Source: Sedimenticola sp. (GTDB lineage: Bacteria; Pseudomonadota; Gammaproteobacteria; Chromatiales; Chromatiaceae). Taken from it: 64,000 nt of DNA. The notes under the pieces are model-generated. The model was not told the DNA's origin. It searched no databases and saw only the letters and a list, made by a program, of their open reading frames with translations. The DNA is taken from contig PKUO01000052.1 of assembly GCA_002869585.1 (NCBI GenBank), positions 82,498 to 146,497 on the forward strand. Reading direction: 5' to 3'. The translations under genes and the position numbers were made by a program. Of this stretch, positions 1 through 64,000 are shown in pieces; within the stretch, counting starts at the first letter, position 1, and every line of letters starts with the position of its first letter.

Positions 1-2
1 CC

Positions 3-1238
3 ATGAACCCGCCGTCTACTAGCAAACTCATCACGCGCAGTGAAAGACTGCTGCCCTGGATGCTGCCGGTTTGCCTGCTGTTCTTTCGCGGTCTGGCCGA
101 CCTGACAGTGCTGTTTACCGCGCTGGTGTTTCTCTACAGGTCATATTCGCAACATGACTGGCAATGGGCGCGGCAGATCTGGTTTCGTTTCAGCCTGCTG
201 TTCTGGGCCTATCTGTTGCTGGTCAATGCCCCTTTCGGCATCGCCCCTGTTGAGAGCCTGCTGTATGCCCTTGCCTTCATGCGCTGGCCGTTGTTTGCCG
301 CCGCGCTGGGTTATTGGCTGTTGAACAATCCTGAGCCACAGCGCCGTTTTCTCATCTCGTTGCTGTGCGTCTCTCTGTTTATCTTCATAGATACCGGCTG
401 GCAATATCTGACCGGCTGGGATTTTTTCGGCATCCCCAAATTTGCCCAGGACCGGCTGACCGGGCCGTTCCGCAATCCCGTGCCTGGCACCCTGATGTTG
501 CGTGTCGGCTTCATCCTGCTGTTTGCCGGCCTGCTGTTCAACAGCCTGAAGCCAGCAACGCGCAGCATCAGCTTCGCGACCGGCCTGCTGGCCATGGGCA
601 TTCTGCTGATCTTCATTACCGGCGAGCGCATGCCCTTTGCGCTCTATTGCGCGGGCGCGCTGGTGGTCATTGCAGGTCTGCTGGCGACCTTTCCTGACAA
701 GCGCAGATTGATCCTCACCGGCCTTGCGGCCCTGCTGCTGTTTTTTGCGCTCACCATGCAGTTGCTGCCGGCGACAACCGAGCGGACCATTCATAGCTTC
801 TTCGATACGCTTGAGCAATTCGGGCAATCCCATTATGGCGAGATCTTCGCCGCCGCCGTGCAGACATGGCTACAGGATCCGGTCTTCGGCAGCGGGCTGC
901 ACAACTATCGCGAAGCATGCCTGCTGGTAATCCCTTCCGAGAACAGCTGTGGGCTGCATCCCCACAACCTCTATCTGCAACTCGCCGCCGAAACAGGCAT
1001 AGCAGGCCTGGCACAGTTCCTGGCGCTGCTGGTCAGCATCGTCCTGACCGCACTGCAACCACTGGTCCGGAACAAAAACTGGTACGCCGCCGCGCTCTCG
1101 CTGAGCGTACTCGGGGTCAGCTTCTGGCCGCTGATGGCAGCACCCAGCCTGTTCAACAACTGGATCGCGGCGCTGGTGTGGCTCGGAATCGGCTGGGTAC
1201 TGGCCATGGCGCAGACGCTGGGCAGACCAGGGGCATGA
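3..1238 (+). CDS. O-antigen ligase family membrane protein (WaaL/Wzy_C type)
   Basis: This is a 411-residue polytopic inner-membrane protein with about ten or more hydrophobic segments. Proteins of this family transfer undecaprenyl-linked O-antigen to the lipid A core, or polymerise glycan, on the periplasmic face. The Wzy_C region is recognisable: an Arg-containing ITGER segment at about 202-206, and a long periplasmic loop carrying H319-P-H321-N followed by LYLQLAAETG, which matches the conserved HxHN-type motif of O-antigen ligases. The stop codon overlaps the ATG of the next glycosyltransferase gene (ATGA), so the two are translationally coupled. The ATG lies 3 bases inside the window, so the ribosome binding site cannot be assessed and a start further upstream is possible. 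The family call is firm, but ligase cannot be separated from polymerase on sequence alone. Confidence 0.85.
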   Translation: MNPPSTSKLITRSERLLPWMLPVCLLFFRGLADLTVLFTALVFLYRSYSQHDWQWARQIWFRFSLLFWAYLLLVNAPFGIAPVESLLYALAFMRWPLFAAALGYWLLNNPEPQRRFLISLLCVSLFIFIDTGWQYLTGWDFFGIPKFAQDRLTGPFRNPVPGTLMLRVGFILLFAGLLFNSLKPATRSISFATGLLAMGILLIFITGERMPFALYCAGALVVIAGLLATFPDKRRLILTGLAALLLFFALTMQLLPATTERTIHSFFDTLEQFGQSHYGEIFAAAVQTWLQDPVFGSGLHNYREACLLVIPSENSCGLHPHNLYLQLAAETGIAGLAQFLALLVSIVLTALQPLVRNKNWYAAALSLSVLGVSFWPLMAAPSLFNNWIAALVWLGIGWVLAMAQTLGRPGA

Positions 1239-2263
1239 GGATTACCCAGGTGATGCTCAGCCACGGCGAGGGGGGTCTGGAAAAGCACACCCTGGAGCTC
1301 TGCAATGCACTGTCCCGGGCCAGGCACAGCGTCACCCTGATTGGCGATGCTTCCCTCGCCCCACAGCTTGACCCCGCGATCGATTTATTGACCATCAACA
1401 CCGCGCCCAGCCGCAACAACCCGCTGTTGCTGTTCAGCCTCTACCGGAAGATCAGCGCCTCCCGCCCGGACATCATCCATGCCCAGGCCCACAAGGCCGC
1501 CACCGCCATGACCAGACTCCGCTTCTGGTTGAAAGCGCCTATCCTGGCCAGTGTTCACGGCGTCAAGCGCGACAACCGGACACTGGCAAAACTCGACGCG
1601 GTAGTCTGCGTCAGCCAGGAGGTGGCGAAAAGAGTCAATCATCCGAATGGTTTTGTCATCTATAACGGCATTGCTGAACCGGACACCCGGCACAACTGGT
1701 CTCGTGAACGTCTGAGGTCAGAGTTCAGTCTTGACCGACACTACCCGACCATCGGCGTGATCGGGCGACTGGCGCCGGTCAAGGGCGTGGATCTTGCCCT
1801 GAGCGCCGGGGATGGCCTGCCGCTAAACATGATCGTTTTTGGCGATGGCCCGGAACGTGAGCGCCTGCTGGCCCAGCATCAGCAGCTCAGGCACCCCGAG
1901 CGCATCCGGTTTGCCGGACACCGGCAGGATATCGGGCAGATCCTGCCCGCCCTGGATGCCGTGCTCATCTCATCCCACCGCGAGGGCTTCTCCTATGTTC
2001 TGGCCGAGGCCCTGCTCGCCGGAGTCGCCATTATCAGCACCGACGTGGCAGGCCCCCGGGAGATACTGCCCCCGCAGTGCATTGTCGGCCCCGCCAGTCT
2101 GGACAATATCCGCAGCGGTCTGCAACACTGGTTGCACCAACCGGAACAGTGGCGAGCAGCGATGAGCAACGCCTTTGATTTTGCCCAACAGGAGCTGACC
2201 CTGGAACAGATGACCCGGCATACCCTGAGCGTCTACAACCAGATGCTGGAGGCGAAGCACTGA
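1235..2263 (+). CDS. Glycosyltransferase family 4 protein
   Basis: A cytoplasmic GT-B fold retaining glycosyltransferase of 342 residues, probably adding a sugar to the LPS core or to a surface glycan. The N-terminal MRITQVMLSHGEGGLEKHT matches the GT4 nucleotide-sugar fold, where the GGLE segment meets the acceptor. The C-terminal half has the GVIGRLAPVKG strand and the EX7E motif EGFSYVLAE, which holds the donor phosphate and ribose. The frame stays open upstream to 866, but that extension lies inside the preceding ligase gene; the ATG at 1235 overlapping its TGA is the natural start. Its own stop shares one base with the next ATG. The sugar specificity is unknown. Confidence 0.87.
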   Translation: MRITQVMLSHGEGGLEKHTLELCNALSRARHSVTLIGDASLAPQLDPAIDLLTINTAPSRNNPLLLFSLYRKISASRPDIIHAQAHKAATAMTRLRFWLKAPILASVHGVKRDNRTLAKLDAVVCVSQEVAKRVNHPNGFVIYNGIAEPDTRHNWSRERLRSEFSLDRHYPTIGVIGRLAPVKGVDLALSAGDGLPLNMIVFGDGPERERLLAQHQQLRHPERIRFAGHRQDIGQILPALDAVLISSHREGFSYVLAEALLAGVAIISTDVAGPREILPPQCIVGPASLDNIRSGLQHWLHQPEQWRAAMSNAFDFAQQELTLEQMTRHTLSVYNQMLEAKH

Positions 2264-2997
2264 TGCAGTGGTTATTGCTGATTCCGCTGTTGCTGGCGCT
2301 GCTTTGGCTGTTGGGTAACTACACCTTCTGGATGGCACCCCGCCCAAGACGCTTGCCGCGACTACTGATGTATCACGACACCTCGGACGGCCCAGGCAGC
2401 GGTATGAATATCGCGCCCGACAGGCTGATGACGCAGATCCAGTGGATGAAAAACAAGGGACACCGCTTCGTCAAGGTGTCCGAACTGCTTGACCGGGAGA
2501 GTGAAAACTGTGTCGCCATCACACTGGACGACGGCTTTGCCAGCAACTACCGCGAGCTGTTTCCCCGGCTGCGCAAAGAGAATATCCCGTGCACCATCTA
2601 CCTGGCCCCGCACATCGAGGGTATCGACAGGCTCACCCCGGAACAGATCAGTGAGATGCAGGCCTCCGGCCTGGTGGAGTTCGGCGCCCACACCCTGCAC
2701 CATATCAATCTGAAAAACTGCAGTGACGAACAGGCCCGCCAGGAGATCAACGATTCCAAACAGGCGGTTGCAGCACTCAGTGGTGCTCCCTGCAACAGCT
2801 TCTCCTACCCCTTCGGACGCTTCGAGGAGCGTCATGCAGAGATGGTCAGGGCAGCCGGTTTCACTTCGGCGGTTACGGTGAAAAAAGCCATACTGCCGAT
2901 TACCGATCCGTTCCGCCTGCCCCGCATCGGCATCAATGGCGCCGCCAATCGCCTGCAATTTCATCTCGCCTTTACCCGTGGGCGCTACAAACTATGA
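2263..2997 (+). CDS. Polysaccharide deacetylase family protein (NodB homology domain)
   Basis: A 244-residue protein with one N-terminal membrane segment (residues about 2-22, LLLIPLLLALLWLLG) and a carbohydrate esterase family 4 domain. The metal and catalytic motifs are visible: TLDDGF at 87-92 (catalytic base and metal Asp) and HTLHH downstream (the metal His pair), then SYPFGRF. Enzymes of this kind remove N- or O-acetyl groups from glycans using Zn or another divalent metal. Lying between glycosyltransferase genes with 1- and 4-bp overlaps, it probably trims a sugar of the LPS core or O-chain; a deacetylase of lipid-linked intermediates fits equally well. The membrane anchor suggests action at the inner membrane. 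Confidence 0.85.
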   Translation: MQWLLLIPLLLALLWLLGNYTFWMAPRPRRLPRLLMYHDTSDGPGSGMNIAPDRLMTQIQWMKNKGHRFVKVSELLDRESENCVAITLDDGFASNYRELFPRLRKENIPCTIYLAPHIEGIDRLTPEQISEMQASGLVEFGAHTLHHINLKNCSDEQARQEINDSKQAVAALSGAPCNSFSYPFGRFEERHAEMVRAAGFTSAVTVKKAILPITDPFRLPRIGINGAANRLQFHLAFTRGRYKL

Positions 2998-3755
2998 CTA
3001 AAATCCCCGCCAGCGTTTTCATCATCACCCTGAATGAGGCGCAGAACATCGGGCGCGCCCTGCAGAGCGTCGCCGACTTTGACCAGATCGTGGTGGTCGA
3101 TTCCGGCAGCAGTGACGCAACCCTGGAGATAGCCCGGGGCTTCACCAGCGATATTTTTACCCAGACCTGGCTCGGCTATTCCCGACAGAAGGCCCTGGCT
3201 TTGTCCAAGTGCAGCCATGACTGGTGCCTGAACATCGACGCCGACGAAGTGGCCAGTCCCGAGCTTATTCAGGAGATACGCCAGACCATCGCCGACAACA
3301 ACTGCGACGCCCTCAGCATCCAGATTGACGATATCTTTCTGGGCCGGGTGAATCACCCCTGGATCCGGCGCAATGCCAAGCCGCGCTTCTTTCGCAAGAA
3401 TGCCGGTGAATATGGCGATGCCGTGGTCCATGAGGGGTTCAAGGTCAGCGGCAAGCTGGCGCGCGCCCAAGGCGCGATCCGCCACTACGGTGAAAGATCC
3501 ATTGCCATCAAGGTCGAGAAGAACAACCACTACTCCAGTCTGCGCGCCGAGGAGCGCCACCGGAAGGGGAAAAGGTTCAACCTGCTGAAACTGCTGGTGG
3601 CATTTCCCTTCGCCTTTTTCCGCTCCTATATCCTGCGCCGCGCCCTGCTGAACGGTCTGCCGGGGTTTATCGGCAGTGTCGTCAACGGATTTTACGCCTT
3701 CCTCAAAGAGGCCAAACTCTACGAAGTCTCCCGCTCTGATAAAGATAGCAATTGA
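2994..3755 (+). CDS. Glycosyltransferase family 2 protein, LPS core type (WaaE/KdtX-like)
   Basis: A 253-residue GT-A fold inverting glycosyltransferase. The N-terminal SVFIITLNEAQNIGRAL is typical of LPS core beta-glucosyltransferases of the WaaE/LgtF group. Next comes VVDSGSSDATLE, which contacts the nucleotide, and the DxD-type metal motif in NIDADEV. A hydrophobic and basic C-terminal stretch (AFFRSYILRRALLNGLPG) suggests peripheral membrane binding. The start overlaps the deacetylase stop by 4 bp. The last 37 bases (3719-3755) overlap the 3' end of a convergent glycosyltransferase gene on the other strand, an unusually tight tail-to-tail arrangement. Confidence 0.88.
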   Translation: MTKIPASVFIITLNEAQNIGRALQSVADFDQIVVVDSGSSDATLEIARGFTSDIFTQTWLGYSRQKALALSKCSHDWCLNIDADEVASPELIQEIRQTIADNNCDALSIQIDDIFLGRVNHPWIRRNAKPRFFRKNAGEYGDAVVHEGFKVSGKLARAQGAIRHYGERSIAIKVEKNNHYSSLRAEERHRKGKRFNLLKLLVAFPFAFFRSYILRRALLNGLPGFIGSVVNGFYAFLKEAKLYEVSRSDKDSN

Positions 3756-4852
3756 TAAAGGTCGAGCGTTTCACTGAGCATCTGCTGGCGCAGAAAGCGG
3801 GTGTTGTGGGCGGGCACCAAGGGCTGATCCAGCAAGGCTTTGGCAACCGTTGCAAGCATCCCGGCATCTTCCGGAGTCACCCGCCCCGCCGGGAAAAGCG
3901 CGCCCAGAATCTCGCCGACTCCACCGTGATCATAGCCCACCACTGGTCTGCCCATGGTCAGCGCCTCGAGCACGGTGCGGCCAAAGGCCTCCTGCTTGGT
4001 CGAGAGCGACAGGACCAGATCGGATACCGCATAGATCTCTTTCATATCCGCGCGATTGCCGGTGAACAGGATGCGCTCATCCAGCCCAAGTGTCTCCACC
4101 TTCTCCCGTAACTCCCTGGCATAGGCCTTGCGCTTGGGGTCCTCGCCGCCGACGATCAGCCCATAAACGGCCTGGCCGTCCTGGTTGAGCCATTGGATCA
4201 GGTCAATAAAGGCGTGATGGCCCTTCAGCCGCGTCAACCGTCCGGGCAGGGTCAGTACCCGCCTGCCTTTCAGTTCGGGATATTGCCGGTACCACGCCGA
4301 CAGCCACTGCGCATCGGGCTGATAGTCCCGGGGAAACTCTTCGGGGTCGACGCCGCGATAGATCAGCCGGACTCTATCCCGTTCAACCCAGGGATAGTTG
4401 CTGAAAATATAGTTTTCAATGGTTTTCGATACCGCAATCACCCGTTCGCCACGGCACATCACCCCGCTGTAACCGGAAACCGAGTAGAGGCCGTGTACCG
4501 TGGTGACCAGTCGCGGGCGCTGATTCACCGGCAGCGTTCGCCAGGCCAGCCAGACCACCCAGGCCGGCATGCGTGACCGGAGATGCACAATATCCGGCCG
4601 CTCGCGTAGCAACCACTGACGCAGAGGAAAGAGATGACGCAGGGTTAACGGCGATTTTTTGCCCAAGTCCCACCGAACATGGCGACTCCCACCGTTTTCC
4701 AGCTCAGCGACCATCCGGCCACCGGCAGAGATGACAATGGATTGGTGCCCGGCCGTGACCAGCGCCTGCGCCACCTCCAGGGTGCCGCGTTCGACACCAC
4801 CGCCATCGAGGGCCGGTAGTACCTGTACGACCTTCAACCTGCGCTCAGCCAT
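3719..4852 (-). CDS. Glycosyltransferase family 4 protein (WaaG-like)
   Basis: A GT-B glycosyltransferase of 377 residues. The N-terminus reads VVQVLPALDGGGVERGTLE, the usual GT4 acceptor and donor loop. The C-terminal half has LTLPGRLTRLKGH and the EX7E motif EAFGRTVLE that binds the sugar nucleotide. The frame extends eight codons upstream to 4876, but the Met at 4852, directly before the conserved AERRLKVVQV segment, looks the better start. Either start overlaps the 3' end of the upstream ELM1-family gene. Its 3' end overlaps the convergent GT2 gene by 37 bp. It is likely an LPS core or O-antigen enzyme with unknown sugar specificity. Confidence 0.85.
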   Translation of the reverse strand: MAERRLKVVQVLPALDGGGVERGTLEVAQALVTAGHQSIVISAGGRMVAELENGGSRHVRWDLGKKSPLTLRHLFPLRQWLLRERPDIVHLRSRMPAWVVWLAWRTLPVNQRPRLVTTVHGLYSVSGYSGVMCRGERVIAVSKTIENYIFSNYPWVERDRVRLIYRGVDPEEFPRDYQPDAQWLSAWYRQYPELKGRRVLTLPGRLTRLKGHHAFIDLIQWLNQDGQAVYGLIVGGEDPKRKAYARELREKVETLGLDERILFTGNRADMKEIYAVSDLVLSLSTKQEAFGRTVLEALTMGRPVVGYDHGGVGEILGALFPAGRVTPEDAGMLATVAKALLDQPLVPAHNTRFLRQQMLSETLDLYQLLSLSERETS

Positions 4853-5763
4853 CGCTCTGCAATCCATCGGGCGCAACGATCCGCCTCGTTAAAATCAGCC
4901 ACTGGCTGCATCTGCGCCCTGTAATCACCCCTGTCATCGAAGGGCACAACCAGCCCCTCATTCAGCAATTTCCGGAGCCCCCTGGAGACACGACTCTCCC
5001 CCTTGGCTGGCATTTTCAGCACCCCCACCGCGACACCCGCAGTGAGCGCCTCGTAGACCATCGACACCGAGTCCTCCGTCACCCAGGCCGTGGAGCGCTC
5101 GGCCAACTGCCCGGCCACCCAACCGGGCCCGGTCTCATCCACCGGCACAACCTCCAGATTGTCGGGTTTTCTCCCGCGCATTTCAGCAACGAATTCGGAA
5201 GGTGTTCTCCGGGAAGTGGTCAGTAGAAAACCAGTTTCGGGATTATCCCCGACCAGTTGCTCGATCTGGTGCAACAGCATCTGCAAATCCCAGCCATGAT
5301 GCCGGGAGGGACCACCAATAAGAATCAGCGCCTTGTGCGGGACATGCCTTCCGGCCGATTGCAGCGCATTCAACACCCCCCGGGTCTCCAGGCAGGGGGC
5401 GTTGCCCCGGTACCCGTCATGCTCGGGAAGCAAACAGAGATCGAACAGGGAGAGCGGCAGACTGGGGCGCATCAATACAATCGCCTTCCCGCCGCGCGCG
5501 CGCCGGGCGGTGAGCAGATGCAGATGGGTTTGGTGACCTGCGCCGATGATCAGATCCGGCGCAGGCAAATTGCTGCCCGGCGGATAGGCTGCAAAGAGCC
5601 AATAAAACAGGGGCGTCAGACGCCCCTTTACAGGAATATCGTAGCAGGTGCAGGGCAGCTGCCGGCTCAATGCATTGCTCAGGCCCAGGGATTGGTTTTC
5701 ATGACCCGGTTTGCCGTCAAGCAGACGCCAGATAATCAGCCCATGTGCATCCTGCCCGGTCAC
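4834..5763 (-). CDS. ELM1/GtrOC1 family protein (DUF1022)
   Basis: This 309-residue protein matches the family named after plant mitochondrial fission factor ELM1. The conserved start WRLLDGKPGHENQSLGL is clear, as is PDLIIGAGHQTHL. The mid-region LILIGGPSRHHGWD and the C-terminal TEDSVSMVYEALTAGVAVGVL resemble a GT-B glycosyltransferase fold. Bacterial members often sit beside LPS genes, as here between a GT4 gene and glnE-ilvE, and are suspected glycosyltransferases; the biochemical role is not established. The downstream GT4 gene overlaps its 3' end by 19 bp, so the two are probably co-transcribed. Confidence 0.83.
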   Translation of the reverse strand: MTGQDAHGLIIWRLLDGKPGHENQSLGLSNALSRQLPCTCYDIPVKGRLTPLFYWLFAAYPPGSNLPAPDLIIGAGHQTHLHLLTARRARGGKAIVLMRPSLPLSLFDLCLLPEHDGYRGNAPCLETRGVLNALQSAGRHVPHKALILIGGPSRHHGWDLQMLLHQIEQLVGDNPETGFLLTTSRRTPSEFVAEMRGRKPDNLEVVPVDETGPGWVAGQLAERSTAWVTEDSVSMVYEALTAGVAVGVLKMPAKGESRVSRGLRKLLNEGLVVPFDDRGDYRAQMQPVADFNEADRCARWIAERWLSAG

Positions 5764-5772
5764 AGGATGCGG

Positions 5773-5961
5773 TCAATCCACCAGTCGATAGTGCGCACCG
5801 CAATAGGGACAGATCGCCTCACCGGTCTTTTCTATGGGCAGAAAGACCCGGGGGTGCATGCTGGCCAAATCCGCCTTCGGGCCGGGACAGGCCAGGGGCA
5901 GATCCTTTTGCGTGACCTCGATCACCTGGGTGACGGGGGATGCTGCTGCGCTATTTGTCAT
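5773..5961 (-). CDS. Zinc-finger domain protein, zf-CHCC type
   Basis: A 62-residue protein related to the zinc-binding domain of mitochondrial complex I subunit NDUFS6. The ligand set is visible: CPGP near residue 25, H36 in MHPRVFLPI, and C-x2-C in ICPYCGAHY near the C-terminus. In proteobacteria small zf-CHCC proteins are commonly encoded next to ilvE and LPS glycosyltransferases, as here, but their role is not known. It lies 30 bp downstream of ilvE and 9 bp upstream of the ELM1-family gene, so it is probably part of one transcript. Confidence 0.85.
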   Translation of the reverse strand: MTNSAAASPVTQVIEVTQKDLPLACPGPKADLASMHPRVFLPIEKTGEAICPYCGAHYRLVD

Positions 5962-5991
5962 GTCAACGGTCTCCTCGGCAATCTGCTCATC

Positions 5992-6915
5992 CTAAACGTG
6001 GGTCAGCCATTCGGAATTTTCACTCCGGCGGCCCTGTACCTGATCGAAGTAGAGCGACTGGATGCGCTCGGTGATCGGGCCCCGGGTGCCGCTGCCTATC
6101 GAACGGCGGTCAACTTCGCGGATCGGCGTCACCTCGGCGGCGGAGCCGGTAAAGAAGGCCTCGTCGGCGATATAAACCTCGTCGCGGGTGATGCGTTTTT
6201 CCACAACCGGAATACCCAACTCCTCGCACAGCGTCATCACGGTACGGCGGGTGATGCCATCCAGTGCCGAGGTGAGATCCGGGGTGTAGATGACGCCGTT
6301 GCGCACGATGAACAGGTTCTCGCCGGAACCCTCCATGACATAGCCGTTGGTATCCAGCAGCAGCGCCTCGTCATAGCCGTCATCCAGCGCCTCTTTCAGC
6401 GCCAGCATGGAGTTCATGTAGTTGCCATTCGCCTTGGCGCGGCACATGGTGATATTAACGTGATGACGGGTAAAAGATGAAACGCGCACGCGGATGCCGT
6501 TGCGCAGATTCTCCTCACCCAGGTAAGCGCCCCACTCCCAGGCCGCAACCATGGCGTGTACCTGGAGATTGTCGGCACGCAGCCCCATGCCTTCCGAACC
6601 CAGAAAACACATCGGCCGGATATATGCGGAGTCGAGATTGTTCTTTTTGACCGCCTCTATCTGGGCGTTGTTCAGCTGCTCGCGGCTGAAGGGAATCTTC
6701 ATGCCGAGAATATGCGCCGAACGGAACAGCCGGTCGGTATGGTCCTGAAGCCGGAAGATCGCTGGCCCCTTGTCGGTGTGATAGGCGCGCACGCCCTCGA
6801 ACACACCCATGCCGTAGTGGAGCGTGTGGGTGAGTACATGCACCTTGGCGTCGCGCCAGGGAACCATCTCACCATCCATCCAAATCCACCCATCACGATC
6901 CGAAAACGCCGCCAT
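5992..6915 (-). CDS. ilvE: Branched-chain-amino-acid aminotransferase
   Basis: A PLP-dependent fold-type IV transaminase of 307 residues that catalyses the last step of Val, Leu and Ile synthesis with glutamate as amino donor. The PLP lysine is K161 in CRAKANGNYMNS, and the cofactor phosphate and ring site shows in VMEGSGENLF at about 193-202. The N-terminal WMDGEMVPW and THTLHYGMGVFEG are characteristic of IlvE. The length matches the family (about 305-310). It lies 52 bp downstream of glnE, an arrangement also found in pseudomonads upstream of waa genes. Confidence 0.96.
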   Translation of the reverse strand: MAAFSDRDGWIWMDGEMVPWRDAKVHVLTHTLHYGMGVFEGVRAYHTDKGPAIFRLQDHTDRLFRSAHILGMKIPFSREQLNNAQIEAVKKNNLDSAYIRPMCFLGSEGMGLRADNLQVHAMVAAWEWGAYLGEENLRNGIRVRVSSFTRHHVNITMCRAKANGNYMNSMLALKEALDDGYDEALLLDTNGYVMEGSGENLFIVRNGVIYTPDLTSALDGITRRTVMTLCEELGIPVVEKRITRDEVYIADEAFFTGSAAEVTPIREVDRRSIGSGTRGPITERIQSLYFDQVQGRRSENSEWLTHV

Positions 6916-6967
6916 TTTCTCTCTCCAAAAGATAACCTAGTTCAATTGATACCGATGCCGCCCCGGC

Positions 6968-9820
6968 TCAGGCCACTATCAACGCCTGCCAGATCTCCTG
7001 AACCATCGCCCGCTCCGCAAGGAGTTGGGAGTCGTCAATCAATCCCGGTAGTTCACTCAACGCATTGCGATGGTAGGCCGCCCGTAACGAGCGGTAACAA
7101 TCCGCCAGCGACCCGGCCGCATGACCTTCAAGCAAGCGATGCTTCTCCAGGGTCTCGAGGAAGCGGATATTGTCCGTCCACTCAAGCAGATCGGGGTACT
7201 GGTTCGCCCACCGTAAAACACAGTATTGAACCATAAATTCAATATCCGCGATACCGCCCCGGCCCTGCTTGATATCGAATTGGCCGGGCTTGCTCTTGTC
7301 CAGGCTTTCGCGCATCTTTTCGCGCATATCGCGCACCTCATTGCGCAGCTTTTCAGGGTCACGCGGCTGGCCGAGCACCTCGCGGCGTATCACCTCGAAA
7401 CGGGCGATTACCACCGGATCACCCACCACGGCCCGGGCGCGCAACAGCGCCTGATGCTCCCAGGTCCAGGCATCGTTTTTCTGGTAGCGCTCAAACGCCT
7501 CCAGGGAGGTGACAAGCATCCCTGAATTGCCATTGGGGCGCAGGCGCATATCGATTTCATAGAGCAGACCTGAGGGCGTGCGTGTGGTGAACATGTGAAT
7601 CATGCGCTGCCCCATGCGGGCATAAAAGACGTCGTTGGCGATCTGCCTGGCGCCGTCGGTCATGGCGCTGTGACTCTGGCTGCCGTGGAGAAACACCAGG
7701 TCCAGGTCCGAGCCATACCCCAGCTCGATGCCGCCCAGCTTGCCATAGCCGAGGACCGCAAAGCCTGTCTCCTCACCGATGATATTGCTGGGCTTGCCGT
7801 GTCGCTGGGTCATGTGCCACCAGACAATACCCATGACCCGCTCAATCACCACCTCGGCAATATCGGTCAGATAGTCGCTCACCACCATCAACGGAATCGC
7901 ACCGGTCAGGTCAGCCGCGGCGACACGCAGAATATTGCTCTGGGAAAACTGGCGCAGTCGTTCCATCTGCTGCTCCAGGTCCTCGGGATCGATACCCGAG
8001 AGCAGGCTCGCCAGCTCTTCCCGGAGTTCGTTTTCGCGTGATGGGGTGAACAGGCGGCGCGGGTCGAGCAGTTCATCCATCAGCAACGGCTGACGCTCCA
8101 GTTGCTGGGTGATCCAGGGACTGATACCGGCAAGCCGGATCAACTGGGACAGGGCTATGGGATTCTCCACCAAAAGTGCCAGATAGGCGGTGCGTTTGCC
8201 GATGGTCTCGATCAGTTTCAGCACCCGGCTCAAGGTGGCCTCCGGGTCTTCACAGCCACCAACGGCGTCGAGCAGCAGCGGCATCAGCTGATCCAGCCGC
8301 TCGCGGCCCTTGACCCCCATGCCCCGGCACATATGTGAACCATGAAACTGGGAAAGCTGTTCAAGCACGGCCTGGCTGTGCCTGAATCCAGCGCGATCGA
8401 GCACCGCAATGGCCGATTCGGCATCCAGATGCTGTTGCCACAAGGCCGCAAGGGGCTGATCCTCACCCTCATCCTCCGCCTGGGGTGCGGCAAACACCTG
8501 GTCGAAATGGCCCTGCACCTTGCCGCGGTGTTTTTCCAGGGTGGCGAAAAAGCGCTCCCAGGTTTCAAAGCCCATGGAACGGGCCAGCCGCAACCGGCCC
8601 AGCTCATCCTCCGGCAACAGGTGGGTCTGGCGATCCTGCCAGGCCTGGATGCGATTTTCCACCAGGCGCAAAAACTCATACGCCCTGGCGAGTTCCTGCA
8701 CGACATACTCAGGTAACAGATCCTTTTCACCCAGATGGCGCAGTACCGGCTGAATGCCGCGCACCTGCAGGTCCGGATCGCGCCCGCCACGGATCAGCTG
8801 AAACGCCTGACCGATAAACTCGATCTCGCGAATCCCGCCGGGGCCGAGCTTCACATTGCGATCCATACCCTTGCGGTGCAGCTCCTGGCTGATCAGTTTT
8901 TTCATTTTGCGCAGTGATTCAAAGGCGCCGAAATCGAGGTAGCGCCGATATACAAAAGGACGCAGCATGGCCATCAGCTGGCCTCCGGCCTGCTGGTCAC
9001 CGGCCACCACCCGCGCCTTGATCATGGCGTAACGCTCCCACTCACGCGCATGGCTTTCGTAGTAGGCCTCCATGGCGTCGAAGTTCATCGCCATCGGACC
9101 GGCATCACCGAAGGGACGCAGACGGGCATCGACCCGGAATACAAATCCGTCCACCGTTTGGGTATTCAGCGCTTTGATCAGTTGCTGGCAGAGCCTGATG
9201 AAAAACTGCTCATTACTCACCGCACGAGGACCCTCCACCTGCCCCTTGGCGGGGTAGGTAAAAATCAGGTCGATGTCGGAAGAGAGATTCAGCTCCCGGG
9301 CCCCCAGCTTGCCCATACCGAGAACCACCAGCCGTTGCTGTTCGCCCTGGGCATCGCGGGGTATCCCCTGTTTATCGATAGCCCAGGCATAGAGCAGCGC
9401 AAGTGCTTCGTCGATACAGGCATCCGCCAGGGCGGAAAGATCCTCCAGCGTCTCTGCCAGCGGCGCGGTTCTCAGCAGATCGCGCCAGATGATGCGCAGC
9501 ATGTGATAGCGCCGGTACTGCCGCAGCCTGCGATGCAGATCGGTTTCATCGGAGACGCTGGCGAGTTCCTGTTTCAGGCGCTGCGCAATCGCACCTGGCT
9601 GGAGAGATTCACCCAGGTCACCGGAGGCATGCAGATCCACCAGCAATGCCGGGTTGCGCAGGCAGCTCTGCACCACATAATCACTGCCTTGCCAAACCTG
9701 CTGCAGTGATGCAACAAACGCCTCATCAAAGGATATTCCAATCTCCTGTTCAGCGGCCTTTTCCAGCCATTGTTGCCACTGTTGATCGGCAATTTGCTCA
9801 GGTTGCATATTCCCCGGCAT
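6968..9820 (-). CDS. glnE: Bifunctional glutamine synthetase adenylyltransferase/adenylyl-removing enzyme
   Basis: This enzyme adds AMP to glutamine synthetase, and removes it, in response to PII, switching nitrogen assimilation off and on. Two nucleotidyltransferase domains are visible: an N-terminal adenylyl-removase copy (GMGKLGARELNLSSDIDL) and a C-terminal adenylyltransferase copy (LGYGKLGGIELGYGSDLDL), each with the G-S-D-x-D metal motif. The chosen start at 9820 (MPGNMQPEQ) gives 950 residues, the usual family length, and has a GGAG ribosome binding site 7 bases upstream. The open frame runs 39 codons further to 9937 without family similarity. The enzyme is cytoplasmic. Confidence 0.96.
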   Translation of the reverse strand: MPGNMQPEQIADQQWQQWLEKAAEQEIGISFDEAFVASLQQVWQGSDYVVQSCLRNPALLVDLHASGDLGESLQPGAIAQRLKQELASVSDETDLHRRLRQYRRYHMLRIIWRDLLRTAPLAETLEDLSALADACIDEALALLYAWAIDKQGIPRDAQGEQQRLVVLGMGKLGARELNLSSDIDLIFTYPAKGQVEGPRAVSNEQFFIRLCQQLIKALNTQTVDGFVFRVDARLRPFGDAGPMAMNFDAMEAYYESHAREWERYAMIKARVVAGDQQAGGQLMAMLRPFVYRRYLDFGAFESLRKMKKLISQELHRKGMDRNVKLGPGGIREIEFIGQAFQLIRGGRDPDLQVRGIQPVLRHLGEKDLLPEYVVQELARAYEFLRLVENRIQAWQDRQTHLLPEDELGRLRLARSMGFETWERFFATLEKHRGKVQGHFDQVFAAPQAEDEGEDQPLAALWQQHLDAESAIAVLDRAGFRHSQAVLEQLSQFHGSHMCRGMGVKGRERLDQLMPLLLDAVGGCEDPEATLSRVLKLIETIGKRTAYLALLVENPIALSQLIRLAGISPWITQQLERQPLLMDELLDPRRLFTPSRENELREELASLLSGIDPEDLEQQMERLRQFSQSNILRVAAADLTGAIPLMVVSDYLTDIAEVVIERVMGIVWWHMTQRHGKPSNIIGEETGFAVLGYGKLGGIELGYGSDLDLVFLHGSQSHSAMTDGARQIANDVFYARMGQRMIHMFTTRTPSGLLYEIDMRLRPNGNSGMLVTSLEAFERYQKNDAWTWEHQALLRARAVVGDPVVIARFEVIRREVLGQPRDPEKLRNEVRDMREKMRESLDKSKPGQFDIKQGRGGIADIEFMVQYCVLRWANQYPDLLEWTDNIRFLETLEKHRLLEGHAAGSLADCYRSLRAAYHRNALSELPGLIDDSQLLAERAMVQEIWQALIVA

Positions 9821-9978
9821 TGGGACTCCAGTATCTGAATTTATCGCTTGGTTAATAATCCACAGGTCCCAGGGCCTGTTTCTTTCCTGCGCAGTCATCT
9901 GCAGGCACATCCTAACCCGCCGCCGCCCTTTGCTCAAAAGCAGATTTCGGCAGATGTGGCGCCACCTATACCCGCGAC

Positions 9979-10010
9979 AAAAAAAGGCCCGGGTGTTATG
10001 CCGGGCCTTT
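9979..10010 (-). terminator. Rho-independent terminator downstream of groEL
   Basis: On the minus strand the stem AAAGGCCCGG, loop and CCGGGCCTTT are followed by a run of seven T residues. It lies 29 bases past the groEL stop, the expected place for the end of the groESL transcript. Confidence 0.9.
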
Positions 10011-10038
10011 CTCGCGAGTGACGGATGTCAGCGCATGA

Positions 10039-11709
<1,671 letters not shown>

Positions 11710-11740
11710 TCAGTTGCGATAATCCGTTAATCAAGAAGGC

Positions 11741-12031
11741 CTAACCTTCGATAACGCCCATGATGTCTTCTTCGCGCATAACCAGCAGCTCCTCGTCACC
11801 CATCTTTACTTCGGTGCCGGAGTACTTGCCAAAGAGGACCTTGTCGCCAACTTTCACATCAAGAGGGCGTACTTCACCGCTGTTGAGGATCTTGCCGTTG
11901 CCTGCAGCAACCACTTCACCCTGGATCGGTTTCTCGGTTGCGCTGTCAGGCAATACGATTCCACCAGCGCTGGTGCGTTCTTCTTCCATACGACGAATGA
12001 CCACACGGTCATGCAGTGGACGAATTTTCAT
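11741..12031 (-). CDS. groS: Co-chaperonin GroES (10 kDa)
   Basis: A 96-residue heptameric lid for GroEL. The N-terminal [13 protein letters not shown], the mobile loop [16 protein letters not shown] that contacts GroEL, and [17 protein letters not shown] are all conserved. A GGAG ribosome binding site (TCAGGAGAATTC) precedes the ATG. It is the first gene of the groESL operon; the perfect CIRCE inverted repeat lies about 67 bp upstream. Confidence 0.99.
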
Positions 12032-12097
12032 CTACTGAATTCTCCTGATTTTGAATGGTTTAAAACTAAGTTGTTTATCGTTATCTGGCGGGCATTG

Positions 12098-12124
12098 TTA
12101 GCACTCGCCTAGAATGAGTGCTAA
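12098..12124 (-). promoter_or_regulatory. CIRCE operator (HrcA binding site)
   Basis: TTAGCACTC, nine spacer bases, then GAGTGCTAA: an exact match to the CIRCE consensus with perfect dyad symmetry. It starts at the last base of the groESL promoter -10 box, so HrcA bound here would block transcription start. HrcA itself is not in this window. Confidence 0.96.
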
Positions 12125-12151
12125 TAATAGGGGCAAAGTTTCAAGAGTCAA
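12124..12151 (-). promoter_or_regulatory. groESL promoter
   Basis: On the minus strand there is a -35 box TTGACT (12146-12151), 16 bases, and a -10 box TATTAT (12124-12129). The same stretch reads CTTGACT-N12-CCCCTATTA, close to a sigma-32 heat-shock promoter, so dual sigma-70/sigma-32 use is possible. It abuts the CIRCE operator. Confidence 0.75.
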
Positions 12152-12184
12152 GGGCAGGCGACGAAATTTCCCTGGAAGGGGCTG

Positions 12185-13231
12185 TCAGCCATCCGGCTGA
12201 ACATCCCGTAGATGCTGGTCATAGCGCTCCATCAGGTAACAGAAACAATCCTGGCGAATGACGCGCTCATCACGGGTCAGCATCGACGGCATGACCGGAA
12301 TCCGGAGGCGAATTTCACCCTCCTCCACCTTGAAATAGCGATCAGAGACCACCTCTCCATGCTCATCCCAGGCCAGCAGGGGGGCAGGGGCGGCGCTGGT
12401 CCGAACCCGGCCAAGGGTTGTACCACGCGGCAGTTCACGGAAATTGAGATGATCCAGGTCTTCGGAAAAACTGATATCCCCGCCACTTTCGCCAAATCCG
12501 AACCCCACGCCCTCGGCGACCTTCACCACGGCCACGGTGTGAAACAGATCGATATCCTGCGGGGAGACCGCATGCTGGGGAAACTCGGCCAGATGCAGGC
12601 AGGCATCCAGATAGTCCAGGGCATGCTCCACGCCATGACTGTGTCCCGGCTTGCCGCACTCCAGGGTGACCGAGGGGCAGAGCTTGGACATCGCCAGGGA
12701 TTGCACCCCGCAGGGACGGATAAAGTAGACCACCGTGCGACTGAACAGGCTGGCCAGGTGCAGAAAGCGGTTATCGATGACATTGATGCAGGCGTAGTGG
12801 GGATTGAGTCCGGTATTGTTGTGCACATCCACGCTGGCGAAGATGCCGCGCTCCCGCATGATGTCGACAACCTGCTGCATCATCCCGTGCTCGGGGGTAT
12901 TCGAGGTTTCACAGCCGGGCCAGACCCGGTTGAAGTCCGGCTGGCTGTCCAGGCAACGCAACCCCTGAGCCGCCGCCGCGACATTACCGATGAATAACGT
13001 TACCGATCGCGGCAGTGAGCGCTCACCGCCGTGCAGATCATAACGCTGCAACATGCGGCGCACCGCCTCCCACCCTGTGGTCTCGTTGCCATGCATCAAC
13101 ACCGAGATGAACAGCGCGGGCTCGCGCCGACCCTGGAGATGAATCAGGGTTGGACCGCCCAGCAGCGAAGCGAGCCGACTCGCATCCAGATCCAGCAGAC
13201 CGGCAGGGATTTGATCGATTTGTCGTAACAT
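12185..13231 (-). CDS. M14-family zinc deacylase (succinylglutamate desuccinylase/aspartoacylase type)
   Basis: A 348-residue metalloenzyme of the AstE/AspA branch of M14 carboxypeptidases, which hydrolyse N-acyl amino acids. The zinc ligands H47 and E50 are in LMHGNETTGW; the third His is in SVDVHNNTGLNPHY, and the catalytic Glu in VTLECGKPGHSHG. The gene lies about 95 bp downstream of a GCS2-family carboxylate-amine ligase gene on the same strand, suggesting that the two make and break, or modify, the same gamma-glutamyl or acyl-amino-acid compound. Substrate unknown. The N-terminal placement of HGNE fits the family; the length is slightly above the AstE norm. Confidence 0.85.
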   Translation of the reverse strand: MLRQIDQIPAGLLDLDASRLASLLGGPTLIHLQGRREPALFISVLMHGNETTGWEAVRRMLQRYDLHGGERSLPRSVTLFIGNVAAAAQGLRCLDSQPDFNRVWPGCETSNTPEHGMMQQVVDIMRERGIFASVDVHNNTGLNPHYACINVIDNRFLHLASLFSRTVVYFIRPCGVQSLAMSKLCPSVTLECGKPGHSHGVEHALDYLDACLHLAEFPQHAVSPQDIDLFHTVAVVKVAEGVGFGFGESGGDISFSEDLDHLNFRELPRGTTLGRVRTSAAPAPLLAWDEHGEVVSDRYFKVEEGEIRLRIPVMPSMLTRDERVIRQDCFCYLMERYDQHLRDVQPDG

Positions 13232-13325
13232 CAGAACAACCAGAACCTATGAGTATCGACAACCATTTCATGGCCATCAACATCCGCAAACGGGCCAGGA
13301 AGAATTCCAGGCCCGGCACCCGCCA

Positions 13326-14744
13326 TTATAGCGTCCATTGATGCACAGGTGCGCCCGAATTCTGCCGTTGCAGATACGCCTCCACCAGGGCTGGCATCCC
13401 CCGACCATGCTGCCGAACCCAGGCGCGCTGCCAGACAGCCCCGGTCTGGCCGCTTTCCAGCCGTTGCCGGATAATCGACAACCAGCCATCGGCATCATGC
13501 CGGTCCAGCCCCATGCGCTCGAGCCCGGTCCGCGCCTGGGGAAGCAGCACATCAAGACACAACTCACGCGCCGTGACCGTTTTACCATCCAGCCACTGCA
13601 ACCGGGCCTGCAGACCTTCCCTGGCCGCACGGTAGAAGTTCTCCCGGGCCTGAACAAACTCGAGCCGAGACTCCGGTGGCTCCGGCTGATTGGCAAGCGC
13701 ATAAACCAGGCCGAAAAATAGCGCCATATTGGCGATTGCATCAACCATAGATGGCCCGGCAGGAAGCACGCGATGTTCGATCCGCAAATGGGGCTGGCCA
13801 CTTTCGCTGAAGCCGATCAACGGACGGTTCCAGCGCCAGATGGTGCCGTTATGCAGACGCAGGTGGGCCAGTTGCTGGTCCGGCACCTCCATACAGCGGG
13901 GTAGCAGCACCGGATAGCGCTCCAGGTTGGCCTGGAAACACTCCATCATGGTTTCACGCAAATACCGGATACCGAATGAGACACGCTTGGTCAGGTCAGA
14001 GGCGCCGACCCGAACCGCCTGCTCAAACAGGGGAATGCGGGTCTCGTCCCACAGATCGGCACCGAACAGATAGGGGGAGTTGGCAGCAACCGCCACCATC
14101 GGCGCAGAGACGATTTTCGCCGCATTATAAAAACGCACCGCATGGCTTGCGTTGACTTTCAGATGGATCTGGAAGGATGTGGTGGCCGATTCCAGCATCA
14201 CATCGTCGTGGACAAACCTCAGGCGCTCGCGCCCCTCTATATCTATTTCCAGGGGGTGGCCGCCACGCAGCTCGTACAGCTGTTCATCGAGTGCATGATA
14301 GCGCTGCAAGGGCGACATATTACCCAGGGTAAAATCGCCTTCCCGGGCTGAGGGCAGTATACCCACCATCATCAGTCGCGCCCCCTGCAACTCTGCGGCC
14401 TGTGCGCAGCGTTCCCACACCTGCTTGAGCGACAGATGCAGGCGGGACAGGGCATCCCCCTGCAAGGGTACGGGCTGGCCATTCAGTTCCAGGTTGAAGC
14501 GGGCCAGTTCCGGCACCACCAGCGGATCCTTGAGAGTGTCGAGCACCGCCTCATTGACCGGCGCCGGCAACCCATCCCGGCCCACCAGCCAGGTCTCCAG
14601 CTCGAAGCCGCCCGCATGCCCCTCTTCACAGAAGGTGCAATCCCGAAACCAGCTCTCCAGCAGTCGGGTCTCACGCTTGAGACGCTCGTTGAAACAGTCG
14701 AAGTCTTCCGCGGAAAACCGGCTGTCGGCAATCTCCTGCCCCAT
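13326..14744 (-). CDS. Glutamate-cysteine ligase family 2 protein (YbdK-like)
   Basis: A 472-residue ATP-dependent carboxylate-amine ligase of the GCS2 family. It shows the acidic metal and substrate patches GGFELETWLVG near the N-terminus, then DDVMLESATTSFQIHLKVN, and IEHRVLPAGPSMVDAIAN in the C-terminal half. Family members make gamma-glutamyl bonds, often with substrates other than cysteine, and YbdK itself has only weak glutathione-precursor activity. It is followed by the zinc deacylase gene and preceded, 18 bp away, by a MurU-like gene on the same strand. A GAGG ribosome binding site (TGAGGAGGTCGG) precedes the ATG. Confidence 0.85.
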   Translation of the reverse strand: MGQEIADSRFSAEDFDCFNERLKRETRLLESWFRDCTFCEEGHAGGFELETWLVGRDGLPAPVNEAVLDTLKDPLVVPELARFNLELNGQPVPLQGDALSRLHLSLKQVWERCAQAAELQGARLMMVGILPSAREGDFTLGNMSPLQRYHALDEQLYELRGGHPLEIDIEGRERLRFVHDDVMLESATTSFQIHLKVNASHAVRFYNAAKIVSAPMVAVAANSPYLFGADLWDETRIPLFEQAVRVGASDLTKRVSFGIRYLRETMMECFQANLERYPVLLPRCMEVPDQQLAHLRLHNGTIWRWNRPLIGFSESGQPHLRIEHRVLPAGPSMVDAIANMALFFGLVYALANQPEPPESRLEFVQARENFYRAAREGLQARLQWLDGKTVTARELCLDVLLPQARTGLERMGLDRHDADGWLSIIRQRLESGQTGAVWQRAWVRQHGRGMPALVEAYLQRQNSGAPVHQWTL

Positions 14745-14762
14745 ACCGACCTCCTCATGAAA

Positions 14763-15461
<699 letters not shown>

Positions 15462-15510
15462 CTATCGCAATAACCGACAGAGTCCGCGCAAAAACTGTGG
15501 GAGCAGTCGC

Positions 15511-15562
15511 TGTAGGAGCGCATTTATGCGCGAATCATTTCGCGGCTGAAGCCGCTCCTACA
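15511..15562. repeat. REP/BIME-like inverted repeat pair
   Basis: TGTAGGAGCGCATTTATGCGCGAA is followed by an inverted second copy (CGCGGCTGAAGCCGCTCC, then TACA). Both carry the GTAGGAGCG head and an internal short palindrome typical of repetitive extragenic palindromes of pseudomonads, xanthomonads and other gammaproteobacteria. A partial third head (TGTGGGAGCAGTCGC) lies just upstream at 15497. The pair sits between murU and rho. Confidence 0.8.
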
Positions 15563-15574
15563 CGCAAAAACAGA

Positions 15575-16831
15575 TCAGCCCTTCATCGACTGGAAAAACT
15601 CATCGTTGGTTTTGGTCGCTTTGAGCTTGTCGTAGAGGAAGTCCATTGCCGCCAGTTCATCCATGGGGTGCAGGATCTTGCGCAGAATCCACATCTTCTG
15701 CAGTTCATCCGACTTCATCAACAGGTCTTCACGGCGGGTGCCGGAACGGTTGATGTTGATCGCCGGGAAGATGCGCTTCTCGGCGATGCGGCGATCCAGG
15801 TGGATCTCCATGTTGCCGGTTCCCTTGAACTCTTCGTAGATCACATCATCCATGCGCGAACCGGTATCCACCAGCGCTGTGGCGATAATGGTCAGGCTGC
15901 CGCCCTCTTCCAGGTTTCTGGCTGCGCCAAAAAAGCGCTTGGGACGGTGCAGTGCATTGGCGTCCACACCACCGGTGAGCACCTTGCCGGACGAGGGAAT
16001 GACGGTATTGTAGGCGCGCGCCAGGCGGGTAATGGAGTCGAGCAGAATCACCACATCCTTCTTGTGCTCGACCAGGCGCTTGGCCTTTTCGATGACCATT
16101 TCGGCCACTTGCACATGGCGTGCGGCGGGCTCATCGAAGGTTGAAGAGATCACTTCGCCACGCACCGAGCGCGCCATCTCGGTCACCTCTTCCGGACGCT
16201 CATCGATCAACAACACGATCAGGTAACACTCCGGATGGTTGTAGGCGATCGACTGGGCGATGTTCTGCATCAGCATGGTCTTACCGGCCTTGGGCGGCGA
16301 GACGATCAGCCCGCGTTGCCCCTTGCCGATCGGCGCGCAGAGCTCAATGGTGCGCGCGGTGATGTCCTCGGTACTGCCGTTGCCCTGTTCCAGATTGAAT
16401 TTCTCGTTGGCGAACAGGGGCGTGAAGTTTTCGAACAGGATCTTGTTTTTCGCATTCTCAGGCTTGTCATAGTTGATCTCGTTGACCTTGAGCAGCGCGA
16501 AGTAGCGTTCACTGTCCTTGGGCGGGCGAATTTTCCCTGAAATGGTGTCACCGGTGCGAAGATTGAAGCGTCGAATCTGGCTGGGAGAGACATAGATATC
16601 ATCCGGCCCGGCAAGATAGGAGCTGTCGGCGGATCGGAGAAAGCCAAACCCGTCCTGCAGAATTTCCAGTACACCGTCGCCGTAGATATCTTCGCCTTTC
16701 TTGGCGTGGGCCTTGAGAATGGCAAAGATCAGGTCCTGCTTGCGGGACCGCGCCATACCTTCGATGTTCATGGATTCTGCTAATTCAACCAGTGCAGCGA
16801 CTGGCATCTTCTTCAGTTCGGTGAGATTCAT
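15575..16831 (-). CDS. rho: Transcription termination factor Rho
   Basis: A hexameric RNA-dependent ATPase of 418 residues that pulls RNA from RNA polymerase at Rho-dependent terminators. It has the N-terminal helical domain [19 protein letters not shown], the cold-shock-like RNA-binding domain ([34 protein letters not shown] in two parts), Walker A SPPKAGKT, Walker [17 protein letters not shown] and the Q/R-loop region [14 protein letters not shown]. The length matches E. coli Rho (419). It is downstream of trxA as in enterobacteria, with a 182-bp leader containing an inverted repeat. Confidence 0.99.
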
Positions 16832-16862
16832 GATGTTTATTGTTTCGATTGAATAGAGGACA

Positions 16863-16883
16863 AACAGACAAGGGTTGTCTGTT
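16863..16883 (-). promoter_or_regulatory. Inverted repeat in the rho leader
   Basis: AACAGACAA, three bases, TTGTCTGTT form a perfect 9-bp stem about 32 bases upstream of the rho ATG. No clear Shine-Dalgarno lies between the hairpin and the start. Rho is known to autoregulate through its leader in E. coli; a role for this hairpin is inference only. Confidence 0.5.
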
Positions 16884-17013
16884 GGAGTGGTTTGTTATTT
16901 TTTAAGGAAAATTCTCTGGAATGCTGATTGGCTACTAAGCGCGCTCTGCGTGCTTACAGAATGGAATTGTAGCATCGTCTGTGAGCGCGTCTAGTAGTTT
17001 GTACCTGAAATCA

Positions 17014-17340
17014 TTAAAGATTGCTATCAATAAATGCCGTCAGCTGCGATTTTGAGACTGCGCCGACCTTCGTCGCTTCAACTTCACCATCCTTGAACAA
17101 CATCAGGGTGGGAATGCCACGGATGCCATAACGAGGCGGTATATTGGGATTATCATCGATATTCAGCTTGGCGATTTTCACCTTGCCGTTGTATTCGCCG
17201 GCAATCTCATCCAACACAGGTGCGATCATTTTGCAGGGGCCGCACCATTCAGCCCAGTAGTCCACCAGAACGGGCACACCGGACTGCAAAACCTCGTTTT
17301 CAAATGAGTCATCGGTCACATGAACAATCTGTTCACTCAC
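17014..17340 (-). CDS. trxA: Thioredoxin 1
   Basis: A 108-residue cytoplasmic disulfide reductant with the active site C33-G-P-C36 inside [17 protein letters not shown] and the cis-proline segment GIPTLMLF. It supplies electrons to ribonucleotide reductase, PAPS reductase and methionine sulfoxide reductase. The length and sequence match E. coli TrxA. Divergent from rhlB and upstream of rho, the conserved gammaproteobacterial order. Confidence 0.98.
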
Positions 17341-17385
17341 TAGATATTCTCCAATATTTTCAAGTTTTGGGATAAACGCCCGATT

Positions 17386-17399
17386 GTGCGGATCCGCAC
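17386..17399. promoter_or_regulatory. Perfect 14-bp palindrome between trxA and rhlB
   Basis: GTGCGGATCCGCAC is fully self-complementary and lies in the 190-bp divergent promoter region. It could be an operator or part of a transcript hairpin. No known consensus is recognised. Confidence 0.4.
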
Positions 17400-17530
17400 C
17401 GACGCTCCTTTGCTTGTTGTTTCCAGGGCTGATAAATCATCGACCCGGTTGATTTAAGGCCATATTTGATCTCAATATTTTATCTATTTCAAGTCCCACA
17501 CCCCCTGAAATTACTGTATCCTACCGCTCC

Positions 17531-18928
17531 ATGACAGAAAAACATTTGACCGAGATACGCTTCGACAGCCTAAAACTGCACGAAAAAATATTACAAGGCA
17601 TTGAAAAGTCAGGATTTTCAAACTGCACTCCGATTCAGGCCGAAACCCTCCCACTGGCCTTGGATGGCAAGGATATTGCCGGACAGGCGCAGACCGGCAC
17701 CGGCAAAACAGCCGCCTTTCTGCTCGCGGTTTACCAGAAACTGCTGACCACGCCTCCCGGGGAAAACCACCGGCAGAATCAGCCGCGCGCGCTGATCGTG
17801 GCGCCGACCCGCGAACTGGCCATCCAGATTCACAAGGATGCGGAAGCACTGGGCGAATTCACCGGCCTCAAGCACGGCCTGGTTTTTGGCGGCACCGGCT
17901 ACGAGCAGCAACGAAAGGATCTGGAGGCCGGCGTTGACGTCCTCATTGGTACCCCTGGCCGGTTGATCGACTATCTGAAGCAGCACGTGTACGACCTCAA
18001 GGCAATACAGGCCGTTGTACTGGATGAAGCAGACCGGATGTTCGATCTCGGCTTCATCAAGGATATCCGCTTCCTGCTGCGCCGCTGTCCTCCGCCCGAA
18101 AAACGCCTGGGGCTGCTGTTCTCGGCCACTCTCTCCTACCGGGTGACCGAGCTCGCCTACGAGCACATGAACAACCCGCAGACGATTGAGGTCGAACCCG
18201 ACAAGGTGACGGCCGACAAGGTACGGCAGACCTGCTTCATGACCGCCAACGAGGAGAAGATCCCCCTGCTGATCGGTCTTTTCAGGAAACTGAACCCACC
18301 ACGCAGCATCGTATTCGTCAACACCAAGCGTACCGCGGATACGGTCTGGGGATACCTGGAAGGTAATGGATTCAAGACGGCGGTTCTCTCCGGTGACGTC
18401 CCCCAGCGGAAACGCATGAAACTGCTGTTGCAGTTTCAATCCGGGGAACTGCCGATACTGGTGGCCACCGATGTCGCCGCCCGCGGCCTGCACATCCCCG
18501 ACGTCTCCCATGTGTTCAATTACGATCTGCCCGAAGACGCCGAAGACTACGTGCACCGCATCGGCCGCACCGCCCGCGCAGGCGCCAGCGGCGAGGCGAT
18601 CAGCTTCGCCTGCGAAACCTACGCCTTCTCCATGCCCGACATCGAGGAGTACATCGGACACCGTCTGCCCATGGACCCGGTGCAGGATGATCTGCTGGCG
18701 GAGGTCGACCCCAAGAGTCGGGTCAGGCCCGAGCGAAGTGATCGCCAGGCCTCGAGACCAGACGGCGGCAGGGGCAGAAGACCCAGGCAAGGTAAACCGT
18801 CTCAGCATCGCAAAAGCCCCGAAAAGGCCACTGAGTCACAACAAACCGCTGCTGCGACTACCGCTGACGCGCCCAATAAACGGCGGCGTAGGCGCAGAAA
18901 ACCGGCCCAAAAAACAGAAAACACCTGA
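17531..18928 (+). CDS. rhlB: ATP-dependent RNA helicase RhlB (DEAD-box)
   Basis: A 465-residue DEAD-box helicase; RhlB unwinds RNA for the RNase E degradosome. In order: Q-motif region ([16 protein letters not shown]), Walker [21 protein letters not shown] box [13 protein letters not shown] motif FSATLS, then [15 protein letters not shown] and [11 protein letters not shown] basic, low-complexity C-terminal extension of about 75 residues ends in a run of six arginines (KRRRRRRKP), probably an RNA-binding tail. The divergent position beside trxA-rho is the same as in E. coli and supports RhlB over other DEAD-box helicases. Confidence 0.93.
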
Positions 18929-18945
18929 ATACCCGTTGAGTTGCA

Positions 18946-19320
18946 GTGACCGATTCTGCTGAAAACAAGTGCGACCGCTGCAGGTCATCGATCTGCTGCT
19001 CCTATACCACCGAGGCGCTGGGCGCCGCGCCGCGCGCGAAGTCCGACTTCCAGCACCTGCTCTGGCAGGTCTCCCACGAAGGGGTGGAGCTTTATAAGGA
19101 CGAAAGCGGCTGGTACCTGATGTTTCAGGGCAGATGCCAGCACCTGCTGGCCGATGGCCGCTGCGGCATCTATGAACAGCGCCCGCCGATCTGCCGTGAA
19201 TACACCAATGACTGGTGCGAATACGACCAGCCAGCGGAAGAGGGCTTCGAACTCTACTTCCGCAACTACCAGGAACTACTCGCCTACTGCAGGAAACGCT
19301 TCAAACGCTGGGACGGCTGA
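18946..19320 (+). CDS. YkgJ-type cysteine-cluster protein
   Basis: A 124-residue cytoplasmic protein with a GTG start 17 bp after the rhlB stop. It contains the C-x8-C/CC arrangement of the YkgJ (CxxCxxCC-type) family: CDRCRSSICC at the N-terminus, then GRCQHLLADGRCGIYEQRPPICREY, typical of proteins proposed to bind Zn or an Fe-S cluster. Function unknown. The spacing suggests co-transcription with rhlB. Confidence 0.8.
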   Translation: MTDSAENKCDRCRSSICCSYTTEALGAAPRAKSDFQHLLWQVSHEGVELYKDESGWYLMFQGRCQHLLADGRCGIYEQRPPICREYTNDWCEYDQPAEEGFELYFRNYQELLAYCRKRFKRWDG

Positions 19321-19354
19321 CTGCACCATTCTCCAAGGAGAGGAGATATTTTGA

Positions 19355-20227
19355 ATGGACGCTTATCAGGGCATGCACGCATGCCCAATCGCTAAATCTC
19401 AAACGCTTTTCATTACCTTCCTTCTGCTGCTTGTTCTGTTGCCGGTCACGGCATCCGAACCGCCGGTGCAACTGGCGGGGGTCTACCATGCAGGCATAGA
19501 TCTACGCGACTACTGGGTGAGTGAAAAACTCGACGGGGTGCGGGCCTACTGGGATGGCCAGCAGCTGATCTCACGCAACGGCAACCCCTACCCCGCCCCG
19601 AAGTGGTTTACCCGCCCTTTGCCGAAAACCCCGCTTGACGGGGAGTTGTGGATCGGGCGCAACCGCTTTGAAGAACTTTCCTCGATCGTCAGAACCGAAT
19701 CGCCCAACGATGCCGATTGGGGCAAGGTGCGCTACATGGTTTTCGACCTCCCGCAAAGTCCGCTTCTCTTCAGTCAGCGGTTGTAGGAACTGGAGCAGTT
19801 GATCCCTCCACTGGAGACACCCTGGATAGAATTGGTGGTGCAGTTCCGAGTAGAGAGTCACCAGGCATTGATGGCGGAGCTGGCCAGAATCACTGACGCG
19901 GGCGGCGAGGGTCTGATGCTGCATCGATCCGATGCCAGACATCAGGCCGGGCGCGGTAACAACCTGCTGAAGGTGAAGCGCCACCAGGATGCCGAGGCCA
20001 GGGTCATCGGCCATCTGCCGGGGAAGGGCAAGTATCAGGGGATGCTCGGCGCGCTGCTGGTGGAGGCTGCGGACGGCCGGCAATTTCGTGTCGGTACCGG
20101 CTTTAGCGACCGGCAACGCGCCAACCCGCCGCCGTTGGGCGCAACCATCACCTACCGCTACCGGGGCACGACCAAGTACGGTATTCCCAGGTTTCCCAGT
20201 TTCATGCGCATCCGGGACGATCCCTAA
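19355..20227 (+). pseudogene. Secreted ATP-dependent DNA ligase (LigE type), interrupted by one in-frame TAG
   Basis: Two open segments, 19355-19786 and 19787-20227, lie in one frame separated only by TAG at 19784-19786 (codon 144); read-through would give 290 residues. The first part has a signal peptide (LFITFLLLLVLLPVTASEP) and the adenylation motif with nucleophile K58 in SEKLDGVRAYW, then motif III DGELWIG. The second part holds motif IV EGLMLHRSDA, motif V LLKVKR and the OB-fold domain. Small periplasmic Lig E-type ligases seal nicks with ATP and are linked to DNA uptake or extracellular DNA. Both halves look unmutated apart from the TAG, so this is a recent nonsense mutation, a sequencing error, or much less likely recoding. 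Upstream, GAGAGGAG is a good ribosome binding site. Confidence 0.85.
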
Positions 20228-20877
20228 ACCGGGATGATCTCGGAAAAGTCATGGATCGCATCGAACTCACCGGCGGCTTTGGCCGGGCTTCGGCTGTCCG
20301 GCTTCAACACCGCCAGCAATGATCCGATACCATAGCGTCGAGCGGCTGCGAGCACCGTGGGGCTGTCGTCGACAAACAGGGTCCGCTGTTTATCGAAGGG
20401 CTCGATCTGCTGAAAGGTATCCCAGAAATCCGCATGCTCCTTCGGCAGTCTGAGGTCATGGGCACAGACCACCGCATCGAAATAGCCGTGCAACTGGGTG
20501 CGCTCCATTTTCAGTTTCAGGGATTTCTGATGGGCATTGGTCACCAGCACGACACGTTTGCCCAGGTGGCGCATCGCCTCGAGAAAATCCACCACATGGG
20601 GGTGCACCGCAATCAGGTGATTGACCTCCGCCTTGAGCAGGGCGATATCCAGCCCCAGCGCCTGGCTCCAGTGATCCACGCAATACCACTCAAGTGTCCC
20701 CTCGATACTCTTGTAGTGCTCATAGAGCCTTGCCTTGGCCTGATCCAGGGTGACCGCGTGGGTCTCGGCAAAGCGTTTCGGCACATGCTGCAGCCAGAAA
20801 TGGTTGTCGAAATGGAGATCCAGCAAGGTACCGTCCATATCGAGCAAAACCGTGTCGATTTGATTCCAGTCGATCAT
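20224..20877 (-). CDS. HAD-family GMP/IMP nucleotidase (YrfG-like)
   Basis: A 217-residue haloacid dehalogenase-type phosphatase. The motifs are VLLDMDGTLLD (nucleophile and acid-base Asp), VLVTNAH (motif II Thr), K of RLPKEHADFW, and FVDDSPTVLAAA (metal Asp pair). E. coli YrfG removes phosphate from GMP and IMP and its gene neighbours nudE, as here, where nudE is divergent about 88 bp away. The end overlaps the convergent DNA ligase gene by 4 bp. Confidence 0.88.
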   Translation of the reverse strand: MIDWNQIDTVLLDMDGTLLDLHFDNHFWLQHVPKRFAETHAVTLDQAKARLYEHYKSIEGTLEWYCVDHWSQALGLDIALLKAEVNHLIAVHPHVVDFLEAMRHLGKRVVLVTNAHQKSLKLKMERTQLHGYFDAVVCAHDLRLPKEHADFWDTFQQIEPFDKQRTLFVDDSPTVLAAARRYGIGSLLAVLKPDSRSPAKAAGEFDAIHDFSEIIPV

Positions 20878-20965
20878 TTACTCAAAATTCCACTAGATTT
20901 ATCCGCATAAGATGGGCACTTTACAGGTAGAATCCCGTTTTAAAAAGTACAGATACGAAGCACAG

Positions 20966-21511
20966 ATGCCGAAGAAACCGACCATACACAAGCGCACTAC
21001 CCTCACCAACACGGGCATTTTCAATATCGAGCAGATGGATCTCGAGTTCAGCAATGGCGCCACCCGGCAGTATCAGCGCATCGTCGGCTCGGACCAGGGC
21101 GCGGTGCTGGTGGTGCCGATGCTTGACCCAGAAACCCTGCTGCTGATTCGCGAGTACGCCGCCGGCATGCACCGCTACGAGCTCTGCTTTCCCAAGGGGC
21201 ATATCGAGGCGGGCGAAGGGCGTGTCGAGGCCGCCAACCGCGAAATCCAGGAGGAGATCGGCTATGCCGCCCGTGACCTGCAGGCCATCACCTCGGTTAC
21301 CGTGGCACCCGGCTATCTCTATCACACCACCCATATCGTCCTGGCCCGTGATCTCTATCCACAGCGCCTGCCCGGCGATGAACCCGAACCCATCGAAACC
21401 CTGCCCTGGAAGCTGTCTGAATTCGACCAGCTTCTGGCCCAGGAGGAGTTTACAGAAGCCCGGTCGATCGCGGCCCTCTACATCATTCGCGATTGGCTGG
21501 CGAACAACTGA
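20966..21511 (+). CDS. nudE: ADP compounds hydrolase NudE (Nudix)
   Basis: A 181-residue Nudix hydrolase acting on ADP-ribose, NADH, Ap3A and similar compounds. The Nudix box is intact: GHIEAGEGRVEAANREIQ followed by EEIGY, matching GX5EX7REUXEEXGU. The start at 20966 (MPKKPTIHKRT) gives the family length of about 180-186; an earlier ATG at 20912 would add 18 residues of low similarity. Divergent from the YrfG-like gene and followed, across a pentanucleotide repeat, by cysQ. Confidence 0.9.
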   Translation: MPKKPTIHKRTTLTNTGIFNIEQMDLEFSNGATRQYQRIVGSDQGAVLVVPMLDPETLLLIREYAAGMHRYELCFPKGHIEAGEGRVEAANREIQEEIGYAARDLQAITSVTVAPGYLYHTTHIVLARDLYPQRLPGDEPEPIETLPWKLSEFDQLLAQEEFTEARSIAALYIIRDWLANN

Positions 21512-21532
21512 CAGGACAGGACAGGACAGGAC
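21511..21532. repeat. Pentanucleotide tandem repeat (ACAGG)x4 before cysQ
   Basis: Four perfect head-to-tail copies of ACAGG plus AC begin at the last base of the nudE stop and end 9 bases before the cysQ ATG. Each unit contains the Shine-Dalgarno-like AGGA, so copy number could change the number and spacing of ribosome contacts. Confidence 0.85.
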
Positions 21533-21541
21533 CCAGAAATC

Positions 21542-22350
<809 letters not shown>

Positions 22351-22354
<4 letters not shown>

Positions 22355-23394
22355 TCAGGCGTCTGCCACGTCTGCTCGCGCTGATCGCGCTTCTCCTGCT
22401 GGCGCCAGCCTGGGTTTTTGCTTCTGATGAGGAGCCCGATGAGTCATTCGACTTTGACGACGCCCCGCTCAGGGAACCCCTAAGCCACCCGGAGTGGTTC
22501 AAGGAGAGCTTTCTGGACCTGCCGGATGACCTGAGGCAGGCGATTGATGCCGGCAAACGCGGCATCATCATCTATTTCGGCCAACAGCGCTGCCCCTACT
22601 GCCAAAAGCTGCTGAGCGTCAACTTCGGCTCGACCGATATCAGGAGTTACACCCAGAAGCACTTTGACGTGATCCCGATCGACATCTGGGGGGTACAGGA
22701 GCTGACCGATATGCAGGGCGACACGCTCACCGAGCGGCAGTATGCGATCCGCGAAAACACCAACTTCACCCCCTCGTTGATCTTCATTGACGCCACCGGC
22801 GCCGAGGCGCTGCGCCTGCGCGGCTACTACCCGCCCTACAAGTTCCGGGCGGCACTGGAATATGTCGCCGACGGCCATTACAAGTCCGAAGGCTTTGCCG
22901 CATACCTGAGGCGTGCCGAAGGCACTCTCACCTTCGAACCCGATGAGCTGAATGAAGAGACCTTCTTCGACAAACCGCCCTACGCCCTGGACAGAAGCCG
23001 TTTTCCCGCAGAACGTCCCCTCGCGGTGTTCTTTGAACGGGGCGACTGCCATGCCTGCGATGTATTGCATGCCCAGCCCCTGCAGGAGCCGGAAATCGCA
23101 AGGCTGCTGGCGCAGATAGACAGTGTGCAGCTCGATATCAATGCCGACACCCCGGTACTGACACCGAGCGGCGAAAGACTGACCGCGCGACAGTGGGCCG
23201 AGACGCTTGAACTCATCTATACCCCATCGATCCTGTTCTTCGACCGGCAGGGCAATGAGATCATCCGCGCCGACTCGGTGATTCAATTCTATCGCCTGCG
23301 CAACATTCTCAACTACGTGGTGAGTGGCGGCTATCAGAGCGAACCGAGCTACCAGCTCTGGCGCTCCAAACAGGAGCACATCTCCGGCGATTAG
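22351..23394 (+). CDS. Exported protein with two thioredoxin-like domains
   Basis: A 347-residue protein starting with TTG that overlaps the cysQ stop. An N-terminal signal peptide (LPRLLALIALLLLAPAWVFA) predicts export to the periplasm. Two thioredoxin-fold halves follow: the first with C81-P-Y-C84 in YFGQQRCPYCQKLL and a cis-Pro segment NFTPSLIFID, the second with C233-H-A-C236 in FERGDCHACDVLH and IYTPSILFFD. Single-domain relatives include SoxW-like and other thioredoxin-fold proteins of sulfur oxidisers. The tandem layout suggests internal duplication. Role unknown; a disulfide reductant or relay is inference. Confidence 0.8.
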
Positions 23395-23834
23395 CCGCAA
23401 AAACGCCGCAGGTACTCCTCCAGTTCCCGGCGCTGCTGACGCATTCGCTCTCCCTCGGCTGGCTTGTAGCCTTTGCGGAGTTTCCACTGAATCCGTTCAA
23501 TCTTCTGTTCCGCCTTCCAGCAGGATTTATCACTGCCGCTGCTTTTGCCCCGCCGGGTCGAGCCCTTTTTCCTGGGCTTGTTCTGGCGGGCGCTGCCTTC
23601 GCTGATTATCTCCCGGGCGTTGGGCACCGGCGCCCAGATTTTCGATTCGGCCTCGACATAAATCTCCTCACCCGCATCCCCGCTGCAAGGGTGCTGCTGA
23701 AACTGGATATGCCCCTGCGCATCCGGGCAGCGATAGACAGTCTCACCGGCATGTCCGGCATTGCAAAAAAGTGTGAGATACAACCCAAACAACAGAACAG
23801 ACGGCAACCTTTTCCCTGTACCATGGACAAACAT
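23391..23834 (-). CDS. DUF4124 domain protein
   Basis: A 147-residue predicted exported protein. From the ATG at 23834 (AGGAGG ribosome binding site 8 bases upstream) it has a basic, hydrophobic signal peptide (LPSVLLFGLYLTLFCNAGHA), then the DUF4124 core GETVYRCPDAQGHIQF with paired Cys, a low-complexity Lys/Arg/Ser linker, and a helical basic C-terminus ending RRFCG. DUF4124 proteins are common periplasmic proteins of gammaproteobacteria with no assigned role. The gene ends 4 bp inside the convergent thioredoxin-like gene. Confidence 0.78.
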   Translation of the reverse strand: MFVHGTGKRLPSVLLFGLYLTLFCNAGHAGETVYRCPDAQGHIQFQQHPCSGDAGEEIYVEAESKIWAPVPNAREIISEGSARQNKPRKKGSTRRGKSSGSDKSCWKAEQKIERIQWKLRKGYKPAEGERMRQQRRELEEYLRRFCG

Positions 23835-23936
23835 AGAGAATCCCTCCTGACAACTTTCCTGTATTCGACGCCGGTCCTCAGAGAGTAATCGGACAGAGAG
23901 GTAAAGTCTGACGCCGATCAACCGACAAACTGAATC

Positions 23937-25064
23937 ATGCAGAAACAGCCCGACCCCATCGATCCGCAGCAACAACTGACAGAGGAGAATCGTCTTCTGC
24001 GACAGCAGCTTCGCGCGCTGACCGAAGAGGCACACAACAACGAGGTGGTTCTCAAGCGCTTCCATGAACGCGAGCTTTCCCTGCTGACCTGTGACTCACT
24101 TCCCTTACTGTTGAATCTGCTGACCGAAGGGATGAAAAAATCCTTCGACCTGCCCTACATCACACTAACCCTGCTCGATTCATCCCATGAACTGAGGCAT
24201 CTGTTACTACACACCGACACCCATCCGGAAGACTTTACCGCCATTCGGTTTCTCGACTCCGCCGACCAGTTCAGTCCGGCCATCGCTGCGCTGAAAAAAC
24301 CGCGACTGGGTGTCTATGTCAGGCAAAACCATAGCATTTTATTCCCTGCAGAGGCTACCGACATTGGCAGCGTGGCGCTGCTGCCGATGCTACGTAACAA
24401 CCGTCTTGCCGGCTGCCTGAATATGGCCAGCCGCAGCGCCGACAGATTCACCCGCCACCATGCCAGCGACTTTCTCAACCGGCTGGCCACCATCGGTGCA
24501 ATCTGCCTGGAGAACGCGGCCAATCGCGAGCACCTGGTGATCAGCGGGCTGACCGATGCACTCACCGGACTGCACAACAGGCGTTACCTGGAGCGGCGTC
24601 TGAACGAGGAGGTCTCCCGCGCCCGGCGCTACCAGCACCCCATGAGCTGCCTGTTCGTCGATGCCGATCATTTCAAGCAGATCAACGACAGCCACGGTCA
24701 CCACGCCGGCGACATGGTGCTGCGGGAACTTTCACAGCGGGTCAGCGAATGTCTGCGCGCCTCGGATGTTGCCATCCGCTACGGCGGTGAGGAATTTGCG
24801 TTGATCCTGCCGCAGACCGATATTAAAGAAGCCGCGCATCTGGCCGAACGTATACGTAGGGCGGTCAGTTCACAGCCCATCGCCCTGAGAAATGGACCGG
24901 ACCTGTCAATCACGGTTTCCATCGGTGTCAGCACCCTGGACCCAAGCCTGACCGCAGAGCCGGATGTGCTGGGCGAGAAACTGTTGAACGAGGCGGATCA
25001 GGCGGCGTACCAGGCCAAAAAAAGGGGGCGAAACTGTATTGCGGTCTGCAGCCGGCCAGAATAA
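23937..25064 (+). CDS. Diguanylate cyclase with N-terminal DUF484/GAF-like domain
   Basis: A 375-residue cytoplasmic protein: coiled coil (about 10-45), a DUF484 (GAF-like) sensory domain (about 45-205), and a C-terminal GGDEF domain. The active site is G283-G-E-E-F287, so it should make cyclic di-GMP from GTP. The inhibitory I-site RxxD is present at R274-D277, five residues before, predicting product feedback. DUF484-GGDEF fusions are usual in gammaproteobacteria. Divergent from the DUF4124 gene. Confidence 0.92.
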   Translation: MQKQPDPIDPQQQLTEENRLLRQQLRALTEEAHNNEVVLKRFHERELSLLTCDSLPLLLNLLTEGMKKSFDLPYITLTLLDSSHELRHLLLHTDTHPEDFTAIRFLDSADQFSPAIAALKKPRLGVYVRQNHSILFPAEATDIGSVALLPMLRNNRLAGCLNMASRSADRFTRHHASDFLNRLATIGAICLENAANREHLVISGLTDALTGLHNRRYLERRLNEEVSRARRYQHPMSCLFVDADHFKQINDSHGHHAGDMVLRELSQRVSECLRASDVAIRYGGEEFALILPQTDIKEAAHLAERIRRAVSSQPIALRNGPDLSITVSIGVSTLDPSLTAEPDVLGEKLLNEADQAAYQAKKRGRNCIAVCSRPE

Positions 25065-25184
25065 TCCCGATCAATATATGTAAAAATCAGTTAAATACAC
25101 GAATTATTTTATATTGTTATTACAACAATCTTGTAATTCATTGAATATATGATACTTTATAAAAAGGACTTAAAGGAATCCATC
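25065..25184. promoter_or_regulatory. AT-rich intergenic region with inverted repeats
   Basis: This 120-bp stretch is strikingly AT-rich against GC-rich surroundings. It holds ATTGTT-N5-AACAAT and a flanking GAATTA/TAATTC pair, and a possible promoter close to the next ATG (TATAAAAAGG). It probably contains the promoter and operator of the following small gene; the regulator is not recognised. Confidence 0.4.
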
Positions 25185-25391
25185 ATGCACAAGCTTTTTG
25201 AGGAGCGTCTCTGCTCCGGTTGTACTCATCTGGTATTGAAAGGTGTCGCCTGCGATTGGCGGCCGGGCGAATGTCCCTATCTGAAGGCGGAAAAACAGGA
25301 CAAGGGCAGAGGCAGCATGGAAACCCGCCTGTTTCACATCACCGCGCTGGCCATAACTGAAGAATTCGACGCCATCCGCAGCGTCAACTAA
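25185..25391 (+). CDS. Small cysteine-containing protein of unknown function
   Basis: A 68-residue protein; the start at 25185 follows AAAGGAATCC, a fair ribosome binding site (12 more codons are open upstream to 25149). Cysteines occur as RLCSGCTHLVLKGVACDW and GECPY, in a spacing that could hold a metal or Fe-S cluster (C-x2-C-x9-C-x6-C). No family is recognised. It stands alone between a diguanylate cyclase and a response regulator. Confidence 0.55.
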   Translation: MHKLFEERLCSGCTHLVLKGVACDWRPGECPYLKAEKQDKGRGSMETRLFHITALAITEEFDAIRSVN

Positions 25392-25559
25392 GTACGGCCC
25401 CATCACCGTCTCAGAGCGGCCCCCTGCTGGCAGCCTCCGGGTTGCCGGCGTGCGCTTACGCCAGCCACCTCCCGCCTGAACAACCCTCCACCGGCGATAC
25501 AAAACACGCCGGCACTGCAAATTCCGCTTTTCCCGCAATCTGATTAAATTAATTCATAC

Positions 25560-25606
25560 AGGGGCCGATAACCTCTGAAACGATAGTTTCATTCGGTATA
25601 TCCCCT
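25560..25606 (+). promoter_or_regulatory. Structured leader upstream of the response regulator gene
   Basis: Nested inverted repeats: AGGGG...CCCCT outside, CCGA...TCGG inside, and an inner TGAAAC-GATA-GTTTCA hairpin. The structure ends 30 bases before the response regulator start. It may be a transcript element or a protein-binding site; it does not match a riboswitch class I can identify. Confidence 0.45.
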
Positions 25607-25636
25607 TAAAACAATCAGTGGCTGATATTGTTGGCA

Positions 25637-26890
25637 ATGTACGCAGAGAATAAAAAAAATCTACAACCGTCACTCTCTGGCGTGGATATTCTCGCCATAG
25701 ATGATGACAAGATAAGCCAGAAGATGATCAGCAGGGCGTTGCAGAGCGCGTCTATCACTCCCAGGTTGGCCAACGATGGCGAACATGGACTGATACAAGC
25801 CCTGGAGACCACGCCTGACATCGTTTTGCTCGATGTGGAGATGCCAGGCCTGAACGGCTATGAGGTGTGTGAACGCCTGCGCGACATGGAGCAGACTCAC
25901 GAAACACCGATTGTCTTTCTCTCCTCGCACAGCTCCCTGAGAGAGCGACTGCAGGGTTACGAAGTGGGCGCCGACGACTATCTGGTCAAACCCTTCGAAC
26001 CCGACCACCTGATTGCCCGCATCAGGGTGCTGCTCAAGTACCGCGAACAGCGCAAAGAGCTGCAGGCGCAATACGAGATGGCCCAGAAAACCGCCATGCT
26101 CGCCATGACCGGCAGCAGCGAGCTGGGCATCGCCATGCACTTTCTTGAGCGAAGCTATAACTACAAAACCTACGAGCAGCTTACCCAGGCGCTGTTCGAG
26201 ATCACCGACAACCTGGGAATCAACTGCTGCATGCTGATCAACACCGGCGGGGATCAGCTCTGGTACTCATCGGAAGGCAGCATCAAACCGCTGGAAAAAG
26301 AGCTGATCGAGATGGCGGAGAAAGACAAACGCTTCTTCGATTTTGGCTCCAGGACCATCGTCAACTATCAGAACCTCAGCCTGCTGGTCAAGGACATGCC
26401 ACTGGATGACATGGAAAGCTACGGGCGCCTCAAGGATCTGTTTCCGGTATTACTCTCGGCGGTGGATGCCAAGGTCAACGCACTGAATATCGAACGCGCC
26501 CTGTCGGTGCAAAGTCAGGAGCTGATGAAATCCTTTGGCCGCATCCGGACCAGCTTTTACTACCTGGCCAAGAACCTGCTGATGAATCAGGACCAGAGCG
26601 AGACGGTACTCAAGGAGATGTTGCAATCACTCAACTTCGATCTGATGCGCATGGGTCTTGAGGAGGACCAGGAGGAGTATCTGCTACACCGGATCGACAC
26701 CGCCATCGAGGAGGTGGTCGAGCGTATCGACGCCGGTCAGACCATCTACAACACCCTCTCCACCGTGCTGGTGAATCTGAAGGATGTTTGCGCGAAGCAG
26801 TCGTCGCTGGTGGAAACCTTCAACAACACCCAGGAGATGTATCAGGATCTTGAAAAGGATGATCTGGGTGGTGATATCGAACTGTTCTGA
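25637..26890 (+). CDS. Response regulator with a long unrecognised C-terminal region
   Basis: A 417-residue protein. The N-terminal receiver domain (about 15-135) is complete: acidic pocket AIDDD, phosphoacceptor D66 in DIVLLDVEMPGLNGYE, LSSHSS and the VKPF lysine. After a coiled linker (KYREQRKELQAQYEMAQK) there is a region of about 270 residues: an alpha/beta stretch (YEQLTQALFEITDNLGINCCMLI) reminiscent of a GAF domain, then long helices rich in acidic residues. No HTH, GGDEF, EAL, HD or kinase motif is seen. Start: ATG at 25637; an in-frame TTG lies 9 bases upstream. No partner histidine kinase is adjacent. It may act through protein contacts. Confidence 0.8.
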   Translation: MYAENKKNLQPSLSGVDILAIDDDKISQKMISRALQSASITPRLANDGEHGLIQALETTPDIVLLDVEMPGLNGYEVCERLRDMEQTHETPIVFLSSHSSLRERLQGYEVGADDYLVKPFEPDHLIARIRVLLKYREQRKELQAQYEMAQKTAMLAMTGSSELGIAMHFLERSYNYKTYEQLTQALFEITDNLGINCCMLINTGGDQLWYSSEGSIKPLEKELIEMAEKDKRFFDFGSRTIVNYQNLSLLVKDMPLDDMESYGRLKDLFPVLLSAVDAKVNALNIERALSVQSQELMKSFGRIRTSFYYLAKNLLMNQDQSETVLKEMLQSLNFDLMRMGLEEDQEEYLLHRIDTAIEEVVERIDAGQTIYNTLSTVLVNLKDVCAKQSSLVETFNNTQEMYQDLEKDDLGGDIELF

Positions 26891-26898
26891 GGACTGAC

Positions 26899-28251
26899 TC
26901 AGAAATAGCGCCAGTGGAGATAGAAACTGCTGATCAGGATCGACAGCAGCATCAACGGAAAGGCACCCAGCATAAACGGCAAGAAGCGAATGCGCTGACC
27001 GGAGCGCTCGGCAAAACCGGCGACAATCAGATTGGCGCTGGCGCCAACCAGGCTGCCGTTACCCCCCAGACAGGAACCCAGCGCCAACGACCACCAGAGT
27101 GGCTGCAACTCCTGTATTCCGCCAAAACTCACTGCCATACTCTTGATCAGCGGGATCATGGTGGCGACGAAGGGGATGTTGTCCACAATCGCCGAGGCAA
27201 CGGCGGAGACCCAGAGGATAGTGATTGCCGTGGTGGCGCGATCCCCGCCGGTCAGCGACAGCACCTTATGGGCAACCTGCTCCAGAATACCTGTGGTCTC
27301 CACCCCGTAGACGACGATAAACAGACCGATAAAAAAGAACAGGGTGGTCCACTCCACATCGCAGAATGTGGTGTGAACCAGTTCTGATTGCTTATTCGCC
27401 GGTTTGGGCAGGATATGCAGAACCAGGAGCATGGCGGCGCCGAACATGGCGACCGTGGCCGGCTGCAGTTGCAACGAATGCCCCTGGATAAAGCCGAACA
27501 TCACCAGCGCCAGGACCAACAATGACTGCTTCAGCAGGCGCGGATCCTTGATCGCATCTCTTTCGCGATATTTCATCACCCGTTCCTGCAGCGCCGGATC
27601 GGTTTTTATACGCCGTCCCCAGATCAGGTAAATCGGCACCAGTGTAACCGCGAGGATCACCACCACGATAGGCGCCAGATTGATGATGAAATCGTTAAAT
27701 CCCAGACTGGTGGCGGAACCGATCATGATATTCGGCGGGTCGCCGATCAGCGTCGCGGTGCCCCCGATGTTCGAAGCGAATATCTCGGAAAACAGATAGG
27801 GGTAGGCGTTCACCTTCAGGGTATCGGTAATCAGCAGGGTGACCGGCGCGATCAGCAACACCGTGGTGACATTATCCAGAAAGGCCGACAACACCGCGGT
27901 GACCAGCACCAGCATCACCAGCACACCCCAGGGATCGGCGTTTACCCGCTTCACCGACCAGATGGCCAGGAATTGAAACACCCCGGAATTCTTGGTGATG
28001 CCGACAATCATCATCATCCCGGTCAACAGCCCCAGGGTATTGAAATCCACCCCCTGAAAGGCCGCCTGCTGGGTAAGCACCCCGCCGATAATCATCAGAC
28101 AGGCAGCGCTGATGGCGACCACCGCACGGTTCAGGCGCTCGGTCATGATCATCAGGTAGGTCAGGACAAACAGCGAACCGGCATACCAGACAGGATCGAT
28201 ACCAAAGATGATCTGCGTGGCGAGTTCCGGATTGTGCATTGTCCCGTCCAT
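26899..28251 (-). CDS. ArsB/NhaD-family ion transporter (Na+/H+ antiporter-like)
   Basis: A 450-residue polytopic inner-membrane protein with about 11-12 hydrophobic segments. The IT-superfamily motifs typical of NhaD are present: SAFLDNVTTVLLIAPVT, SNIGGTATLIGDPPNIMIG, and in the second half SAIVDNIPFVATMIP and LGGNGSLVGASANLIVAG. NhaD antiporters exchange Na+ or Li+ for protons; substrate cannot be fixed from sequence. Its ATG overlaps the stop of a CBS-domain gene by one base, suggesting that the CBS protein regulates the transporter. Confidence 0.85.
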   Translation of the reverse strand: MDGTMHNPELATQIIFGIDPVWYAGSLFVLTYLMIMTERLNRAVVAISAACLMIIGGVLTQQAAFQGVDFNTLGLLTGMMMIVGITKNSGVFQFLAIWSVKRVNADPWGVLVMLVLVTAVLSAFLDNVTTVLLIAPVTLLITDTLKVNAYPYLFSEIFASNIGGTATLIGDPPNIMIGSATSLGFNDFIINLAPIVVVILAVTLVPIYLIWGRRIKTDPALQERVMKYRERDAIKDPRLLKQSLLVLALVMFGFIQGHSLQLQPATVAMFGAAMLLVLHILPKPANKQSELVHTTFCDVEWTTLFFFIGLFIVVYGVETTGILEQVAHKVLSLTGGDRATTAITILWVSAVASAIVDNIPFVATMIPLIKSMAVSFGGIQELQPLWWSLALGSCLGGNGSLVGASANLIVAGFAERSGQRIRFLPFMLGAFPLMLLSILISSFYLHWRYF

Positions 28252-28703
28252 TATGCTGAAAGTATGTGCTTACCCACATCCCAATAGGAGATCATGCCCA
28301 GCAGTTTGCAACTCCCCGGTTCCAACACCGGAATACTGGTCCGGGTATCATGCAGCAGAAGCAGCGTCTCGAGCAGCGGGGTATCCGGACGCACAGTGGC
28401 GATATCGGTATTCATGCACACCGAGATGTCCTGATCCTCGATCTCGCGAAAACGGTTATGCAGATCCTCCAGGGACTCGTGGATGAAGGAGATGTTTTTC
28501 AGCCCCTTTTCCATCAATACCGGCTTGGGCAAAACCAGCTTCAGAAGACAGTTGACGCCGAACACACCAAGATAACACCCCTCGTCATCCACCACCGGCA
28601 GGTTACGATAACGGTTTTCCATGATGAATCGCGCTGCCGTGCTGATCTTGTCGGTCGGTTTAAGAACTGTCGGATGGGGGTCCATTACTGCTGCAGCATT
28701 CAT
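28251..28703 (-). CDS. CBS-pair domain protein
   Basis: A 150-residue protein made almost entirely of two CBS repeats: the first about 1-60 (VMDPHPTVLKPTDKISTAA with RNLPVVDDEGCYLGVF), the second about 92-150 (TDIATVRPDTPLLETLLLL with TSIPVLEPGSCKLLGMI). CBS pairs bind adenine nucleotides and act as switches on partner proteins. It precedes and overlaps the NhaD-like gene, so control of ion exchange by cell energy state is a reasonable inference. It lacks a catalytic domain. Confidence 0.85.
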   Translation of the reverse strand: MNAAAVMDPHPTVLKPTDKISTAARFIMENRYRNLPVVDDEGCYLGVFGVNCLLKLVLPKPVLMEKGLKNISFIHESLEDLHNRFREIEDQDISVCMNTDIATVRPDTPLLETLLLLHDTRTSIPVLEPGSCKLLGMISYWDVGKHILSA

Positions 28704-28856
28704 GATCCTGTAACCCTAGTGCTATCGGTACGAGAAAACGTAAAAAACGTCGTCCGCCCGGTCTGCCGTAATTGTCACCGTGCATACTTAATAAAGCATA
28801 GACAGTTGTTGCCTGTACTACCCAAAAAAATGGAGCCGGTTCACTGCTCCTCCCAT

Positions 28857-28888
28857 AGAGTCAGCCCTGAAAAACAGGGGTCGACTCT
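28857..28888. terminator. Hairpin downstream of the MBX-like operon
   Basis: AGAGTC...GACTCT enclosing CCCTG-AAAAA-CAGGG, just after the last gene of the minus-strand operon (stop at 28902). No U-run follows on the minus strand, so it may be an attenuating or RNA-stabilising hairpin rather than a canonical terminator. The rest of the 198-bp gap to 28704 shows no gene. Confidence 0.45.
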
Positions 28889-28901
28889 TCAACGGCGAGG
28901 A

Positions 28902-29405
28902 TTACACGCCACCACTGTGAATAATCTCATAATAGATCTTTTCGAGTTCGTTCTTGTGCTTGGTCTCTTCATTGGCGAGAAACTGAAACAGGGACTGGAT
29001 CGGCCCCGGCTCGGTGCTTTCCGCCAATGCCGTGTACTGCTCCATGGCGGTATGTTCGCGCATCAGGGCGTACTGCAGCACAGCCTGGTCATCCGGCTTA
29101 TCCCCCAGGTCCGGCAGGTGGATGCAGTCTGAGAACTTATGGTCGCTGGCCGGTGTCATCACCTCTGCCTTGGTCAACTCCACCATCTCAGGATTGTTCG
29201 CAAGGTTACTGAACAGGTCGAAATGCTCCTGTTCCTCTGCAGCCAGCTCCTCCACCAGATAGCGGAGATTCTTGCTAACCTTGGGGATCAAATCGGAATA
29301 AAAATCCCGCGCGGTGCGCTCAAACTCGATTGCGACAGCAAGAATATCCTTCAGGCTGCTCTGAGACTTCAAACGCGCATAGCTGCTGCTTTCACCCTCA
29401 CTCAT
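28902..29405 (-). CDS. Ferritin-like diiron protein (rubrerythrin-related), last gene of the MBX-like operon
   Basis: A 167-residue four-helix protein of the ferritin/rubrerythrin superfamily. The iron-binding ExxH pairs are present: E in AIEFERTARDFY, EEQEH in VEELAAEEQEHFDLF, E in MREHTAMEQY, and EETKH near the C-terminus. There is no rubredoxin-type CxxC domain. The start at 29405 overlaps the stop of the upstream oxidoreductase fusion gene (ATGA), so it is translationally coupled to the complex. A peroxide-reducing or iron-handling role near the NAD(P)H module is inference. Confidence 0.82.
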   Translation of the reverse strand: MSEGESSSYARLKSQSSLKDILAVAIEFERTARDFYSDLIPKVSKNLRYLVEELAAEEQEHFDLFSNLANNPEMVELTKAEVMTPASDHKFSDCIHLPDLGDKPDDQAVLQYALMREHTAMEQYTALAESTEPGPIQSLFQFLANEETKHKNELEKIYYEIIHSGGV

Positions 29406-31204
29406 TTCACCGCCTCCTGTTGCTTGAGCCACTGCTCGATACTCTTTGCGACACGATGGCCATCAGCAACGGCATGCACCACATCCGGACCGTTCACACA
29501 GTCACCTGCCGACCAGAGCCATGACTCAGAAGTTCGACCATCTCTGTCCACCGCTATACGACCCCGGTTCCATTCCAGCGCTTCAGTCAGATCCTCACCC
29601 AGCAGGCTGATATCGCTCATCTGGCCAATCGCCTCGATGATCATCTCACCTTCGTGAATCTGTTCATCACTCTCATCGAACTTGGGTGCAAAACGGTGCT
29701 GTTCGTCGAATATGGACAATACCTTCCAGGTTTTCAAGCCAATCACCTTCCCGCTGCCGTCCACTTCACAGGATTGCGGTCCCCGACTGTCGAGGATATT
29801 GATGCCCTCTTCCAGGGACTCTTTCACCTCGACCTGATCGGCCAGAAAATGCGCCAGATCCTCCAAAGCCGTCAGGGTAACCTGCACCTCGCCATATTTC
29901 TGCTTCTGCAGACGCGCCATGCTGCGTGCGATATCCATCGCTACGTTACCCCCGCCGATCACCACCAGGGAGCGTGGCACCTCAACCGCCACTCCCAGGG
30001 TAATATCACGCAACAGATCCACCGCCTTGTAGACAGCAGGGTGATCCGAATTGGGGATGCGTGTCGAGCGTCCCTGCTGCAGACCGATGGACAAGACCAC
30101 CGCATCGCTCTCTTCACGCAACTGCTGCATGGGGATGTCCACGCCTATTCGGGTGTTGTAGTGGATATCGACACCCATTGCAGCAATGACACCCACATCC
30201 TGATCGAGAACGTCATAAGGCAGACGATACTCGGGGATACAGTAGCGTGTCATGCCACCCGCCTTGTCCAGTGCCTCATATACATCCACCTTATGCCCCT
30301 GCCGGGCCAGATCATAGGCGGCCGTGAGACCTGCAGGTCCGGCGCCGATAATCGCTATCTTCTTGCCGGTGGCTGGCGCTGTCTTGCCAACGATCTCCTT
30401 GTAACGCGCATAGGGCACCTGCTCGGTGATATGACGTTTGAGCCAACGGATCGCAATGGGATCGCCTTCATGGCTGGAGGCACAGGAGGTTTCACAACGA
30501 TGGGTACAGATGCGTCCACAAACCTCGGAAAAGGGGTTGGTGTCGTAAAGAATGGCCAGCCCACGCTCATAATCACCATCACGCACGGCGGCAATGTAAT
30601 TTGGAATGTCCATATGCGTGGGACAGGTAGCGATACAAAGCCCGCAAGCCACACAGCGATCAGCCTCCAGCTTCGCCTGATCAACGGAATAGCCGTTGAC
30701 GATCTCGACAAACGAATCGATACGCGCTTCCGCTTCAAGCTCGCCCATGTGCACCCGCGTACCAAGAGTCAACCTGTGCCCGTCCGGCCGTTGGTAGCCG
30801 AGTTCGGCGTCATCCCAATGTTTTTTATCCACCCCCGGCGTAAAGCGGAAGGCGTCCGGATCGATCTCCACCCATTTATACTCATTGGACATGGTCAACG
30901 AGCCGGTCATGCAGACATCGACACACAGCGCACACCAGCAGCAGCGTCCGTAATCGATGCGGGGCCGCAATCCGGAATCACCCTCTTTCACCGAACGCCC
31001 TTCGACTGGCAACATATCGATCGCCCCGTTCTGGCAAATCGTCTCACAGGTGCCGCAGCCGATACATTTCTCAACGTCATTTTGATGGAAGCCCCGATAG
31101 CGCGGTGCACCGGGCCGATCGTTCAGCGGATCGGCAATGGAGACCGGATCACGGAAGATATTCTTCCAGACGGTAAAGGGGGATAGGACGTCACGTATAC
31201 CCAT
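29402..31204 (-). CDS. NuoI-like ferredoxin fused to GltD-like NAD(P)H:acceptor oxidoreductase
   Basis: A 600-residue fusion. Residues about 40-115 carry two [4Fe-4S] motifs of NuoI/MbxN type: CIGCGTCETICQNGA and CCWCALCVDVCMTGS. From about 180 a glutamate synthase small-subunit module follows: CVACGLCIATCPTHMD and the Cys-rich VCGRICTHRCETSC (N-terminal Fe-S domain), an FAD Rossmann fold IAIIGAGPAGLTAAYDLA with GGMTRYCIPEYRLP, and the NAD(P)H-binding VVIGGGNVAMDIARS. The FAD-site SAGDCVNGPDVV is near the C-terminus. Electrons from NAD(P)H would thus enter the membrane complex directly, in place of NuoEFG. It lies between the NuoD-like gene (9-bp gap) and the diiron gene (4-bp overlap). A related layout of GltD-like proteins with MBX genes is known in some anaerobes; I do not know this fusion as a described enzyme. 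Confidence 0.88.
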   Translation of the reverse strand: MGIRDVLSPFTVWKNIFRDPVSIADPLNDRPGAPRYRGFHQNDVEKCIGCGTCETICQNGAIDMLPVEGRSVKEGDSGLRPRIDYGRCCWCALCVDVCMTGSLTMSNEYKWVEIDPDAFRFTPGVDKKHWDDAELGYQRPDGHRLTLGTRVHMGELEAEARIDSFVEIVNGYSVDQAKLEADRCVACGLCIATCPTHMDIPNYIAAVRDGDYERGLAILYDTNPFSEVCGRICTHRCETSCASSHEGDPIAIRWLKRHITEQVPYARYKEIVGKTAPATGKKIAIIGAGPAGLTAAYDLARQGHKVDVYEALDKAGGMTRYCIPEYRLPYDVLDQDVGVIAAMGVDIHYNTRIGVDIPMQQLREESDAVVLSIGLQQGRSTRIPNSDHPAVYKAVDLLRDITLGVAVEVPRSLVVIGGGNVAMDIARSMARLQKQKYGEVQVTLTALEDLAHFLADQVEVKESLEEGINILDSRGPQSCEVDGSGKVIGLKTWKVLSIFDEQHRFAPKFDESDEQIHEGEMIIEAIGQMSDISLLGEDLTEALEWNRGRIAVDRDGRTSESWLWSAGDCVNGPDVVHAVADGHRVAKSIEQWLKQQEAVK

Positions 31205-31213
31205 CGTAATCTC

Positions 31214-32401
31214 TTATCTCTCGATCTCTGGCGGATAGGTGTGCAGTGACACCATCAATCCGGCCACATCGGCAATATTCACATTCACGATAAATCGTTC
31301 CAGCAACGCCATGGCATGGGTATAGGAAGGACCACGCACATTCACACGACGGGGATAACCGCTGCCATCGGTGACCAGGTAATAACCGTACTCACCGCGC
31401 GAGCATTCACCGCGCACATAGGTTTCGCCCCGTGGAATCTTCCAGTGCAACACATTCGGCAAAGGCGCCATCACCGGGCCAGCTTTGGGCATCCTGACCA
31501 GGATCTGTCGAATCAGGTCGATCGATACCAACAGATCACGACGGCGCACATCGGAGCGCGCATAGATATCCGACTCGGTAGCGACAACCGGCTCGAAATC
31601 CAGTTCCGGATAGACCAGGTAGGGCTGATCCCTGCGCACATCCTTGGCCACTCCGGCAGCCCGCGCCGTCGGTCCGGTTACCCCATAGCTGTCGAGTAGT
31701 GCCGGATCGATGTAACCCACACCGACTGCACGCTTCTTGTAGATAGCATTGCAGAACATCGCCTCGTAGACATCCTGCAGGGTGCTTTCGATCTCCTGCA
31801 GGGTCTCTTCCATACGCGCTTCGAAGCCGTCAGGCAGACCATCACGCACGCCACCCGGCATGATGAACATGTGGTAGATACGCGCGCCGGTCAGCTCTTC
31901 AAAACGATCCAGCATCAGATCACGCACATAGGTGGTCCACTGGCCGATAACGCCCATGCCAAATGCACCGGCCTGTCCACCGAGGTACATCAGGTAACTG
32001 TTGATGCGCCCCATCTCCAGGATCAGCGTACGAATCCAGTTGGCTTTTTCCGGCACTTTAATACCGGCCAGCTCTTCCACCGCAGCGGCATAGCAGTATT
32101 CGTTGAAATCCGGTTCGGGTACGCAGATTCGGCAGACGATCGGAAAGCACTGGATGAAGGTACGCCGCTCCATCAGCTTTTCAAAGCCACGGTGCAGGTA
32201 ACCGACATGGGTCTTGCCCTCGACCACCTCGTCGCCACAGACGGTCAATTCGACCGACATATTGCCGGTGATACCGGGGTGTTGCGGCCCCTGCCAGAGC
32301 TTCAGATACTTGCCGGAAGACAGATCTATATCCAGCGTGCCATCGGCACGTTTTTCGGGATATTGGCTGCGGTCGTCCTGAAAGGGTTTAAACGGAGCCA
32401 T
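31214..32401 (-). CDS. NuoD/MbxL-like 49-kDa (NiFe large-subunit-like) protein
   Basis: A 395-residue homologue of complex I subunit NuoD and of the NiFe-hydrogenase large subunit. It has GPQHPGITGNMSV at the N-terminus and HVGYLHRGFEKLME. The first hydrogenase Cys motif survives as C90-R-I-C93 (in FPIVCRICVPEPDFNEY), but the C-terminal one (DPCxxC in hydrogenases) is replaced by IADVAGLMV at about 376-384, so no NiFe centre can form. This half-motif state is unlike ordinary NuoD, which has neither pair, and resembles MBX/MBS-type subunits. Separated from nuoC by 1 bp. Confidence 0.9.
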   Translation of the reverse strand: MAPFKPFQDDRSQYPEKRADGTLDIDLSSGKYLKLWQGPQHPGITGNMSVELTVCGDEVVEGKTHVGYLHRGFEKLMERRTFIQCFPIVCRICVPEPDFNEYCYAAAVEELAGIKVPEKANWIRTLILEMGRINSYLMYLGGQAGAFGMGVIGQWTTYVRDLMLDRFEELTGARIYHMFIMPGGVRDGLPDGFEARMEETLQEIESTLQDVYEAMFCNAIYKKRAVGVGYIDPALLDSYGVTGPTARAAGVAKDVRRDQPYLVYPELDFEPVVATESDIYARSDVRRRDLLVSIDLIRQILVRMPKAGPVMAPLPNVLHWKIPRGETYVRGECSRGEYGYYLVTDGSGYPRRVNVRGPSYTHAMALLERFIVNVNIADVAGLMVSLHTYPPEIER

Positions 32402-32402
32402 G

Positions 32403-32939
32403 TTACTTGCCGTCCGGGTAGAGTTGTTCTTTCATATGCTGAGCCGGGTCCCGGGTTTCACGTCCCGGCCGCTGCTTATAGGTTTCATCGGCATACTTGA
32501 GGGTATCGAAATCACGGCGGTATGGCGGAATGTCTGCCCAACCCTCCAGAATGAAATCCTCGTTCAGCCGGGTACTACCAGGGAAATCGATGCCGAACAT
32601 CTCGCGCAGCTCGCGCTGATAGGTCGCCGCTGTCGGCCAGATATCGTGAATGCTCTCCATCGTCGCTTCATCACGCGGGATCATCACCCGCACACCGATA
32701 TCCCTGCCATGAGTACGATCACTGAGCAGATAAGTAAGTTGAAACTCACCCTCTTCCAGCCAATCCACTGCGGTCAGAATCACCAGATGTGTGAATCCCT
32801 CTTTGTCGCGCAGATGCATCAGCAACGGGCGCAACTGCCCCCTGCCTGCTGTCACGAAGGCCAGATCGGGACGCTGTTCAACCGGGTCGGTCAGCGAATA
32901 GGGTGTTGTGAGACTTTCCAGCAATTCACGCATTGTCAT
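32403..32939 (-). CDS. NuoC/MbxK-like 30-kDa subunit
   Basis: A 178-residue hydrophilic peripheral-arm subunit. The core LVILTAVDWLEEGEFQLTYLLSD and the conserved signature of 30-kDa subunits, YQRELREMFGIDFPG, are present, followed by a C-terminal tail with PPYRRDF. It is separate from the NuoD-like gene, unlike the NuoCD fusion of E. coli. An alternative start is Met3. It contacts the NuoD-like subunit and has no cofactor of its own. Confidence 0.9.
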   Translation of the reverse strand: MTMRELLESLTTPYSLTDPVEQRPDLAFVTAGRGQLRPLLMHLRDKEGFTHLVILTAVDWLEEGEFQLTYLLSDRTHGRDIGVRVMIPRDEATMESIHDIWPTAATYQRELREMFGIDFPGSTRLNEDFILEGWADIPPYRRDFDTLKYADETYKQRPGRETRDPAQHMKEQLYPDGK

Positions 32940-32942
32940 TGG

Positions 32943-33584
32943 TTACCAGTTGTAGTCCGGCATATCCCAGTCCAGAATCACCTTCTTCTGGTTTGCCTTG
33001 TACCATTCAAAATTCTCGGCATATTGGTTGGCGCCCTCCGCCTTGCCAGCGCGAATGAGTTTTTTCAACTCCTCGAAGCCTGCCAACAGCGCTTCCGGTC
33101 GCGGCATGCAGCCTGCGATATAGAGATCGACCGGCAGATAGTCATCGAGGCACTTGATAGTGTTATAGGAGTCCCAGTACATACCACCGTTGATGGTGCA
33201 GGAGCCCAGGCCAATTACATACTTGGGGTTCTGCATCTGCTCGTATGAACGGATGGCACGCTTGAGGGTCTTGACCGAGAGATAGCCTGAAATGATAAAC
33301 AGATTCGACTGACGCGGGGTGGGACGCCACTGCACGCCGTAGCGGTAGGCATCAAAGCGTGGCGTCATCAGCGGGCGCATCTCGATGGCGCCACAGCCTG
33401 TTCCGAAACCCAAAATCCAGAGCGACTCGGCCCGCGCCCAGTTGAAAAAGCCTTCGATGATCTTCGAATAGGCCTGAGGCATGACAGTGGGTGCCGCCTC
33501 GCAATAGTAATCGCGCAGCGGTTCGACCTCGAACTCGATCCCGTCAGGGCCTTTTACGATACGTTTTTCTAACTCTTCTTTCAT
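32943..33584 (-). CDS. NuoB/MbxJ-like Fe-S subunit
   Basis: A 213-residue subunit carrying the terminal (proximal, N2-like) [4Fe-4S] cluster. Cysteines fall at C64 (FGTGCGAIEM), C129 (GLGSCTINGG) and C159 (IAGCMPRPEAL). Complex I NuoB has two adjacent Cys at the first position (CC); here it is Gly-Cys, so one expected ligand is missing. Other Cys are C28 and C145. Such three-Cys ligation has been discussed for sulfane reductases and would leave a coordination site open; that is inference here. Gaps of 3 bp separate it from both neighbours. Confidence 0.9.
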   Translation of the reverse strand: MKEELEKRIVKGPDGIEFEVEPLRDYYCEAAPTVMPQAYSKIIEGFFNWARAESLWILGFGTGCGAIEMRPLMTPRFDAYRYGVQWRPTPRQSNLFIISGYLSVKTLKRAIRSYEQMQNPKYVIGLGSCTINGGMYWDSYNTIKCLDDYLPVDLYIAGCMPRPEALLAGFEELKKLIRAGKAEGANQYAENFEWYKANQKKVILDWDMPDYNW

Positions 33585-33587
33585 AAT

Positions 33588-34493
33588 TTACACCAGCAGG
33601 ATCGCAAGAATGCCCAACGGCATTGCCCAAATCAGGAACCAGCGAATCGACTGCTCGACACGAAAACGCGGGAACGCCACGCCGACAAAGGCCGACACCA
33701 TGTAGATCAAAAAGACCTTGAGGAAAAAGATCGGCCAGTTGGTCGCGCCACCGAAAAAGAGATTCGTGTAGATCACAACCTTGGCCACAGGAAAAATCAC
33801 CCGGTTGGTCTGCATCAGCGCCAGATAGGAGGAGTGGTATTCCGTCGGTGGTCCTATGGGGATCTCCTGCGGGGCCAGCACCACATCGAAGGGCGGTCGC
33901 ATCATGGAGCCGAGAAAGGCCATCATCGCCGCCACCACAGCCAAGGGGTTAGTGAACAGCGTCCAGTTGAGGACACTACCCTGCTGGGCGGCCACGATCT
34001 CGGTGATCGACAGCGTCTCGTACTGAAGCGCCACCGAGAAGACCGCCAGCGCCATCGGCAACTCAGCGGCAGTGACCTGTGAAAGACCGCGTGTAATACC
34101 AATTGCGGAGTGCGGAGATCCGCTCTCGGCCGCACCCAGCGCCATACCCAGTGTGCCGAAGAAGATAAAATAGAGTGCCAGGATCAGATCGCCGGCAAAC
34201 GACAGGTTGGAGAACATCTCCGAGCCATAGATCGATGGCACGAACAGCAGCAGCCCGACACCACCGCTCAAGCGGAACACCGGTCCCAGATAGAACATCA
34301 CGCCATGGGTAATGGAGCTGCGCAGCCCGTAGTTTTTGATCAGGTCGATATAGTTCTGGTAGATCGGGATACCGTGACGACGCCCGACACGTGCCGCAAT
34401 TTTGGCGATAAAGGCCGTCATCAACAGGCCATAGTTGACGACAATAAACAACGTCAACAGCGAATAGGGGATTTTGATCCATTCAAATTCCAT
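33588..34493 (-). CDS. NuoH/MbxM-like membrane subunit
   Basis: A 301-residue membrane protein with about eight hydrophobic segments, the link between peripheral arm and ion-pumping arm. Recognisable signatures include ARVGRRHGIPIYQNYIDLIK near the N-terminus and the loop MMRPPFDVVLAPQEIPIG with the acidic chain used at the quinone or coupling site in complex I. Downstream of the large antiporter fusion by 2 bp and upstream of nuoB by 3 bp. Confidence 0.9.
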   Translation of the reverse strand: MEFEWIKIPYSLLTLFIVVNYGLLMTAFIAKIAARVGRRHGIPIYQNYIDLIKNYGLRSSITHGVMFYLGPVFRLSGGVGLLLFVPSIYGSEMFSNLSFAGDLILALYFIFFGTLGMALGAAESGSPHSAIGITRGLSQVTAAELPMALAVFSVALQYETLSITEIVAAQQGSVLNWTLFTNPLAVVAAMMAFLGSMMRPPFDVVLAPQEIPIGPPTEYHSSYLALMQTNRVIFPVAKVVIYTNLFFGGATNWPIFFLKVFLIYMVSAFVGVAFPRFRVEQSIRWFLIWAMPLGILAILLV

Positions 34494-34495
34494 GG

Positions 34496-37400
34496 CTACA
34501 CCCCCATCCGAACGAAGAAGACCACCACAACAAAGAGCAACAGATGATAGGCATAGGTCTGTCCGTTACCGGTGTAGAGCCGTCGCACAAGGTTGGCTGC
34601 GGCATGTAGAAAATCGGTGATGGTGTTCCAGAACAGCGTCACGAACGGCTGCACCATGAAGCCGAGCGCCTTGCGGTAAGGTGCGAAGAAGTTCCAGGCA
34701 AAGTGCGTGGTCTCGGGCCGGTAAGGACGTTCTGCCGAAAAGACGATATTGAACTGCTTCACCTTCTGCGCCTTGCGATTCACAAACAACAGCCAGAAGA
34801 ACAGCAGCATAAAGATCACACCGATGATGATCATGATGTTGATCGGACTCCAATACCCGTACTGACTGGTAATCAGCAGTCCATCCCAGCCCAGCCCACC
34901 ATTGGGGAAAAAGTCGTTGAGATAGCGATCCACATGACGCAGAGCGATACCGGGAACCAGCGCGAACACCAGCAGACAGGCGACATAGATCATCTGCGGC
35001 AATATCAACCAGAATGGTGCCTCCTTGATCCGACGATGTTCATCCTTCAACTGACCGAGGAAGATCGTATGGATCAGACGGAACAGATAGAGGAAAGCCA
35101 CCGGTACGGAGAGAAAAATGATCAGCATCGGCAGGCGATATTCGCTCGACATGATGGCGTTATAGAAAATCCAGCGCCCTCCGAAGCCGGACAGCGGCGG
35201 CACACCCGACACAGCGATAATGCCAATCATGACCGCGATAAAGCTCAGCGGCATCAGCGTAATCAGACCACCCATGCGATACATATCGCGAGTGCCTGTG
35301 CGCTTGGCCACGCCACCCACGGACATGAACAGCATGGACTTGTAGATGTAGTGATTGATCACGAACATCAACGCCATCAGCCAACCGAGGTGGTTCATCA
35401 ATGCGAGACCGAACAGCGCGTAGCCCATCTGTCCAATCGAGGAATAGGCCAGAAGCCGCTTAGCGTCCTCCTCGAAGATCGCCATCAGATTACCCAGTAA
35501 CGCCGAGAGGGCCCCGATCCAGAGCATCACATAGTTGAGCTTGATACCGTGCAGCTCCTGAATACCCATGCCCAGCATCAGCATCATCAAACCATAGAGA
35601 CCAGCCTTCAGGAGGATACCTGACACCATCGGCGACACGTCGGTCTCGGCCTCTGCATGGGCGCCGGGCAACCAGATGTGCAGGCCAATCGCGGCCGTCT
35701 TGGTCATGAAACCAACCGCCAGCAATATGAACACCCAGGGCGCGAGCGGTGTCGCCACTTCACTCAGGGATTGAATAGTGAAATGCACAGCACCATCTGC
35801 CGCCAGCGCAAAACCTGCCAGGATGGAAAATGCCCCCGCCAAAGAGAATATGGCATAGGAGAGCGCATGGGGTTCTGAATGCTTGCCGCGCAGAATCAGG
35901 AAATAGGAACCGATAGTCAGGAGTTCCCATGCGGCAAAGAAGTCGAACGAATCAGTAGCCCGGATCAGCATCACCAGTCCGGCATACATCAACATGGCGC
36001 CGGGATAGAAACCAATGCGTTTTCCGCTTGTGTGGAAGCTCGCCAGCAGCGTGAGCGCTCCGCCCAGGGTAAAGATGATGATAAATATCAAGCGCAGCGG
36101 ATCGTATTCGGTATAGGTCATGGCGAAGTAACCGACCAGACCGCTAATGGCCACGATGTTCTTGAACCAGGCTGGCAACCACTCCAACAGCAGGAAGGCC
36201 AGCGCAAACAACAGCGGTAATGCGAGCAGCAGATTGGCGCGCCCGGACAACTCGCCCCACAGAAAAGCCATCGCCCATCCAGCAACTACTGCGGCGAAAA
36301 TCACAACCTGTTTCAGCGGGTCAGAAACCACACCCTGCGCCGGCCGTTCCCGCTTGATGATGTATCCAAACCAGCGGAACAGATAGCCCGCCTCGATCAG
36401 TGCGCCAAACAGAATCAATGCCAGCAGAGCCAACCGGCCTTCCGCGGCCAGATAGCGAGCCAGTTCCCACTTGGCGTAAAAACCCGGGAATGGCGGCAGG
36501 CCGACCAACAGAAATACAAAGGTCAAGAAAGCAAAAATCAGCAGCGGATGGCCGCGCAGCGCACTCCAATCGGTAAGCCCCCGCCCGGCAACCAGTCCTG
36601 ACAACCAGTAGAGACCCGCTTTACCCACCGCATGGGCAATCAGCACACCGAAAGCGATGTAGTAGTAATCGTCACCCAGAATGTCGCGCTGCCCCAGCAC
36701 CGTAAACACCAAACCGATCTGTGCAATCGATGAGTACCCCAACAGACGCCGGTCATTGCTCTGTGACAACGCCAGGGTGTTGGAGACAACGAAGGTGACA
36801 ATCCCGATTGCGGTGGCAACCGGTAGCCAGCTCACACCACCGATCAGCAGCAGTTTATCCACCGCATAGAGCGCAGCCGCGCCGGTTGCCGCGGAAAAAA
36901 TCGCGGAAAAGGCCGGATGCGCGGATTCATATATATCCAATGCCCAACCATTCGCCGGGAAAGGCTTCAGCTCGGCCACAATGGCGATGAACATCAGGAA
37001 GAAGGCGATGACACCCCCTTGCAGCGCCATGAGATCAGCACCCGCCATCCCATCAATATTGAGCGTGCCTGTGGCATGGTAGGCGAAGATAATGCCGACC
37101 AGCAGCAGCACCGAAATGATCTGCGAGGCAATCAGATATTTGAAACCCGCCGATAACGCACGACTGTTGGACTGCACATCATCCGACAGCAGAATCAGAC
37201 CACCCGTCGAGATCACCACCAGTTCGAAGAAGACGAACAGGTTGAATATATCCCGGGTCAGGATAATGCCCGACAACGCCATGATGGCGATTAGCAGCAC
37301 AACCAACGAACGCCGCCCCAGACGGAACAATACCTCTTTCAGATAGAGCGCTGAGAGCAGCCCGGTCAGATTGACCAGAAGGGTCAGCACCGCCTCGGGC

Positions 37401-37633
37401 AACCCCATACGCAGATTGATGGCGAAGGGAGGTTCCGTGCCTGCCGTCAGTATGTCAACCGCTTCCGCCCCTTGCCAACCCAGCGCCCATACCCAACCGG
37501 CAGAAACCCAAGACATAAACGCGAGCGCTGCAAGGGTGATGACATAGGCAAGACCGCGCCACTGCTCCTTGAGAAAACCGAGAATAAAGGCAGCAGCCAG
37601 GGCCGCAATGATGATATAGACCGCGCTCACCAT
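34496..37633 (-). CDS. Fusion of two MrpD/NuoM-type antiporter subunits
   Basis: A 1045-residue membrane protein built from two proton-translocating domains (PF00361 type). The first (about 1-480) has the conserved transmembrane Glu E137 in FVFFELVVIS and Lys K223 in AELKPFPANGW. The second (about 485-1045) has E570 in FFAAWELLTIGS and K645 in GFMTKTAAIGLHIWLPGAHAEAETDVSP, plus a long C-terminal tail with an amphipathic segment and a final membrane helix (YHLLLFVVVVFFVRM). In MBX/MBH complexes the equivalent subunits (MbxH and MbxH') are separate genes. No stop or frameshift lies at the junction. It would give two ion channels per polypeptide. Confidence 0.9.
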   Translation of the reverse strand: MVSAVYIIIAALAAAFILGFLKEQWRGLAYVITLAALAFMSWVSAGWVWALGWQGAEAVDILTAGTEPPFAINLRMGLPEAVLTLLVNLTGLLSALYLKEVLFRLGRRSLVVLLIAIMALSGIILTRDIFNLFVFFELVVISTGGLILLSDDVQSNSRALSAGFKYLIASQIISVLLLVGIIFAYHATGTLNIDGMAGADLMALQGGVIAFFLMFIAIVAELKPFPANGWALDIYESAHPAFSAIFSAATGAAALYAVDKLLLIGGVSWLPVATAIGIVTFVVSNTLALSQSNDRRLLGYSSIAQIGLVFTVLGQRDILGDDYYYIAFGVLIAHAVGKAGLYWLSGLVAGRGLTDWSALRGHPLLIFAFLTFVFLLVGLPPFPGFYAKWELARYLAAEGRLALLALILFGALIEAGYLFRWFGYIIKRERPAQGVVSDPLKQVVIFAAVVAGWAMAFLWGELSGRANLLLALPLLFALAFLLLEWLPAWFKNIVAISGLVGYFAMTYTEYDPLRLIFIIIFTLGGALTLLASFHTSGKRIGFYPGAMLMYAGLVMLIRATDSFDFFAAWELLTIGSYFLILRGKHSEPHALSYAIFSLAGAFSILAGFALAADGAVHFTIQSLSEVATPLAPWVFILLAVGFMTKTAAIGLHIWLPGAHAEAETDVSPMVSGILLKAGLYGLMMLMLGMGIQELHGIKLNYVMLWIGALSALLGNLMAIFEEDAKRLLAYSSIGQMGYALFGLALMNHLGWLMALMFVINHYIYKSMLFMSVGGVAKRTGTRDMYRMGGLITLMPLSFIAVMIGIIAVSGVPPLSGFGGRWIFYNAIMSSEYRLPMLIIFLSVPVAFLYLFRLIHTIFLGQLKDEHRRIKEAPFWLILPQMIYVACLLVFALVPGIALRHVDRYLNDFFPNGGLGWDGLLITSQYGYWSPINIMIIIGVIFMLLFFWLLFVNRKAQKVKQFNIVFSAERPYRPETTHFAWNFFAPYRKALGFMVQPFVTLFWNTITDFLHAAANLVRRLYTGNGQTYAYHLLLFVVVVFFVRMGV

Positions 37634-37986
37634 CTCAGCTCCGTAAACTTCCCGATATCAAGGGAGCGTTTTTTCTCATACAGCTTGTAGGCAAAGGCCA
37701 GCATCAGCGCAGTCACCCCCATACCGATGACAATCGCCGTCAACACCAATGCCTGCGGCACCGGGTCGATAATGCGTGTCACCGCCTCAGTGGCAGAAAC
37801 CGCCGAATCAAGAATAGGCGCCGTGCGTCCATTCATATAACCCACCGCCACCAGGACGAGATGAACGCCGGTATTCGCTACGGAGAAGGCGACGATCATG
37901 CGCAGAATATTGCGATTGGTCAGCGCACCGTAAAATCCAATGAGAATCAGGGCGAATCCGGTCGCCATGGCCAGTTGCGCGATCAC
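37627..37986 (-). CDS. MrpC/NuoK-like subunit
   Basis: A 119-residue protein with three hydrophobic segments: LAMATGFALILIGFYGAL, ILRMIVAFSVANTGVHLVLVAVGY and ALVLTAIVIGMGVTALMLAFAYKLYE. This matches MrpC/MnhC and NuoK. Its 3' end overlaps the large fusion gene by 7 bp, and its start overlaps the MrpB-like gene by 4 bp. Confidence 0.88.
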   Translation of the reverse strand: MIAQLAMATGFALILIGFYGALTNRNILRMIVAFSVANTGVHLVLVAVGYMNGRTAPILDSAVSATEAVTRIIDPVPQALVLTAIVIGMGVTALMLAFAYKLYEKKRSLDIGKFTELRW

Positions 37987-38681
37987 AGCTCCTCCGCTTC
38001 AGACAGGTTGCTCAATATCGAGGAGAACTCCGCTCCGACCTTCAGACCGATCAGCGAATAGATCAGGGGAATCGCACCCGCCGAGAACAGCTGCCCAAAC
38101 TCCCCAATGGGCAAGATGCGGTTATCCAGAAAACCACCCGCAAGCAACAGGCCGAGGACACCGATCACCACATAGGAGAAACCGGAAAATGACTCGATAA
38201 TCGAAATCAAACGATGATTGAAACGCTTCACCGGATTGGCCAGTAACAGAAGCAACATGGCCGATGCGACGACCGCCCCCCCCTGAAACCCGCCACCAGG
38301 AGTCAGGTGACCATTAACGAAGATATAGATACCCAGAAGAAGAATCAGCGGCAGGAGCGAATGACTGCCCGTTGTCAGCAGTTCACCAACCGGCGCCTTG
38401 ACAGTTTGCGCCGCGCCCGCCCCTCGGCTACGAGCCAACACCAACCCGACAATGGCAGCCGCCAGAAACAGGACTGTCACCTCACCCAATGTATCGAGAC
38501 CACGGTAGGTGACGATAATGGCGGTCACGATATTGGCCGCGCCGATATCCTTGGCCGTGTTTTCCGCATAGTACTGCGCGGTTAGATTCAGATTTTCATC
38601 TGCCGAATAACCGGTCAACAAGGTAAAGAAAATTCCCCCGATAATCGTCAGAAGCAGCAGGGCGGCAGCGCGCTTAATCAT
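37983..38681 (-). CDS. MbhE/MbhF-like fusion (MrpA C-terminal piece plus MrpB)
   Basis: A 232-residue membrane protein. The N-terminal third (IKRAAALLLLTIIGGIFFTLLTG, then NIVTAIIVTYRGLDTLGEVTVLF) corresponds to the MbhE-type end of MrpA; the C-terminal two thirds have the MrpB core IFVNGHLTPGGGFQGGAVVASA. The start at 38681 has a GGAGG ribosome binding site and an 8-bp overlap with the upstream gene; six more codons are open to 38699. Archaeal complexes usually encode the two pieces separately. Confidence 0.85.
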   Translation of the reverse strand: MIKRAAALLLLTIIGGIFFTLLTGYSADENLNLTAQYYAENTAKDIGAANIVTAIIVTYRGLDTLGEVTVLFLAAAIVGLVLARSRGAGAAQTVKAPVGELLTTGSHSLLPLILLLGIYIFVNGHLTPGGGFQGGAVVASAMLLLLLANPVKRFNHRLISIIESFSGFSYVVIGVLGLLLAGGFLDNRILPIGEFGQLFSAGAIPLIYSLIGLKVGAEFSSILSNLSEAEEL

Positions 38682-38928
38682 TCTCGCCTCCGCGCACACG
38701 ACTCAACACAAAGAAAAACAGGAAGGTCGTCAGGCCGCTTCCAATGGCCGCTTCAGTCATGGCGACATCCGGGGCAGCGAGAACGAGGAACAACACCGAC
38801 GCAATCAAACTGACCAGACCGGCAGAGAGAATGGCAATCGGCAGGCTTTTGCCCTTGATGGCCACCAGTGCGGCCCCGATAAGAACCACGGCAAGCAGCA
38901 CTACCATTGCCAGTATCAGAGCACTCAT
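38674..38928 (-). CDS. MbhD/MrpA-type small membrane subunit (DUF4040)
   Basis: An 84-residue protein with three hydrophobic segments and the conserved APDVAMTEAAIGSGLTTFLFF motif (first part APDVAMTEAAIGS), characteristic of the hydrogenase-subunit/MrpA linker DUF4040 (MbhD). The Glu in TEAA lies in a membrane helix and is thought to be part of the ion path. Overlaps mrpG by 4 bp. Confidence 0.87.
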   Translation of the reverse strand: MSALILAMVVLLAVVLIGAALVAIKGKSLPIAILSAGLVSLIASVLFLVLAAPDVAMTEAAIGSGLTTFLFFFVLSRVRGGEND

Positions 38929-39263
38929 GGTTTCTCCCCGAAATCTTCCTCTAGCTTATCCACGCAGGTCTTATCGGACATCTTCGTACCGCTGCGATGC
39001 GCCGCACGAGCCAGCACCTGAGAGGAGATCGGATTGGTAAAGAGAATAAACAGGCCGATCAGAAGCAGCTTGAAACCCCACTCGGGCCGCAGGCAAACGA
39101 CACCGGCAAGCGTAAGCAGTGTGCCCAGCGTAGTCGCCTTGGTACCCGCCTGAATCCGGTTGAACAGATCGGGCATGCGCACCAGTCCCAGCCCACCGAA
39201 CAGCAGAAAAGCCGCACCGCAGACCAGCAATAGCCCACCCAGCAAATCAAAAAACATGGACAT
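38925..39263 (-). CDS. MrpG/MnhG-like subunit
   Basis: A 112-residue membrane protein with three hydrophobic segments. The conserved GLVRMPDLFNRIQAGTKATTLG is diagnostic for MrpG/PhaG, and TNPISSQVLARAAHRSG closes the family core. A hydrophilic C-terminal tail extends past the usual end (KTCVDKLEEDFGEKP). It shares one base with the mrpF stop. Confidence 0.92.
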   Translation of the reverse strand: MSMFFDLLGGLLLVCGAAFLLFGGLGLVRMPDLFNRIQAGTKATTLGTLLTLAGVVCLRPEWGFKLLLIGLFILFTNPISSQVLARAAHRSGTKMSDKTCVDKLEEDFGEKP

Positions 39264-39523
39264 TAAAATCCTCGTTCGAGGTAGCGTGCAACAGCAATCA
39301 CGCCAAGGAAAGACAGCAAGGCATAGACCAGCGCCACATCCAGATAGATACCGCGCCCCTCAACAAAAGCGGCCAGAACTATCGCGCTAATCGAGATAAT
39401 CGTCAAAACATCAAACGCCACCACCCGATCGGCATCGGACGGCCCTTTGACGAATCGATAAAGCGCCAGCAGCAAGGCAACACCAACGATTGCCGCAGCA
39501 ATATAGATAAAAACCTCAGCCAT
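39263..39523 (-). CDS. MrpF/MnhF-like subunit
   Basis: An 86-residue protein with three membrane segments and the MrpF signature FVKGPSDADRVVAFDVLTI between the first two, followed by DVALVYALLSFLGVIAVARYLE. It overlaps mrpE by 8 bp and mrpG by 1 bp. Confidence 0.92.
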   Translation of the reverse strand: MAEVFIYIAAAIVGVALLLALYRFVKGPSDADRVVAFDVLTIISISAIVLAAFVEGRGIYLDVALVYALLSFLGVIAVARYLERGF

Positions 39524-40013
39524 ACATGACCTCTAGATACTGCTCAAAACCGGCCACAATACTGGTAGTAGCCGCCTCAACATCCGCTGACTCTACTTTG
39601 ACCCAGTGCACATAGAGCCATTCATCATCGAGTTCGACGGTCAGCGTTCCCGGCGTCAGGGTGATGGAGTTGGCCAGCAGCAGACGTCCCATTTTGCTCT
39701 TCAGTCGTGTGCGCACCTTTACGATACCCGGCTCCACTGGCAATGAAGGAGACAGCACGATTCGGGCCAATCTGATGTTCGCGTTGATCAACTCCTTCAC
39801 GAAATAGACTGCATAGGCGAGCGCTGCCATCAGCGCCTGGGGTGTTACACGCAATTCCGAAAAAACGGCAAGGCTGTCGCGAAACAGGAAAGGGATGAGC
39901 AGCGCCACACCTATGCCGACCAGCACCACATCAACAGCGACTGAGCCGTTGAGCAGCAACCAGAAGAGCAGCAAAGTTGCAAAGAGTAATGCGAAATCCT
40001 GAGCCTTTTTCAT
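39516..40013 (-). CDS. MrpE/MnhE-like subunit, first gene of the MBX-like operon
   Basis: A 165-residue protein with two or three membrane segments at the N-terminus and the MrpE core VKVRTRLKSKMGRLLLANSITLTPGT (core part LLANSITLTPGT), then VELDDEWLYVHWV. An ATG at 40013 follows GAAGGTGA; a TTG codon directly before it also keeps the frame. It is the first gene of a 13-gene run on the minus strand. A possible promoter is at about 40060-40090. Confidence 0.9.
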   Translation of the reverse strand: MKKAQDFALLFATLLLFWLLLNGSVAVDVVLVGIGVALLIPFLFRDSLAVFSELRVTPQALMAALAYAVYFVKELINANIRLARIVLSPSLPVEPGIVKVRTRLKSKMGRLLLANSITLTPGTLTVELDDEWLYVHWVKVESADVEAATTSIVAGFEQYLEVMYG

Positions 40014-40414
40014 CAAATCACCTTCACCAAATCCAGTTTTGCACCTGCAGCATTAATGATTGCTCATTTTATCAAGTTCTGAAATGAGTCTAATCAACAA
40101 ACATGCCGAAAGGTACATAATCTAATCTTGCTTGGTCGTGACTGGCGTGGAATTCACATCGAACATTACGCCCGTTTCAGTGCACCGCCCGCACCATAAC
40201 GGGTCTGCATGACAGTAATTTTACCAGTCTCAGGCACAACCCATCGCCGTTGATTTTGTTGATCTACCGATAACGCGGAACTATCGCCTGTCGCCACGGA
40301 TAAAACCGGTAACGTCATCAAACGTTTATATTCACGTAACATTTCAAAGGTAATCTGCGATCTGGGAGAAGCCGTCACAATCCTTGAACGGCCAAAGTCA
40401 TGAAGGGCAGACCG
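40014..40414. other. Intergenic region of about 400 bp upstream of the MBX-like operon
   Basis: On the minus strand a promoter candidate reads TTGATT-N17-TGATAA roughly 60-90 bases upstream of mrpE. Between 40166 and 40342 a minus-strand frame could encode 58 residues (MLREYKRLMTLPVLSVATG onwards to KRA); the text looks protein-like but has no clear ribosome binding site, family match or confirmed start. The frame stays open to 40705, passing antisense under the next gene. I see no other feature. Confidence 0.4.
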
Positions 40415-40651
40415 ATGAAAAGCAGATTTCTTGAAAAGATCCGGGAGCTGACCGACAGCGAAAGACACAAACGCCATCTCACCCGTAACAACATCAGACT
40501 GCTGATTGAAAAACTGGAGAGCCGGTACCGGTTGTTGAATCAGAAAATATCCCTTGAAACAGACCCCAGAAAACTCAATCGAATGCAAATAGAGCTGCAT
40601 GTCCTGAAGGCACAGAAAAACAAAGGCATGAACATCCTCAAGCACAGCTAG
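40415..40651 (+). CDS. Small basic coiled-coil protein of unknown function
   Basis: A 78-residue highly charged protein (KSRFLEKIRELTDSERHKRH, LIEKLESRYRLLNQK) predicted to be almost all helical. GAAGG 8 bases before the ATG at 40415 is a reasonable ribosome binding site; five codons are open upstream. No family recognised. It stands alone, and an open frame runs on the opposite strand through the same bases; coiled-coil character and the ribosome binding site favour this strand. Confidence 0.5.
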   Translation: MKSRFLEKIRELTDSERHKRHLTRNNIRLLIEKLESRYRLLNQKISLETDPRKLNRMQIELHVLKAQKNKGMNILKHS

Positions 40652-40663
40652 CCCTTTTTCAGC

Positions 40664-40699
40664 CGCATCGGACTGACTGAAGCTCGCCGGTCCGATGCG
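40664..40699. terminator. Ten-bp perfect inverted repeat after the small coiled-coil gene
   Basis: CGCATCGGAC, a 16-base loop, GTCCGATGCG. It begins 13 bases after the stop at 40651. No U-run follows, so terminator activity is uncertain. Confidence 0.45.
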
Positions 40700-40786
40700 C
40701 CCCACATCAGAACACTCTCACGACACCCAACAAGAATTTCGTTCTGCTACCGGGGGTTGCGTGCGCATATATGTAAATTTATGTCA

Positions 40787-40803
40787 CAATTCTTTCGGAA
40801 TTG
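40787..40803. promoter_or_regulatory. Inverted repeat upstream of the FecR-OmpA-CHASE2 cluster
   Basis: CAATTC-TTTCG-GAATTG lies 70 bases before the FecR-domain gene in an AT-rich stretch that probably holds the promoter. It could be an operator; the regulator is not recognised. Confidence 0.4.
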
Positions 40804-40872
40804 CCCTAAAATAAACGGCCATTCGACCGCTACCCTAAGTATTCAGAAATCATATTTTTTACAGGACGTTCT

Positions 40873-41304
40873 ATGCGTATTTTATGGGTGCTTCTATTTC
40901 TACTCTCCTTCAGCTGCGTTGCGGCAGACCAAGAACCGATTGGCAAGGTGAAAACCTATAAACCGGAAGCCGTGATTATTCATGACGGCACTGAGGTGGA
41001 GGCGACTATAGACACCTCAATCTATGCAGGTGATCAAATAGTTACCCGCGCAAAGGGTACCGTGGGCATTATTTTTATCGATGGCGCTGTCCTCACCCTG
41101 GGCCCCACATCACGCTTCACCATTGATAAATTCACCTTCAACCCGGCCGATAATGATGTTTCATTCATCAGCACCATCATCAAAGGGACAGTCAGCTTCA
41201 TCTCAGGGGCAATCGGGCGTATTTCCCCGGAATCGGTGAAATTCAAAACACCGACGGCGACCCTGGGCCTGCGCGGAACAAAAATCCTGGTCGAAGTGAA
41301 ATAA
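40873..41304 (+). CDS. FecR-domain secreted protein
   Basis: A 143-residue protein with a signal peptide (ILWVLLFLLSFSCVAA) and one FecR domain of beta-strands: YAGDQIVTRAKGTVGIIFIDGAVLTLGPTSRF (core GAVLTLGPTSRF), then KGTVSFISGAIG and the closing TPTATLGLRGTKI. Such FecR proteins, unlike the iron-citrate regulator, are periplasmic beta-rich modules often encoded with OmpA-like and CHASE2 proteins. It is first of a three-gene cluster; AGGAC lies 7 bases before the ATG. Confidence 0.85.
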   Translation: MRILWVLLFLLSFSCVAADQEPIGKVKTYKPEAVIIHDGTEVEATIDTSIYAGDQIVTRAKGTVGIIFIDGAVLTLGPTSRFTIDKFTFNPADNDVSFISTIIKGTVSFISGAIGRISPESVKFKTPTATLGLRGTKILVEVK

Positions 41305-41327
41305 GCCATCCACAGGGAGTTCGATTT

Positions 41328-41924
41328 GTGACCATCACCAAAGCTGTTTGCATACTCGCCGGTGCTGTATTCCTCACCGCCTGTTCCTCGACCAAGGTTG
41401 TACTAATACCCGATGCCGACGGTAAGGTAGGCCAGGTTTCGGTGACCACCGAAGGCGGCGAGCAACTACTGACCCGGGAGGGCGAAAGCACCGAGGTGGT
41501 CGACGCCAGCCAGGCGCCCAAGGCCCCGGTCATTCTGGAGCAGAGCCGCATCAATTCAGTGTTTGGCGCCACCCTGGCCAGCGAGCCGGATCCGCCGATC
41601 CGTCACATCCTCTATTTCAGTTTCGACTCAATTGAACTGAAACCCGGCTCCGGAGATACGATCGCTGCCATTCACAAGGATATTCTCGGCCGCCAATCCT
41701 GCGACATCAGCGTAATCGGCCACACTGACCGGACAGGCGATGACACTTACAATCGGCGGTTATCTTTGCAGCGGTCAGAAAACATTATCCGCAAGCTGAC
41801 AAACATGGGGATAGCGCCCAACTGCATGCGCAGTGAGTACTACGGTGAAAACGACCCCAAAATCAAAACAGCGGATGGCAAGGCCGAGCCCGAAAACCGC
41901 AGGGTGGAAGTCGAAATCCGCTAG
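41328..41924 (+). CDS. OmpA-family outer-membrane lipoprotein
   Basis: A 198-residue lipoprotein starting with GTG. Lipobox LTAC has its Cys at residue 20. The C-terminal half is an OmpA peptidoglycan-binding domain: FSFDSIELKPGSGDTI, VIGHTDRTGDDTYN, and the closing NRRVEVEIR. It would link the outer membrane to peptidoglycan. Its TAG stop is followed directly by the ATG of the CHASE2 gene, so the cluster is an operon. The missing beta-barrel is normal for this lipoprotein type. Confidence 0.88.
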   Translation: MTITKAVCILAGAVFLTACSSTKVVLIPDADGKVGQVSVTTEGGEQLLTREGESTEVVDASQAPKAPVILEQSRINSVFGATLASEPDPPIRHILYFSFDSIELKPGSGDTIAAIHKDILGRQSCDISVIGHTDRTGDDTYNRRLSLQRSENIIRKLTNMGIAPNCMRSEYYGENDPKIKTADGKAEPENRRVEVEIR

Positions 41925-44015
41925 ATGGTCAACCGCTTGCGACTCCGGCTTCTCAGATCCTCGCCGCATAGTTATGCCGCCGAACTGAGAAACAACCAGA
42001 TCCCGAAGACCCGGGAGCGGATGCTGATCATCGCGCTGGGCTTCCTCACCTCACTGTTGCTGTTTGTGTTGCTGGTCGCTTCTCCGTCGCTGGAGTGGAA
42101 GCTGACATCCAGCTTTTATGACAGCCATATGGGCCTGCTGGACAAGGCCGCCAACGCAGCCTCGCCGGTAATCATCGATATCGATGAGCAAAGTCTGAGG
42201 CGCTATGGCCAGTGGCCTTGGCCTCGAAACCTGATTACTGAACTGCTGCAGAAAATCAACCGGCAGAATCCCGCTGCGGTTGGCATTGACGCGCTGTTTT
42301 CCGAACCAGACCGGACCTCCCCCGTCGCGGTGCAGCATCAACTACTCAACCAATTTGGCGCACACCTCTCCCTCGAGGGTGTACCGGAAGACCAGCGCGA
42401 TTACGACCAGCTGCTTGGCCGGACGCTAGCTAGCGGCCCCTTCGTGTTAAGCTATTTTTTCGACTTCGAAAACACCATCGGCAAGGACTGCCTTCCCCCT
42501 TCGGTCAACATCGCCATGCTAGCCAAGGCATCCCAGAAAAACCCCAACCAGGCACTCTACCAACCCAGCGGATTGCGTTGCAGTATCCATCCGCTCTCTG
42601 AGTCTGCCAGGGCAATGGGATTCATCAATGGACGTCCGGACAATGATGGCATCTATCGGCGGGTCCCTCTGGTCATCAGACATAATGAACGCATCTATCC
42701 GAATCTTGCCTTGCAGACGCTCAGCACCGCCCTGGCCGTGGAGCAGCTGGTTCTGGAATCCACCGACGATGGCTTTATCCTCAAGCTCCAGGACCGTAAG
42801 ATTCCACTGGATCAATCAGGCAACCTGCTGTTGCGATTCCCCGGCCCAAAACAGGCCTACCAGCATATTGCCGCCAGTGATGTGCTGTCAGGGAACGTTG
42901 ATCCCGCGATCATCGAAAACCGCATCGTATTTCTCGGCATCTCCGCCATCGGCCTGAATGATTATCGACCCACCCCGCAAGACCCGCTGTTCACCGGCGT
43001 CGATTTCCACGCCACCATCGTTGACAACATTTTGCACGGGGACTTTCTCTGGTATCCGAATGCCGCTCGCATCACCGAGCTTGCCTCGATCATTCTGATC
43101 GGCACACTCTTTTCCATTCTCATGGCCTGGTCCGGCCCCCTGGCGATCATCCTGTTTACAGTCCTGAGCATGGCTGGTTTACTGGCCATATCCAATAACC
43201 TGTTTACCCAATCAGGCATCGTGCTCTCACCCTATCCAGCGATTCTGACCATCAGCAGCATTGTGATTGCCACAGCGATCTTCAAATACTGGCGCGAACA
43301 GCACCGCACCCATGAAATCGTTCAGCAGGTTCTGCTCAGCCAGGAAGCCACCATCGAGGGATTCGGGGCAATGGCGGAATACCGTGATCCGGAAACCGGT
43401 GGCCATATCAAGCGCACCCAGAACTATGTCAAAACCCTGGCCCTGGCCCTGAAAAACCATCCGAGATTTCGCACTGCCCTGGATGACATCACCATCGACC
43501 TGATGCACAAAACAGCGCCGCTGCATGATATCGGTAAAATCGGAATCCCCGATGAGATCCTGCTGAAGGCCGGACGTCTTACCAAGGACGAATTCGGCAT
43601 CATGAAACAACACACCCAGCTGGGTGCCGATGTGATTGAAATCATCTCCGCCAAAGTGGGTCAGACGGAATTTTTGCGCATCGCCAAGGAGATCATCCTC
43701 TGCCACCAGGAGAAGTGGGATGGCTCAGGTTATCCCAAACAACTGGCAAGAGAGCAGATTCCCGTATCCGCCCGGCTGATGGCCGTCGCCGATGTCTATG
43801 ACGCATTAATCAGCCGGCGGGTTTACAAAGCACCCTATTCGCATAAAACGGCGGTGCGCATGATAGTTGCCGAGAAAGACAAGCACTTCGATCCGGATGT
43901 GGTCGATGCCTTCCTCGATGTACAGGATCAGTTTATGGAAATCGCCCTGCGCTTTCTCGATAGCGAGGAGCAACGCGAAATGCTTCTCAGGGACGACGAT
44001 AGCGCTGCGGTTTGA
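41925..44015 (+). CDS. CHASE2-HD-GYP signalling protein
   Basis: A 696-residue inner-membrane sensor. An N-terminal helix (ALGFLTSLLLFVLLVA) leads to a periplasmic CHASE2 domain (about 50-365; VIIDIDEQSLRRYGQWPWPR), then three membrane helices (about 385-450) and a cytoplasmic HD-GYP phosphodiesterase. The catalytic H534-D535 lies in HDIGKIGIPDEILLKAGRL and G602-Y603-P604 in WDGSGYPKQLA, with the following RLMAVADVYDAL. HD-GYP enzymes hydrolyse cyclic di-GMP. CHASE2 proteins next to FecR and OmpA genes more often carry adenylate cyclase, kinase or phosphatase outputs, so this pairing with HD-GYP is noteworthy. Confidence 0.9.
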   Translation: MVNRLRLRLLRSSPHSYAAELRNNQIPKTRERMLIIALGFLTSLLLFVLLVASPSLEWKLTSSFYDSHMGLLDKAANAASPVIIDIDEQSLRRYGQWPWPRNLITELLQKINRQNPAAVGIDALFSEPDRTSPVAVQHQLLNQFGAHLSLEGVPEDQRDYDQLLGRTLASGPFVLSYFFDFENTIGKDCLPPSVNIAMLAKASQKNPNQALYQPSGLRCSIHPLSESARAMGFINGRPDNDGIYRRVPLVIRHNERIYPNLALQTLSTALAVEQLVLESTDDGFILKLQDRKIPLDQSGNLLLRFPGPKQAYQHIAASDVLSGNVDPAIIENRIVFLGISAIGLNDYRPTPQDPLFTGVDFHATIVDNILHGDFLWYPNAARITELASIILIGTLFSILMAWSGPLAIILFTVLSMAGLLAISNNLFTQSGIVLSPYPAILTISSIVIATAIFKYWREQHRTHEIVQQVLLSQEATIEGFGAMAEYRDPETGGHIKRTQNYVKTLALALKNHPRFRTALDDITIDLMHKTAPLHDIGKIGIPDEILLKAGRLTKDEFGIMKQHTQLGADVIEIISAKVGQTEFLRIAKEIILCHQEKWDGSGYPKQLAREQIPVSARLMAVADVYDALISRRVYKAPYSHKTAVRMIVAEKDKHFDPDVVDAFLDVQDQFMEIALRFLDSEEQREMLLRDDDSAAV

Positions 44016-44069
44016 TAAAATGCGCCTTACACTATAAGTTGGCCGGGAGAAACCTGACACACAATAAAA

Positions 44070-44099
44070 AAGGCTTGCACCAATTATGATGTAAGCCTT
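44070..44099 (-). terminator. Terminator downstream of tRNA-Phe, possibly bidirectional
   Basis: AAGGCTTGCA...TGTAAGCCTT forms a 10-bp stem with one G-U type pair. On the minus strand it is followed by TTTTTTATTG, a good terminator 10 bases after the tRNA. On the plus strand a weaker T-rich tail could also end the CHASE2 operon. Confidence 0.8.
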
Positions 44100-44108
44100 T
44101 CTATTGTA

Positions 44109-44184
44109 TGGTGGCCAGGGACAGAATCGAACTGCCGACACGGGGATTTTCAGTCCCCTGCTCTACCGACTGAGCTACCTGGCC
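44109..44184 (-). tRNA. tRNA-Phe (GAA)
   Basis: A 76-nt cloverleaf with encoded CCA. Acceptor GGCCAGG pairs perfectly with CCTGGCC; D-stem GCTC/GAGC; anticodon stem GGGGA/TCCCC with loop CTGAAAA giving anticodon GAA; T-arm GGCAG-TTCGATT-CTGTC. Discriminator base A. Close in sequence to E. coli tRNA-Phe. Confidence 0.97.
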
Positions 44185-44247
44185 ATAAACAGAGCGCGTA
44201 TTAAACCGGGCAACGCAGTCGGAGTCAAGTCCGAAAATTCGTCTGGA

Positions 44248-44517
44248 TCAACTTTGGGGTACATACCCTTCAGGGGTTTCAGCCCCTTCGCCGAAGAAAA
44301 ACTTCTCCATCTGATCTTCGAGATATTTCCGCGCCTTGGGATCGACGGGCGATAGACGGTTTTCGTTGATCAGCATGGTCTGCTGCTTCAACCACATCTG
44401 CCAAGCCTCCTTGGAGACGCTTTCGAACACCCGCTTGCCCAGATCACCGGGGTAGGGTTGACGCTCAAGGCCTTCCGCCTCTTTCTGCAGTTTGACACAG
44501 TTCACCATCCGGCTCAT
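44248..44517 (-). CDS. yggX: Fe(2+)-trafficking protein YggX
   Basis: An 89-residue cytoplasmic protein linked to iron-sulfur protection from oxidative damage. The conserved start [17 protein letters not shown] includes C7, and [19 protein letters not shown] and the C-terminal [14 protein letters not shown] match the family. The start overlaps the mutY stop by 4 bp, the same operon as in E. coli. Confidence 0.97.
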
Positions 44518-45587
44518 GCGGACACTCCTTTCGTACGTTCGTTTAGCTCGTTCAATATGCGCGCCACCGGGGCCGCCAGCCCGCGCTGTTCGCTGTTGCC
44601 CGTGTTATACCAGACTCTTCCGGCATCATCCATCACACAACTTGCAATGTTTTTCAGTGCTATCTGCACCGGCATGATATCCAGGTGATAGTGACTGAAA
44701 CTGTGGCGACGCGTTTCCCAGGCGGTAAAATGACAGTTTTCGATCGCCAGATTGCGCCGGCTCCAAGCCTCTATCCCTTCCAGGGACTCACACTCGGGGA
44801 AGCTCCAAAGCCCACCCCAGATCCCAGCAGGCGGCCGCTTTTCCAGCAACACGGCACCGCTCGGGTCGGTCACCAGCAACATGCATACCGACTTCACCGG
44901 CAGCTGCTTTTTCGGTTTGGATTCAGGATAGGCGTGCAGCTCGTCCTGGGCGTAGGCCTTGCAAAGGTTTTGCAGTGGACACTCCTGGCAGTTGGGGTTG
45001 CGCCGGGTGCACACACCGGCGCCCAGGTCCATCATCGCCTGGTTATAGGCCCTGGCTGAGCTTTCCGGGGTCAGCCCCTCGCTGAGCGCCCAAAGCCGAC
45101 TCAGAACGGCACTCTGCCCAGGCCATCCGTCTATGGCAAAGCAACGCGCCAACACCCGCTTCACATTGCCGTCGAGGATCGGATGGGATTGGCCGAGGGC
45201 AAGGGACAACACCGCGCCTGCCGTCGAGCGCCCTATCCCCGGCAGTTCGCACAGACGCTCGATCTCATCGGGAAACACGCCTTGTTGTTCTTCCACGATG
45301 ATCTTTGCAGCCTTGTGCAGGTTTCTCGCCCGGGCGTAATAACCCAGTCCCGACCAGTAATGCAACACCTCGTCCTGTGACGCCTCGGCCAACGCCTGCA
45401 GATCGGGGAAACGCGCCATGAAACGCTGAAAATAGGGAATGACCGTCACCACCTGGGTCTGCTGCAGCATGATCTCCGACACCCAGACCCGATAGGGCGT
45501 AGATTCCTGCTGCCAGGGAAGATCCTTTCTGCCGTGAGCGGAAAACCACCGAATGACCCGTTCAGAAAAATCACGCTTCTCCATCAC
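44514..45587 (-). CDS. mutY: A/G-specific adenine glycosylase MutY
   Basis: A 357-residue DNA repair enzyme that removes A opposite 8-oxoguanine. Helix-hairpin-helix with catalytic Glu and Asp: [17 protein letters not shown] and [31 protein letters not shown]. The [4Fe-4S] ligands follow as C-x6-C-x2-C-x5-C ([18 protein letters not shown]), and a C-terminal MutT-like domain ([27 protein letters not shown]) recognises the damaged base. Length matches E. coli MutY (350). Met2 (45584) is an alternative start. Confidence 0.97.
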
Positions 45588-45672
45588 ACACCCACACTAT
45601 CAACCCCACCACGGACAACCCGACACCAATATGCGATAATCCGCGGCAAGTACCCACACCGAGAACCCTTTT

Positions 45673-46668
45673 GTGCAGAAACACCTCAGCCACGCCCTCT
45701 TTGGACTGATCTTACTGATTTCCAGCTCAAGTTTCGCCCTCACTTTCCCCCTGCCGCCAGAGGGTGAAGCGCTGGTCGGCGAGGTGCGCCATGTCATCGC
45801 GAAATACGAGGACACCCTGTCCGATATCGCCCGTTTGAACGATCTGGGCTTTATAGAAATCACCGAGGCCAACCCGGAGGTGGATGCCTGGCTGCCCGGC
45901 GAAGGCACCTCTGTCACTCTACCCACCCGCTTTATCCTGCCCCCCGGCCCCAGGGAAGGCGTGGTGATCAACCTGGCAGAGCTGCGCCTCTACTACTATC
46001 CGAAGGGTAAAAACCAGGTGATTACCCATCCGCTGGGAATCGGGCGTGAAGGCTGGAGCACTCCCACCGGGAAGGCGCAGATCATTGACAAGCGCCACCT
46101 GCCGAGCTGGCGGCCACCGCTGTCGATCCGCCAGGAGCACGAGGCCAATGGCGATCCGCTGCCGCTGGTGGTCGAACCCGGCCCGGACAACCCCCTCGGC
46201 GAATATGCCCTGTACCTGAGCATGCCCGGTTATCTGCTGCACGGCACCAATAAGCCATACGGCGTGGGCATGCGCGTCAGCCACGGCTGCATCCGGCTCT
46301 ATCCGGAAGACATCGAAAGCCTGTACGCCGAACTGCCCACAGGTACACCGATACAGATCATCAACGCGCCCTACAAGGCGGGCTGGTCACAGGGGCGACT
46401 GTATGTGGAAGCCCATACGCCGTTGAGCGAACAACTCGAGGAAGACGGCAAAAACTATACGCCTATGATCCGCGCCATCGTCGCGGCCCTTGGCGACTCC
46501 ACGCTGAAACCTGACTGGCAGGCGGTTAAACAGGCAACGGCGCTGCAGAAGGGCATCCCGGTTGCGGTCGTTGCCCAACCGGAGTCCACGCAAAAGATAG
46601 CCCTGGAAAAACCCCTGTTCTCACCCCAGCGCAATCTCTGGTTATCTGACGATATGGATAGCCAGTAG
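45673..46668 (+). CDS. L,D-transpeptidase (YkuD/ErfK family) with N-terminal LysM-like region
   Basis: A 331-residue periplasmic enzyme starting with GTG. Signal peptide HALFGLILLISSSSFA; a LysM-like peptidoglycan-binding region (YEDTLSDIARLNDLGFIEITEANP); then a YkuD domain (about 95-240) with VVINLAELRLYYYP and the catalytic S203-H204-G-C206-I-R. Such enzymes attach Lpp to peptidoglycan or form 3-3 cross-links. The C-terminal 90 residues are extra to the core family. Convergent with an Lpp-like lipoprotein gene, its plausible substrate; a bidirectional terminator lies between. Confidence 0.92.
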   Translation: MQKHLSHALFGLILLISSSSFALTFPLPPEGEALVGEVRHVIAKYEDTLSDIARLNDLGFIEITEANPEVDAWLPGEGTSVTLPTRFILPPGPREGVVINLAELRLYYYPKGKNQVITHPLGIGREGWSTPTGKAQIIDKRHLPSWRPPLSIRQEHEANGDPLPLVVEPGPDNPLGEYALYLSMPGYLLHGTNKPYGVGMRVSHGCIRLYPEDIESLYAELPTGTPIQIINAPYKAGWSQGRLYVEAHTPLSEQLEEDGKNYTPMIRAIVAALGDSTLKPDWQAVKQATALQKGIPVAVVAQPESTQKIALEKPLFSPQRNLWLSDDMDSQ

Positions 46669-46703
46669 CCAGTCGACCGCGCTACCCATTCCATCCCTGA
46701 ATA

Positions 46704-46741
46704 AAAAAACCCGGCCCCTGTCAGCAGGCAGCCGGGTTTTT
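46704..46741. terminator. Bidirectional terminator between L,D-transpeptidase and Lpp-like genes
   Basis: AAAACCCGGC...GCCGGGTTTTT with A- and T-runs on both sides. It lies 35 bp past the transpeptidase stop and 22 bp past the lipoprotein stop, so it can end both convergent transcripts. Confidence 0.92.
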
Positions 46742-46763
46742 CGTCAGACAAGTAGTGGCGTAA

Positions 46764-47027
46764 TTATTTCGCCATGGCCTTGTTCATCATGCGGTCACAG
46801 CGCTCGGCACACTCGTCAGCGGCTGATTGCGCGGCATTGGCGGCGTTCATCGCTGCGCCGGCCTTGCTCGCTGCATCGTTGGCTGCTGCAGTAGCTGCAT
46901 CAGCAGTCTGCTGTGCCCGCTCGATATCCGCCTGCATCTGTTTCAGCTGATCGGTAGTGGCGCAACCGGTTACCAGACCCAAGCTCAATACCAGCGCTGA
47001 CAATTTTACTAAAGTACTTTTTTTCAT
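46764..47027 (-). CDS. lpp: Lpp/OprI-family alanine-zipper lipoprotein
   Basis: An 87-residue lipoprotein. Lipobox VTGC (C22) follows a basic hydrophobic signal (MKKSTLVKLSALVLSLGL). The mature part is a heptad, Ala-rich coiled coil (DQLKQMQADIERAQQTAD, then AATAAANDAASKAGAAMNAA), and the last residue is Lys, as in E. coli Lpp whose C-terminal Lys is joined to peptidoglycan. Two Cys in ECAERC near the C-terminus are unusual for Lpp but occur in OprI-like proteins. AGGAG ribosome binding site; promoter at 47105-47133. Confidence 0.9.
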   Translation of the reverse strand: MKKSTLVKLSALVLSLGLVTGCATTDQLKQMQADIERAQQTADAATAAANDAASKAGAAMNAANAAQSAADECAERCDRMMNKAMAK

Positions 47028-47104
47028 TTTCCCATGCTCCTAAATTTCAAAATTTTCCCGGTTGTTTGGCTGTCCGGCGCAGCCTGACAATTTCCCCTCT
47101 TCTA

Positions 47105-47133
47105 ATGATAGGGAATCATTTCGCCGTTCACAA
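47105..47133 (-). promoter_or_regulatory. Promoter of the Lpp-like gene, overlapping an inverted repeat
   Basis: Minus strand: -35 TTGTGA (47128-47133), 17 bases, -10 TATCAT (47105-47110). The dyad AATGAT-N5-ATCATT (47104-47120) covers the -10 region and could be an operator. It lies about 78 bp upstream of the ATG, leaving a leader with a good ribosome binding site. Confidence 0.65.
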
Positions 47134-47186
47134 ACGAATCCGCATCAAATTGCAGGTATTCCGTCATATTTTCCGCATTTTGTCAG

Positions 47187-49286
47187 TTAAAAAGAGAAAC
47201 CTTTCAGTTTATCTCCGAGCGAGCCTTTTATCTTGTCCTGCAGTTTCTGTTTCACCTCTTCTTTTTTCTCCTCGATCTTTTCCTCGACTTTGGCCTTTTG
47301 CGTCCCGGTCAGCACCTTGCCCCAATCGACGCTGAACTTGGGCGATACGTAGGGACCGGTCATGTGCACCGGAACCGGAATCCCCTTGAGATCATCGAGA
47401 CCTTCGCCACCCTGGCCCTTTTCGGTACTGACGATTACCGGGGTAACGGTATAGTCGAGGGTTTCCGGGACCAGACTGACTGTACCTTCGCCGGTAATCC
47501 GCAGAAAGGGGGACTTGGCAAGCAGATCCTTGTTGGTCAAAACGCCGTTGCTGATCACCGCTGAACCACCCAGTTCCGAGAAATCGGTCTGCGCCGGCTC
47601 ATTGCTGGCCGCGACAGTCTGACCCTGAAACTTCGCCTTGGTTTCACGGATAATCTGGGCAATGTTGAACCCCTTCACCGCACCGTTGGCGAATTTGAAA
47701 TCGAGGTTTCCGCCCAGGCTCTTTTTCACCGCATTGATGCTGTTGCCCTTGGTATTGAGCTTGGCATTGAATTGACCGGTACCGGTCAGTTTGTCATCAC
47801 CGGTTAGATCCTTGAGCAACGGACCAGCCTGCAGATTGGTGAGGCTGTGCTCAACCCGGATCACCGGTGTGTCGCTGGCCACATCCAGGTTGACTTTGCC
47901 ATCTAAAGCCCCCTGGTAAAACTGCTTGATCGCCTGACCGGTCTCAATCTTGCCGTTTTTCGCCTTCACGGTCAGCTGTATCTGCTCGGCCAGCAGTTTC
48001 TGGATGGTCAGTTTGCCGACACTCAGTACGCCGTTCAGATTGAGGGAGCGCAAGGTTTCGATCGGCAGCAAGGGTTCATCGCCACTGGCTTTGGCAGCAG
48101 GCTGTGTTTCTGCGGGCGCCTCCTTGACAGGGGGCAGGTAGCGATCCGCATCTATTGCATCGACATTGAGGTTGAAGCCGATTGCGGCTCCATTGAGAGT
48201 AACATCGCCATCCAGTTTGGTATCATCCAGCACCATGCTGAGCTTATCCAGCTTGGTCAGAGCACCCTGGTTATTGAGATCAAAACCAGCGCTGAAGCGG
48301 GTCAGTACAGTGGTATCGGCGGTCTCAGGCAGCGCCACTTTTTGCGCGGCCAGCCACTGACGCAGATTGAACTCAGCCAGTTTGAAGCTGCCGGTGAATA
48401 CCGGTTTGGTGTTGATCTTGGCACCCGCCAGATTACCGGAGAGCTTGAGGTCACCCGAATTCAATGACAGATCCTTCACGCTCACCGTATCACCATTGAG
48501 GGCCGCAGAGACCGCCGCACTCAGTTCGGCCTGCAGGCTACCGCTGGGGAATGCCTCGCCTTCGGCATCGGTGGTCAGTTTGAGATCGCTGACATCGATA
48601 GTGCCGGCGGCCTGGTCAACATTGACGGTTCCGCTTAGCTGCACCTTGGCATTGAGCTGGGGCGCCTTGCTCTTCAGCTGCAAATCCATCTCCAATCCAA
48701 CCGGTTTACCGGGGATGATTGCCCCACTCTTCAGGTTGAAGGGCGCCACCTCAAAATACTGACCGGTACTGCGATCGTCCCAGCTGATCTGCGCATCGCT
48801 GATGTTGACGCCACCAATCGAGAGGCTCGCCACCTGGACTCTGTCATCGTCGGCCTCCGGTTTCTCCTCGGAAGCCTCGGCGCCCTTGGCCAGATCATCC
48901 CAGTTGGTCTTGCCATCTTTCTGTTTGGCGAGATTGAGCACGAGGCCATCCAGGCCGATGGTATCCACCTCAACCTGGCTACTCAGCAACGGCATCAACT
49001 TGACGTGCACCGCGGCATGCTTGACTGCGGCAAAGGCCTTCTCTTCAAAGCCCGCGGCATTGCTCAACTGCATCGCCCCGATGTCGATACCCAGCCAGGG
49101 AAAAACCGAGAGTTTCAGATCACCATCAATAGTGAGTTGCCGCCCGGTGTGTTCCTGGACCTTGCTGACGATTTCATCCTTGTAGTCGTTCGGATCAAAC
49201 ACCATCGGCAAAATCACAACCGCCGCGACCAGCAGCAACAGGATCAGTCCCAGCAGTATGCCAAAGATTTTGAACAATTTACCCAT
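47187..49286 (-). CDS. AsmA family protein
   Basis: A 699-residue protein anchored by one N-terminal helix (FGILLGLILLLLVAAVVILPM) with a large periplasmic region. The AsmA signature after the helix, FDPNDYKDEIVSKVQEHTGRQLTIDGDLKLSVFPWLGI (part GRQLTIDGDLKLSVFPW), is clear, as is the C-terminal LGGNLDFKFANGAVKGFNIA and DFSELGGSAVISNGVL. AsmA-like proteins form long lipid-bridging beta structures between the membranes and influence outer-membrane lipid balance. The last 50 residues are Lys/Glu-rich (KVEEKIEEKKEEVKQK). Confidence 0.92.
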   Translation of the reverse strand: MGKLFKIFGILLGLILLLLVAAVVILPMVFDPNDYKDEIVSKVQEHTGRQLTIDGDLKLSVFPWLGIDIGAMQLSNAAGFEEKAFAAVKHAAVHVKLMPLLSSQVEVDTIGLDGLVLNLAKQKDGKTNWDDLAKGAEASEEKPEADDDRVQVASLSIGGVNISDAQISWDDRSTGQYFEVAPFNLKSGAIIPGKPVGLEMDLQLKSKAPQLNAKVQLSGTVNVDQAAGTIDVSDLKLTTDAEGEAFPSGSLQAELSAAVSAALNGDTVSVKDLSLNSGDLKLSGNLAGAKINTKPVFTGSFKLAEFNLRQWLAAQKVALPETADTTVLTRFSAGFDLNNQGALTKLDKLSMVLDDTKLDGDVTLNGAAIGFNLNVDAIDADRYLPPVKEAPAETQPAAKASGDEPLLPIETLRSLNLNGVLSVGKLTIQKLLAEQIQLTVKAKNGKIETGQAIKQFYQGALDGKVNLDVASDTPVIRVEHSLTNLQAGPLLKDLTGDDKLTGTGQFNAKLNTKGNSINAVKKSLGGNLDFKFANGAVKGFNIAQIIRETKAKFQGQTVAASNEPAQTDFSELGGSAVISNGVLTNKDLLAKSPFLRITGEGTVSLVPETLDYTVTPVIVSTEKGQGGEGLDDLKGIPVPVHMTGPYVSPKFSVDWGKVLTGTQKAKVEEKIEEKKEEVKQKLQDKIKGSLGDKLKGFSF

Positions 49287-49396
49287 CAGAGTCTCCCTGA
49301 GTTTCTCTCAATTTTCTTTAAGCTTATCGCTAAAGCATGAACCATCAATTGGATGAATGCCACTCAACCCGTCAGCAGGATACAAAATATTATAAT

Positions 49397-49714
49397 TCAA
49401 GATGACGCTCGTTCCGCGCCGCAGTTACAGCAGATATCGAAATTGCCTTCCGAGTGTTCGCCACAAACCGGACAGTCCCAGGCCTGCTGCCCATCGGCTT
49501 GCGCTCTGTGCTGATACTGATCGAGCAGTTGCCGGACGCGCGCTTCATCAACATCGTCCACCAGCCAGATCGTGGGAAACTGAACGGCAGGCAGCTCGCC
49601 GGCTGCGCCACTGAGAAAATCCCCCAGCACCACACACTCAACGCCATGAAACAACAGATAGTCCTTGAGCAACTGCGCTTCAATCCTGTCCCTGGCCTGG
49701 TAGAGCTGGATCAT
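49397..49714 (-). CDS. DUF2007 protein with C-terminal zinc ribbon
   Basis: A 105-residue protein: an N-terminal DUF2007 domain (MIQLYQARDRIEAQLLKDYL, a GlnB-like fold proposed to sense signals) followed by a zinc-ribbon-like CPVCGEHSEGNFDICCNCG. The start overlaps the oxyR stop by 4 bp, so it is co-transcribed with oxyR. Function unknown. Confidence 0.82.
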   Translation of the reverse strand: MIQLYQARDRIEAQLLKDYLLFHGVECVVLGDFLSGAAGELPAVQFPTIWLVDDVDEARVRQLLDQYQHRAQADGQQAWDCPVCGEHSEGNFDICCNCGAERASS

Positions 49715-50619
49715 ATCTCACGCCCCTCGAGCAGGGCCTGCATATGGCCGGCCAACAGATGCAGATCCGCTTTGCGGTGATAGGTTTTACGCCACACCAG
49801 TCCAATCTGGCGATGCGGGCCTGGTTCGGCCAGCGCCACCAGCGCAATTTCGCTGCTTTTCAGTAGTTCGGTGGTCACCGCCATCTGTGGAACAAAGGTC
49901 ATCCCCTGGCCGCCCGCCACCATCTGCAACAGGGTGTACAGGCTGGTTCCCTGGAACGCCGCCTTGCTCTTCAACCCGTCCAGATGGCAGACTGCCAGGG
50001 CATGATCGGTCAGGCAATGCCCCTCTTCCAGCAGCATAAGCTCCTCGCGGGGCAGCTGAGAGGTGCTGACTTGCGCCTGCCCGGCAAGGGCATGGCCCTC
50101 GGGCAGCGCCAGCAGAAAATTCTCTGACCAGAACAGCTCACGTTCCAGATTCTCCATGGCGAATGGAAAGGCGATGATCGCCGCATCCAGATCACCGGCA
50201 CTGAGCCTCTCGATCAGCCGCGCCGACTGATCCTCGACCAGAAACAGCTCCAGTTGCGGATAGCGATGACGGATCGCGGGTAACACCCGTGGCAGCAAAA
50301 AGGGGCCGATCGTGGGAATCACCCCCAGGCGCAGGGCCCCGGACAGGGGTGTTCCGTCCGATTTCGCCGTCTCCACCAGCTCCCGGCTGAGAAACAGGAT
50401 CTGCCGCGCCTGCTCCAGCAGCCTGGCACCCATGGGCGTCAGGCTCACCTGACGTTTACTGCGCTCGAACAAGGGCGTCCCCAGCAGGCTCTCAAGATCC
50501 TGAACGCCCGCACTCAACGTCGACTGGGTGACAAAACAGTGCTCGGCCGCGCGGCCAAAGTGCTGGGAATCGGCGACGGCGACGAAATATTGCAGTTGTC
50601 TGACACTGGGAAGATTCAT
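49711..50619 (-). CDS. oxyR: Hydrogen peroxide sensor-regulator OxyR (LysR family)
   Basis: A 302-residue LysR-type regulator. The N-terminal winged HTH (LQYFVAVADSQHFGRAAEHC, then TQSTLSAGVQDLE) and substrate-binding domain are complete. The redox cysteines of OxyR are present with correct spacing: C202 and C211 in GHCLTDHALAVC, equal to C199 and C208 of E. coli OxyR. Divergent from the rubrerythrin-rubredoxin-rubredoxin reductase operon, which it very probably controls. The ATG is only 2 bp from the candidate operator at 50621. Confidence 0.93.
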   Translation of the reverse strand: MNLPSVRQLQYFVAVADSQHFGRAAEHCFVTQSTLSAGVQDLESLLGTPLFERSKRQVSLTPMGARLLEQARQILFLSRELVETAKSDGTPLSGALRLGVIPTIGPFLLPRVLPAIRHRYPQLELFLVEDQSARLIERLSAGDLDAAIIAFPFAMENLERELFWSENFLLALPEGHALAGQAQVSTSQLPREELMLLEEGHCLTDHALAVCHLDGLKSKAAFQGTSLYTLLQMVAGGQGMTFVPQMAVTTELLKSSEIALVALAEPGPHRQIGLVWRKTYHRKADLHLLAGHMQALLEGREI

Positions 50620-50620
50620 G

Positions 50621-50657
50621 ATCGTTTTTACCGATTAATATCATCGTTTTAATCCGT
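50621..50657. promoter_or_regulatory. Candidate OxyR operator between oxyR and the rubrerythrin operon
   Basis: ATCGTTTTTACCGAT (50621-50635) is a LysR-type dyad (T-N11-A). A second ATCGTTTT starts at 50643, 22 bases on (two helical turns), and the segment between reads CGAT-N7-ATCG. Four half-sites spaced by single turns is the known OxyR binding mode. The match to the ATAG-type OxyR consensus is partial. Confidence 0.55.
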
Positions 50658-50738
50658 TAGACCGAAATTAACAGACCCGGTAACCTCTGTCCACAGATTG
50701 AGAACACAACTAATTACAGAGACAACTGGAGCAACGAA

Positions 50739-51215
50739 ATGAGCGACAAAAACATCTATCAGACCATTCAGAACCTTGAAGCGGCCTTTGCCGGTGAATC
50801 CATGGCGAACCGCAAATACCTTTACTTTGCCCGCGAATGCCGCAAACTCGGTGCCGACGCGGTAGCGGATGTGTTCGAGGAGACCGCCCGTCAGGAGACG
50901 GCGCACGCCTTCGGACACCTGGAACTGCTCTATCCGCCCCAGACCCTCAGCGTCGAAAAGATGCTGGAACTGGCCATCGAGGGTGAGACCTACGAGTATA
51001 CCGAGATGTATCCGGCCTTCAGAAATACCGCGCTGGAAGAACAGAATCATGCGGCGGTGGCTGAAATGGATGAACAGATTGCGGAGTCTAAGGAACATGC
51101 AGAGCAGTTTGCGGCCATCCTGGAAAAGGCGGCAAAGCGTTTCTCCGCCCTGACCAATGTCGAACAGCGGCACGCAAACCATTACCGGGACACACTGAAT
51201 AAATTCAGTGCCTGA
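50739..51215 (+). CDS. Rubrerythrin-like diiron peroxidase
   Basis: A 158-residue protein made only of the diiron four-helix domain (no fused rubredoxin). Iron ligands: E in AAFAGESMANRKYLYFA, ARQETAHAFGH (ExxH), GETYEYTEMY, and EEQNHAAV (ExxH). It reduces hydrogen peroxide with electrons from rubredoxin, here supplied by the separate rubredoxin encoded 37 bp downstream. First gene of the operon divergent from oxyR. AACTGGAGCAACGAA gives a GGAG ribosome binding site. Confidence 0.93.
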   Translation: MSDKNIYQTIQNLEAAFAGESMANRKYLYFARECRKLGADAVADVFEETARQETAHAFGHLELLYPPQTLSVEKMLELAIEGETYEYTEMYPAFRNTALEEQNHAAVAEMDEQIAESKEHAEQFAAILEKAAKRFSALTNVEQRHANHYRDTLNKFSA

Positions 51216-51252
51216 TCGAACAGATTTACAGCTTAGTTAAGGAGTTATAAAA

Positions 51253-51417
51253 ATGAAGAAGTGGCAATGTATTGTATGTGGTTTTATCTATGACGAGGCC
51301 CTGGGTCTGCCCGAGGAGGGCATAGACCCAGGCACCAAGTGGGAAGATATCCCCGAAGACTGGGCCTGCCCTGACTGCGGCGTCGCCAAGGCTGACTTTG
51401 AAATGTTAGAAGTCTGA
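51253..51417 (+). CDS. Rubredoxin
   Basis: A 54-residue one-iron electron carrier. The Fe ligands are C6-x2-C9 ([13 protein letters not shown]) and C39-x2-C42 ([14 protein letters not shown]), with the conserved aromatic residues W4, Y13 and W38. It carries electrons from rubredoxin reductase to rubrerythrin. AAGGAG lies 8 bases upstream of the ATG. Confidence 0.97.
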
Positions 51418-51423
51418 TCCCTT

Positions 51424-51449
51424 ATTGGCCCCTCTTCGGAGGGGCCAAT
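51424..51449 (+). terminator. Strong hairpin between rubredoxin and its reductase gene
   Basis: ATTGGCCCCTC-TTCG-GAGGGGCCAAT: an 11-bp perfect stem with a UUCG tetraloop, 7 bases after the rubredoxin stop and 21 before the reductase ATG. No U-run follows, so it more likely stabilises or partly attenuates the transcript than ends it. Confidence 0.6.
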
Positions 51450-51469
51450 CTCACCAAGCGGTAACCACT

Positions 51470-52615
51470 ATGGACTCAATAATCATTATCGGCACAGGCC
51501 TGGCAGGGTACAGTCTGGCGCGGGAGTTTCGCCGGCTGGACCAGATCACCCCCCTGCTCATCATCACTGAGGATGATGGCCGGTCCTACTCCAAGCCCAT
51601 GCTCAGTAATGCTCTGGCACAGGGCAAGGACGACGCCAAACTGACCCTGGCGGATGCCGAGGCGATGGCGCAGACGCTGCAGGCCCAGATCCTCACACAT
51701 ACCCAGGTAACAGGCATCGACAGTCATAACCGAACGGTGTTCACCCGTCAGGGCAGCCACACCTACAGCTCGCTGGTGTTTGCCATGGGTGCACGGCCGA
51801 TAAGGCTGCCCATCAAGGGAGATGGTGCGGAGGATGTCCTCTCGGTCAACAACCTGGGTGACTACGCCCACTTCCGGGAGAAACTGGAACAGGCGCAGGG
51901 CATCGCCATCATCGGTCCCGGGCTGATTGGCTGTGAATTCGCCAACGACCTGTTGCAGGTGAACAAGGCGGTCACCCTCATCGGGCCCGACCCCTACCCG
52001 ATCAGCACCCTGCTGCCGGAAAGCGCAGGGACCGCTCTGCAGAGCGCACTGCAAAAAACCGGCGTGGGCTGGCGCCTCGGCAGCGTCGTCGATCAGATCG
52101 ACAAGCTCCCGAACGGCTATCGGCTGTTGCTGAGCAATGGTGATCAGTTGGAGGCCGACCTGGTGCTCTCTGCGGTCGGACTGCGCCCGAATATCGGCCT
52201 GGCGGCGGAAACGGGCATTGCCACCAACCGCGGCATCGTCACTGACCGCAACCTGCAGACCAGCATGGCCCGAGTCTACGCCCTGGGCGATTGTGCCGAG
52301 GTCGATGGCCTCAATCTACCCTATGTGGCGCCGCTGATGATTGGCGCCCGGGCGCTGGCCAAGACCCTGGCAGGCACACCGACTGCGGTGGAATATCCGG
52401 CGATGCCGGTTGTGATCAAAACCCCGGCATGCCCCATCGTGGCTGCGCCACCACCGAGGTCGGCCGAGGGTGCATGGGAAATCAGCGCAGATCAGGACAA
52501 TGTCACCGCCCTGTTCCGTTCGGCTGACGGGCAACTGCAGGGATTTGTCCTGACCGGGACGGCTGTCAGTCAAAAGCAGGCGCTGACCAAACAACTGCCG
52601 GCGCTCCTCGCCTAA
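51470..52615 (+). CDS. Rubredoxin-NAD(+) reductase (FAD-dependent)
   Basis: A 381-residue pyridine-nucleotide-disulfide oxidoreductase-fold flavoprotein. FAD site IIIGTGLAGYSLAREF, NADH site AIIGPGLIGCEFANDL and the second FAD motif VYALGDCAEVDGL. It passes electrons from NADH to rubredoxin. The start at 51470 is chosen because the dinucleotide-binding fold begins there; the frame continues 15 codons upstream through the hairpin. Last gene of the peroxide-reduction operon. Confidence 0.93.
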   Translation: MDSIIIIGTGLAGYSLAREFRRLDQITPLLIITEDDGRSYSKPMLSNALAQGKDDAKLTLADAEAMAQTLQAQILTHTQVTGIDSHNRTVFTRQGSHTYSSLVFAMGARPIRLPIKGDGAEDVLSVNNLGDYAHFREKLEQAQGIAIIGPGLIGCEFANDLLQVNKAVTLIGPDPYPISTLLPESAGTALQSALQKTGVGWRLGSVVDQIDKLPNGYRLLLSNGDQLEADLVLSAVGLRPNIGLAAETGIATNRGIVTDRNLQTSMARVYALGDCAEVDGLNLPYVAPLMIGARALAKTLAGTPTAVEYPAMPVVIKTPACPIVAAPPPRSAEGAWEISADQDNVTALFRSADGQLQGFVLTGTAVSQKQALTKQLPALLA

Positions 52616-52622
52616 TGGCCTG

Positions 52623-53354
52623 TCAGTCGATAATGCACAGCAGGGAGAGCAGCCAGGGGAGGATAATCGCGGTAGTGAAGGCGGAGAGCGCCATCGCCAA
52701 CCCGGAGAAAGCACCCATCTCCTCGCTCTGCTGAAAGGCCCGGGCGGTGCCGATGCCGTGGGAAGTGAGGCCGAGGGAGAAGCCGCGGATACTATCATCC
52801 TTGATACGCATCAGGTCAAACACCTTGGTCCCGATGACTGCACCGACAATGCCGGTGATCACCACCAGCGCCGCTGTCAGGGAAGGCAGGCCACCGATCT
52901 TCTCCGCAACACCCATGGCGATCGGCGCGGTCACCGACTTGGGCGCCAGCGACAGCAGGGTCGCCTTGCTGGCGCCCAGCGCCATGGCAATGCCCACCGC
53001 GCTCAACCCGGCAAAGGCAACCCCCACCAGCAGCGCTGTGACCAGCGGCAACCAGAGGGTCCTGAGTTTGTTTAGCTGCTTGTATAACGGAACCGCGAGG
53101 GCCACTGTGGCCGGACCGAGAAGAAAATGAACGAACTGCGCCCCTTCAAAGTATTCCGTATAGGGGGTGTCGGTAAGCATCAGCAAGGCGATCAGAAACA
53201 GCACCGAGATGGCCACCGGATTCAGCAAGGGATTGTTGCCGGCATAGCGGTAGAGTGCATAGGCGCTTTGATAGGCGATCAGGGTCGCCGTCAAACCCAG
53301 CAGCGGCGAGGCGGAGAGATAGACCCAGAGCCTGAAGAACTCATTCTCCGCCAT
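52623..53354 (-). CDS. LrgB/CidB/YohK-family membrane protein
   Basis: A 243-residue protein with about seven hydrophobic segments. The family core VALAVPLYKQLNKLRTLW, LGASKATLLSLAPKSVTAPIAM and GTKVFDLM..GFSLGLTSHGIGTARA (part GLTSHGIGTARA) are clear. Members work with LrgA-like partners in export of small molecules such as glycolate or pyruvate, or in holin-like control. The start at 53354 (MAENEFF) overlaps the upstream lrgA-like gene by 14 bp; a Met three codons earlier is also possible. Confidence 0.88.
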   Translation of the reverse strand: MAENEFFRLWVYLSASPLLGLTATLIAYQSAYALYRYAGNNPLLNPVAISVLFLIALLMLTDTPYTEYFEGAQFVHFLLGPATVALAVPLYKQLNKLRTLWLPLVTALLVGVAFAGLSAVGIAMALGASKATLLSLAPKSVTAPIAMGVAEKIGGLPSLTAALVVITGIVGAVIGTKVFDLMRIKDDSIRGFSLGLTSHGIGTARAFQQSEEMGAFSGLAMALSAFTTAIILPWLLSLLCIID

Positions 53355-53715
53355 CGGGCGCACTCCGCTTGCCGGTGAGGCGGATCATCACACTAAGAAT
53401 AAAGGCGGTAAAGGCGAGCGACAACACCGTGCTCAGCAACAGCGCCACGCCCATTGGCAACCACTCCGCCTCGATGCGCTGAAAATGCACCATCACTCCC
53501 ACCCCCGCAGGCACGAACAGCAGCGAGAGATGGCTCAGCAAGCTATTGGCGGTTGCGTTCAGCGACTCACTGACGTGGCCTCGGATAATCAGGGTGGCCA
53601 GCAGCAACAGCATTCCAACCACCGGACCGGGAATGCTCAGACCGGTGAAAAACACCAGGACCTCGCCCACCAGCTGGTAGATCAGCAACAGCGTTATCCC
53701 GGATAACAGCCCCAT
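53341..53715 (-). CDS. LrgA/CidA/YohJ-family membrane protein
   Basis: A 124-residue protein with four hydrophobic segments. The signature GLSIPGPVVGMLLLLATLI and LSLLFVPAGVGVMVHF match LrgA/CidA. Start at 53715 gives the usual family length; the frame is open a further 27 codons to 53796 without family similarity. Partner of the overlapping LrgB-like protein. Confidence 0.85.
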   Translation of the reverse strand: MGLLSGITLLLIYQLVGEVLVFFTGLSIPGPVVGMLLLLATLIIRGHVSESLNATANSLLSHLSLLFVPAGVGVMVHFQRIEAEWLPMGVALLLSTVLSLAFTAFILSVMIRLTGKRSAPDGGE

Positions 53716-53834
53716 CAGCAGCCCTTGCCAGAGAACCGCCGCAAGACAACAGGCGGAAATAGAGGCTGTTTGAGTTTGCGCATGGTGCGGCCACACTGCA
53801 GGCTTGCAACGACCCTTGCAGGGTCCCGGGGAAT

Positions 53835-53908
53835 TGGAGCGGGTGAGGAGAATCGAACTCCCGTATGCAGCTTGGGAAGCTGCCGTTCTACCATTGAACT
53901 ACACCCGC
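53835..53908 (-). tRNA. tRNA-Gly (CCC)
   Basis: A 74-nt cloverleaf with encoded CCA. Acceptor GCGGGTG pairs with CACCCGC; D-stem GTTC/GAAC; anticodon stem GCAGC/GCTGC with loop TTCCCAA giving anticodon CCC; T-arm GGGAG-TTCGATT-CTCCT. Discriminator T. The gene stands alone between the LrgA-like and acyl-CoA synthetase genes. Confidence 0.95.
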
Positions 53909-53951
53909 ATGTGAGCGCATCATAGTATGAGTTGTGCTCCATGCAAAGACC

Positions 53952-55790
53952 CTATCGGCGATCACCTGCGGCAGGGCCATCCTGATACATTGCCTGCGCC
54001 TCGGCGGCAAAGCGTTCCAGCACCTGGGGCCGCTTGATCTTCATGGTTGGCGTCAACAGGCCATTATCCACCGTCCAGGGCTCGAGAAACAGTGTAACCC
54101 GGCGGATTTTCGCGTAGCCGGGAAAGCCTTTCAGGGCGTCCTTGGTGTGACGCATCACCACCGCATGCACCTTGGCATCCTGCAGGCTTTCCGGTTTCAT
54201 CGGGTCCAGACCGCAATCCTGGGCAAGCCCAGGCCAAAAATCGCCATCGAGTACGATAAAGGCGCTCAGATAGGGCTGCCCCTCGCCGATCACCATCACC
54301 TGTTCGAACAGCGGATTCAGGGCGATGGCCAGTTCCATATCGCCAGGAGGCACCTTCTCGCCATTGGACAGCACCAGGATGTCCTTGATACGCCCGGTGA
54401 TGTAGATGTGATTGTTGTCGATGCGCGCCTGGTCACCGGTATGCAGCCAGCCTTTGGAGTCGATCATCTTGGCGGTCGCCGAGTGGTTGTTCCAGTACCC
54501 CATCATCACCCCGGGACTCTTCACCAGCAGCTCATTGTCCTCGCCGATGCGCACCTGGATACCGCGCAGGGGCACCCCCACGCTGGCGGGTTCGTTGTCC
54601 TGGACCGGGTTGACGCTGATCACCGGGCTGGTTTCCGTCAGCCCATAACCCTGCAGGATCGGCACCCCGAGCCCGATAAATACCTTGGCGATGTCCGGCG
54701 ACAGGGGGGCGCCGCCGCTGACGGCAATGCGCAACTTGCCACCCAGCTTAGAGGTTATCTTGGACGCCACCGCCTTGTTCAGCAGTGGCCATAACAGCAT
54801 CGATGGGCGCCAACCGGTCTTACCCTGTTGCCGCAGAAAACGCTTCCAGCCGACATCGACCGTTGTCTCGAACAGGGCGCGCACCAGCTTCGGGCGTTGT
54901 GACATCTGGTCCTTGACCCGGCCATAGACCCGCTCGAAGATCCTCGGCACCGCAATCAGCACCGTCGGCTGGATAATCTGCAGATCCTCCGCCAACTGAC
55001 CAACCGAACGCGCATAGGCTACCGAGGAGCCGGTCATCACCGGCAGATAGTAGCCGGCGGTGCGCTCCAGGGTGTGCGACAGGGGAAGAAAGGAGAGGAA
55101 ACTGTCCTGCAGGAAGACATCGATCACGGTGATCGAGGCGTGCGAAACCGAGAGCATGTTGTGATGGCTCAGCATCACACCCTTGGAACGGCCGGTGGTT
55201 CCTGAGGTGTAGACAATCGAGGCCAGCTCGTGGGGATCGCCCTTGCGCCGTCGCAGATGTGACCCCTGGGCTGGCAGCCAGCTGCCGACAATACGCACAC
55301 GCTCGTCTTTTTCCGCCAGTGACTCCGCCTCCTTGCCCGGATCGAGCAGCAGCACACGGCGCACGCTGCTCTCCTCGCCGACCACGGTCTGCAGGCGCTT
55401 CCAGCGTCCCGCATCCTGGACCAGCAGCAGCTTGACTGCCGAGTCATCGAGGATATAGGCGATGTTCTCCGGGCGATCGTCTGTATACAGCGGCACCACC
55501 ACCAGCCCCATGCCGAGACAGGCCTGGTCGAACACCACCCAGTCGGGGCAGTTGCGCAACACCAGCGCCACCCGGTCGCCCGGATGCAGCCCCTCATGGG
55601 AGAGCGCATCCTGCCAGCGGGCGATCTGCTCACCGATCTCCCGCCAGCTGTAGTCGACCCAGCTCTTGGTCTCACGGTCGAAGCTGCGGTAGGCCAGATT
55701 GTCCGGCGTGCGCTTTATCCGCTGGACAAACAGGCCGTCCAGGGTTTCTGCGTCCTCCACGGAGATAAGGTCTTCGGTCCATTCACTCAA
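53952..55790 (-). CDS. Long-chain acyl-CoA synthetase (AMP-forming)
   Basis: A 612-residue ANL-superfamily enzyme activating fatty acids with ATP and CoA. Motifs: P-loop YTSGTTGRSKGV, A5 GYGLTETSPV, A7/A8 GWLHTGDQARID with TGRIKDILVLSNGEKVPP. A TTG start at 55790 (LSEWTEDL) is preferred because GAGGAGG lies 8 bases upstream; the frame continues 24 codons to an ATG at 55862, which would overlap the promoter shared with divergent thiS. The C-terminal VDNGLLTPTMKIKRPQVL is typical of bacterial long-chain forms. Confidence 0.92.
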   Translation of the reverse strand: MSEWTEDLISVEDAETLDGLFVQRIKRTPDNLAYRSFDRETKSWVDYSWREIGEQIARWQDALSHEGLHPGDRVALVLRNCPDWVVFDQACLGMGLVVVPLYTDDRPENIAYILDDSAVKLLLVQDAGRWKRLQTVVGEESSVRRVLLLDPGKEAESLAEKDERVRIVGSWLPAQGSHLRRRKGDPHELASIVYTSGTTGRSKGVMLSHHNMLSVSHASITVIDVFLQDSFLSFLPLSHTLERTAGYYLPVMTGSSVAYARSVGQLAEDLQIIQPTVLIAVPRIFERVYGRVKDQMSQRPKLVRALFETTVDVGWKRFLRQQGKTGWRPSMLLWPLLNKAVASKITSKLGGKLRIAVSGGAPLSPDIAKVFIGLGVPILQGYGLTETSPVISVNPVQDNEPASVGVPLRGIQVRIGEDNELLVKSPGVMMGYWNNHSATAKMIDSKGWLHTGDQARIDNNHIYITGRIKDILVLSNGEKVPPGDMELAIALNPLFEQVMVIGEGQPYLSAFIVLDGDFWPGLAQDCGLDPMKPESLQDAKVHAVVMRHTKDALKGFPGYAKIRRVTLFLEPWTVDNGLLTPTMKIKRPQVLERFAAEAQAMYQDGPAAGDRR

Positions 55791-55902
55791 GATCGAATCC
55801 TCCTCATTTATCGTTGTTATGCTTGGAGATGCCAGTTTAGTGTAGAATTTGAAAGAATACATCCATTACACTATTTCAGGCGCAACCTGCAGCACAGCGA
55901 AC

Positions 55903-56103
55903 ATGCAGATTTATATAAACGGCGAACAAAAACAGGTCAGCGACAACCTGATCATGAGCGATCTGATCGAGATGCTGGAGCTGACCGGACAGCGCATCGC
56001 GGTAGAGATCAATGAAGAGCTGGTGCCGAGAAGCACTTTCAGCTCCCATCAGCTGAGCGAAGGCGATCAGGTAGAGATCGTCAATGCCATTGGTGGCGGC
56101 TGA
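55903..56103 (+). CDS. thiS: Sulfur carrier protein ThiS
   Basis: A 66-residue ubiquitin-like protein that carries sulfur as a C-terminal thiocarboxylate for thiazole synthesis. The start MQIYINGEQKQV and the essential C-terminal NAIGGG are present. The frame is open upstream to 55849, but the ubiquitin-like fold begins at 55903. It is followed 74 bp later by thiG. Confidence 0.97.
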   Translation: MQIYINGEQKQVSDNLIMSDLIEMLELTGQRIAVEINEELVPRSTFSSHQLSEGDQVEIVNAIGGG

Positions 56104-56177
56104 TCCCTTTCGGACCGGCCCCACCGCCAATCCCCAGAACATCCCAGTAACCTGGATCAACCATTGAAGTGATAACC

Positions 56178-56969
56178 ATGTCCAATTTGACCAACGACAC
56201 CCTGACCATTGCCGGAAAAACCTATAGCTCGCGCCTCCTGGTAGGCACCGGAAAGTACAAGGATATGCAGGAGACACGGCAGGCCATCGAGACCAGTGGT
56301 GCCGAGATCATCACCATTGCCGTGCGCCGCACCAACATGGGCCAGAATGCGGATGAACCCAATATTCTGGATATCCTGCCCCCTGACAGATACACCATCC
56401 TGCCCAACACCGCCGGCTGCTACGACGCCAAGACGGCTGTTCGCACCTGCAAACTGGCGCGCGAACTCCTGGATGGCCACAACCTGGTGAAACTGGAGGT
56501 GCTGGGTGACGAAAAAACCCTGTTTCCGGATGTCATTCAGACCCTGAGCGCCGCCGAAGAGCTCATCAAGGATGGCTTCGACATCATGGTCTACACCAAT
56601 GATGACCCGATCATCGCCCGCGAGCTGGAACAGATGGGTTGCGTGGCGGTAATGCCTTTGGCCGCGCCGATCGGTTCCGGGCTGGGCATCCGCAACAAGC
56701 TCAACATCATGACCATTGTCGAGAACGCCAAGGTGCCCATCATTGTGGATGCCGGGGTGGGTACCGCCTCAGACGCCGCCGTAGCCATGGAACTGGGTTG
56801 TGACGGCGTGCTGATGAACACCGCCATCGCCGCCGCGCAACAGCCGGTGCTGATGGCCTCGGCCATGCGCAAGGCGATTGAGGCCGGACGCGAGGCCTTT
56901 CTGGCCGGACGCATGCCCGCCAAGCGCTTTGCCTCGGCCTCTTCACCAATCGATGGCCTGTTCTTCTGA
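56178..56969 (+). CDS. thiG: Thiazole synthase ThiG
   Basis: A 263-residue TIM-barrel enzyme that condenses DXP, dehydroglycine and ThiS-thiocarboxylate into the thiazole of thiamin. The Schiff-base Lys lies in [11 protein letters not shown]; the phosphate loop is [10 protein letters not shown] with [21 protein letters not shown] at 56178 is chosen over a GTG three codons upstream. It is in operon with thiS and trmB, a common gammaproteobacterial order. Confidence 0.97.
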
Positions 56970-56986
56970 GCCATCTGCCCACCAAG

Positions 56987-57685
56987 ATGCCAGACAGCCC
57001 TAGCCCGGAACATCCGCGGAAGATCCGCAGCTACGTGCTGCGCGAGGGGCGTCTGACCGCCGGACAGGAGCGCGCCTTCGAGACCCTCTGGCCGAAGTTC
57101 GGGATTGATTTTGCCGGCCAGGCCCTGGACCTGCCCGCCCTGTTCGGCAATGACAGTCCGATACGGCTGGAGATCGGTTTCGGCAACGGCGAATCACTGG
57201 CGCAGATGGCGGCGGGGGACCCCGACAACAACTACCTCGGTATCGAGGTGCACAGGCCCGGTGTCGGTCATCTACTGATGAAGATCGAAGAACTGGGTCT
57301 GGGCAATGTCCGGGTGATGCGCCATGACGCCGTCGAGGTCCTGGAAAAGGGTATTGCAACAGCGGCCCTGCAGGGGGTGTTTCTGTTCTTCCCCGACCCC
57401 TGGCACAAGAAACGTCACCACAAACGCCGCATTCTCAAATCCAGCCTGGTCAAAGAACTGGCCCGGGTGATTCGCCCCGGCGGTTTCTTCCACGCTGCCA
57501 CCGACTGGGAACACTACGCCGCGCAGATGATGGAGGTGCTTAGCGAAGCGCCTGAACTGTTCAGCAACAGTGCCGGTTCCGGGCAGTTCACCGCCCGCCC
57601 CGACTACCGACCGCTGACCAAGTTCGAACAGCGTGGACAGAGGCTCGGACACGGGGTCTGGGATCTGATCTTCATGCGGCGCTGA
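56987..57685 (+). CDS. trmB: tRNA (guanine-N7-)-methyltransferase TrmB
   Basis: A 232-residue SAM-dependent enzyme that makes m7G46 in tRNA variable loops. SAM-binding LEIGFGNGESLAQMA, the conserved YLGIEVHRPGVGHLL and the catalytic region FLFFPDPWHKKRHHKRRI are intact. The stop overlaps the next gene by one base. Confidence 0.97.
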   Translation: MPDSPSPEHPRKIRSYVLREGRLTAGQERAFETLWPKFGIDFAGQALDLPALFGNDSPIRLEIGFGNGESLAQMAAGDPDNNYLGIEVHRPGVGHLLMKIEELGLGNVRVMRHDAVEVLEKGIATAALQGVFLFFPDPWHKKRHHKRRILKSSLVKELARVIRPGGFFHAATDWEHYAAQMMEVLSEAPELFSNSAGSGQFTARPDYRPLTKFEQRGQRLGHGVWDLIFMRR

Positions 57686-58299
57686 TGGACGGCCTGGCGC
57701 TGCACAATTTCTCAAGTCCGGGTCTTCAGCCCTTCAGTCTGGAGCTCCAACCGGGACAATGCATCACCCTGTCCGGACCCTCGGGTTGCGGCAAGACCCG
57801 GCTGCTGCGGGCGATTGCCGATCTCGACCCGAATGCCGGTACTATCGCCCTCGCCGATCTGCCCCGAAACCGGATAGCACCGACCGACTGGCGCCGGCAG
57901 GTGGGCTATCTGCCGGCTGAAAGTCACTGGTGGGGTGAAAAAGTGAGTGATCACTTCGCAGACCAGGACAGCGCAGAGCTGGAGATACTGCTGAGCGCCC
58001 TGGGCTTTTCCAGCGAAGTGATGAACTGGGAGATCGCCCGCCTCTCCAGCGGAGAACGTCAGCGCCTGGCCCTGGCCAGACTGCTGATCGGCAATCCCAA
58101 GGTGCTGCTGCTGGATGAGCCCACGGCCAATCTGGACCAGGAGAACATCGGACGGGTTGAGGCCTTGCTGACTCAATACCGCACGGAACACCACACTGCC
58201 CTGCTGTGGGTGAGCCATGACCGGGCGCAACGGCAACGTGTCGCCCAAGCCGCCCTGCGCTTTCACAAAGACACACTGGAGTCCGAACCATGGAGCTGA
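57685..58299 (+). CDS. fetA: ABC transporter ATP-binding protein FetA (YbbL)
   Basis: A 204-residue ATPase. Walker A SGPSGCGKTRLLRA, signature LSSGERQRLALARLL, Walker B VLLLDEPTANLD, and switch His in WVSHD. Together with FetB it is implicated in iron export and resistance to oxidative stress in E. coli. Overlaps trmB by 1 bp and fetB by 10 bp. Confidence 0.9.
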   Translation: MDGLALHNFSSPGLQPFSLELQPGQCITLSGPSGCGKTRLLRAIADLDPNAGTIALADLPRNRIAPTDWRRQVGYLPAESHWWGEKVSDHFADQDSAELEILLSALGFSSEVMNWEIARLSSGERQRLALARLLIGNPKVLLLDEPTANLDQENIGRVEALLTQYRTEHHTALLWVSHDRAQRQRVAQAALRFHKDTLESEPWS

Positions 58300-59090
58300 T
58301 CCAACTCACTCCCTGGGATCTCTCCATCGCCAGCCTGATGGTCCTCGGCCTGGCGTTGCTCTCCTGGCATCTGCAACTGGGTATTGAAAAACGCCTGCTC
58401 TGGGCAACGGCACGCACCATTGTGCAGCTGACCCTGCTGGGTCTGGTGCTGAAAACCCTGTTCAGCCAGGACCACCCGCTGCTGATCGGCCTGCTGACCC
58501 TGTTCATGCTCGGGGTGGCCGGATATGAGGTGATGGCGCGGCAGGAGCGCCGCTTTACCGGCAGCTGGGGAATGGGGATTGGCACGCTGTCGATGTTCAT
58601 CTCATCGTTCAGCATCACCCTGATCGCGGTGCACATCGTCATCAGCGTCGATCCCTGGTACACCCCGCAGTACCTGATTCCACTGCTCGGCATGCTGCTG
58701 GGCAATACCATGTCGGGGATGGCCATCGCCCTGGACAATCTCACCCAGAACGCCTACCTGCAGCGCGGGGCGATCGAGGCGCGCTTGATACTCGGCCACA
58801 ACTGGGATCAGGCGATCCGGGATATCCGGCGCAACGCCCTGCGCTCCGGCCTGATCCCGATCATCAACGCCATGGCGGCGGCAGGGGTTGTGAGTCTGCC
58901 GGGCATGATGACCGGCCAGATACTCGCCGGCAGTCCGCCGATGGAGGCCGCGAAGTATCAGATCATGATCATGCTGCTGATTGCGGTCGGAACTGGGCTT
59001 GGCGCTATCTTCGCGGTCTGGATCGGCTCCTATCGACTGTTCGACGAGCGCCAGCGCCTGCGCCTCGACCGCCTGCGAAATCCTACCTAG
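58290..59090 (+). CDS. fetB: ABC transporter permease FetB (YbbM)
   Basis: A 266-residue membrane protein of the UPF0014 family with about seven hydrophobic segments. The conserved LIPLLGMLLGNTMSGMAIAL, the cytoplasmic loop RGAIEARLILGHNWDQAIRD and PGMMTGQILAGSPPMEAAKYQ are clear. It forms the membrane half of the FetAB iron exporter. The stop overlaps a convergent small gene by 4 bp. Confidence 0.93.
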   Translation: MELIQLTPWDLSIASLMVLGLALLSWHLQLGIEKRLLWATARTIVQLTLLGLVLKTLFSQDHPLLIGLLTLFMLGVAGYEVMARQERRFTGSWGMGIGTLSMFISSFSITLIAVHIVISVDPWYTPQYLIPLLGMLLGNTMSGMAIALDNLTQNAYLQRGAIEARLILGHNWDQAIRDIRRNALRSGLIPIINAMAAAGVVSLPGMMTGQILAGSPPMEAAKYQIMIMLLIAVGTGLGAIFAVWIGSYRLFDERQRLRLDRLRNPT

Positions 59091-59311
59091 CTTTTCTGGC
59101 CCCGGACACGCATCAGTTTCAGCACCAGCACCACGATCGGCGCACCATGCAGCAACAGGTCAAAAATATCGAGCGGCTTTACTAGCGTCCCATCAGCCAG
59201 CATCTTCAGCTTTTCCCAGACATGGGGTTCGGGAACAAAGGGCGCCAGCCCCAGCAACAACGCCGCCATGATCACCAACGGCATCGACAACTCATCCAAC
59301 CAGTTCATCAC
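59087..59311 (-). CDS. Small membrane protein of unknown function
   Basis: A 74-residue protein with two hydrophobic segments (LVIMAALLLGLAPFVP and LLLHGAPIVVLVLKLMR) joined by a conserved-looking PHVWEKLKMLADGTLVKPLDIFD. Similar short proteins occur in pseudomonads and relatives, often labelled RND transporter without evidence; it is far too short to be one. Convergent with fetB. Confidence 0.72.
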   Translation of the reverse strand: MMNWLDELSMPLVIMAALLLGLAPFVPEPHVWEKLKMLADGTLVKPLDIFDLLLHGAPIVVLVLKLMRVRGQKS

Positions 59312-59426
59312 TCAACAACTCCAGATCTATGACGGCAGCCAATAAGGGCGGTTATTATGGCACACTGTAGCCATAAATCCCGTTGCGGGCTCAGTTCCTG
59401 ATTGCATTCAAGGTCACCTATCGTCC

Positions 59427-59732
59427 ATGCCAACCATCATCATCCTTCTGCTGTTTGCCGCGCTTGTCTGGTTCTGGCTGGACGGGGCGCGGGCGCGGGA
59501 GATCGCCACCGCCATCAGCAGTGCGGCCTGCAAACAGCGTGGGCTGCAATTTCTCGATCAGACAGTCGCCCTGCGAAGTTTGGGGTTACGCTGGACCTTG
59601 GAAGGGGTGCGGATTCGTAGGGTGTTCCGCTTTGATTTCAGTGAAGAGGGTGCTGGTCGCCGCAGTGGCCATATCGTCCTGATCGGCATCCGGATGCAGG
59701 AGTTCAGCCTTGGCCTGCCCAGCGAGGAGTGA
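59427..59732 (+). CDS. DUF3301 protein
   Basis: A 101-residue protein with one N-terminal membrane helix (TIIILLLFAALVWFWLDGARAREIA, of which the first 16 are hydrophobic) followed by a soluble part with CKQRGLQFLDQTVALRSLGLR and RRVFRFDFSEEG, matching the DUF3301 family of gammaproteobacteria. Function unknown. Stands alone between convergent and divergent neighbours. Confidence 0.82.
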   Translation: MPTIIILLLFAALVWFWLDGARAREIATAISSAACKQRGLQFLDQTVALRSLGLRWTLEGVRIRRVFRFDFSEEGAGRRSGHIVLIGIRMQEFSLGLPSEE

Positions 59733-59751
59733 CATCAGCCACCCCCACGGA

Positions 59752-60162
59752 TCACTTGACCACTTTCAGAACCGGGCGGTCCCTGGGTGGCTTGGGGTCG
59801 TCATCGGGCGGTGTCTGTTCGGATTCATCGACATATTCATCCGGAAACAGCATGCCACGGCCGTTTTCCCGGGCATAGATCCCCAGCACGGCGGAAGGTG
59901 GTACATAGACATCCATCGATTTGCCGGCAAAGCGCGCATTGAAGGTGATCGCGTCATTACCCAGTTCCAAGCCACGCACCGCGGTCGGACTGATATTGAG
60001 GACGATGCGCCCCTCTTCCACGAACTGGTTGGGGACGATGACGCTCTCCTCCTCCGCATCGACCAACAGATGCGGAGTCAGGTCATTATCCACCAGCCAC
60101 TCGTAGAGCGCGCGGATCAGATAGGGCCGGTTTGAGCTGAGGTTCACCACCGCCCGGATCAC
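59752..60162 (-). CDS. sspB: ClpXP specificity-enhancing factor SspB
   Basis: A 136-residue adaptor that brings ssrA-tagged proteins and RseA fragment to ClpXP. The substrate-binding domain (NRPYLIRALYEWLVDNDLTPHLLVDA, part YEWLVDNDLTPHLLVD) is followed by an acidic linker and the C-terminal ClpX-binding tail RPVLKVVK. It overlaps sspA by 4 bp, the conserved order. Confidence 0.95.
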   Translation of the reverse strand: MIRAVVNLSSNRPYLIRALYEWLVDNDLTPHLLVDAEEESVIVPNQFVEEGRIVLNISPTAVRGLELGNDAITFNARFAGKSMDVYVPPSAVLGIYARENGRGMLFPDEYVDESEQTPPDDDPKPPRDRPVLKVVK

Positions 60163-60785
60163 TCGCGCATTTCGCGTTCGGACTCAGTGAGGCTTGTCTG
60201 AAAGGAATCCCGTTCAAACATACGCTTGGCGTAGTCGCTGATCGCCTTGCCCTGGGCAGGCGGCAGATCGATACCCAGCACCGGCAAACGCCAGAGCAGC
60301 GGGGCAATGGAACAGTCGACCAAGGTGAAATCGTCGCTCATGAAGAAGGGTTTGGCGCTGAACACCGGGGAGGTGACGATCAGGCTCTCGCGCAACTCCT
60401 TGCGTGCCTTGGCCTCGCCCTTGCCGCCTTTGAAAATCTCATCCATCAAAGTGTACCAGTCATGATCGACCCGGTGCATGTACATCCGTGCCGTGGCGCG
60501 CGAGACCGGATCGACCGGCAGCAGCGGCGGGTGCGGAAAGCGCTCATCCAGATACTCCATGATGATGCGCGACTCGTACAGGGTGAGATCCCGGTCGACC
60601 AGGGTGGGTAGCGTGCCATAGGGGTTGAGGTCGATGACATCCTCGCAGAGATCCACGGGATCGGTATCTATGATATCGACCGTGATGCTCTTCTCTGCAA
60701 GAACCAGACGCACACGATGACTGTAAGGACTCTTCGCATCCGAGTACATGGTCATTACGGATCTTTTATTCGCCACAACCGCCAT
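60159..60785 (-). CDS. sspA: Stringent starvation protein A (SspA)
   Basis: A 208-residue GST-fold protein that binds RNA polymerase and affects stress survival. YSDAKSPYSHRVRLVLAEK is the thioredoxin-like N-terminal domain lacking a catalytic Cys; LYESRIIMEYLDERFPHPPL and the surface PHP patch used for RNA polymerase contact are present. It lies downstream of petABC as in many gammaproteobacteria, after a terminator. Confidence 0.95.
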   Translation of the reverse strand: MAVVANKRSVMTMYSDAKSPYSHRVRLVLAEKSITVDIIDTDPVDLCEDVIDLNPYGTLPTLVDRDLTLYESRIIMEYLDERFPHPPLLPVDPVSRATARMYMHRVDHDWYTLMDEIFKGGKGEAKARKELRESLIVTSPVFSAKPFFMSDDFTLVDCSIAPLLWRLPVLGIDLPPAQGKAISDYAKRMFERDSFQTSLTESEREMRE

Positions 60786-60862
60786 TTAATCCACTCCAGT
60801 AATATTACGAATCACAGATTCACGCCCAGGTCATTAACGATTTTCTTTTCGCTAAAAACAAA

Positions 60863-60896
60863 GGGGGTGCACAGTATACCAAAACTGCGCACCCCC
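60863..60896 (-). terminator. Terminator downstream of petABC
   Basis: GGGGGTGC-A-CAGT...ACTG-C-GCACCCCC, a 12-bp stem with one mismatch. On the minus strand TTTGTTTTT follows. It lies 26 bases after the cytochrome c1 stop and before sspA. Confidence 0.85.
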
Positions 60897-60921
60897 GTGT
60901 TGTTCACTGACTAAAGGCCAA

Positions 60922-61575
60922 TCAGTGGATATCTTTCCAGTATTCCTTCTTCAGCAGATAGGCCAGCACGAAGAATACCGCGATAAACAACAGCACCCAC
61001 ACGCCCAGACGCTGACGCTCAACCTGGATGGGCTCACTGATGTAACTCAGGAAAGCAGTCAGATCACGCATGTCGGAATCAAATTTTTCCGCAGGCTGAT
61101 CCTGTTGCAGCTTCCATAGAACATGGGGCATGCCCACATCAGGAAATACCGTGTTATTGACACCAAAAGGACGCTTCTCATCCGGCACAAAGCTGCGCAG
61201 ATAGGTATAGATCCAGTCAACACCCCTGGCGCGGGCAATCACGCTCAAATCCGGAGGCGCAACGCCAAACCACTTCTCGGCATCCGCAGGATTCATGGCG
61301 ATATTCATGGTGTCACCGATCTTATCGGTGGTGAACATCAGGTTGTCCTTAACCTCTTCCTCGGTCAGGCCCAGATCACGCGCCATGCGATTGTAACGCT
61401 GGTACTTGGCCGAGTGACAGCTCAGGCAGTAGTTCATGAACAGTTTGGCGCCATGCTGCAGAGAGGCCTGATCGGTCAGATCGATATCCGCGTCGTCCAG
61501 TTGCACGCCACCGCCAGCAGCCAACCCGATCACCGGCATAACAGTTAACAGAAATGAAAGTATCAGCTTTTTCAT
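60922..61575 (-). CDS. petC: Cytochrome c1 of the bc1 complex
   Basis: A 217-residue periplasmic c-type cytochrome held by one C-terminal helix (LGVWVLLFIAVFFVLAYLL). Signal peptide LILSFLLTVMPVIGLAAG; haem motif C50-L-S-C53-H54; the PPDLSVIARARGVDWIYTYL segment and the Met axial ligand near GMPHVLW. It passes electrons from the Rieske protein to soluble cytochrome c. Overlaps petB by 4 bp. Confidence 0.96.
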   Translation of the reverse strand: MKKLILSFLLTVMPVIGLAAGGGVQLDDADIDLTDQASLQHGAKLFMNYCLSCHSAKYQRYNRMARDLGLTEEEVKDNLMFTTDKIGDTMNIAMNPADAEKWFGVAPPDLSVIARARGVDWIYTYLRSFVPDEKRPFGVNNTVFPDVGMPHVLWKLQQDQPAEKFDSDMRDLTAFLSYISEPIQVERQRLGVWVLLFIAVFFVLAYLLKKEYWKDIH

Positions 61576-62801
61576 TTGGTGACCCTCTCTGGAACGGGCT
61601 TGGTCTTATCCATCTTGCTGTAGATAGGCATCAGCAGGAAGAATGCGAAGTAAAGCACGGTGCCTATCTGCGCCAACAGGGTTTTACCCTCGGTGGTAGG
61701 CTGAGTTCCCAGGTAGCCGAGCATGATGAAAGCAACAACGAAGATCGCCAGTGAGGCTTTGAAAATGACGCCCTTGTAGCGGATCGATTTCACCGGGCTT
61801 CTGTCCAGCCAGGGCAGGAAGAACATCACCACGATGGAGAGCAGCATGGCCGCAACACCGGGGAATGCCGAACCGGCGATGGATGGCACTGCACGCAGGA
61901 TCGCGTAGAAGGGCGTGAAGTACCAGACCGGGGCGATATGCTCAGGTGTTTTCAGCGGGTTGGCCGGCTCAAAGTTGGGATGCTCGATGAAGAAACCACC
62001 CATCTCCGGCGCGAAGAACACTACAGCGGCGAACAGGAACAGGAAGCCCGCCACGCCAGCGATATCTTTTACAGAGTAGTAGGGGTGAAAAGGTATACCG
62101 TCTTTCGGAATGCCATTCTCATCCTTGTTCTTCTTGATCTCGATACCATCCGGGTTGTTGGAACCAACTTTATGCAGGGCAACAATGTGCACGAACACCA
62201 AGGCGGCCAGCAGGAATGGCAACAGGAAGTGCAGGGCAAAGAAACGGTTCAGGGTGGCGTCGGAGATGACGTAGTCACCACGAATCCAGACACCCAGATC
62301 CGGACCAATCACCGGGATAGCGGAGAACAGGTTAACGATAACCTGTGCGCCCCAGAAGGACATCTGCCCCCAGGGCAGCAGATAACCGAAGAACGCCGTC
62401 GCCATCATCGCCAGGTAGATGACCACACCGATGATCCACAGCAGTTCACGCGGCTTGCGGTAGGAGCCGTACATCAGCCCGCGGAACATGTGCAGGTAGA
62501 TGACAATTAAGAAGGCCGAGGCGCCGGTTGAATGCAGATAGCGGATCAGCCAGCCCCAGTCGACATCGCGCATGATGTACTCAACCGAGCCAAACGCCAG
62601 GTCGGCATCCGGTTTGTAGCTCATGGCCAGCCATACGCCGGTGAGAATCTGGTTGACCAGCACCAGCATTGCCAGGGAGCCCATGAAGTACCAGAAGTTG
62701 AAGTTCTTCGGCGCATAGTATTCGGCCAGATGCTCGTTCCAGACCTTGGTCAGCGGGAAACGGTCATCGATCCAGCCTACGAAATTTTTCATCGCACTCA
62801 T
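61572..62801 (-). CDS. petB: Cytochrome b of the bc1 complex
   Basis: A 409-residue integral membrane protein with eight transmembrane helices binding two b haems. The haem His pairs occur in helices B and D (LHSTGASAFLIVIYLHMFRG and FALHFLLPFLLAALVFVHIVALH, in part). The quinol site PEW-type motif is present as PVWYFTPFYAILR. It oxidises quinol and pumps protons via the Q cycle. Overlaps petA and petC. Confidence 0.97.
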   Translation of the reverse strand: MSAMKNFVGWIDDRFPLTKVWNEHLAEYYAPKNFNFWYFMGSLAMLVLVNQILTGVWLAMSYKPDADLAFGSVEYIMRDVDWGWLIRYLHSTGASAFLIVIYLHMFRGLMYGSYRKPRELLWIIGVVIYLAMMATAFFGYLLPWGQMSFWGAQVIVNLFSAIPVIGPDLGVWIRGDYVISDATLNRFFALHFLLPFLLAALVFVHIVALHKVGSNNPDGIEIKKNKDENGIPKDGIPFHPYYSVKDIAGVAGFLFLFAAVVFFAPEMGGFFIEHPNFEPANPLKTPEHIAPVWYFTPFYAILRAVPSIAGSAFPGVAAMLLSIVVMFFLPWLDRSPVKSIRYKGVIFKASLAIFVVAFIMLGYLGTQPTTEGKTLLAQIGTVLYFAFFLLMPIYSKMDKTKPVPERVTK

Positions 62802-63394
62802 CAGGCTGCTCCTCCATCTTCACCGACCCGGATCGTGGTATCGGACAGGAAGGTGTACTTGGTAATTTCGAGATTGGTCGGGGCCGGCACGCCACTATAG
62901 ACACGACCCGAGAGATCGAAGCGTGAACCATGGCAGGGGCAGAAGAAACCGCCAACCCAGTCAGCACCCAGATCAGCCGGCGCCACATCAGGACGATAGG
63001 TGGGTGAACAACCCAGATGGGTGCAGATACCGATGGCTACCAGATACTCCGGCTTGATAGAGCGATGCTCGTTCTTGCAGTATTCAGGCTGCTGAGGCAT
63101 ATCGGACGCGGGGTCAGCCAGACGATCGCCGATCGCGCCCAGATCCTTGAGATTCTGCTCGGTGCGACGCACGATCCAGACCGGTTTGCCGCGCCATTTA
63201 ACGCGCATCAGCTGGCCCGGTTCGAGCTTGCTGATATCGGCCTCGACAGGTGCGCCTGCCGCTTTCGCCTTCTCACTGGGGGCCCAGGCCGCCAGAAAAG
63301 GGTAAACCACAAAGCCGGCGCCGACAGCACCAACCACGCTTGTTGCAGCGGTCAACATTCGCCGCTTTTTCAGATCCACGCCATCTGCGCTCAT
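62801..63394 (-). CDS. petA: Rieske iron-sulfur subunit of the bc1 complex
   Basis: A 197-residue protein with an N-terminal RR-type signal-anchor (KKRRMLTAATSVVGAVGAGFVVYPF) suggesting Tat export, and a Rieske domain with [2Fe-2S] ligands in C124-T-H-L-G-C129 and C152-P-C-H155-GSRF. First gene of petABC; a 16-bp palindrome lies 78 bp upstream. Confidence 0.97.
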   Translation of the reverse strand: MSADGVDLKKRRMLTAATSVVGAVGAGFVVYPFLAAWAPSEKAKAAGAPVEADISKLEPGQLMRVKWRGKPVWIVRRTEQNLKDLGAIGDRLADPASDMPQQPEYCKNEHRSIKPEYLVAIGICTHLGCSPTYRPDVAPADLGADWVGGFFCPCHGSRFDLSGRVYSGVPAPTNLEITKYTFLSDTTIRVGEDGGAA

Positions 63395-63471
63395 TGCTTA
63401 TGACTCCCGGAGTAGGCTGGATAATATAAACCCAACAGATTCAGATAGGCCCCGAAGTAACAGTCAGGAAG

Positions 63472-63487
63472 ATCAGAATATTCTGAT
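63472..63487. promoter_or_regulatory. Perfect 16-bp palindrome upstream of petABC
   Basis: ATCAGAATATTCTGAT is fully self-complementary, lying in the 200-bp intergenic region. A possible pet promoter -10 (TATATT) is downstream of it on the minus strand. It looks like an operator; the regulator is unknown. The rest of the region 63395-63594 shows no gene. Confidence 0.5.
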
Positions 63488-63594
63488 ATTACCCCAAAAA
63501 TAGACGGCGCATTCTCCAACATGCATCGTCGAACGTCAAGAATTTCATGGTTTTCACAGGCATAACAATGCGTTTTATCAATGTTTCGGCAATC

Positions 63595-64000
63595 TCATGC
63601 CGGATTCGGGATATCAATAAACTGGTGAGACAGACCAAACCGATGGGCGAGATGCTCACCCAGGGCCTGAACACCATAGCGTTCGGTGGCGTGATGCCCC
63701 GCCGCGTAAAAGTGAATCCCCAACTCGCGCGCTAGGTGGGCGGTCTGCTCGGAGATCTCCCCGGAAATGAACGCATCGCAACCCAGGGCCGCTGCCTGTT
63801 CGATATACCCCTGGGCGCCTCCCGTGCACCAGCCAATGCGGGCGAGGGATATCGGCCCTGCGACCAGATGCAGAGGCTTACGCCCCAGCACCCTGGAAAT
63901 CCGGCCAGCCAGTTCAGCAGGCTCTAGCGGCGCAGCAGGTGTTCCGCCCCAGAGCAGCCCTTTGTCATCCAGCGCCTGGATCCGCTCAAACCCCAGACGC
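63595..64000 (-). CDS. Nif3-like dinuclear metal-centre protein, 5' end outside the window
   Basis: The C-terminal 134 residues of a Nif3/YbgI-family protein; the frame is open to the window edge, so the start lies beyond 64000. Metal-binding segments are visible: CDAFISGEISEQTAHLA, FYAAGHHATERYGVQALGEHLA and the closing HQFIDIPNPA. Family members form hexameric rings with a two-metal site; E. coli YbgI is of uncertain function, possibly GTP cyclohydrolase-like. Confidence 0.9.
   Translation of the reverse strand, partial: RLGFERIQALDDKGLLWGGTPAAPLEPAELAGRISRVLGRKPLHLVAGPISLARIGWCTGGAQGYIEQAAALGCDAFISGEISEQTAHLARELGIHFYAAGHHATERYGVQALGEHLAHRFGLSHQFIDIPNPA

Follow-up and report, generated by a model that had tools for sequence, protein, structure and literature searches.

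An MbxN-GltD fusion as predicted entry point for NADH in a bacterial membrane complex of the MBS/Mbx type

MBS is viewed as a ferredoxin-driven evolutionary link between hydrogenases and complex I. In the Pyrococcus furiosus enzyme (MBS or Mbx; 6u8y), the proximal cluster is held by MbsJ C28, C93 and C123 only, sulfane reduction has been proposed to take place at the open iron of this cluster, and MbsJ C25 and MbsL C85/C385 are dispensable (PMC7684303). Bacterial Mbx complexes have likewise been tied to sulfur, namely the putative Mrp-Mbx of the vent symbiont Endoriftia (PMC11636981) and the MBX of Thermotoga maritima, whose mbx operon is induced by S0 (PMC9431562). The passages on these complexes put S0 reduction forward by analogy with MBS and leave a fused NAD(P)H module unmentioned (PMC11636981, PMC9431562), the same analogy making ferredoxin the MBX donor in the T. 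maritima paper (PMC9431562).

The window analysed here (64,000 nucleotides from Sedimenticola sp., contig PKUO01000052.1) carries a 12-gene Mrp-Mbx operon, read leftwards from 40016, in which the last gene encodes an MbxN-GltD fusion (Table 1). The operon resembles P. furiosus MBS in its subunit set, its three-Cys MbxJ cluster, the RICVPEPD motif of MbxL, its two antiporter-like subunits and its Mrp module, and the best PDB relative of each of MbxJ (6u8y_J), MbxL (6u8y_L), MbxN and MbxH' is MBS. Indeed, the Mrp module and the two MrpD/NuoN-like pumps expected of MBS/Mbx are present (MrpE, F, G, C and MrpB-like proteins; the H+H' chain). The differences are that MbxN is fused to a GltD module, that H and H' form one chain (MbsH-like from residue 5, MbsH'-like over residues 452-1045), that the equivalents of MbsL C385 and MbsJ C25 are Tyr and Gly in the window clade, and that the donor is predicted to be NADH instead of ferredoxin. 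The operon cluster contains no NuoE, NuoF or NuoG, so that the complex could take its electrons from NAD(P)H or produce it, as originally predicted. In loci of the Thiocapsa type and in those of Rectinema and Halanaerobiales, H and H' are matched by two separate stretches.

Table 1. Features of the Mrp-Mbx operon and of its terminal fusion gene (positions in the window)
Feature	Position	Strand	Basis
MbxA (MrpE-like, 166 aa), first operon gene	39516..40016	-	
MbxB (MrpF-like, 86 aa)	39263..39523	-	
MbxC (MrpG-like, 112 aa)	38925..39263	-	
MbxD (MbhD-like, 84 aa)	38674..38928	-	
MbxE/F (MbhE + MrpB-like, 238 aa)	37983..38699	-	
MbxG (MrpC/NuoK-like, 119 aa)	37627..37986	-	
MbxH + MbxH' antiporter-like subunits, single 1045-aa chain	34496..37633	-	
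MbxM (NuoH-like, 301 aa), membrane anchor	33588..34493	-	
MbxJ (NuoB-like, 213 aa), C64/C129/C159	32943..33584	-	alignment to MbsJ
MbxK (NuoC-like, 178 aa)	32403..32939	-	
MbxL (NuoD-like, 395 aa), no NiFe ligand pairs	31214..32401	-	
MbxN-GltD fusion, putative electron input subunit, 600 aa	29402..31204	-	frame, Pfam, NCBIfam, PDB matches, alignment
NuoI/MbxN-like domain + linker, residues 1-143	30776..31204	-	Pfam, PDB match, alignment
GltD/NfnL-like module, residues 144-595, 2x[4Fe-4S] cysteines, FAD + NAD(P) Rossmann folds	29420..30775	-	Pfam, alignment, model
TALED, residues 445-449, aligned to NADP-binding YRR motif of NfnB/DsrL-2	29858..29872	-	
Rubrerythrin-like diiron protein, ~176 aa, start uncertain, overlaps fusion gene end	28902..29432	-	

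The fusion frame has zero internal stops over its 600 residues, and its product is spanned from residue 3 to 597, in the same domain order, by one match to the NCBIfam model NF010590/PRK13984 (878 bits, E 2e-264), which is below the curated cut-off of 946 bits though full length; the model is named only 'putative oxidoreductase' and has no assigned function. Pfam places a Fer4 dicluster at 43-105, Fer4_20 at 162-262 and Pyr_redox_2 at 282-578, the nearest PDB chain of the N-part is MbsN of P. furiosus MBS (6u8y_N, E 7e-22), and the C-part matches NfnABC, StnABC, NfnL and GltD chains. These matches agree with the original prediction of a two-cluster MbxN-type wire joined in one chain to an FAD/NAD(P)H module that is complete and itself includes an Fe-S domain. 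The cysteines for 2x[4Fe-4S] in the N-part (C47, C50, C53, C57 and C88, C91, C94, C98) and for 2x[4Fe-4S] in the GltD module (C184, C187, C190, C194, C229, C233, C237, C241) are invariant, 16 out of 16, in an alignment of 28 sequences. The C-part thus displays the features of the GltD/NfnL fold (Fer4_20 with Pyr_redox_2, conserved Fe-S cysteines and Gly-rich nucleotide motifs), and an AlphaFold model of the fusion made with the 28 aligned sequences (pLDDT 85.7, pTM 0.82) superposes from residue 144 (144-595) on NfnI-L with Z 45.6 and an rmsd of 1.8 over 436 residues. A 510-aa plus-strand ORF antisense to the fusion gene (29654-31186) was rejected as a shadow ORF, similar opposite-frame ORFs being present in relatives.

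The fusion therefore shares its fold and its domain order (Fe-S, FAD, NAD(P)) with NfnB/NfnL and GltD, but it has ALED for YRR, is tied covalently to MbxN and has no NfnS partner subunit within the operon. Moreover, Glu117 of NfnB, the proximal cluster ligand of electron-bifurcating Nfn, aligns with a Lys (Lys256) that is invariant in 28 homologues. DsrL, the NAD(P)H:acceptor oxidoreductase of rDsr, is also a GltD-type module of sulfur metabolism in which the presence or absence of YRR sets NADP versus NAD; unlike the fusion, in which an N-terminal dicluster domain lies within a membrane complex, DsrL has a C-terminal ferredoxin domain and DsrAB as partner. The fused NAD(P)H module itself suggests a donor other than ferredoxin.

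The chemistry of the complex can be approached through the active-site residues of its partner subunits. Exactly three cluster cysteines of MbxJ (C64, C129 and C159) align with MbsJ C28, C93 and C123, and they are kept in all relatives whose region could be compared. The variation relative to MBS concerns dispensable cysteines only: Gly stands at the position of C25 and Tyr at that of C385, and C85 is matched by C93. In contrast to the tandem Cys-Cys pair of complex I (NuoB), MbxJ has Cys-Gly, the second Cys being replaced, and the quinone residues H38/Y87 of Thermus thermophilus Nqo4 align with T45/V94 of MbxL. MbxL also lacks the NiFe cysteine pairs, that is, the four Cys NiFe ligands that the large subunit of a group 4 [NiFe] hydrogenase (MBH) carries, and has RICVPEPD and a C-terminal HTYPPEIER in place of the hydrogenase motifs. 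Functions as complex I or as hydrogenase are thus disfavoured by MbxJ and MbxL, and since a three-Cys MbxJ is combined with neither NiFe ligands nor complex I residues, sulfane or disulfide chemistry at MbxJ would, on grounds of homology, be the best-supported reading.

With regard to the cofactor, the YRR motif occurs in the NADP-dependent NfnB and DsrL-2 and is absent from the NAD-preferring DsrL-1 (PMC7596348). In the fusion, Glu448 aligns with the second Arg of YRR, and the same replacement is seen in 37/37 clade members. Among 44 members, 37 had ALE or SLE at the YRR position (ALED of the window and 36 relatives), while 7 kept YRR, these being from Calditrichia, Caldisericaceae, Krumholzibacteriia, one further bacterium and second-type operons in the host's own family; a single branch with 98% SH-aLRT separates the two groups in a tree built without the motif columns. 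The replacement of YRR by ALED predicts that the window fusion prefers NADH. One genome (G042) holds two complete operons, of the ALED (NADH) and YRR (NADPH) types (L059 and L060), the YRR-type operon (L059) lying near a glucose-6-phosphate dehydrogenase gene; the G042 locus is identical to the 'Milos-ODIII6' locus L036. The NF010590 scores of the relatives ranged overall from 629 to 1000 bits, with about 795-1000 for the ALE/SLE type and 629-682 for the YRR type. The T. maritima protein scores over 946, so its fused protein is probably of NADH type, judging by this score.

Strict peptide patterns, run against genome contigs, returned 35 loci encoding the fusion. About 30 loci, representing seven phyla or more, conserve the arrangement, with the same order (A-B-C-D-EF-G-HH'-M-J-K-L-N(GltD), where the contig allows) in Proteobacteria (Gamma-, Beta- and Alphaproteobacteria), Bacteroidales, Calditrichota (Calditrichia), Krumholzibacteriota, Caldisericota (Caldisericaceae), Spirochaetota (Rectinema) and Halanaerobiales. 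The nearest named relatives of the window protein are from Thiothrix (about 77%). Within the host's order, 57/147 genomes carry the fusion (E <= 1e-100), phylum-wide the NF010590/PRK13984 family is matched in 6/398, and no plasmid-borne copies were found at E 1e-80. T. maritima has a PRK13984 protein and is the sole match among the named control genomes, with a score over the NF010590 cut-off; its copy may be TM1217, next to TM1205-TM1216 of the mbx operon. The view that the fusion is a non-standard arrangement must accordingly be given up: with about 30 conserved loci, a curated family model of its own and a copy in T. maritima, it appears to be how this type of Mbx is normally arranged in bacteria. 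Widespread as it is, an open-access literature search returned no paper describing the fusion or PRK13984 and no biochemistry for any fused member; older subscription reviews of Mbx were beyond its reach, so novelty is perhaps lower. The biological point becomes stronger than in the first reading, given that the partners of the fusion belong to the MBS type and that its cofactor can be predicted. In six relatives of genus g4 (G006, G015, G068, G114, G119 and G136), one in-frame TAA lies inside the homologous frame, and the gene may be split or decaying there.

Several genes accompany the operon. Nearly all proteobacterial loci have the rubrerythrin-like gene directly behind the fusion gene and overlapping it. 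Two Calditrichia loci and an operon of the YRR type (L028, L029 and L059) are followed by a divergent rubrerythrin, and in locus L016 a rubrerythrin-like gene is found upstream instead; the protein might shield the open cluster from oxygen or peroxide. In the window, genes for a CBS-domain protein and for a CitMHS/ArsB-type transporter whose best NCBIfam match is MamN, below cut-off, follow on the same strand (26899-28703, minus), and a CBS protein is also downstream in locus L027. In Bacteroidales and Delongbacteria, a dihydroorotate dehydrogenase-like gene comes after the fusion gene (L027:1928-2914 and L038:2356-3342). No recurrent sulfur-gene neighbours were found beside the operon among the loci compared.

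The host genome encodes complex I (NuoF at C26, with the nuo operon apart from the Mbx operon), a DsrA that passes its cut-off (at C21, next to a gene for a DsrL-like protein), RuBisCO and two RnfC over cut-off. By its gene content, the host is probably a sulfur-oxidising autotroph in which a quinone-linked NADH pump is already present, and the fused complex would be an addition. Co-occurrence is uninformative about a link to Dsr, since DsrA is present in 133/147 genomes of the order and absent from 3 of the 57 fusion-bearing ones.

Altogether, we lean towards the interpretation that the fusion is the subunit through which electrons enter a bacterial membrane complex of the MBS/Mbx type, acting as an ion-translocating NADH:sulfane/disulfide oxidoreductase, in which a covalently attached NADH dehydrogenase module would replace or supplement the mobile ferredoxin known from P. 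furiosus. As for electron order, substrate, ion and direction, we infer that electrons would pass from NADH to FAD, the two GltD [4Fe-4S] clusters, the two MbxN [4Fe-4S] clusters and the proximal [4Fe-4S] cluster of MbxJ, whose open iron, held in the three-Cys cluster, would reduce sulfane sulfur (polysulfide, persulfide, organic disulfide or trisulfide) or work in reverse, and that MbxM would couple this reaction to the pair of antiporter-like subunits and to the Mrp-type Na+/H+ module. With NADH at about -320 mV and polysulfide at about -270 mV, electron transfer between them yields little energy, by estimate hardly enough for one ion per electron pair. Such a small driving force calls for a more positive acceptor, for running near equilibrium or in reverse, or for an additional low-potential donor; persulfides, trisulfides and mixed disulfides could be the more positive natural acceptors. 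Forward flow fits the fermenters among the carriers and the S0 induction of T. maritima mbx (PMC9431562). Two further points count against our main reading: no sulfur gene was found to recur next to the operon, and sulfur reduction dependent on NAD(P)H or ferredoxin was not seen in T. maritima membranes (PMC9431562).

Reverse running deserves the closest attention among the alternatives, although we think it rather unlikely. The ion gradient would drive electrons from sulfide, persulfide or thiols onto NAD+, thus providing quinone-independent NADH for CO2 fixation. This would suit lithoautotrophs such as a host with Dsr genes, RuBisCO and a canonical complex I, DsrA is found in most relatives of the order, the NAD-type DsrL of Allochromatium vinosum is biased towards NAD+ reduction (PMC7596348), and the Endoriftia paper reports co-expression of the putative Mrp-Mbx of this autotrophic symbiont with the rTCA cycle, the direction being stated there as unknown (PMC11636981). 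However, the same NADH-type fusion is carried by fermentative anaerobes (Rectinema, Halanaerobiales, Bacteroidales), in which reverse flow is unexpected, the fusion is found in far fewer genomes of the order than DsrA, and S0, the inducer of T. maritima mbx, is an acceptor (PMC9431562).

A role as ion-coupled ferredoxin:NAD+ oxidoreductase appears improbable. Here, reduced ferredoxin would still dock on the MbxN part and the GltD module would do no more than exchange electrons between ferredoxin and NAD(H), with the MbxJ site used or not, in keeping with the use of ferredoxin by P. furiosus MBS (PMC7684303), the description of P. furiosus Mbx as a ferredoxin:NADP+ oxidoreductase (PMC6349859) and the electron exchange of Nfn, the closest fold, with ferredoxin. 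Yet the two RnfC of the host already serve that reaction, and the invariant three-Cys site of MbxJ would be left without a role. Still harder to defend is an alternative NADH:quinone oxidoreductase, i.e., a complex I without NuoEFG: homologues of NuoB, C, D, H and I are present and MbxL passes the NuoD model cut-off (385.6 vs 360), but the tandem cysteines of the N2 cluster and H38/Y87 are not conserved, NuoF and a nuo operon are encoded at another place in the host genome, and the best relatives are MBS subunits, which makes this highly improbable. Finally, an assembly or frame artefact at the junction (residues 115-180), the weak point considered at the outset, can be set aside with near certainty, as 27 homologues, 44-78% identical to the window protein, align full length through the conserved linker, the frame holds no stop, and the same fusion is present in the isolates Thiothrix fructosivorans ATCC 49748, Thiocapsa marina 5811 and Rectinema subterraneum.

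Beyond this host, we see about an even chance that nicotinamide-wired MBS, in NADH (ALED) and NADPH (YRR) forms, constitutes a widespread undescribed class of respiratory complexes that connects NAD(P)H with sulfane sulfur or disulfides in many bacteria, sulfur-oxidising autotrophs with complex I among them, by a junction that is coupled to ions and independent of quinones. If bacterial MBS relatives are wired to NADH or NADPH by fusion, NADH would enter a complex I relative via a flavoprotein other than NuoEF, and the roles reported for bacterial Mbx in T. maritima and vent symbionts would become testable with a defined donor. A nicotinamide-wired MBS would also predict a new site of NADH-sulfur coupling in sulfur oxidisers.

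Follow-up and report, generated by a model that had tools for sequence, protein, structure and literature searches.

The window, a 64,000-nucleotide stretch of the Sedimenticola sp. genome, carries at 31214-32401 on its minus strand an intact open reading frame of 395 aa encoding a NuoD/MbsL-like subunit (hereafter D), which belongs to the kind that we call type A and has MbsL as its top solved match (6u8y_L, E 5.1e-93); the plus strand over the same interval contains several stops. On the same minus strand lie genes for a NuoC-like subunit (32403-32939, PF00329), a NuoB/MbsJ-like subunit of 213 aa that carries the proximal cluster (32943-33584; top solved match MbsJ, 6u8y_J, E 6.3e-65), a NuoH-like membrane anchor (33588-34493, PF00146), a 1045-aa protein with two antiporter-like domains (34496-37633, PF00361 in two stretches), and NuoK/MrpC-like (37627-37986, PF00420), MbhE plus MnhB-like (37983-38699), MbhD-like (38674-38928, PF13244), MrpG-like (38925-39263, PF03334), MrpF-like (39263-39523, PF04066) and MrpE-like (39516-40016, PF01899) subunits, such that Mrp-type subunits and the peripheral arm are encoded together within the window. 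Next to the other end of the D gene, again on the minus strand, a single protein (29402-31204) joins a NuoI-like 2[4Fe-4S] domain to an FAD and NAD(P)H oxidoreductase of the GltD/NfnL kind. This NuoI-GltD fusion matches PRK13984 (NCBIfam NF010590) over nearly its full length at 878.2 bits, below the curated cut-off of 946, and is a relative of that family. A rubrerythrin/ferritin-like protein (28902-29432, minus strand) is a frequent neighbour after the fusion gene and adjoins it in many loci of types A and Ct. The operon is also adjoined by a CBS-domain protein (28251-28703) and a CitMHS/ArsB-type transporter (26899-28251); among the neighbours in the best 80 of 157 genome_contigs loci, many of them short, there was no CBS match and there were two weak transporter matches at 28-33% identity.

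The enzyme encoded here is an Mrp-linked complex of the MBS/Mbx type without nickel, and not an ordinary complex I, for which the same genome has a separate NuoD on contig C26. D scores highest against 6u8y_L (315 bits), followed by 2fug_4 (217 bits) and 6cfw_L (137 bits). The quinone-contact His and Tyr of complex I (Nqo4 H38 and Y87), kept in all 15 complex I rows, are replaced in D by T45 and V94, which rules out a quinone reductase that uses the complex I contact residues. With complex I NuoD/Nqo4 the subunit has in common the 49-kDa family (PF00346) and the arginine pair R71/R91; it differs in lacking the quinone residues, in a NuoB partner without the tandem CC, and in the Mrp-type subunits of its operon. 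The P. furiosus MBS, a sulfane sulfur reductase whose MbsL and MbsJ (6u8y) are the top solved relatives of D and NuoB, shares with the present complex an Mrp-type membrane arm, the RICVPEPD motif, three NuoB cluster cysteines and the absence of both the nickel site and the quinone residues. In contrast to MBS, the complex studied here has C90 where MbsL has L82 and Y389 where MbsL has C385; a cysteine is missing from the MbsJ C25 position, and NuoI forms one protein with a GltD-like NAD(P)H module. Group 4 [NiFe] hydrogenases (MBH) share common ancestry with D, in which C93 corresponds to the first cysteine of their L1 motif, but three of the four nickel ligands are gone. By its description, the putative Mrp-Mbx complex of Candidatus Endoriftia, a sulfur-oxidising symbiont, is a system of the same kind, and the function and direction of MBX are listed as unknown in the available part of that 2024 study of the Riftia symbiont (PMC11636981).

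The cysteines of D lie at positions 55, 85, 90, 93, 103, 217 and 333, with none near the C terminus. The preliminary description had placed C90-R-I-C93 on the N-terminal L1 motif of [NiFe] hydrogenases as a retained CxxC pair. The motif itself is present and is not a product of chance, both cysteines being found in 80 of 80 genome_contigs loci (the best 80 of 157), but its assignment to L1 does not hold. When a profile of 234 relatives was aligned to two [NiFe] hydrogenases of the same genome, R91-I92-C93 fell on the R-I-C of RICGVC and RICGIC, which puts C93 (codon 32123-32125, minus strand) on the first L1 cysteine, equivalent to MbsL C85, and E96 (codon 32114-32116, minus strand) on the second, which has been lost. 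C90 (codon 32132-32134, minus strand) lies three residues upstream of the first L1 cysteine and stands opposite Q or A in both hydrogenases; neither the hydrogenases nor MBS have a cysteine there. Likewise, V-C90-R-I-C93-V-P-E aligns with L-L82-R-I-C85-V-P-E of P. furiosus MbsL, where C85 and C385 were numbered by counting from the first residue of the aligned stretch, in agreement with the published numbering. One L1 cysteine is therefore kept and not two, and on this shift of three residues we rejected an L1 register for the pair.

The C-terminal L2 cysteines had also been described as gone, which is correct, although the site is not the IADVAGLMV then quoted: the true L2 place is SLHTYPPEIER (Y389 and E392), a few residues further on, and Y389 (codon 31235-31237, minus strand) stands opposite C385, the L2 cysteine that MBS retains. 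Of the four cysteines that bind nickel in [NiFe] hydrogenases, C93 alone remains in D. The subunit is thus an intermediate form only by the number of nickel cysteines that survive, one here against two in MBS and none in complex I, and not as the heir to a CxxC pair of L1. What C93 represents is an unremarkable relic of the first nickel ligand. The notion that such a relic shapes a sulfur-reacting site finds no support, given that in the available text of the MBS study the MbsL C85A/C385A double mutant has approximately wild-type activity (PMC7684303).

To place these residues in a wider context, we collected 251 D rows, including the source gene, MbsL and a T. thermophilus stretch, which reduced to 189 non-redundant rows; two fragments (L136 and L140) were left untyped, and the complex I rows, of which 16 were reduced to 15 with the T. 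thermophilus stretch among these, served as controls only. The genome searches covered Pseudomonadota. Relatives were found in 102 of 210 genomes of the source genome's own order and in 11 of 317 genomes of a second order, and across the phylum five of 398 genomes (the source genome included) had a close relative and one further genome a distant one. The matches examined in the order of genome G687 proved to be ordinary complex I. No relative was present among 19 stretches in a scan of viral_contigs, and tblastn against plasmids (246 records) gave none at 60% identity or above, those among the matches listed having 32-35%. In the dsrA co-occurrence comparison, 22 of 38 relatives lay above the cut-off, both with and without the complex, and dsrA is not discriminating.

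The 171 non-redundant Mbx relatives and MBS make up five kinds, defined by positions 90, 93 and 389 of D. Type A, to which the source gene belongs (n=87), has C90, C93 and Y389; type A2 (n=8) has C90, A93 and Y389, with a fusion match extending past residue 200 in seven of the eight; type B (n=18) has C90, C93 and C389 together with a stand-alone NuoI, the GltD part being found in the fetched DNA of none of the 18; type Ct (n=58) has P90, C93 and C389, with the NuoI-GltD fusion beside D in 56; and MBS has L90, C93 and C389. Complex I (n=15) has Asp (14 rows) or Pro (one row) at position 90 and Asp at position 93 throughout. The claim that ordinary NuoD keeps neither L1 cysteine thus stands at position 93 in all 15 control rows and fails at position 96, where three rows (L106, L114 and L117) have a Cys on the second L1 place (DRLDYLC), a cysteine that is probably convergent. 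Nor is the CRIC pair invariant among close homologues, as C90 is missing from 58 and C93 from eight of the 171 relatives. The preliminary description had itself named, as the observation that would overturn it, close homologues that lack the CxxC while keeping the same operon; types Ct and A2 are such homologues, because they mostly keep the fusion gene beside D. Type A2, which does without C93, also led us to reject an essential CxxC disulfide unit, and C93 is non-essential in its own lineage.

The conserved residue is C90, outside L1. It is present in 113 of 113 sequences of types A, A2 and B and is the sole invariant cysteine of D in that clade, compared with 105 of 113 for C93 and 18 of 113 for C389; columns 55, 62, 85, 103, 217 and 333 vary, and C90 alone among 18 tabulated cysteine columns of D is never lost. 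Its presence is mirrored in NuoB. At the position of MbsJ C25, which is G61 in the source NuoB (codon 33402-33404, minus strand), complexes with C90 have Gly or Ala in 105 of 105 cases (79 of type A, eight of A2 and 18 of B), and complexes without C90 have Cys in 51 of 51 (50 of type Ct and the P. furiosus MBS), a comparison that leaves out NuoB sequences lying off the contig or outside the fetched stretch (8 of 87 for type A and 8 of 58 for type Ct). The complex I NuoB also has Gly at position 61 without a C90 in its partner, but there the tandem CC adjoins. NuoB C64 (33393-33395), C129 (33198-33200) and C159 (33108-33110; all codons on the minus strand), which correspond to the MBS cluster ligands MbsJ C28, C93 and C123, are invariant where readable. 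NuoB's three cysteines and C90 therefore make four at the site, and in type A2, where C90 is the last site cysteine of D, the same sum gives four. Our literature search, of partial coverage and hence no proof of absence, found no earlier description of this exchange.

In a tree of 76 sampled rows, from which columns 90, 93 and 389 were omitted, the C90-bearing rows formed one supported clade (99/94), so the exchange is a single event; the branch uniting Ct and MBS was weak (92/44). The columns that separate the C90 clade from both Ct and MBS number 23 in D and 13 in NuoB. Because a single event is involved and 22 other columns of D and 12 of NuoB separate the same clade, the perfect association by itself proves little, and since the exchange is confined to one branch of the tree we infer, rather than observe, a function for C90. 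Moreover, the loss of the C25 cysteine need not be the loss of a ligand, because in the available text of the MBS study C25 does not bind the cluster, whose ligands are C28, C93 and C123, and the C25A variant has activity comparable with wild type (PMC7684303), such that MBS activity needs neither C25 nor C85/C385.

With these constraints in mind, we are inclined, with moderate confidence, to read D as an MBS/Mbx-type L/D subunit in which C93 is a relic and C90 lies beside the cluster, substituting for the NuoB cysteine. In this complex an Mrp antiporter membrane arm is joined to a complex-I-like peripheral arm, and NAD(P)H would feed the complex via the fused NuoI-GltD subunit, judging from its domains. 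C90 would most likely lie at the interface of D and NuoB beside the proximal [4Fe-4S] cluster, a nearness suggested by homology, and would replace the cysteine at the MbsJ C25 position that is missing from the same complexes. An AlphaFold model of D alone had a mean pLDDT of 60.8, with values below 50 at residues 66-104, the region of C90. Seen in this way, C90 is fixed in its clade and would have changed places with a cysteine of NuoB, in a variation on the MBS theme. In our proposal C90 provides an intersubunit thiol at the proximal cluster; it could be the fourth ligand there, possibly a releasable one, or could react with a sulfur substrate beside a cluster of three cysteines.

R91, the residue next after C90, does not vary in any Mbx, MBS or complex I row, and the arginine pair R71/R91 of the N2 surroundings is retained in D. 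By alignment R91 corresponds to what we take to be R84 of T. thermophilus and presumably, in the Yarrowia numbering, to NDUFS2-R141. In the available account of N2, Yarrowia and Thermus differ by an intersubunit arginine switch, in which the side chain changes subunit and the same space is filled, and this switch could by analogy be a precedent for the exchange between C90 and NuoB.

The exchange bears on a general question of the complex I superfamily, namely the relation between ion pumping and the ligands of the last iron-sulfur cluster. The cited literature, in the parts available, describes two designs outside the hydrogenases, namely complex I with its tandem CC in NuoB and MBS with its open site; the open iron of MBS accounts for the conversion of its cluster to [3Fe-4S] by ferricyanide. 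It is a tentative possibility that the proximal [4Fe-4S] cluster receives its fourth ligand, C90, from the neighbouring subunit, and that this intersubunit ligand is switchable or even releasable. If true, the cluster through which electron delivery is coupled to ion pumping would exist in a third design, beside the strained tandem cysteines of complex I and the open iron of MBS. With three cysteines in NuoB and an invariant one in NuoD, this widespread proteobacterial branch would be a natural test of the role of the fourth ligand, and the view of CRIC as a hydrogenase relic is corrected.

Alternatively, C90 might act on a sulfur substrate through its thiol, forming a persulfide or mixed disulfide with it by the open iron of a three-cysteine cluster as in MBS. 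The three ligand cysteines of NuoB, the absence of the quinone residues and the closeness of D to MbsL among solved chains are all consistent with such a role, which we nevertheless regard as doubtful: the available text of the MBS study holds that no amino-acid thiol is thought to be involved in catalysis (PMC7684303). The literature covered contained no assay of a proteobacterial member. A reading in which C90 has no special role and marks the clade, having become fixed alongside the other differences of the same branch, is unlikely. The many columns that separate the clade, and the restriction of the change to one branch, would fit such a marker, but this reading sits poorly with a cysteine that is never lost while its neighbours at 85, 93 and 103 vary. 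Finally, an inherited L1 CxxC pair forming a sulfur-reacting site is highly improbable, since the spacing of the pair and the place of C93 do agree with L1 but the register is off by three, C93 is Ala in all eight type A2 sequences, seven of which have the fusion gene, and DMTS reduction by MBS does not need the corresponding cysteine of MbsL in the available MBS report (PMC7684303).

The collected loci also hold several observations of their own. The type B loci, among L194-L210 together with L142, combine C90 with a stand-alone NuoI-like ferredoxin subunit, the GltD part being absent from the fetched DNA, and a ferredoxin-fed version of the complex seems likely. In the type Ct locus L141 (G325:C10:11000-16653) the NuoI-GltD fusion is split over two frames and the D match holds a TAA, anomalies that reflect decay or an assembly error. 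Lastly, two genomes have two kinds of the complex each, namely A2 and Ct in G1230 (L232 and L244) and A and A2 in G1117 (L227 and L233).
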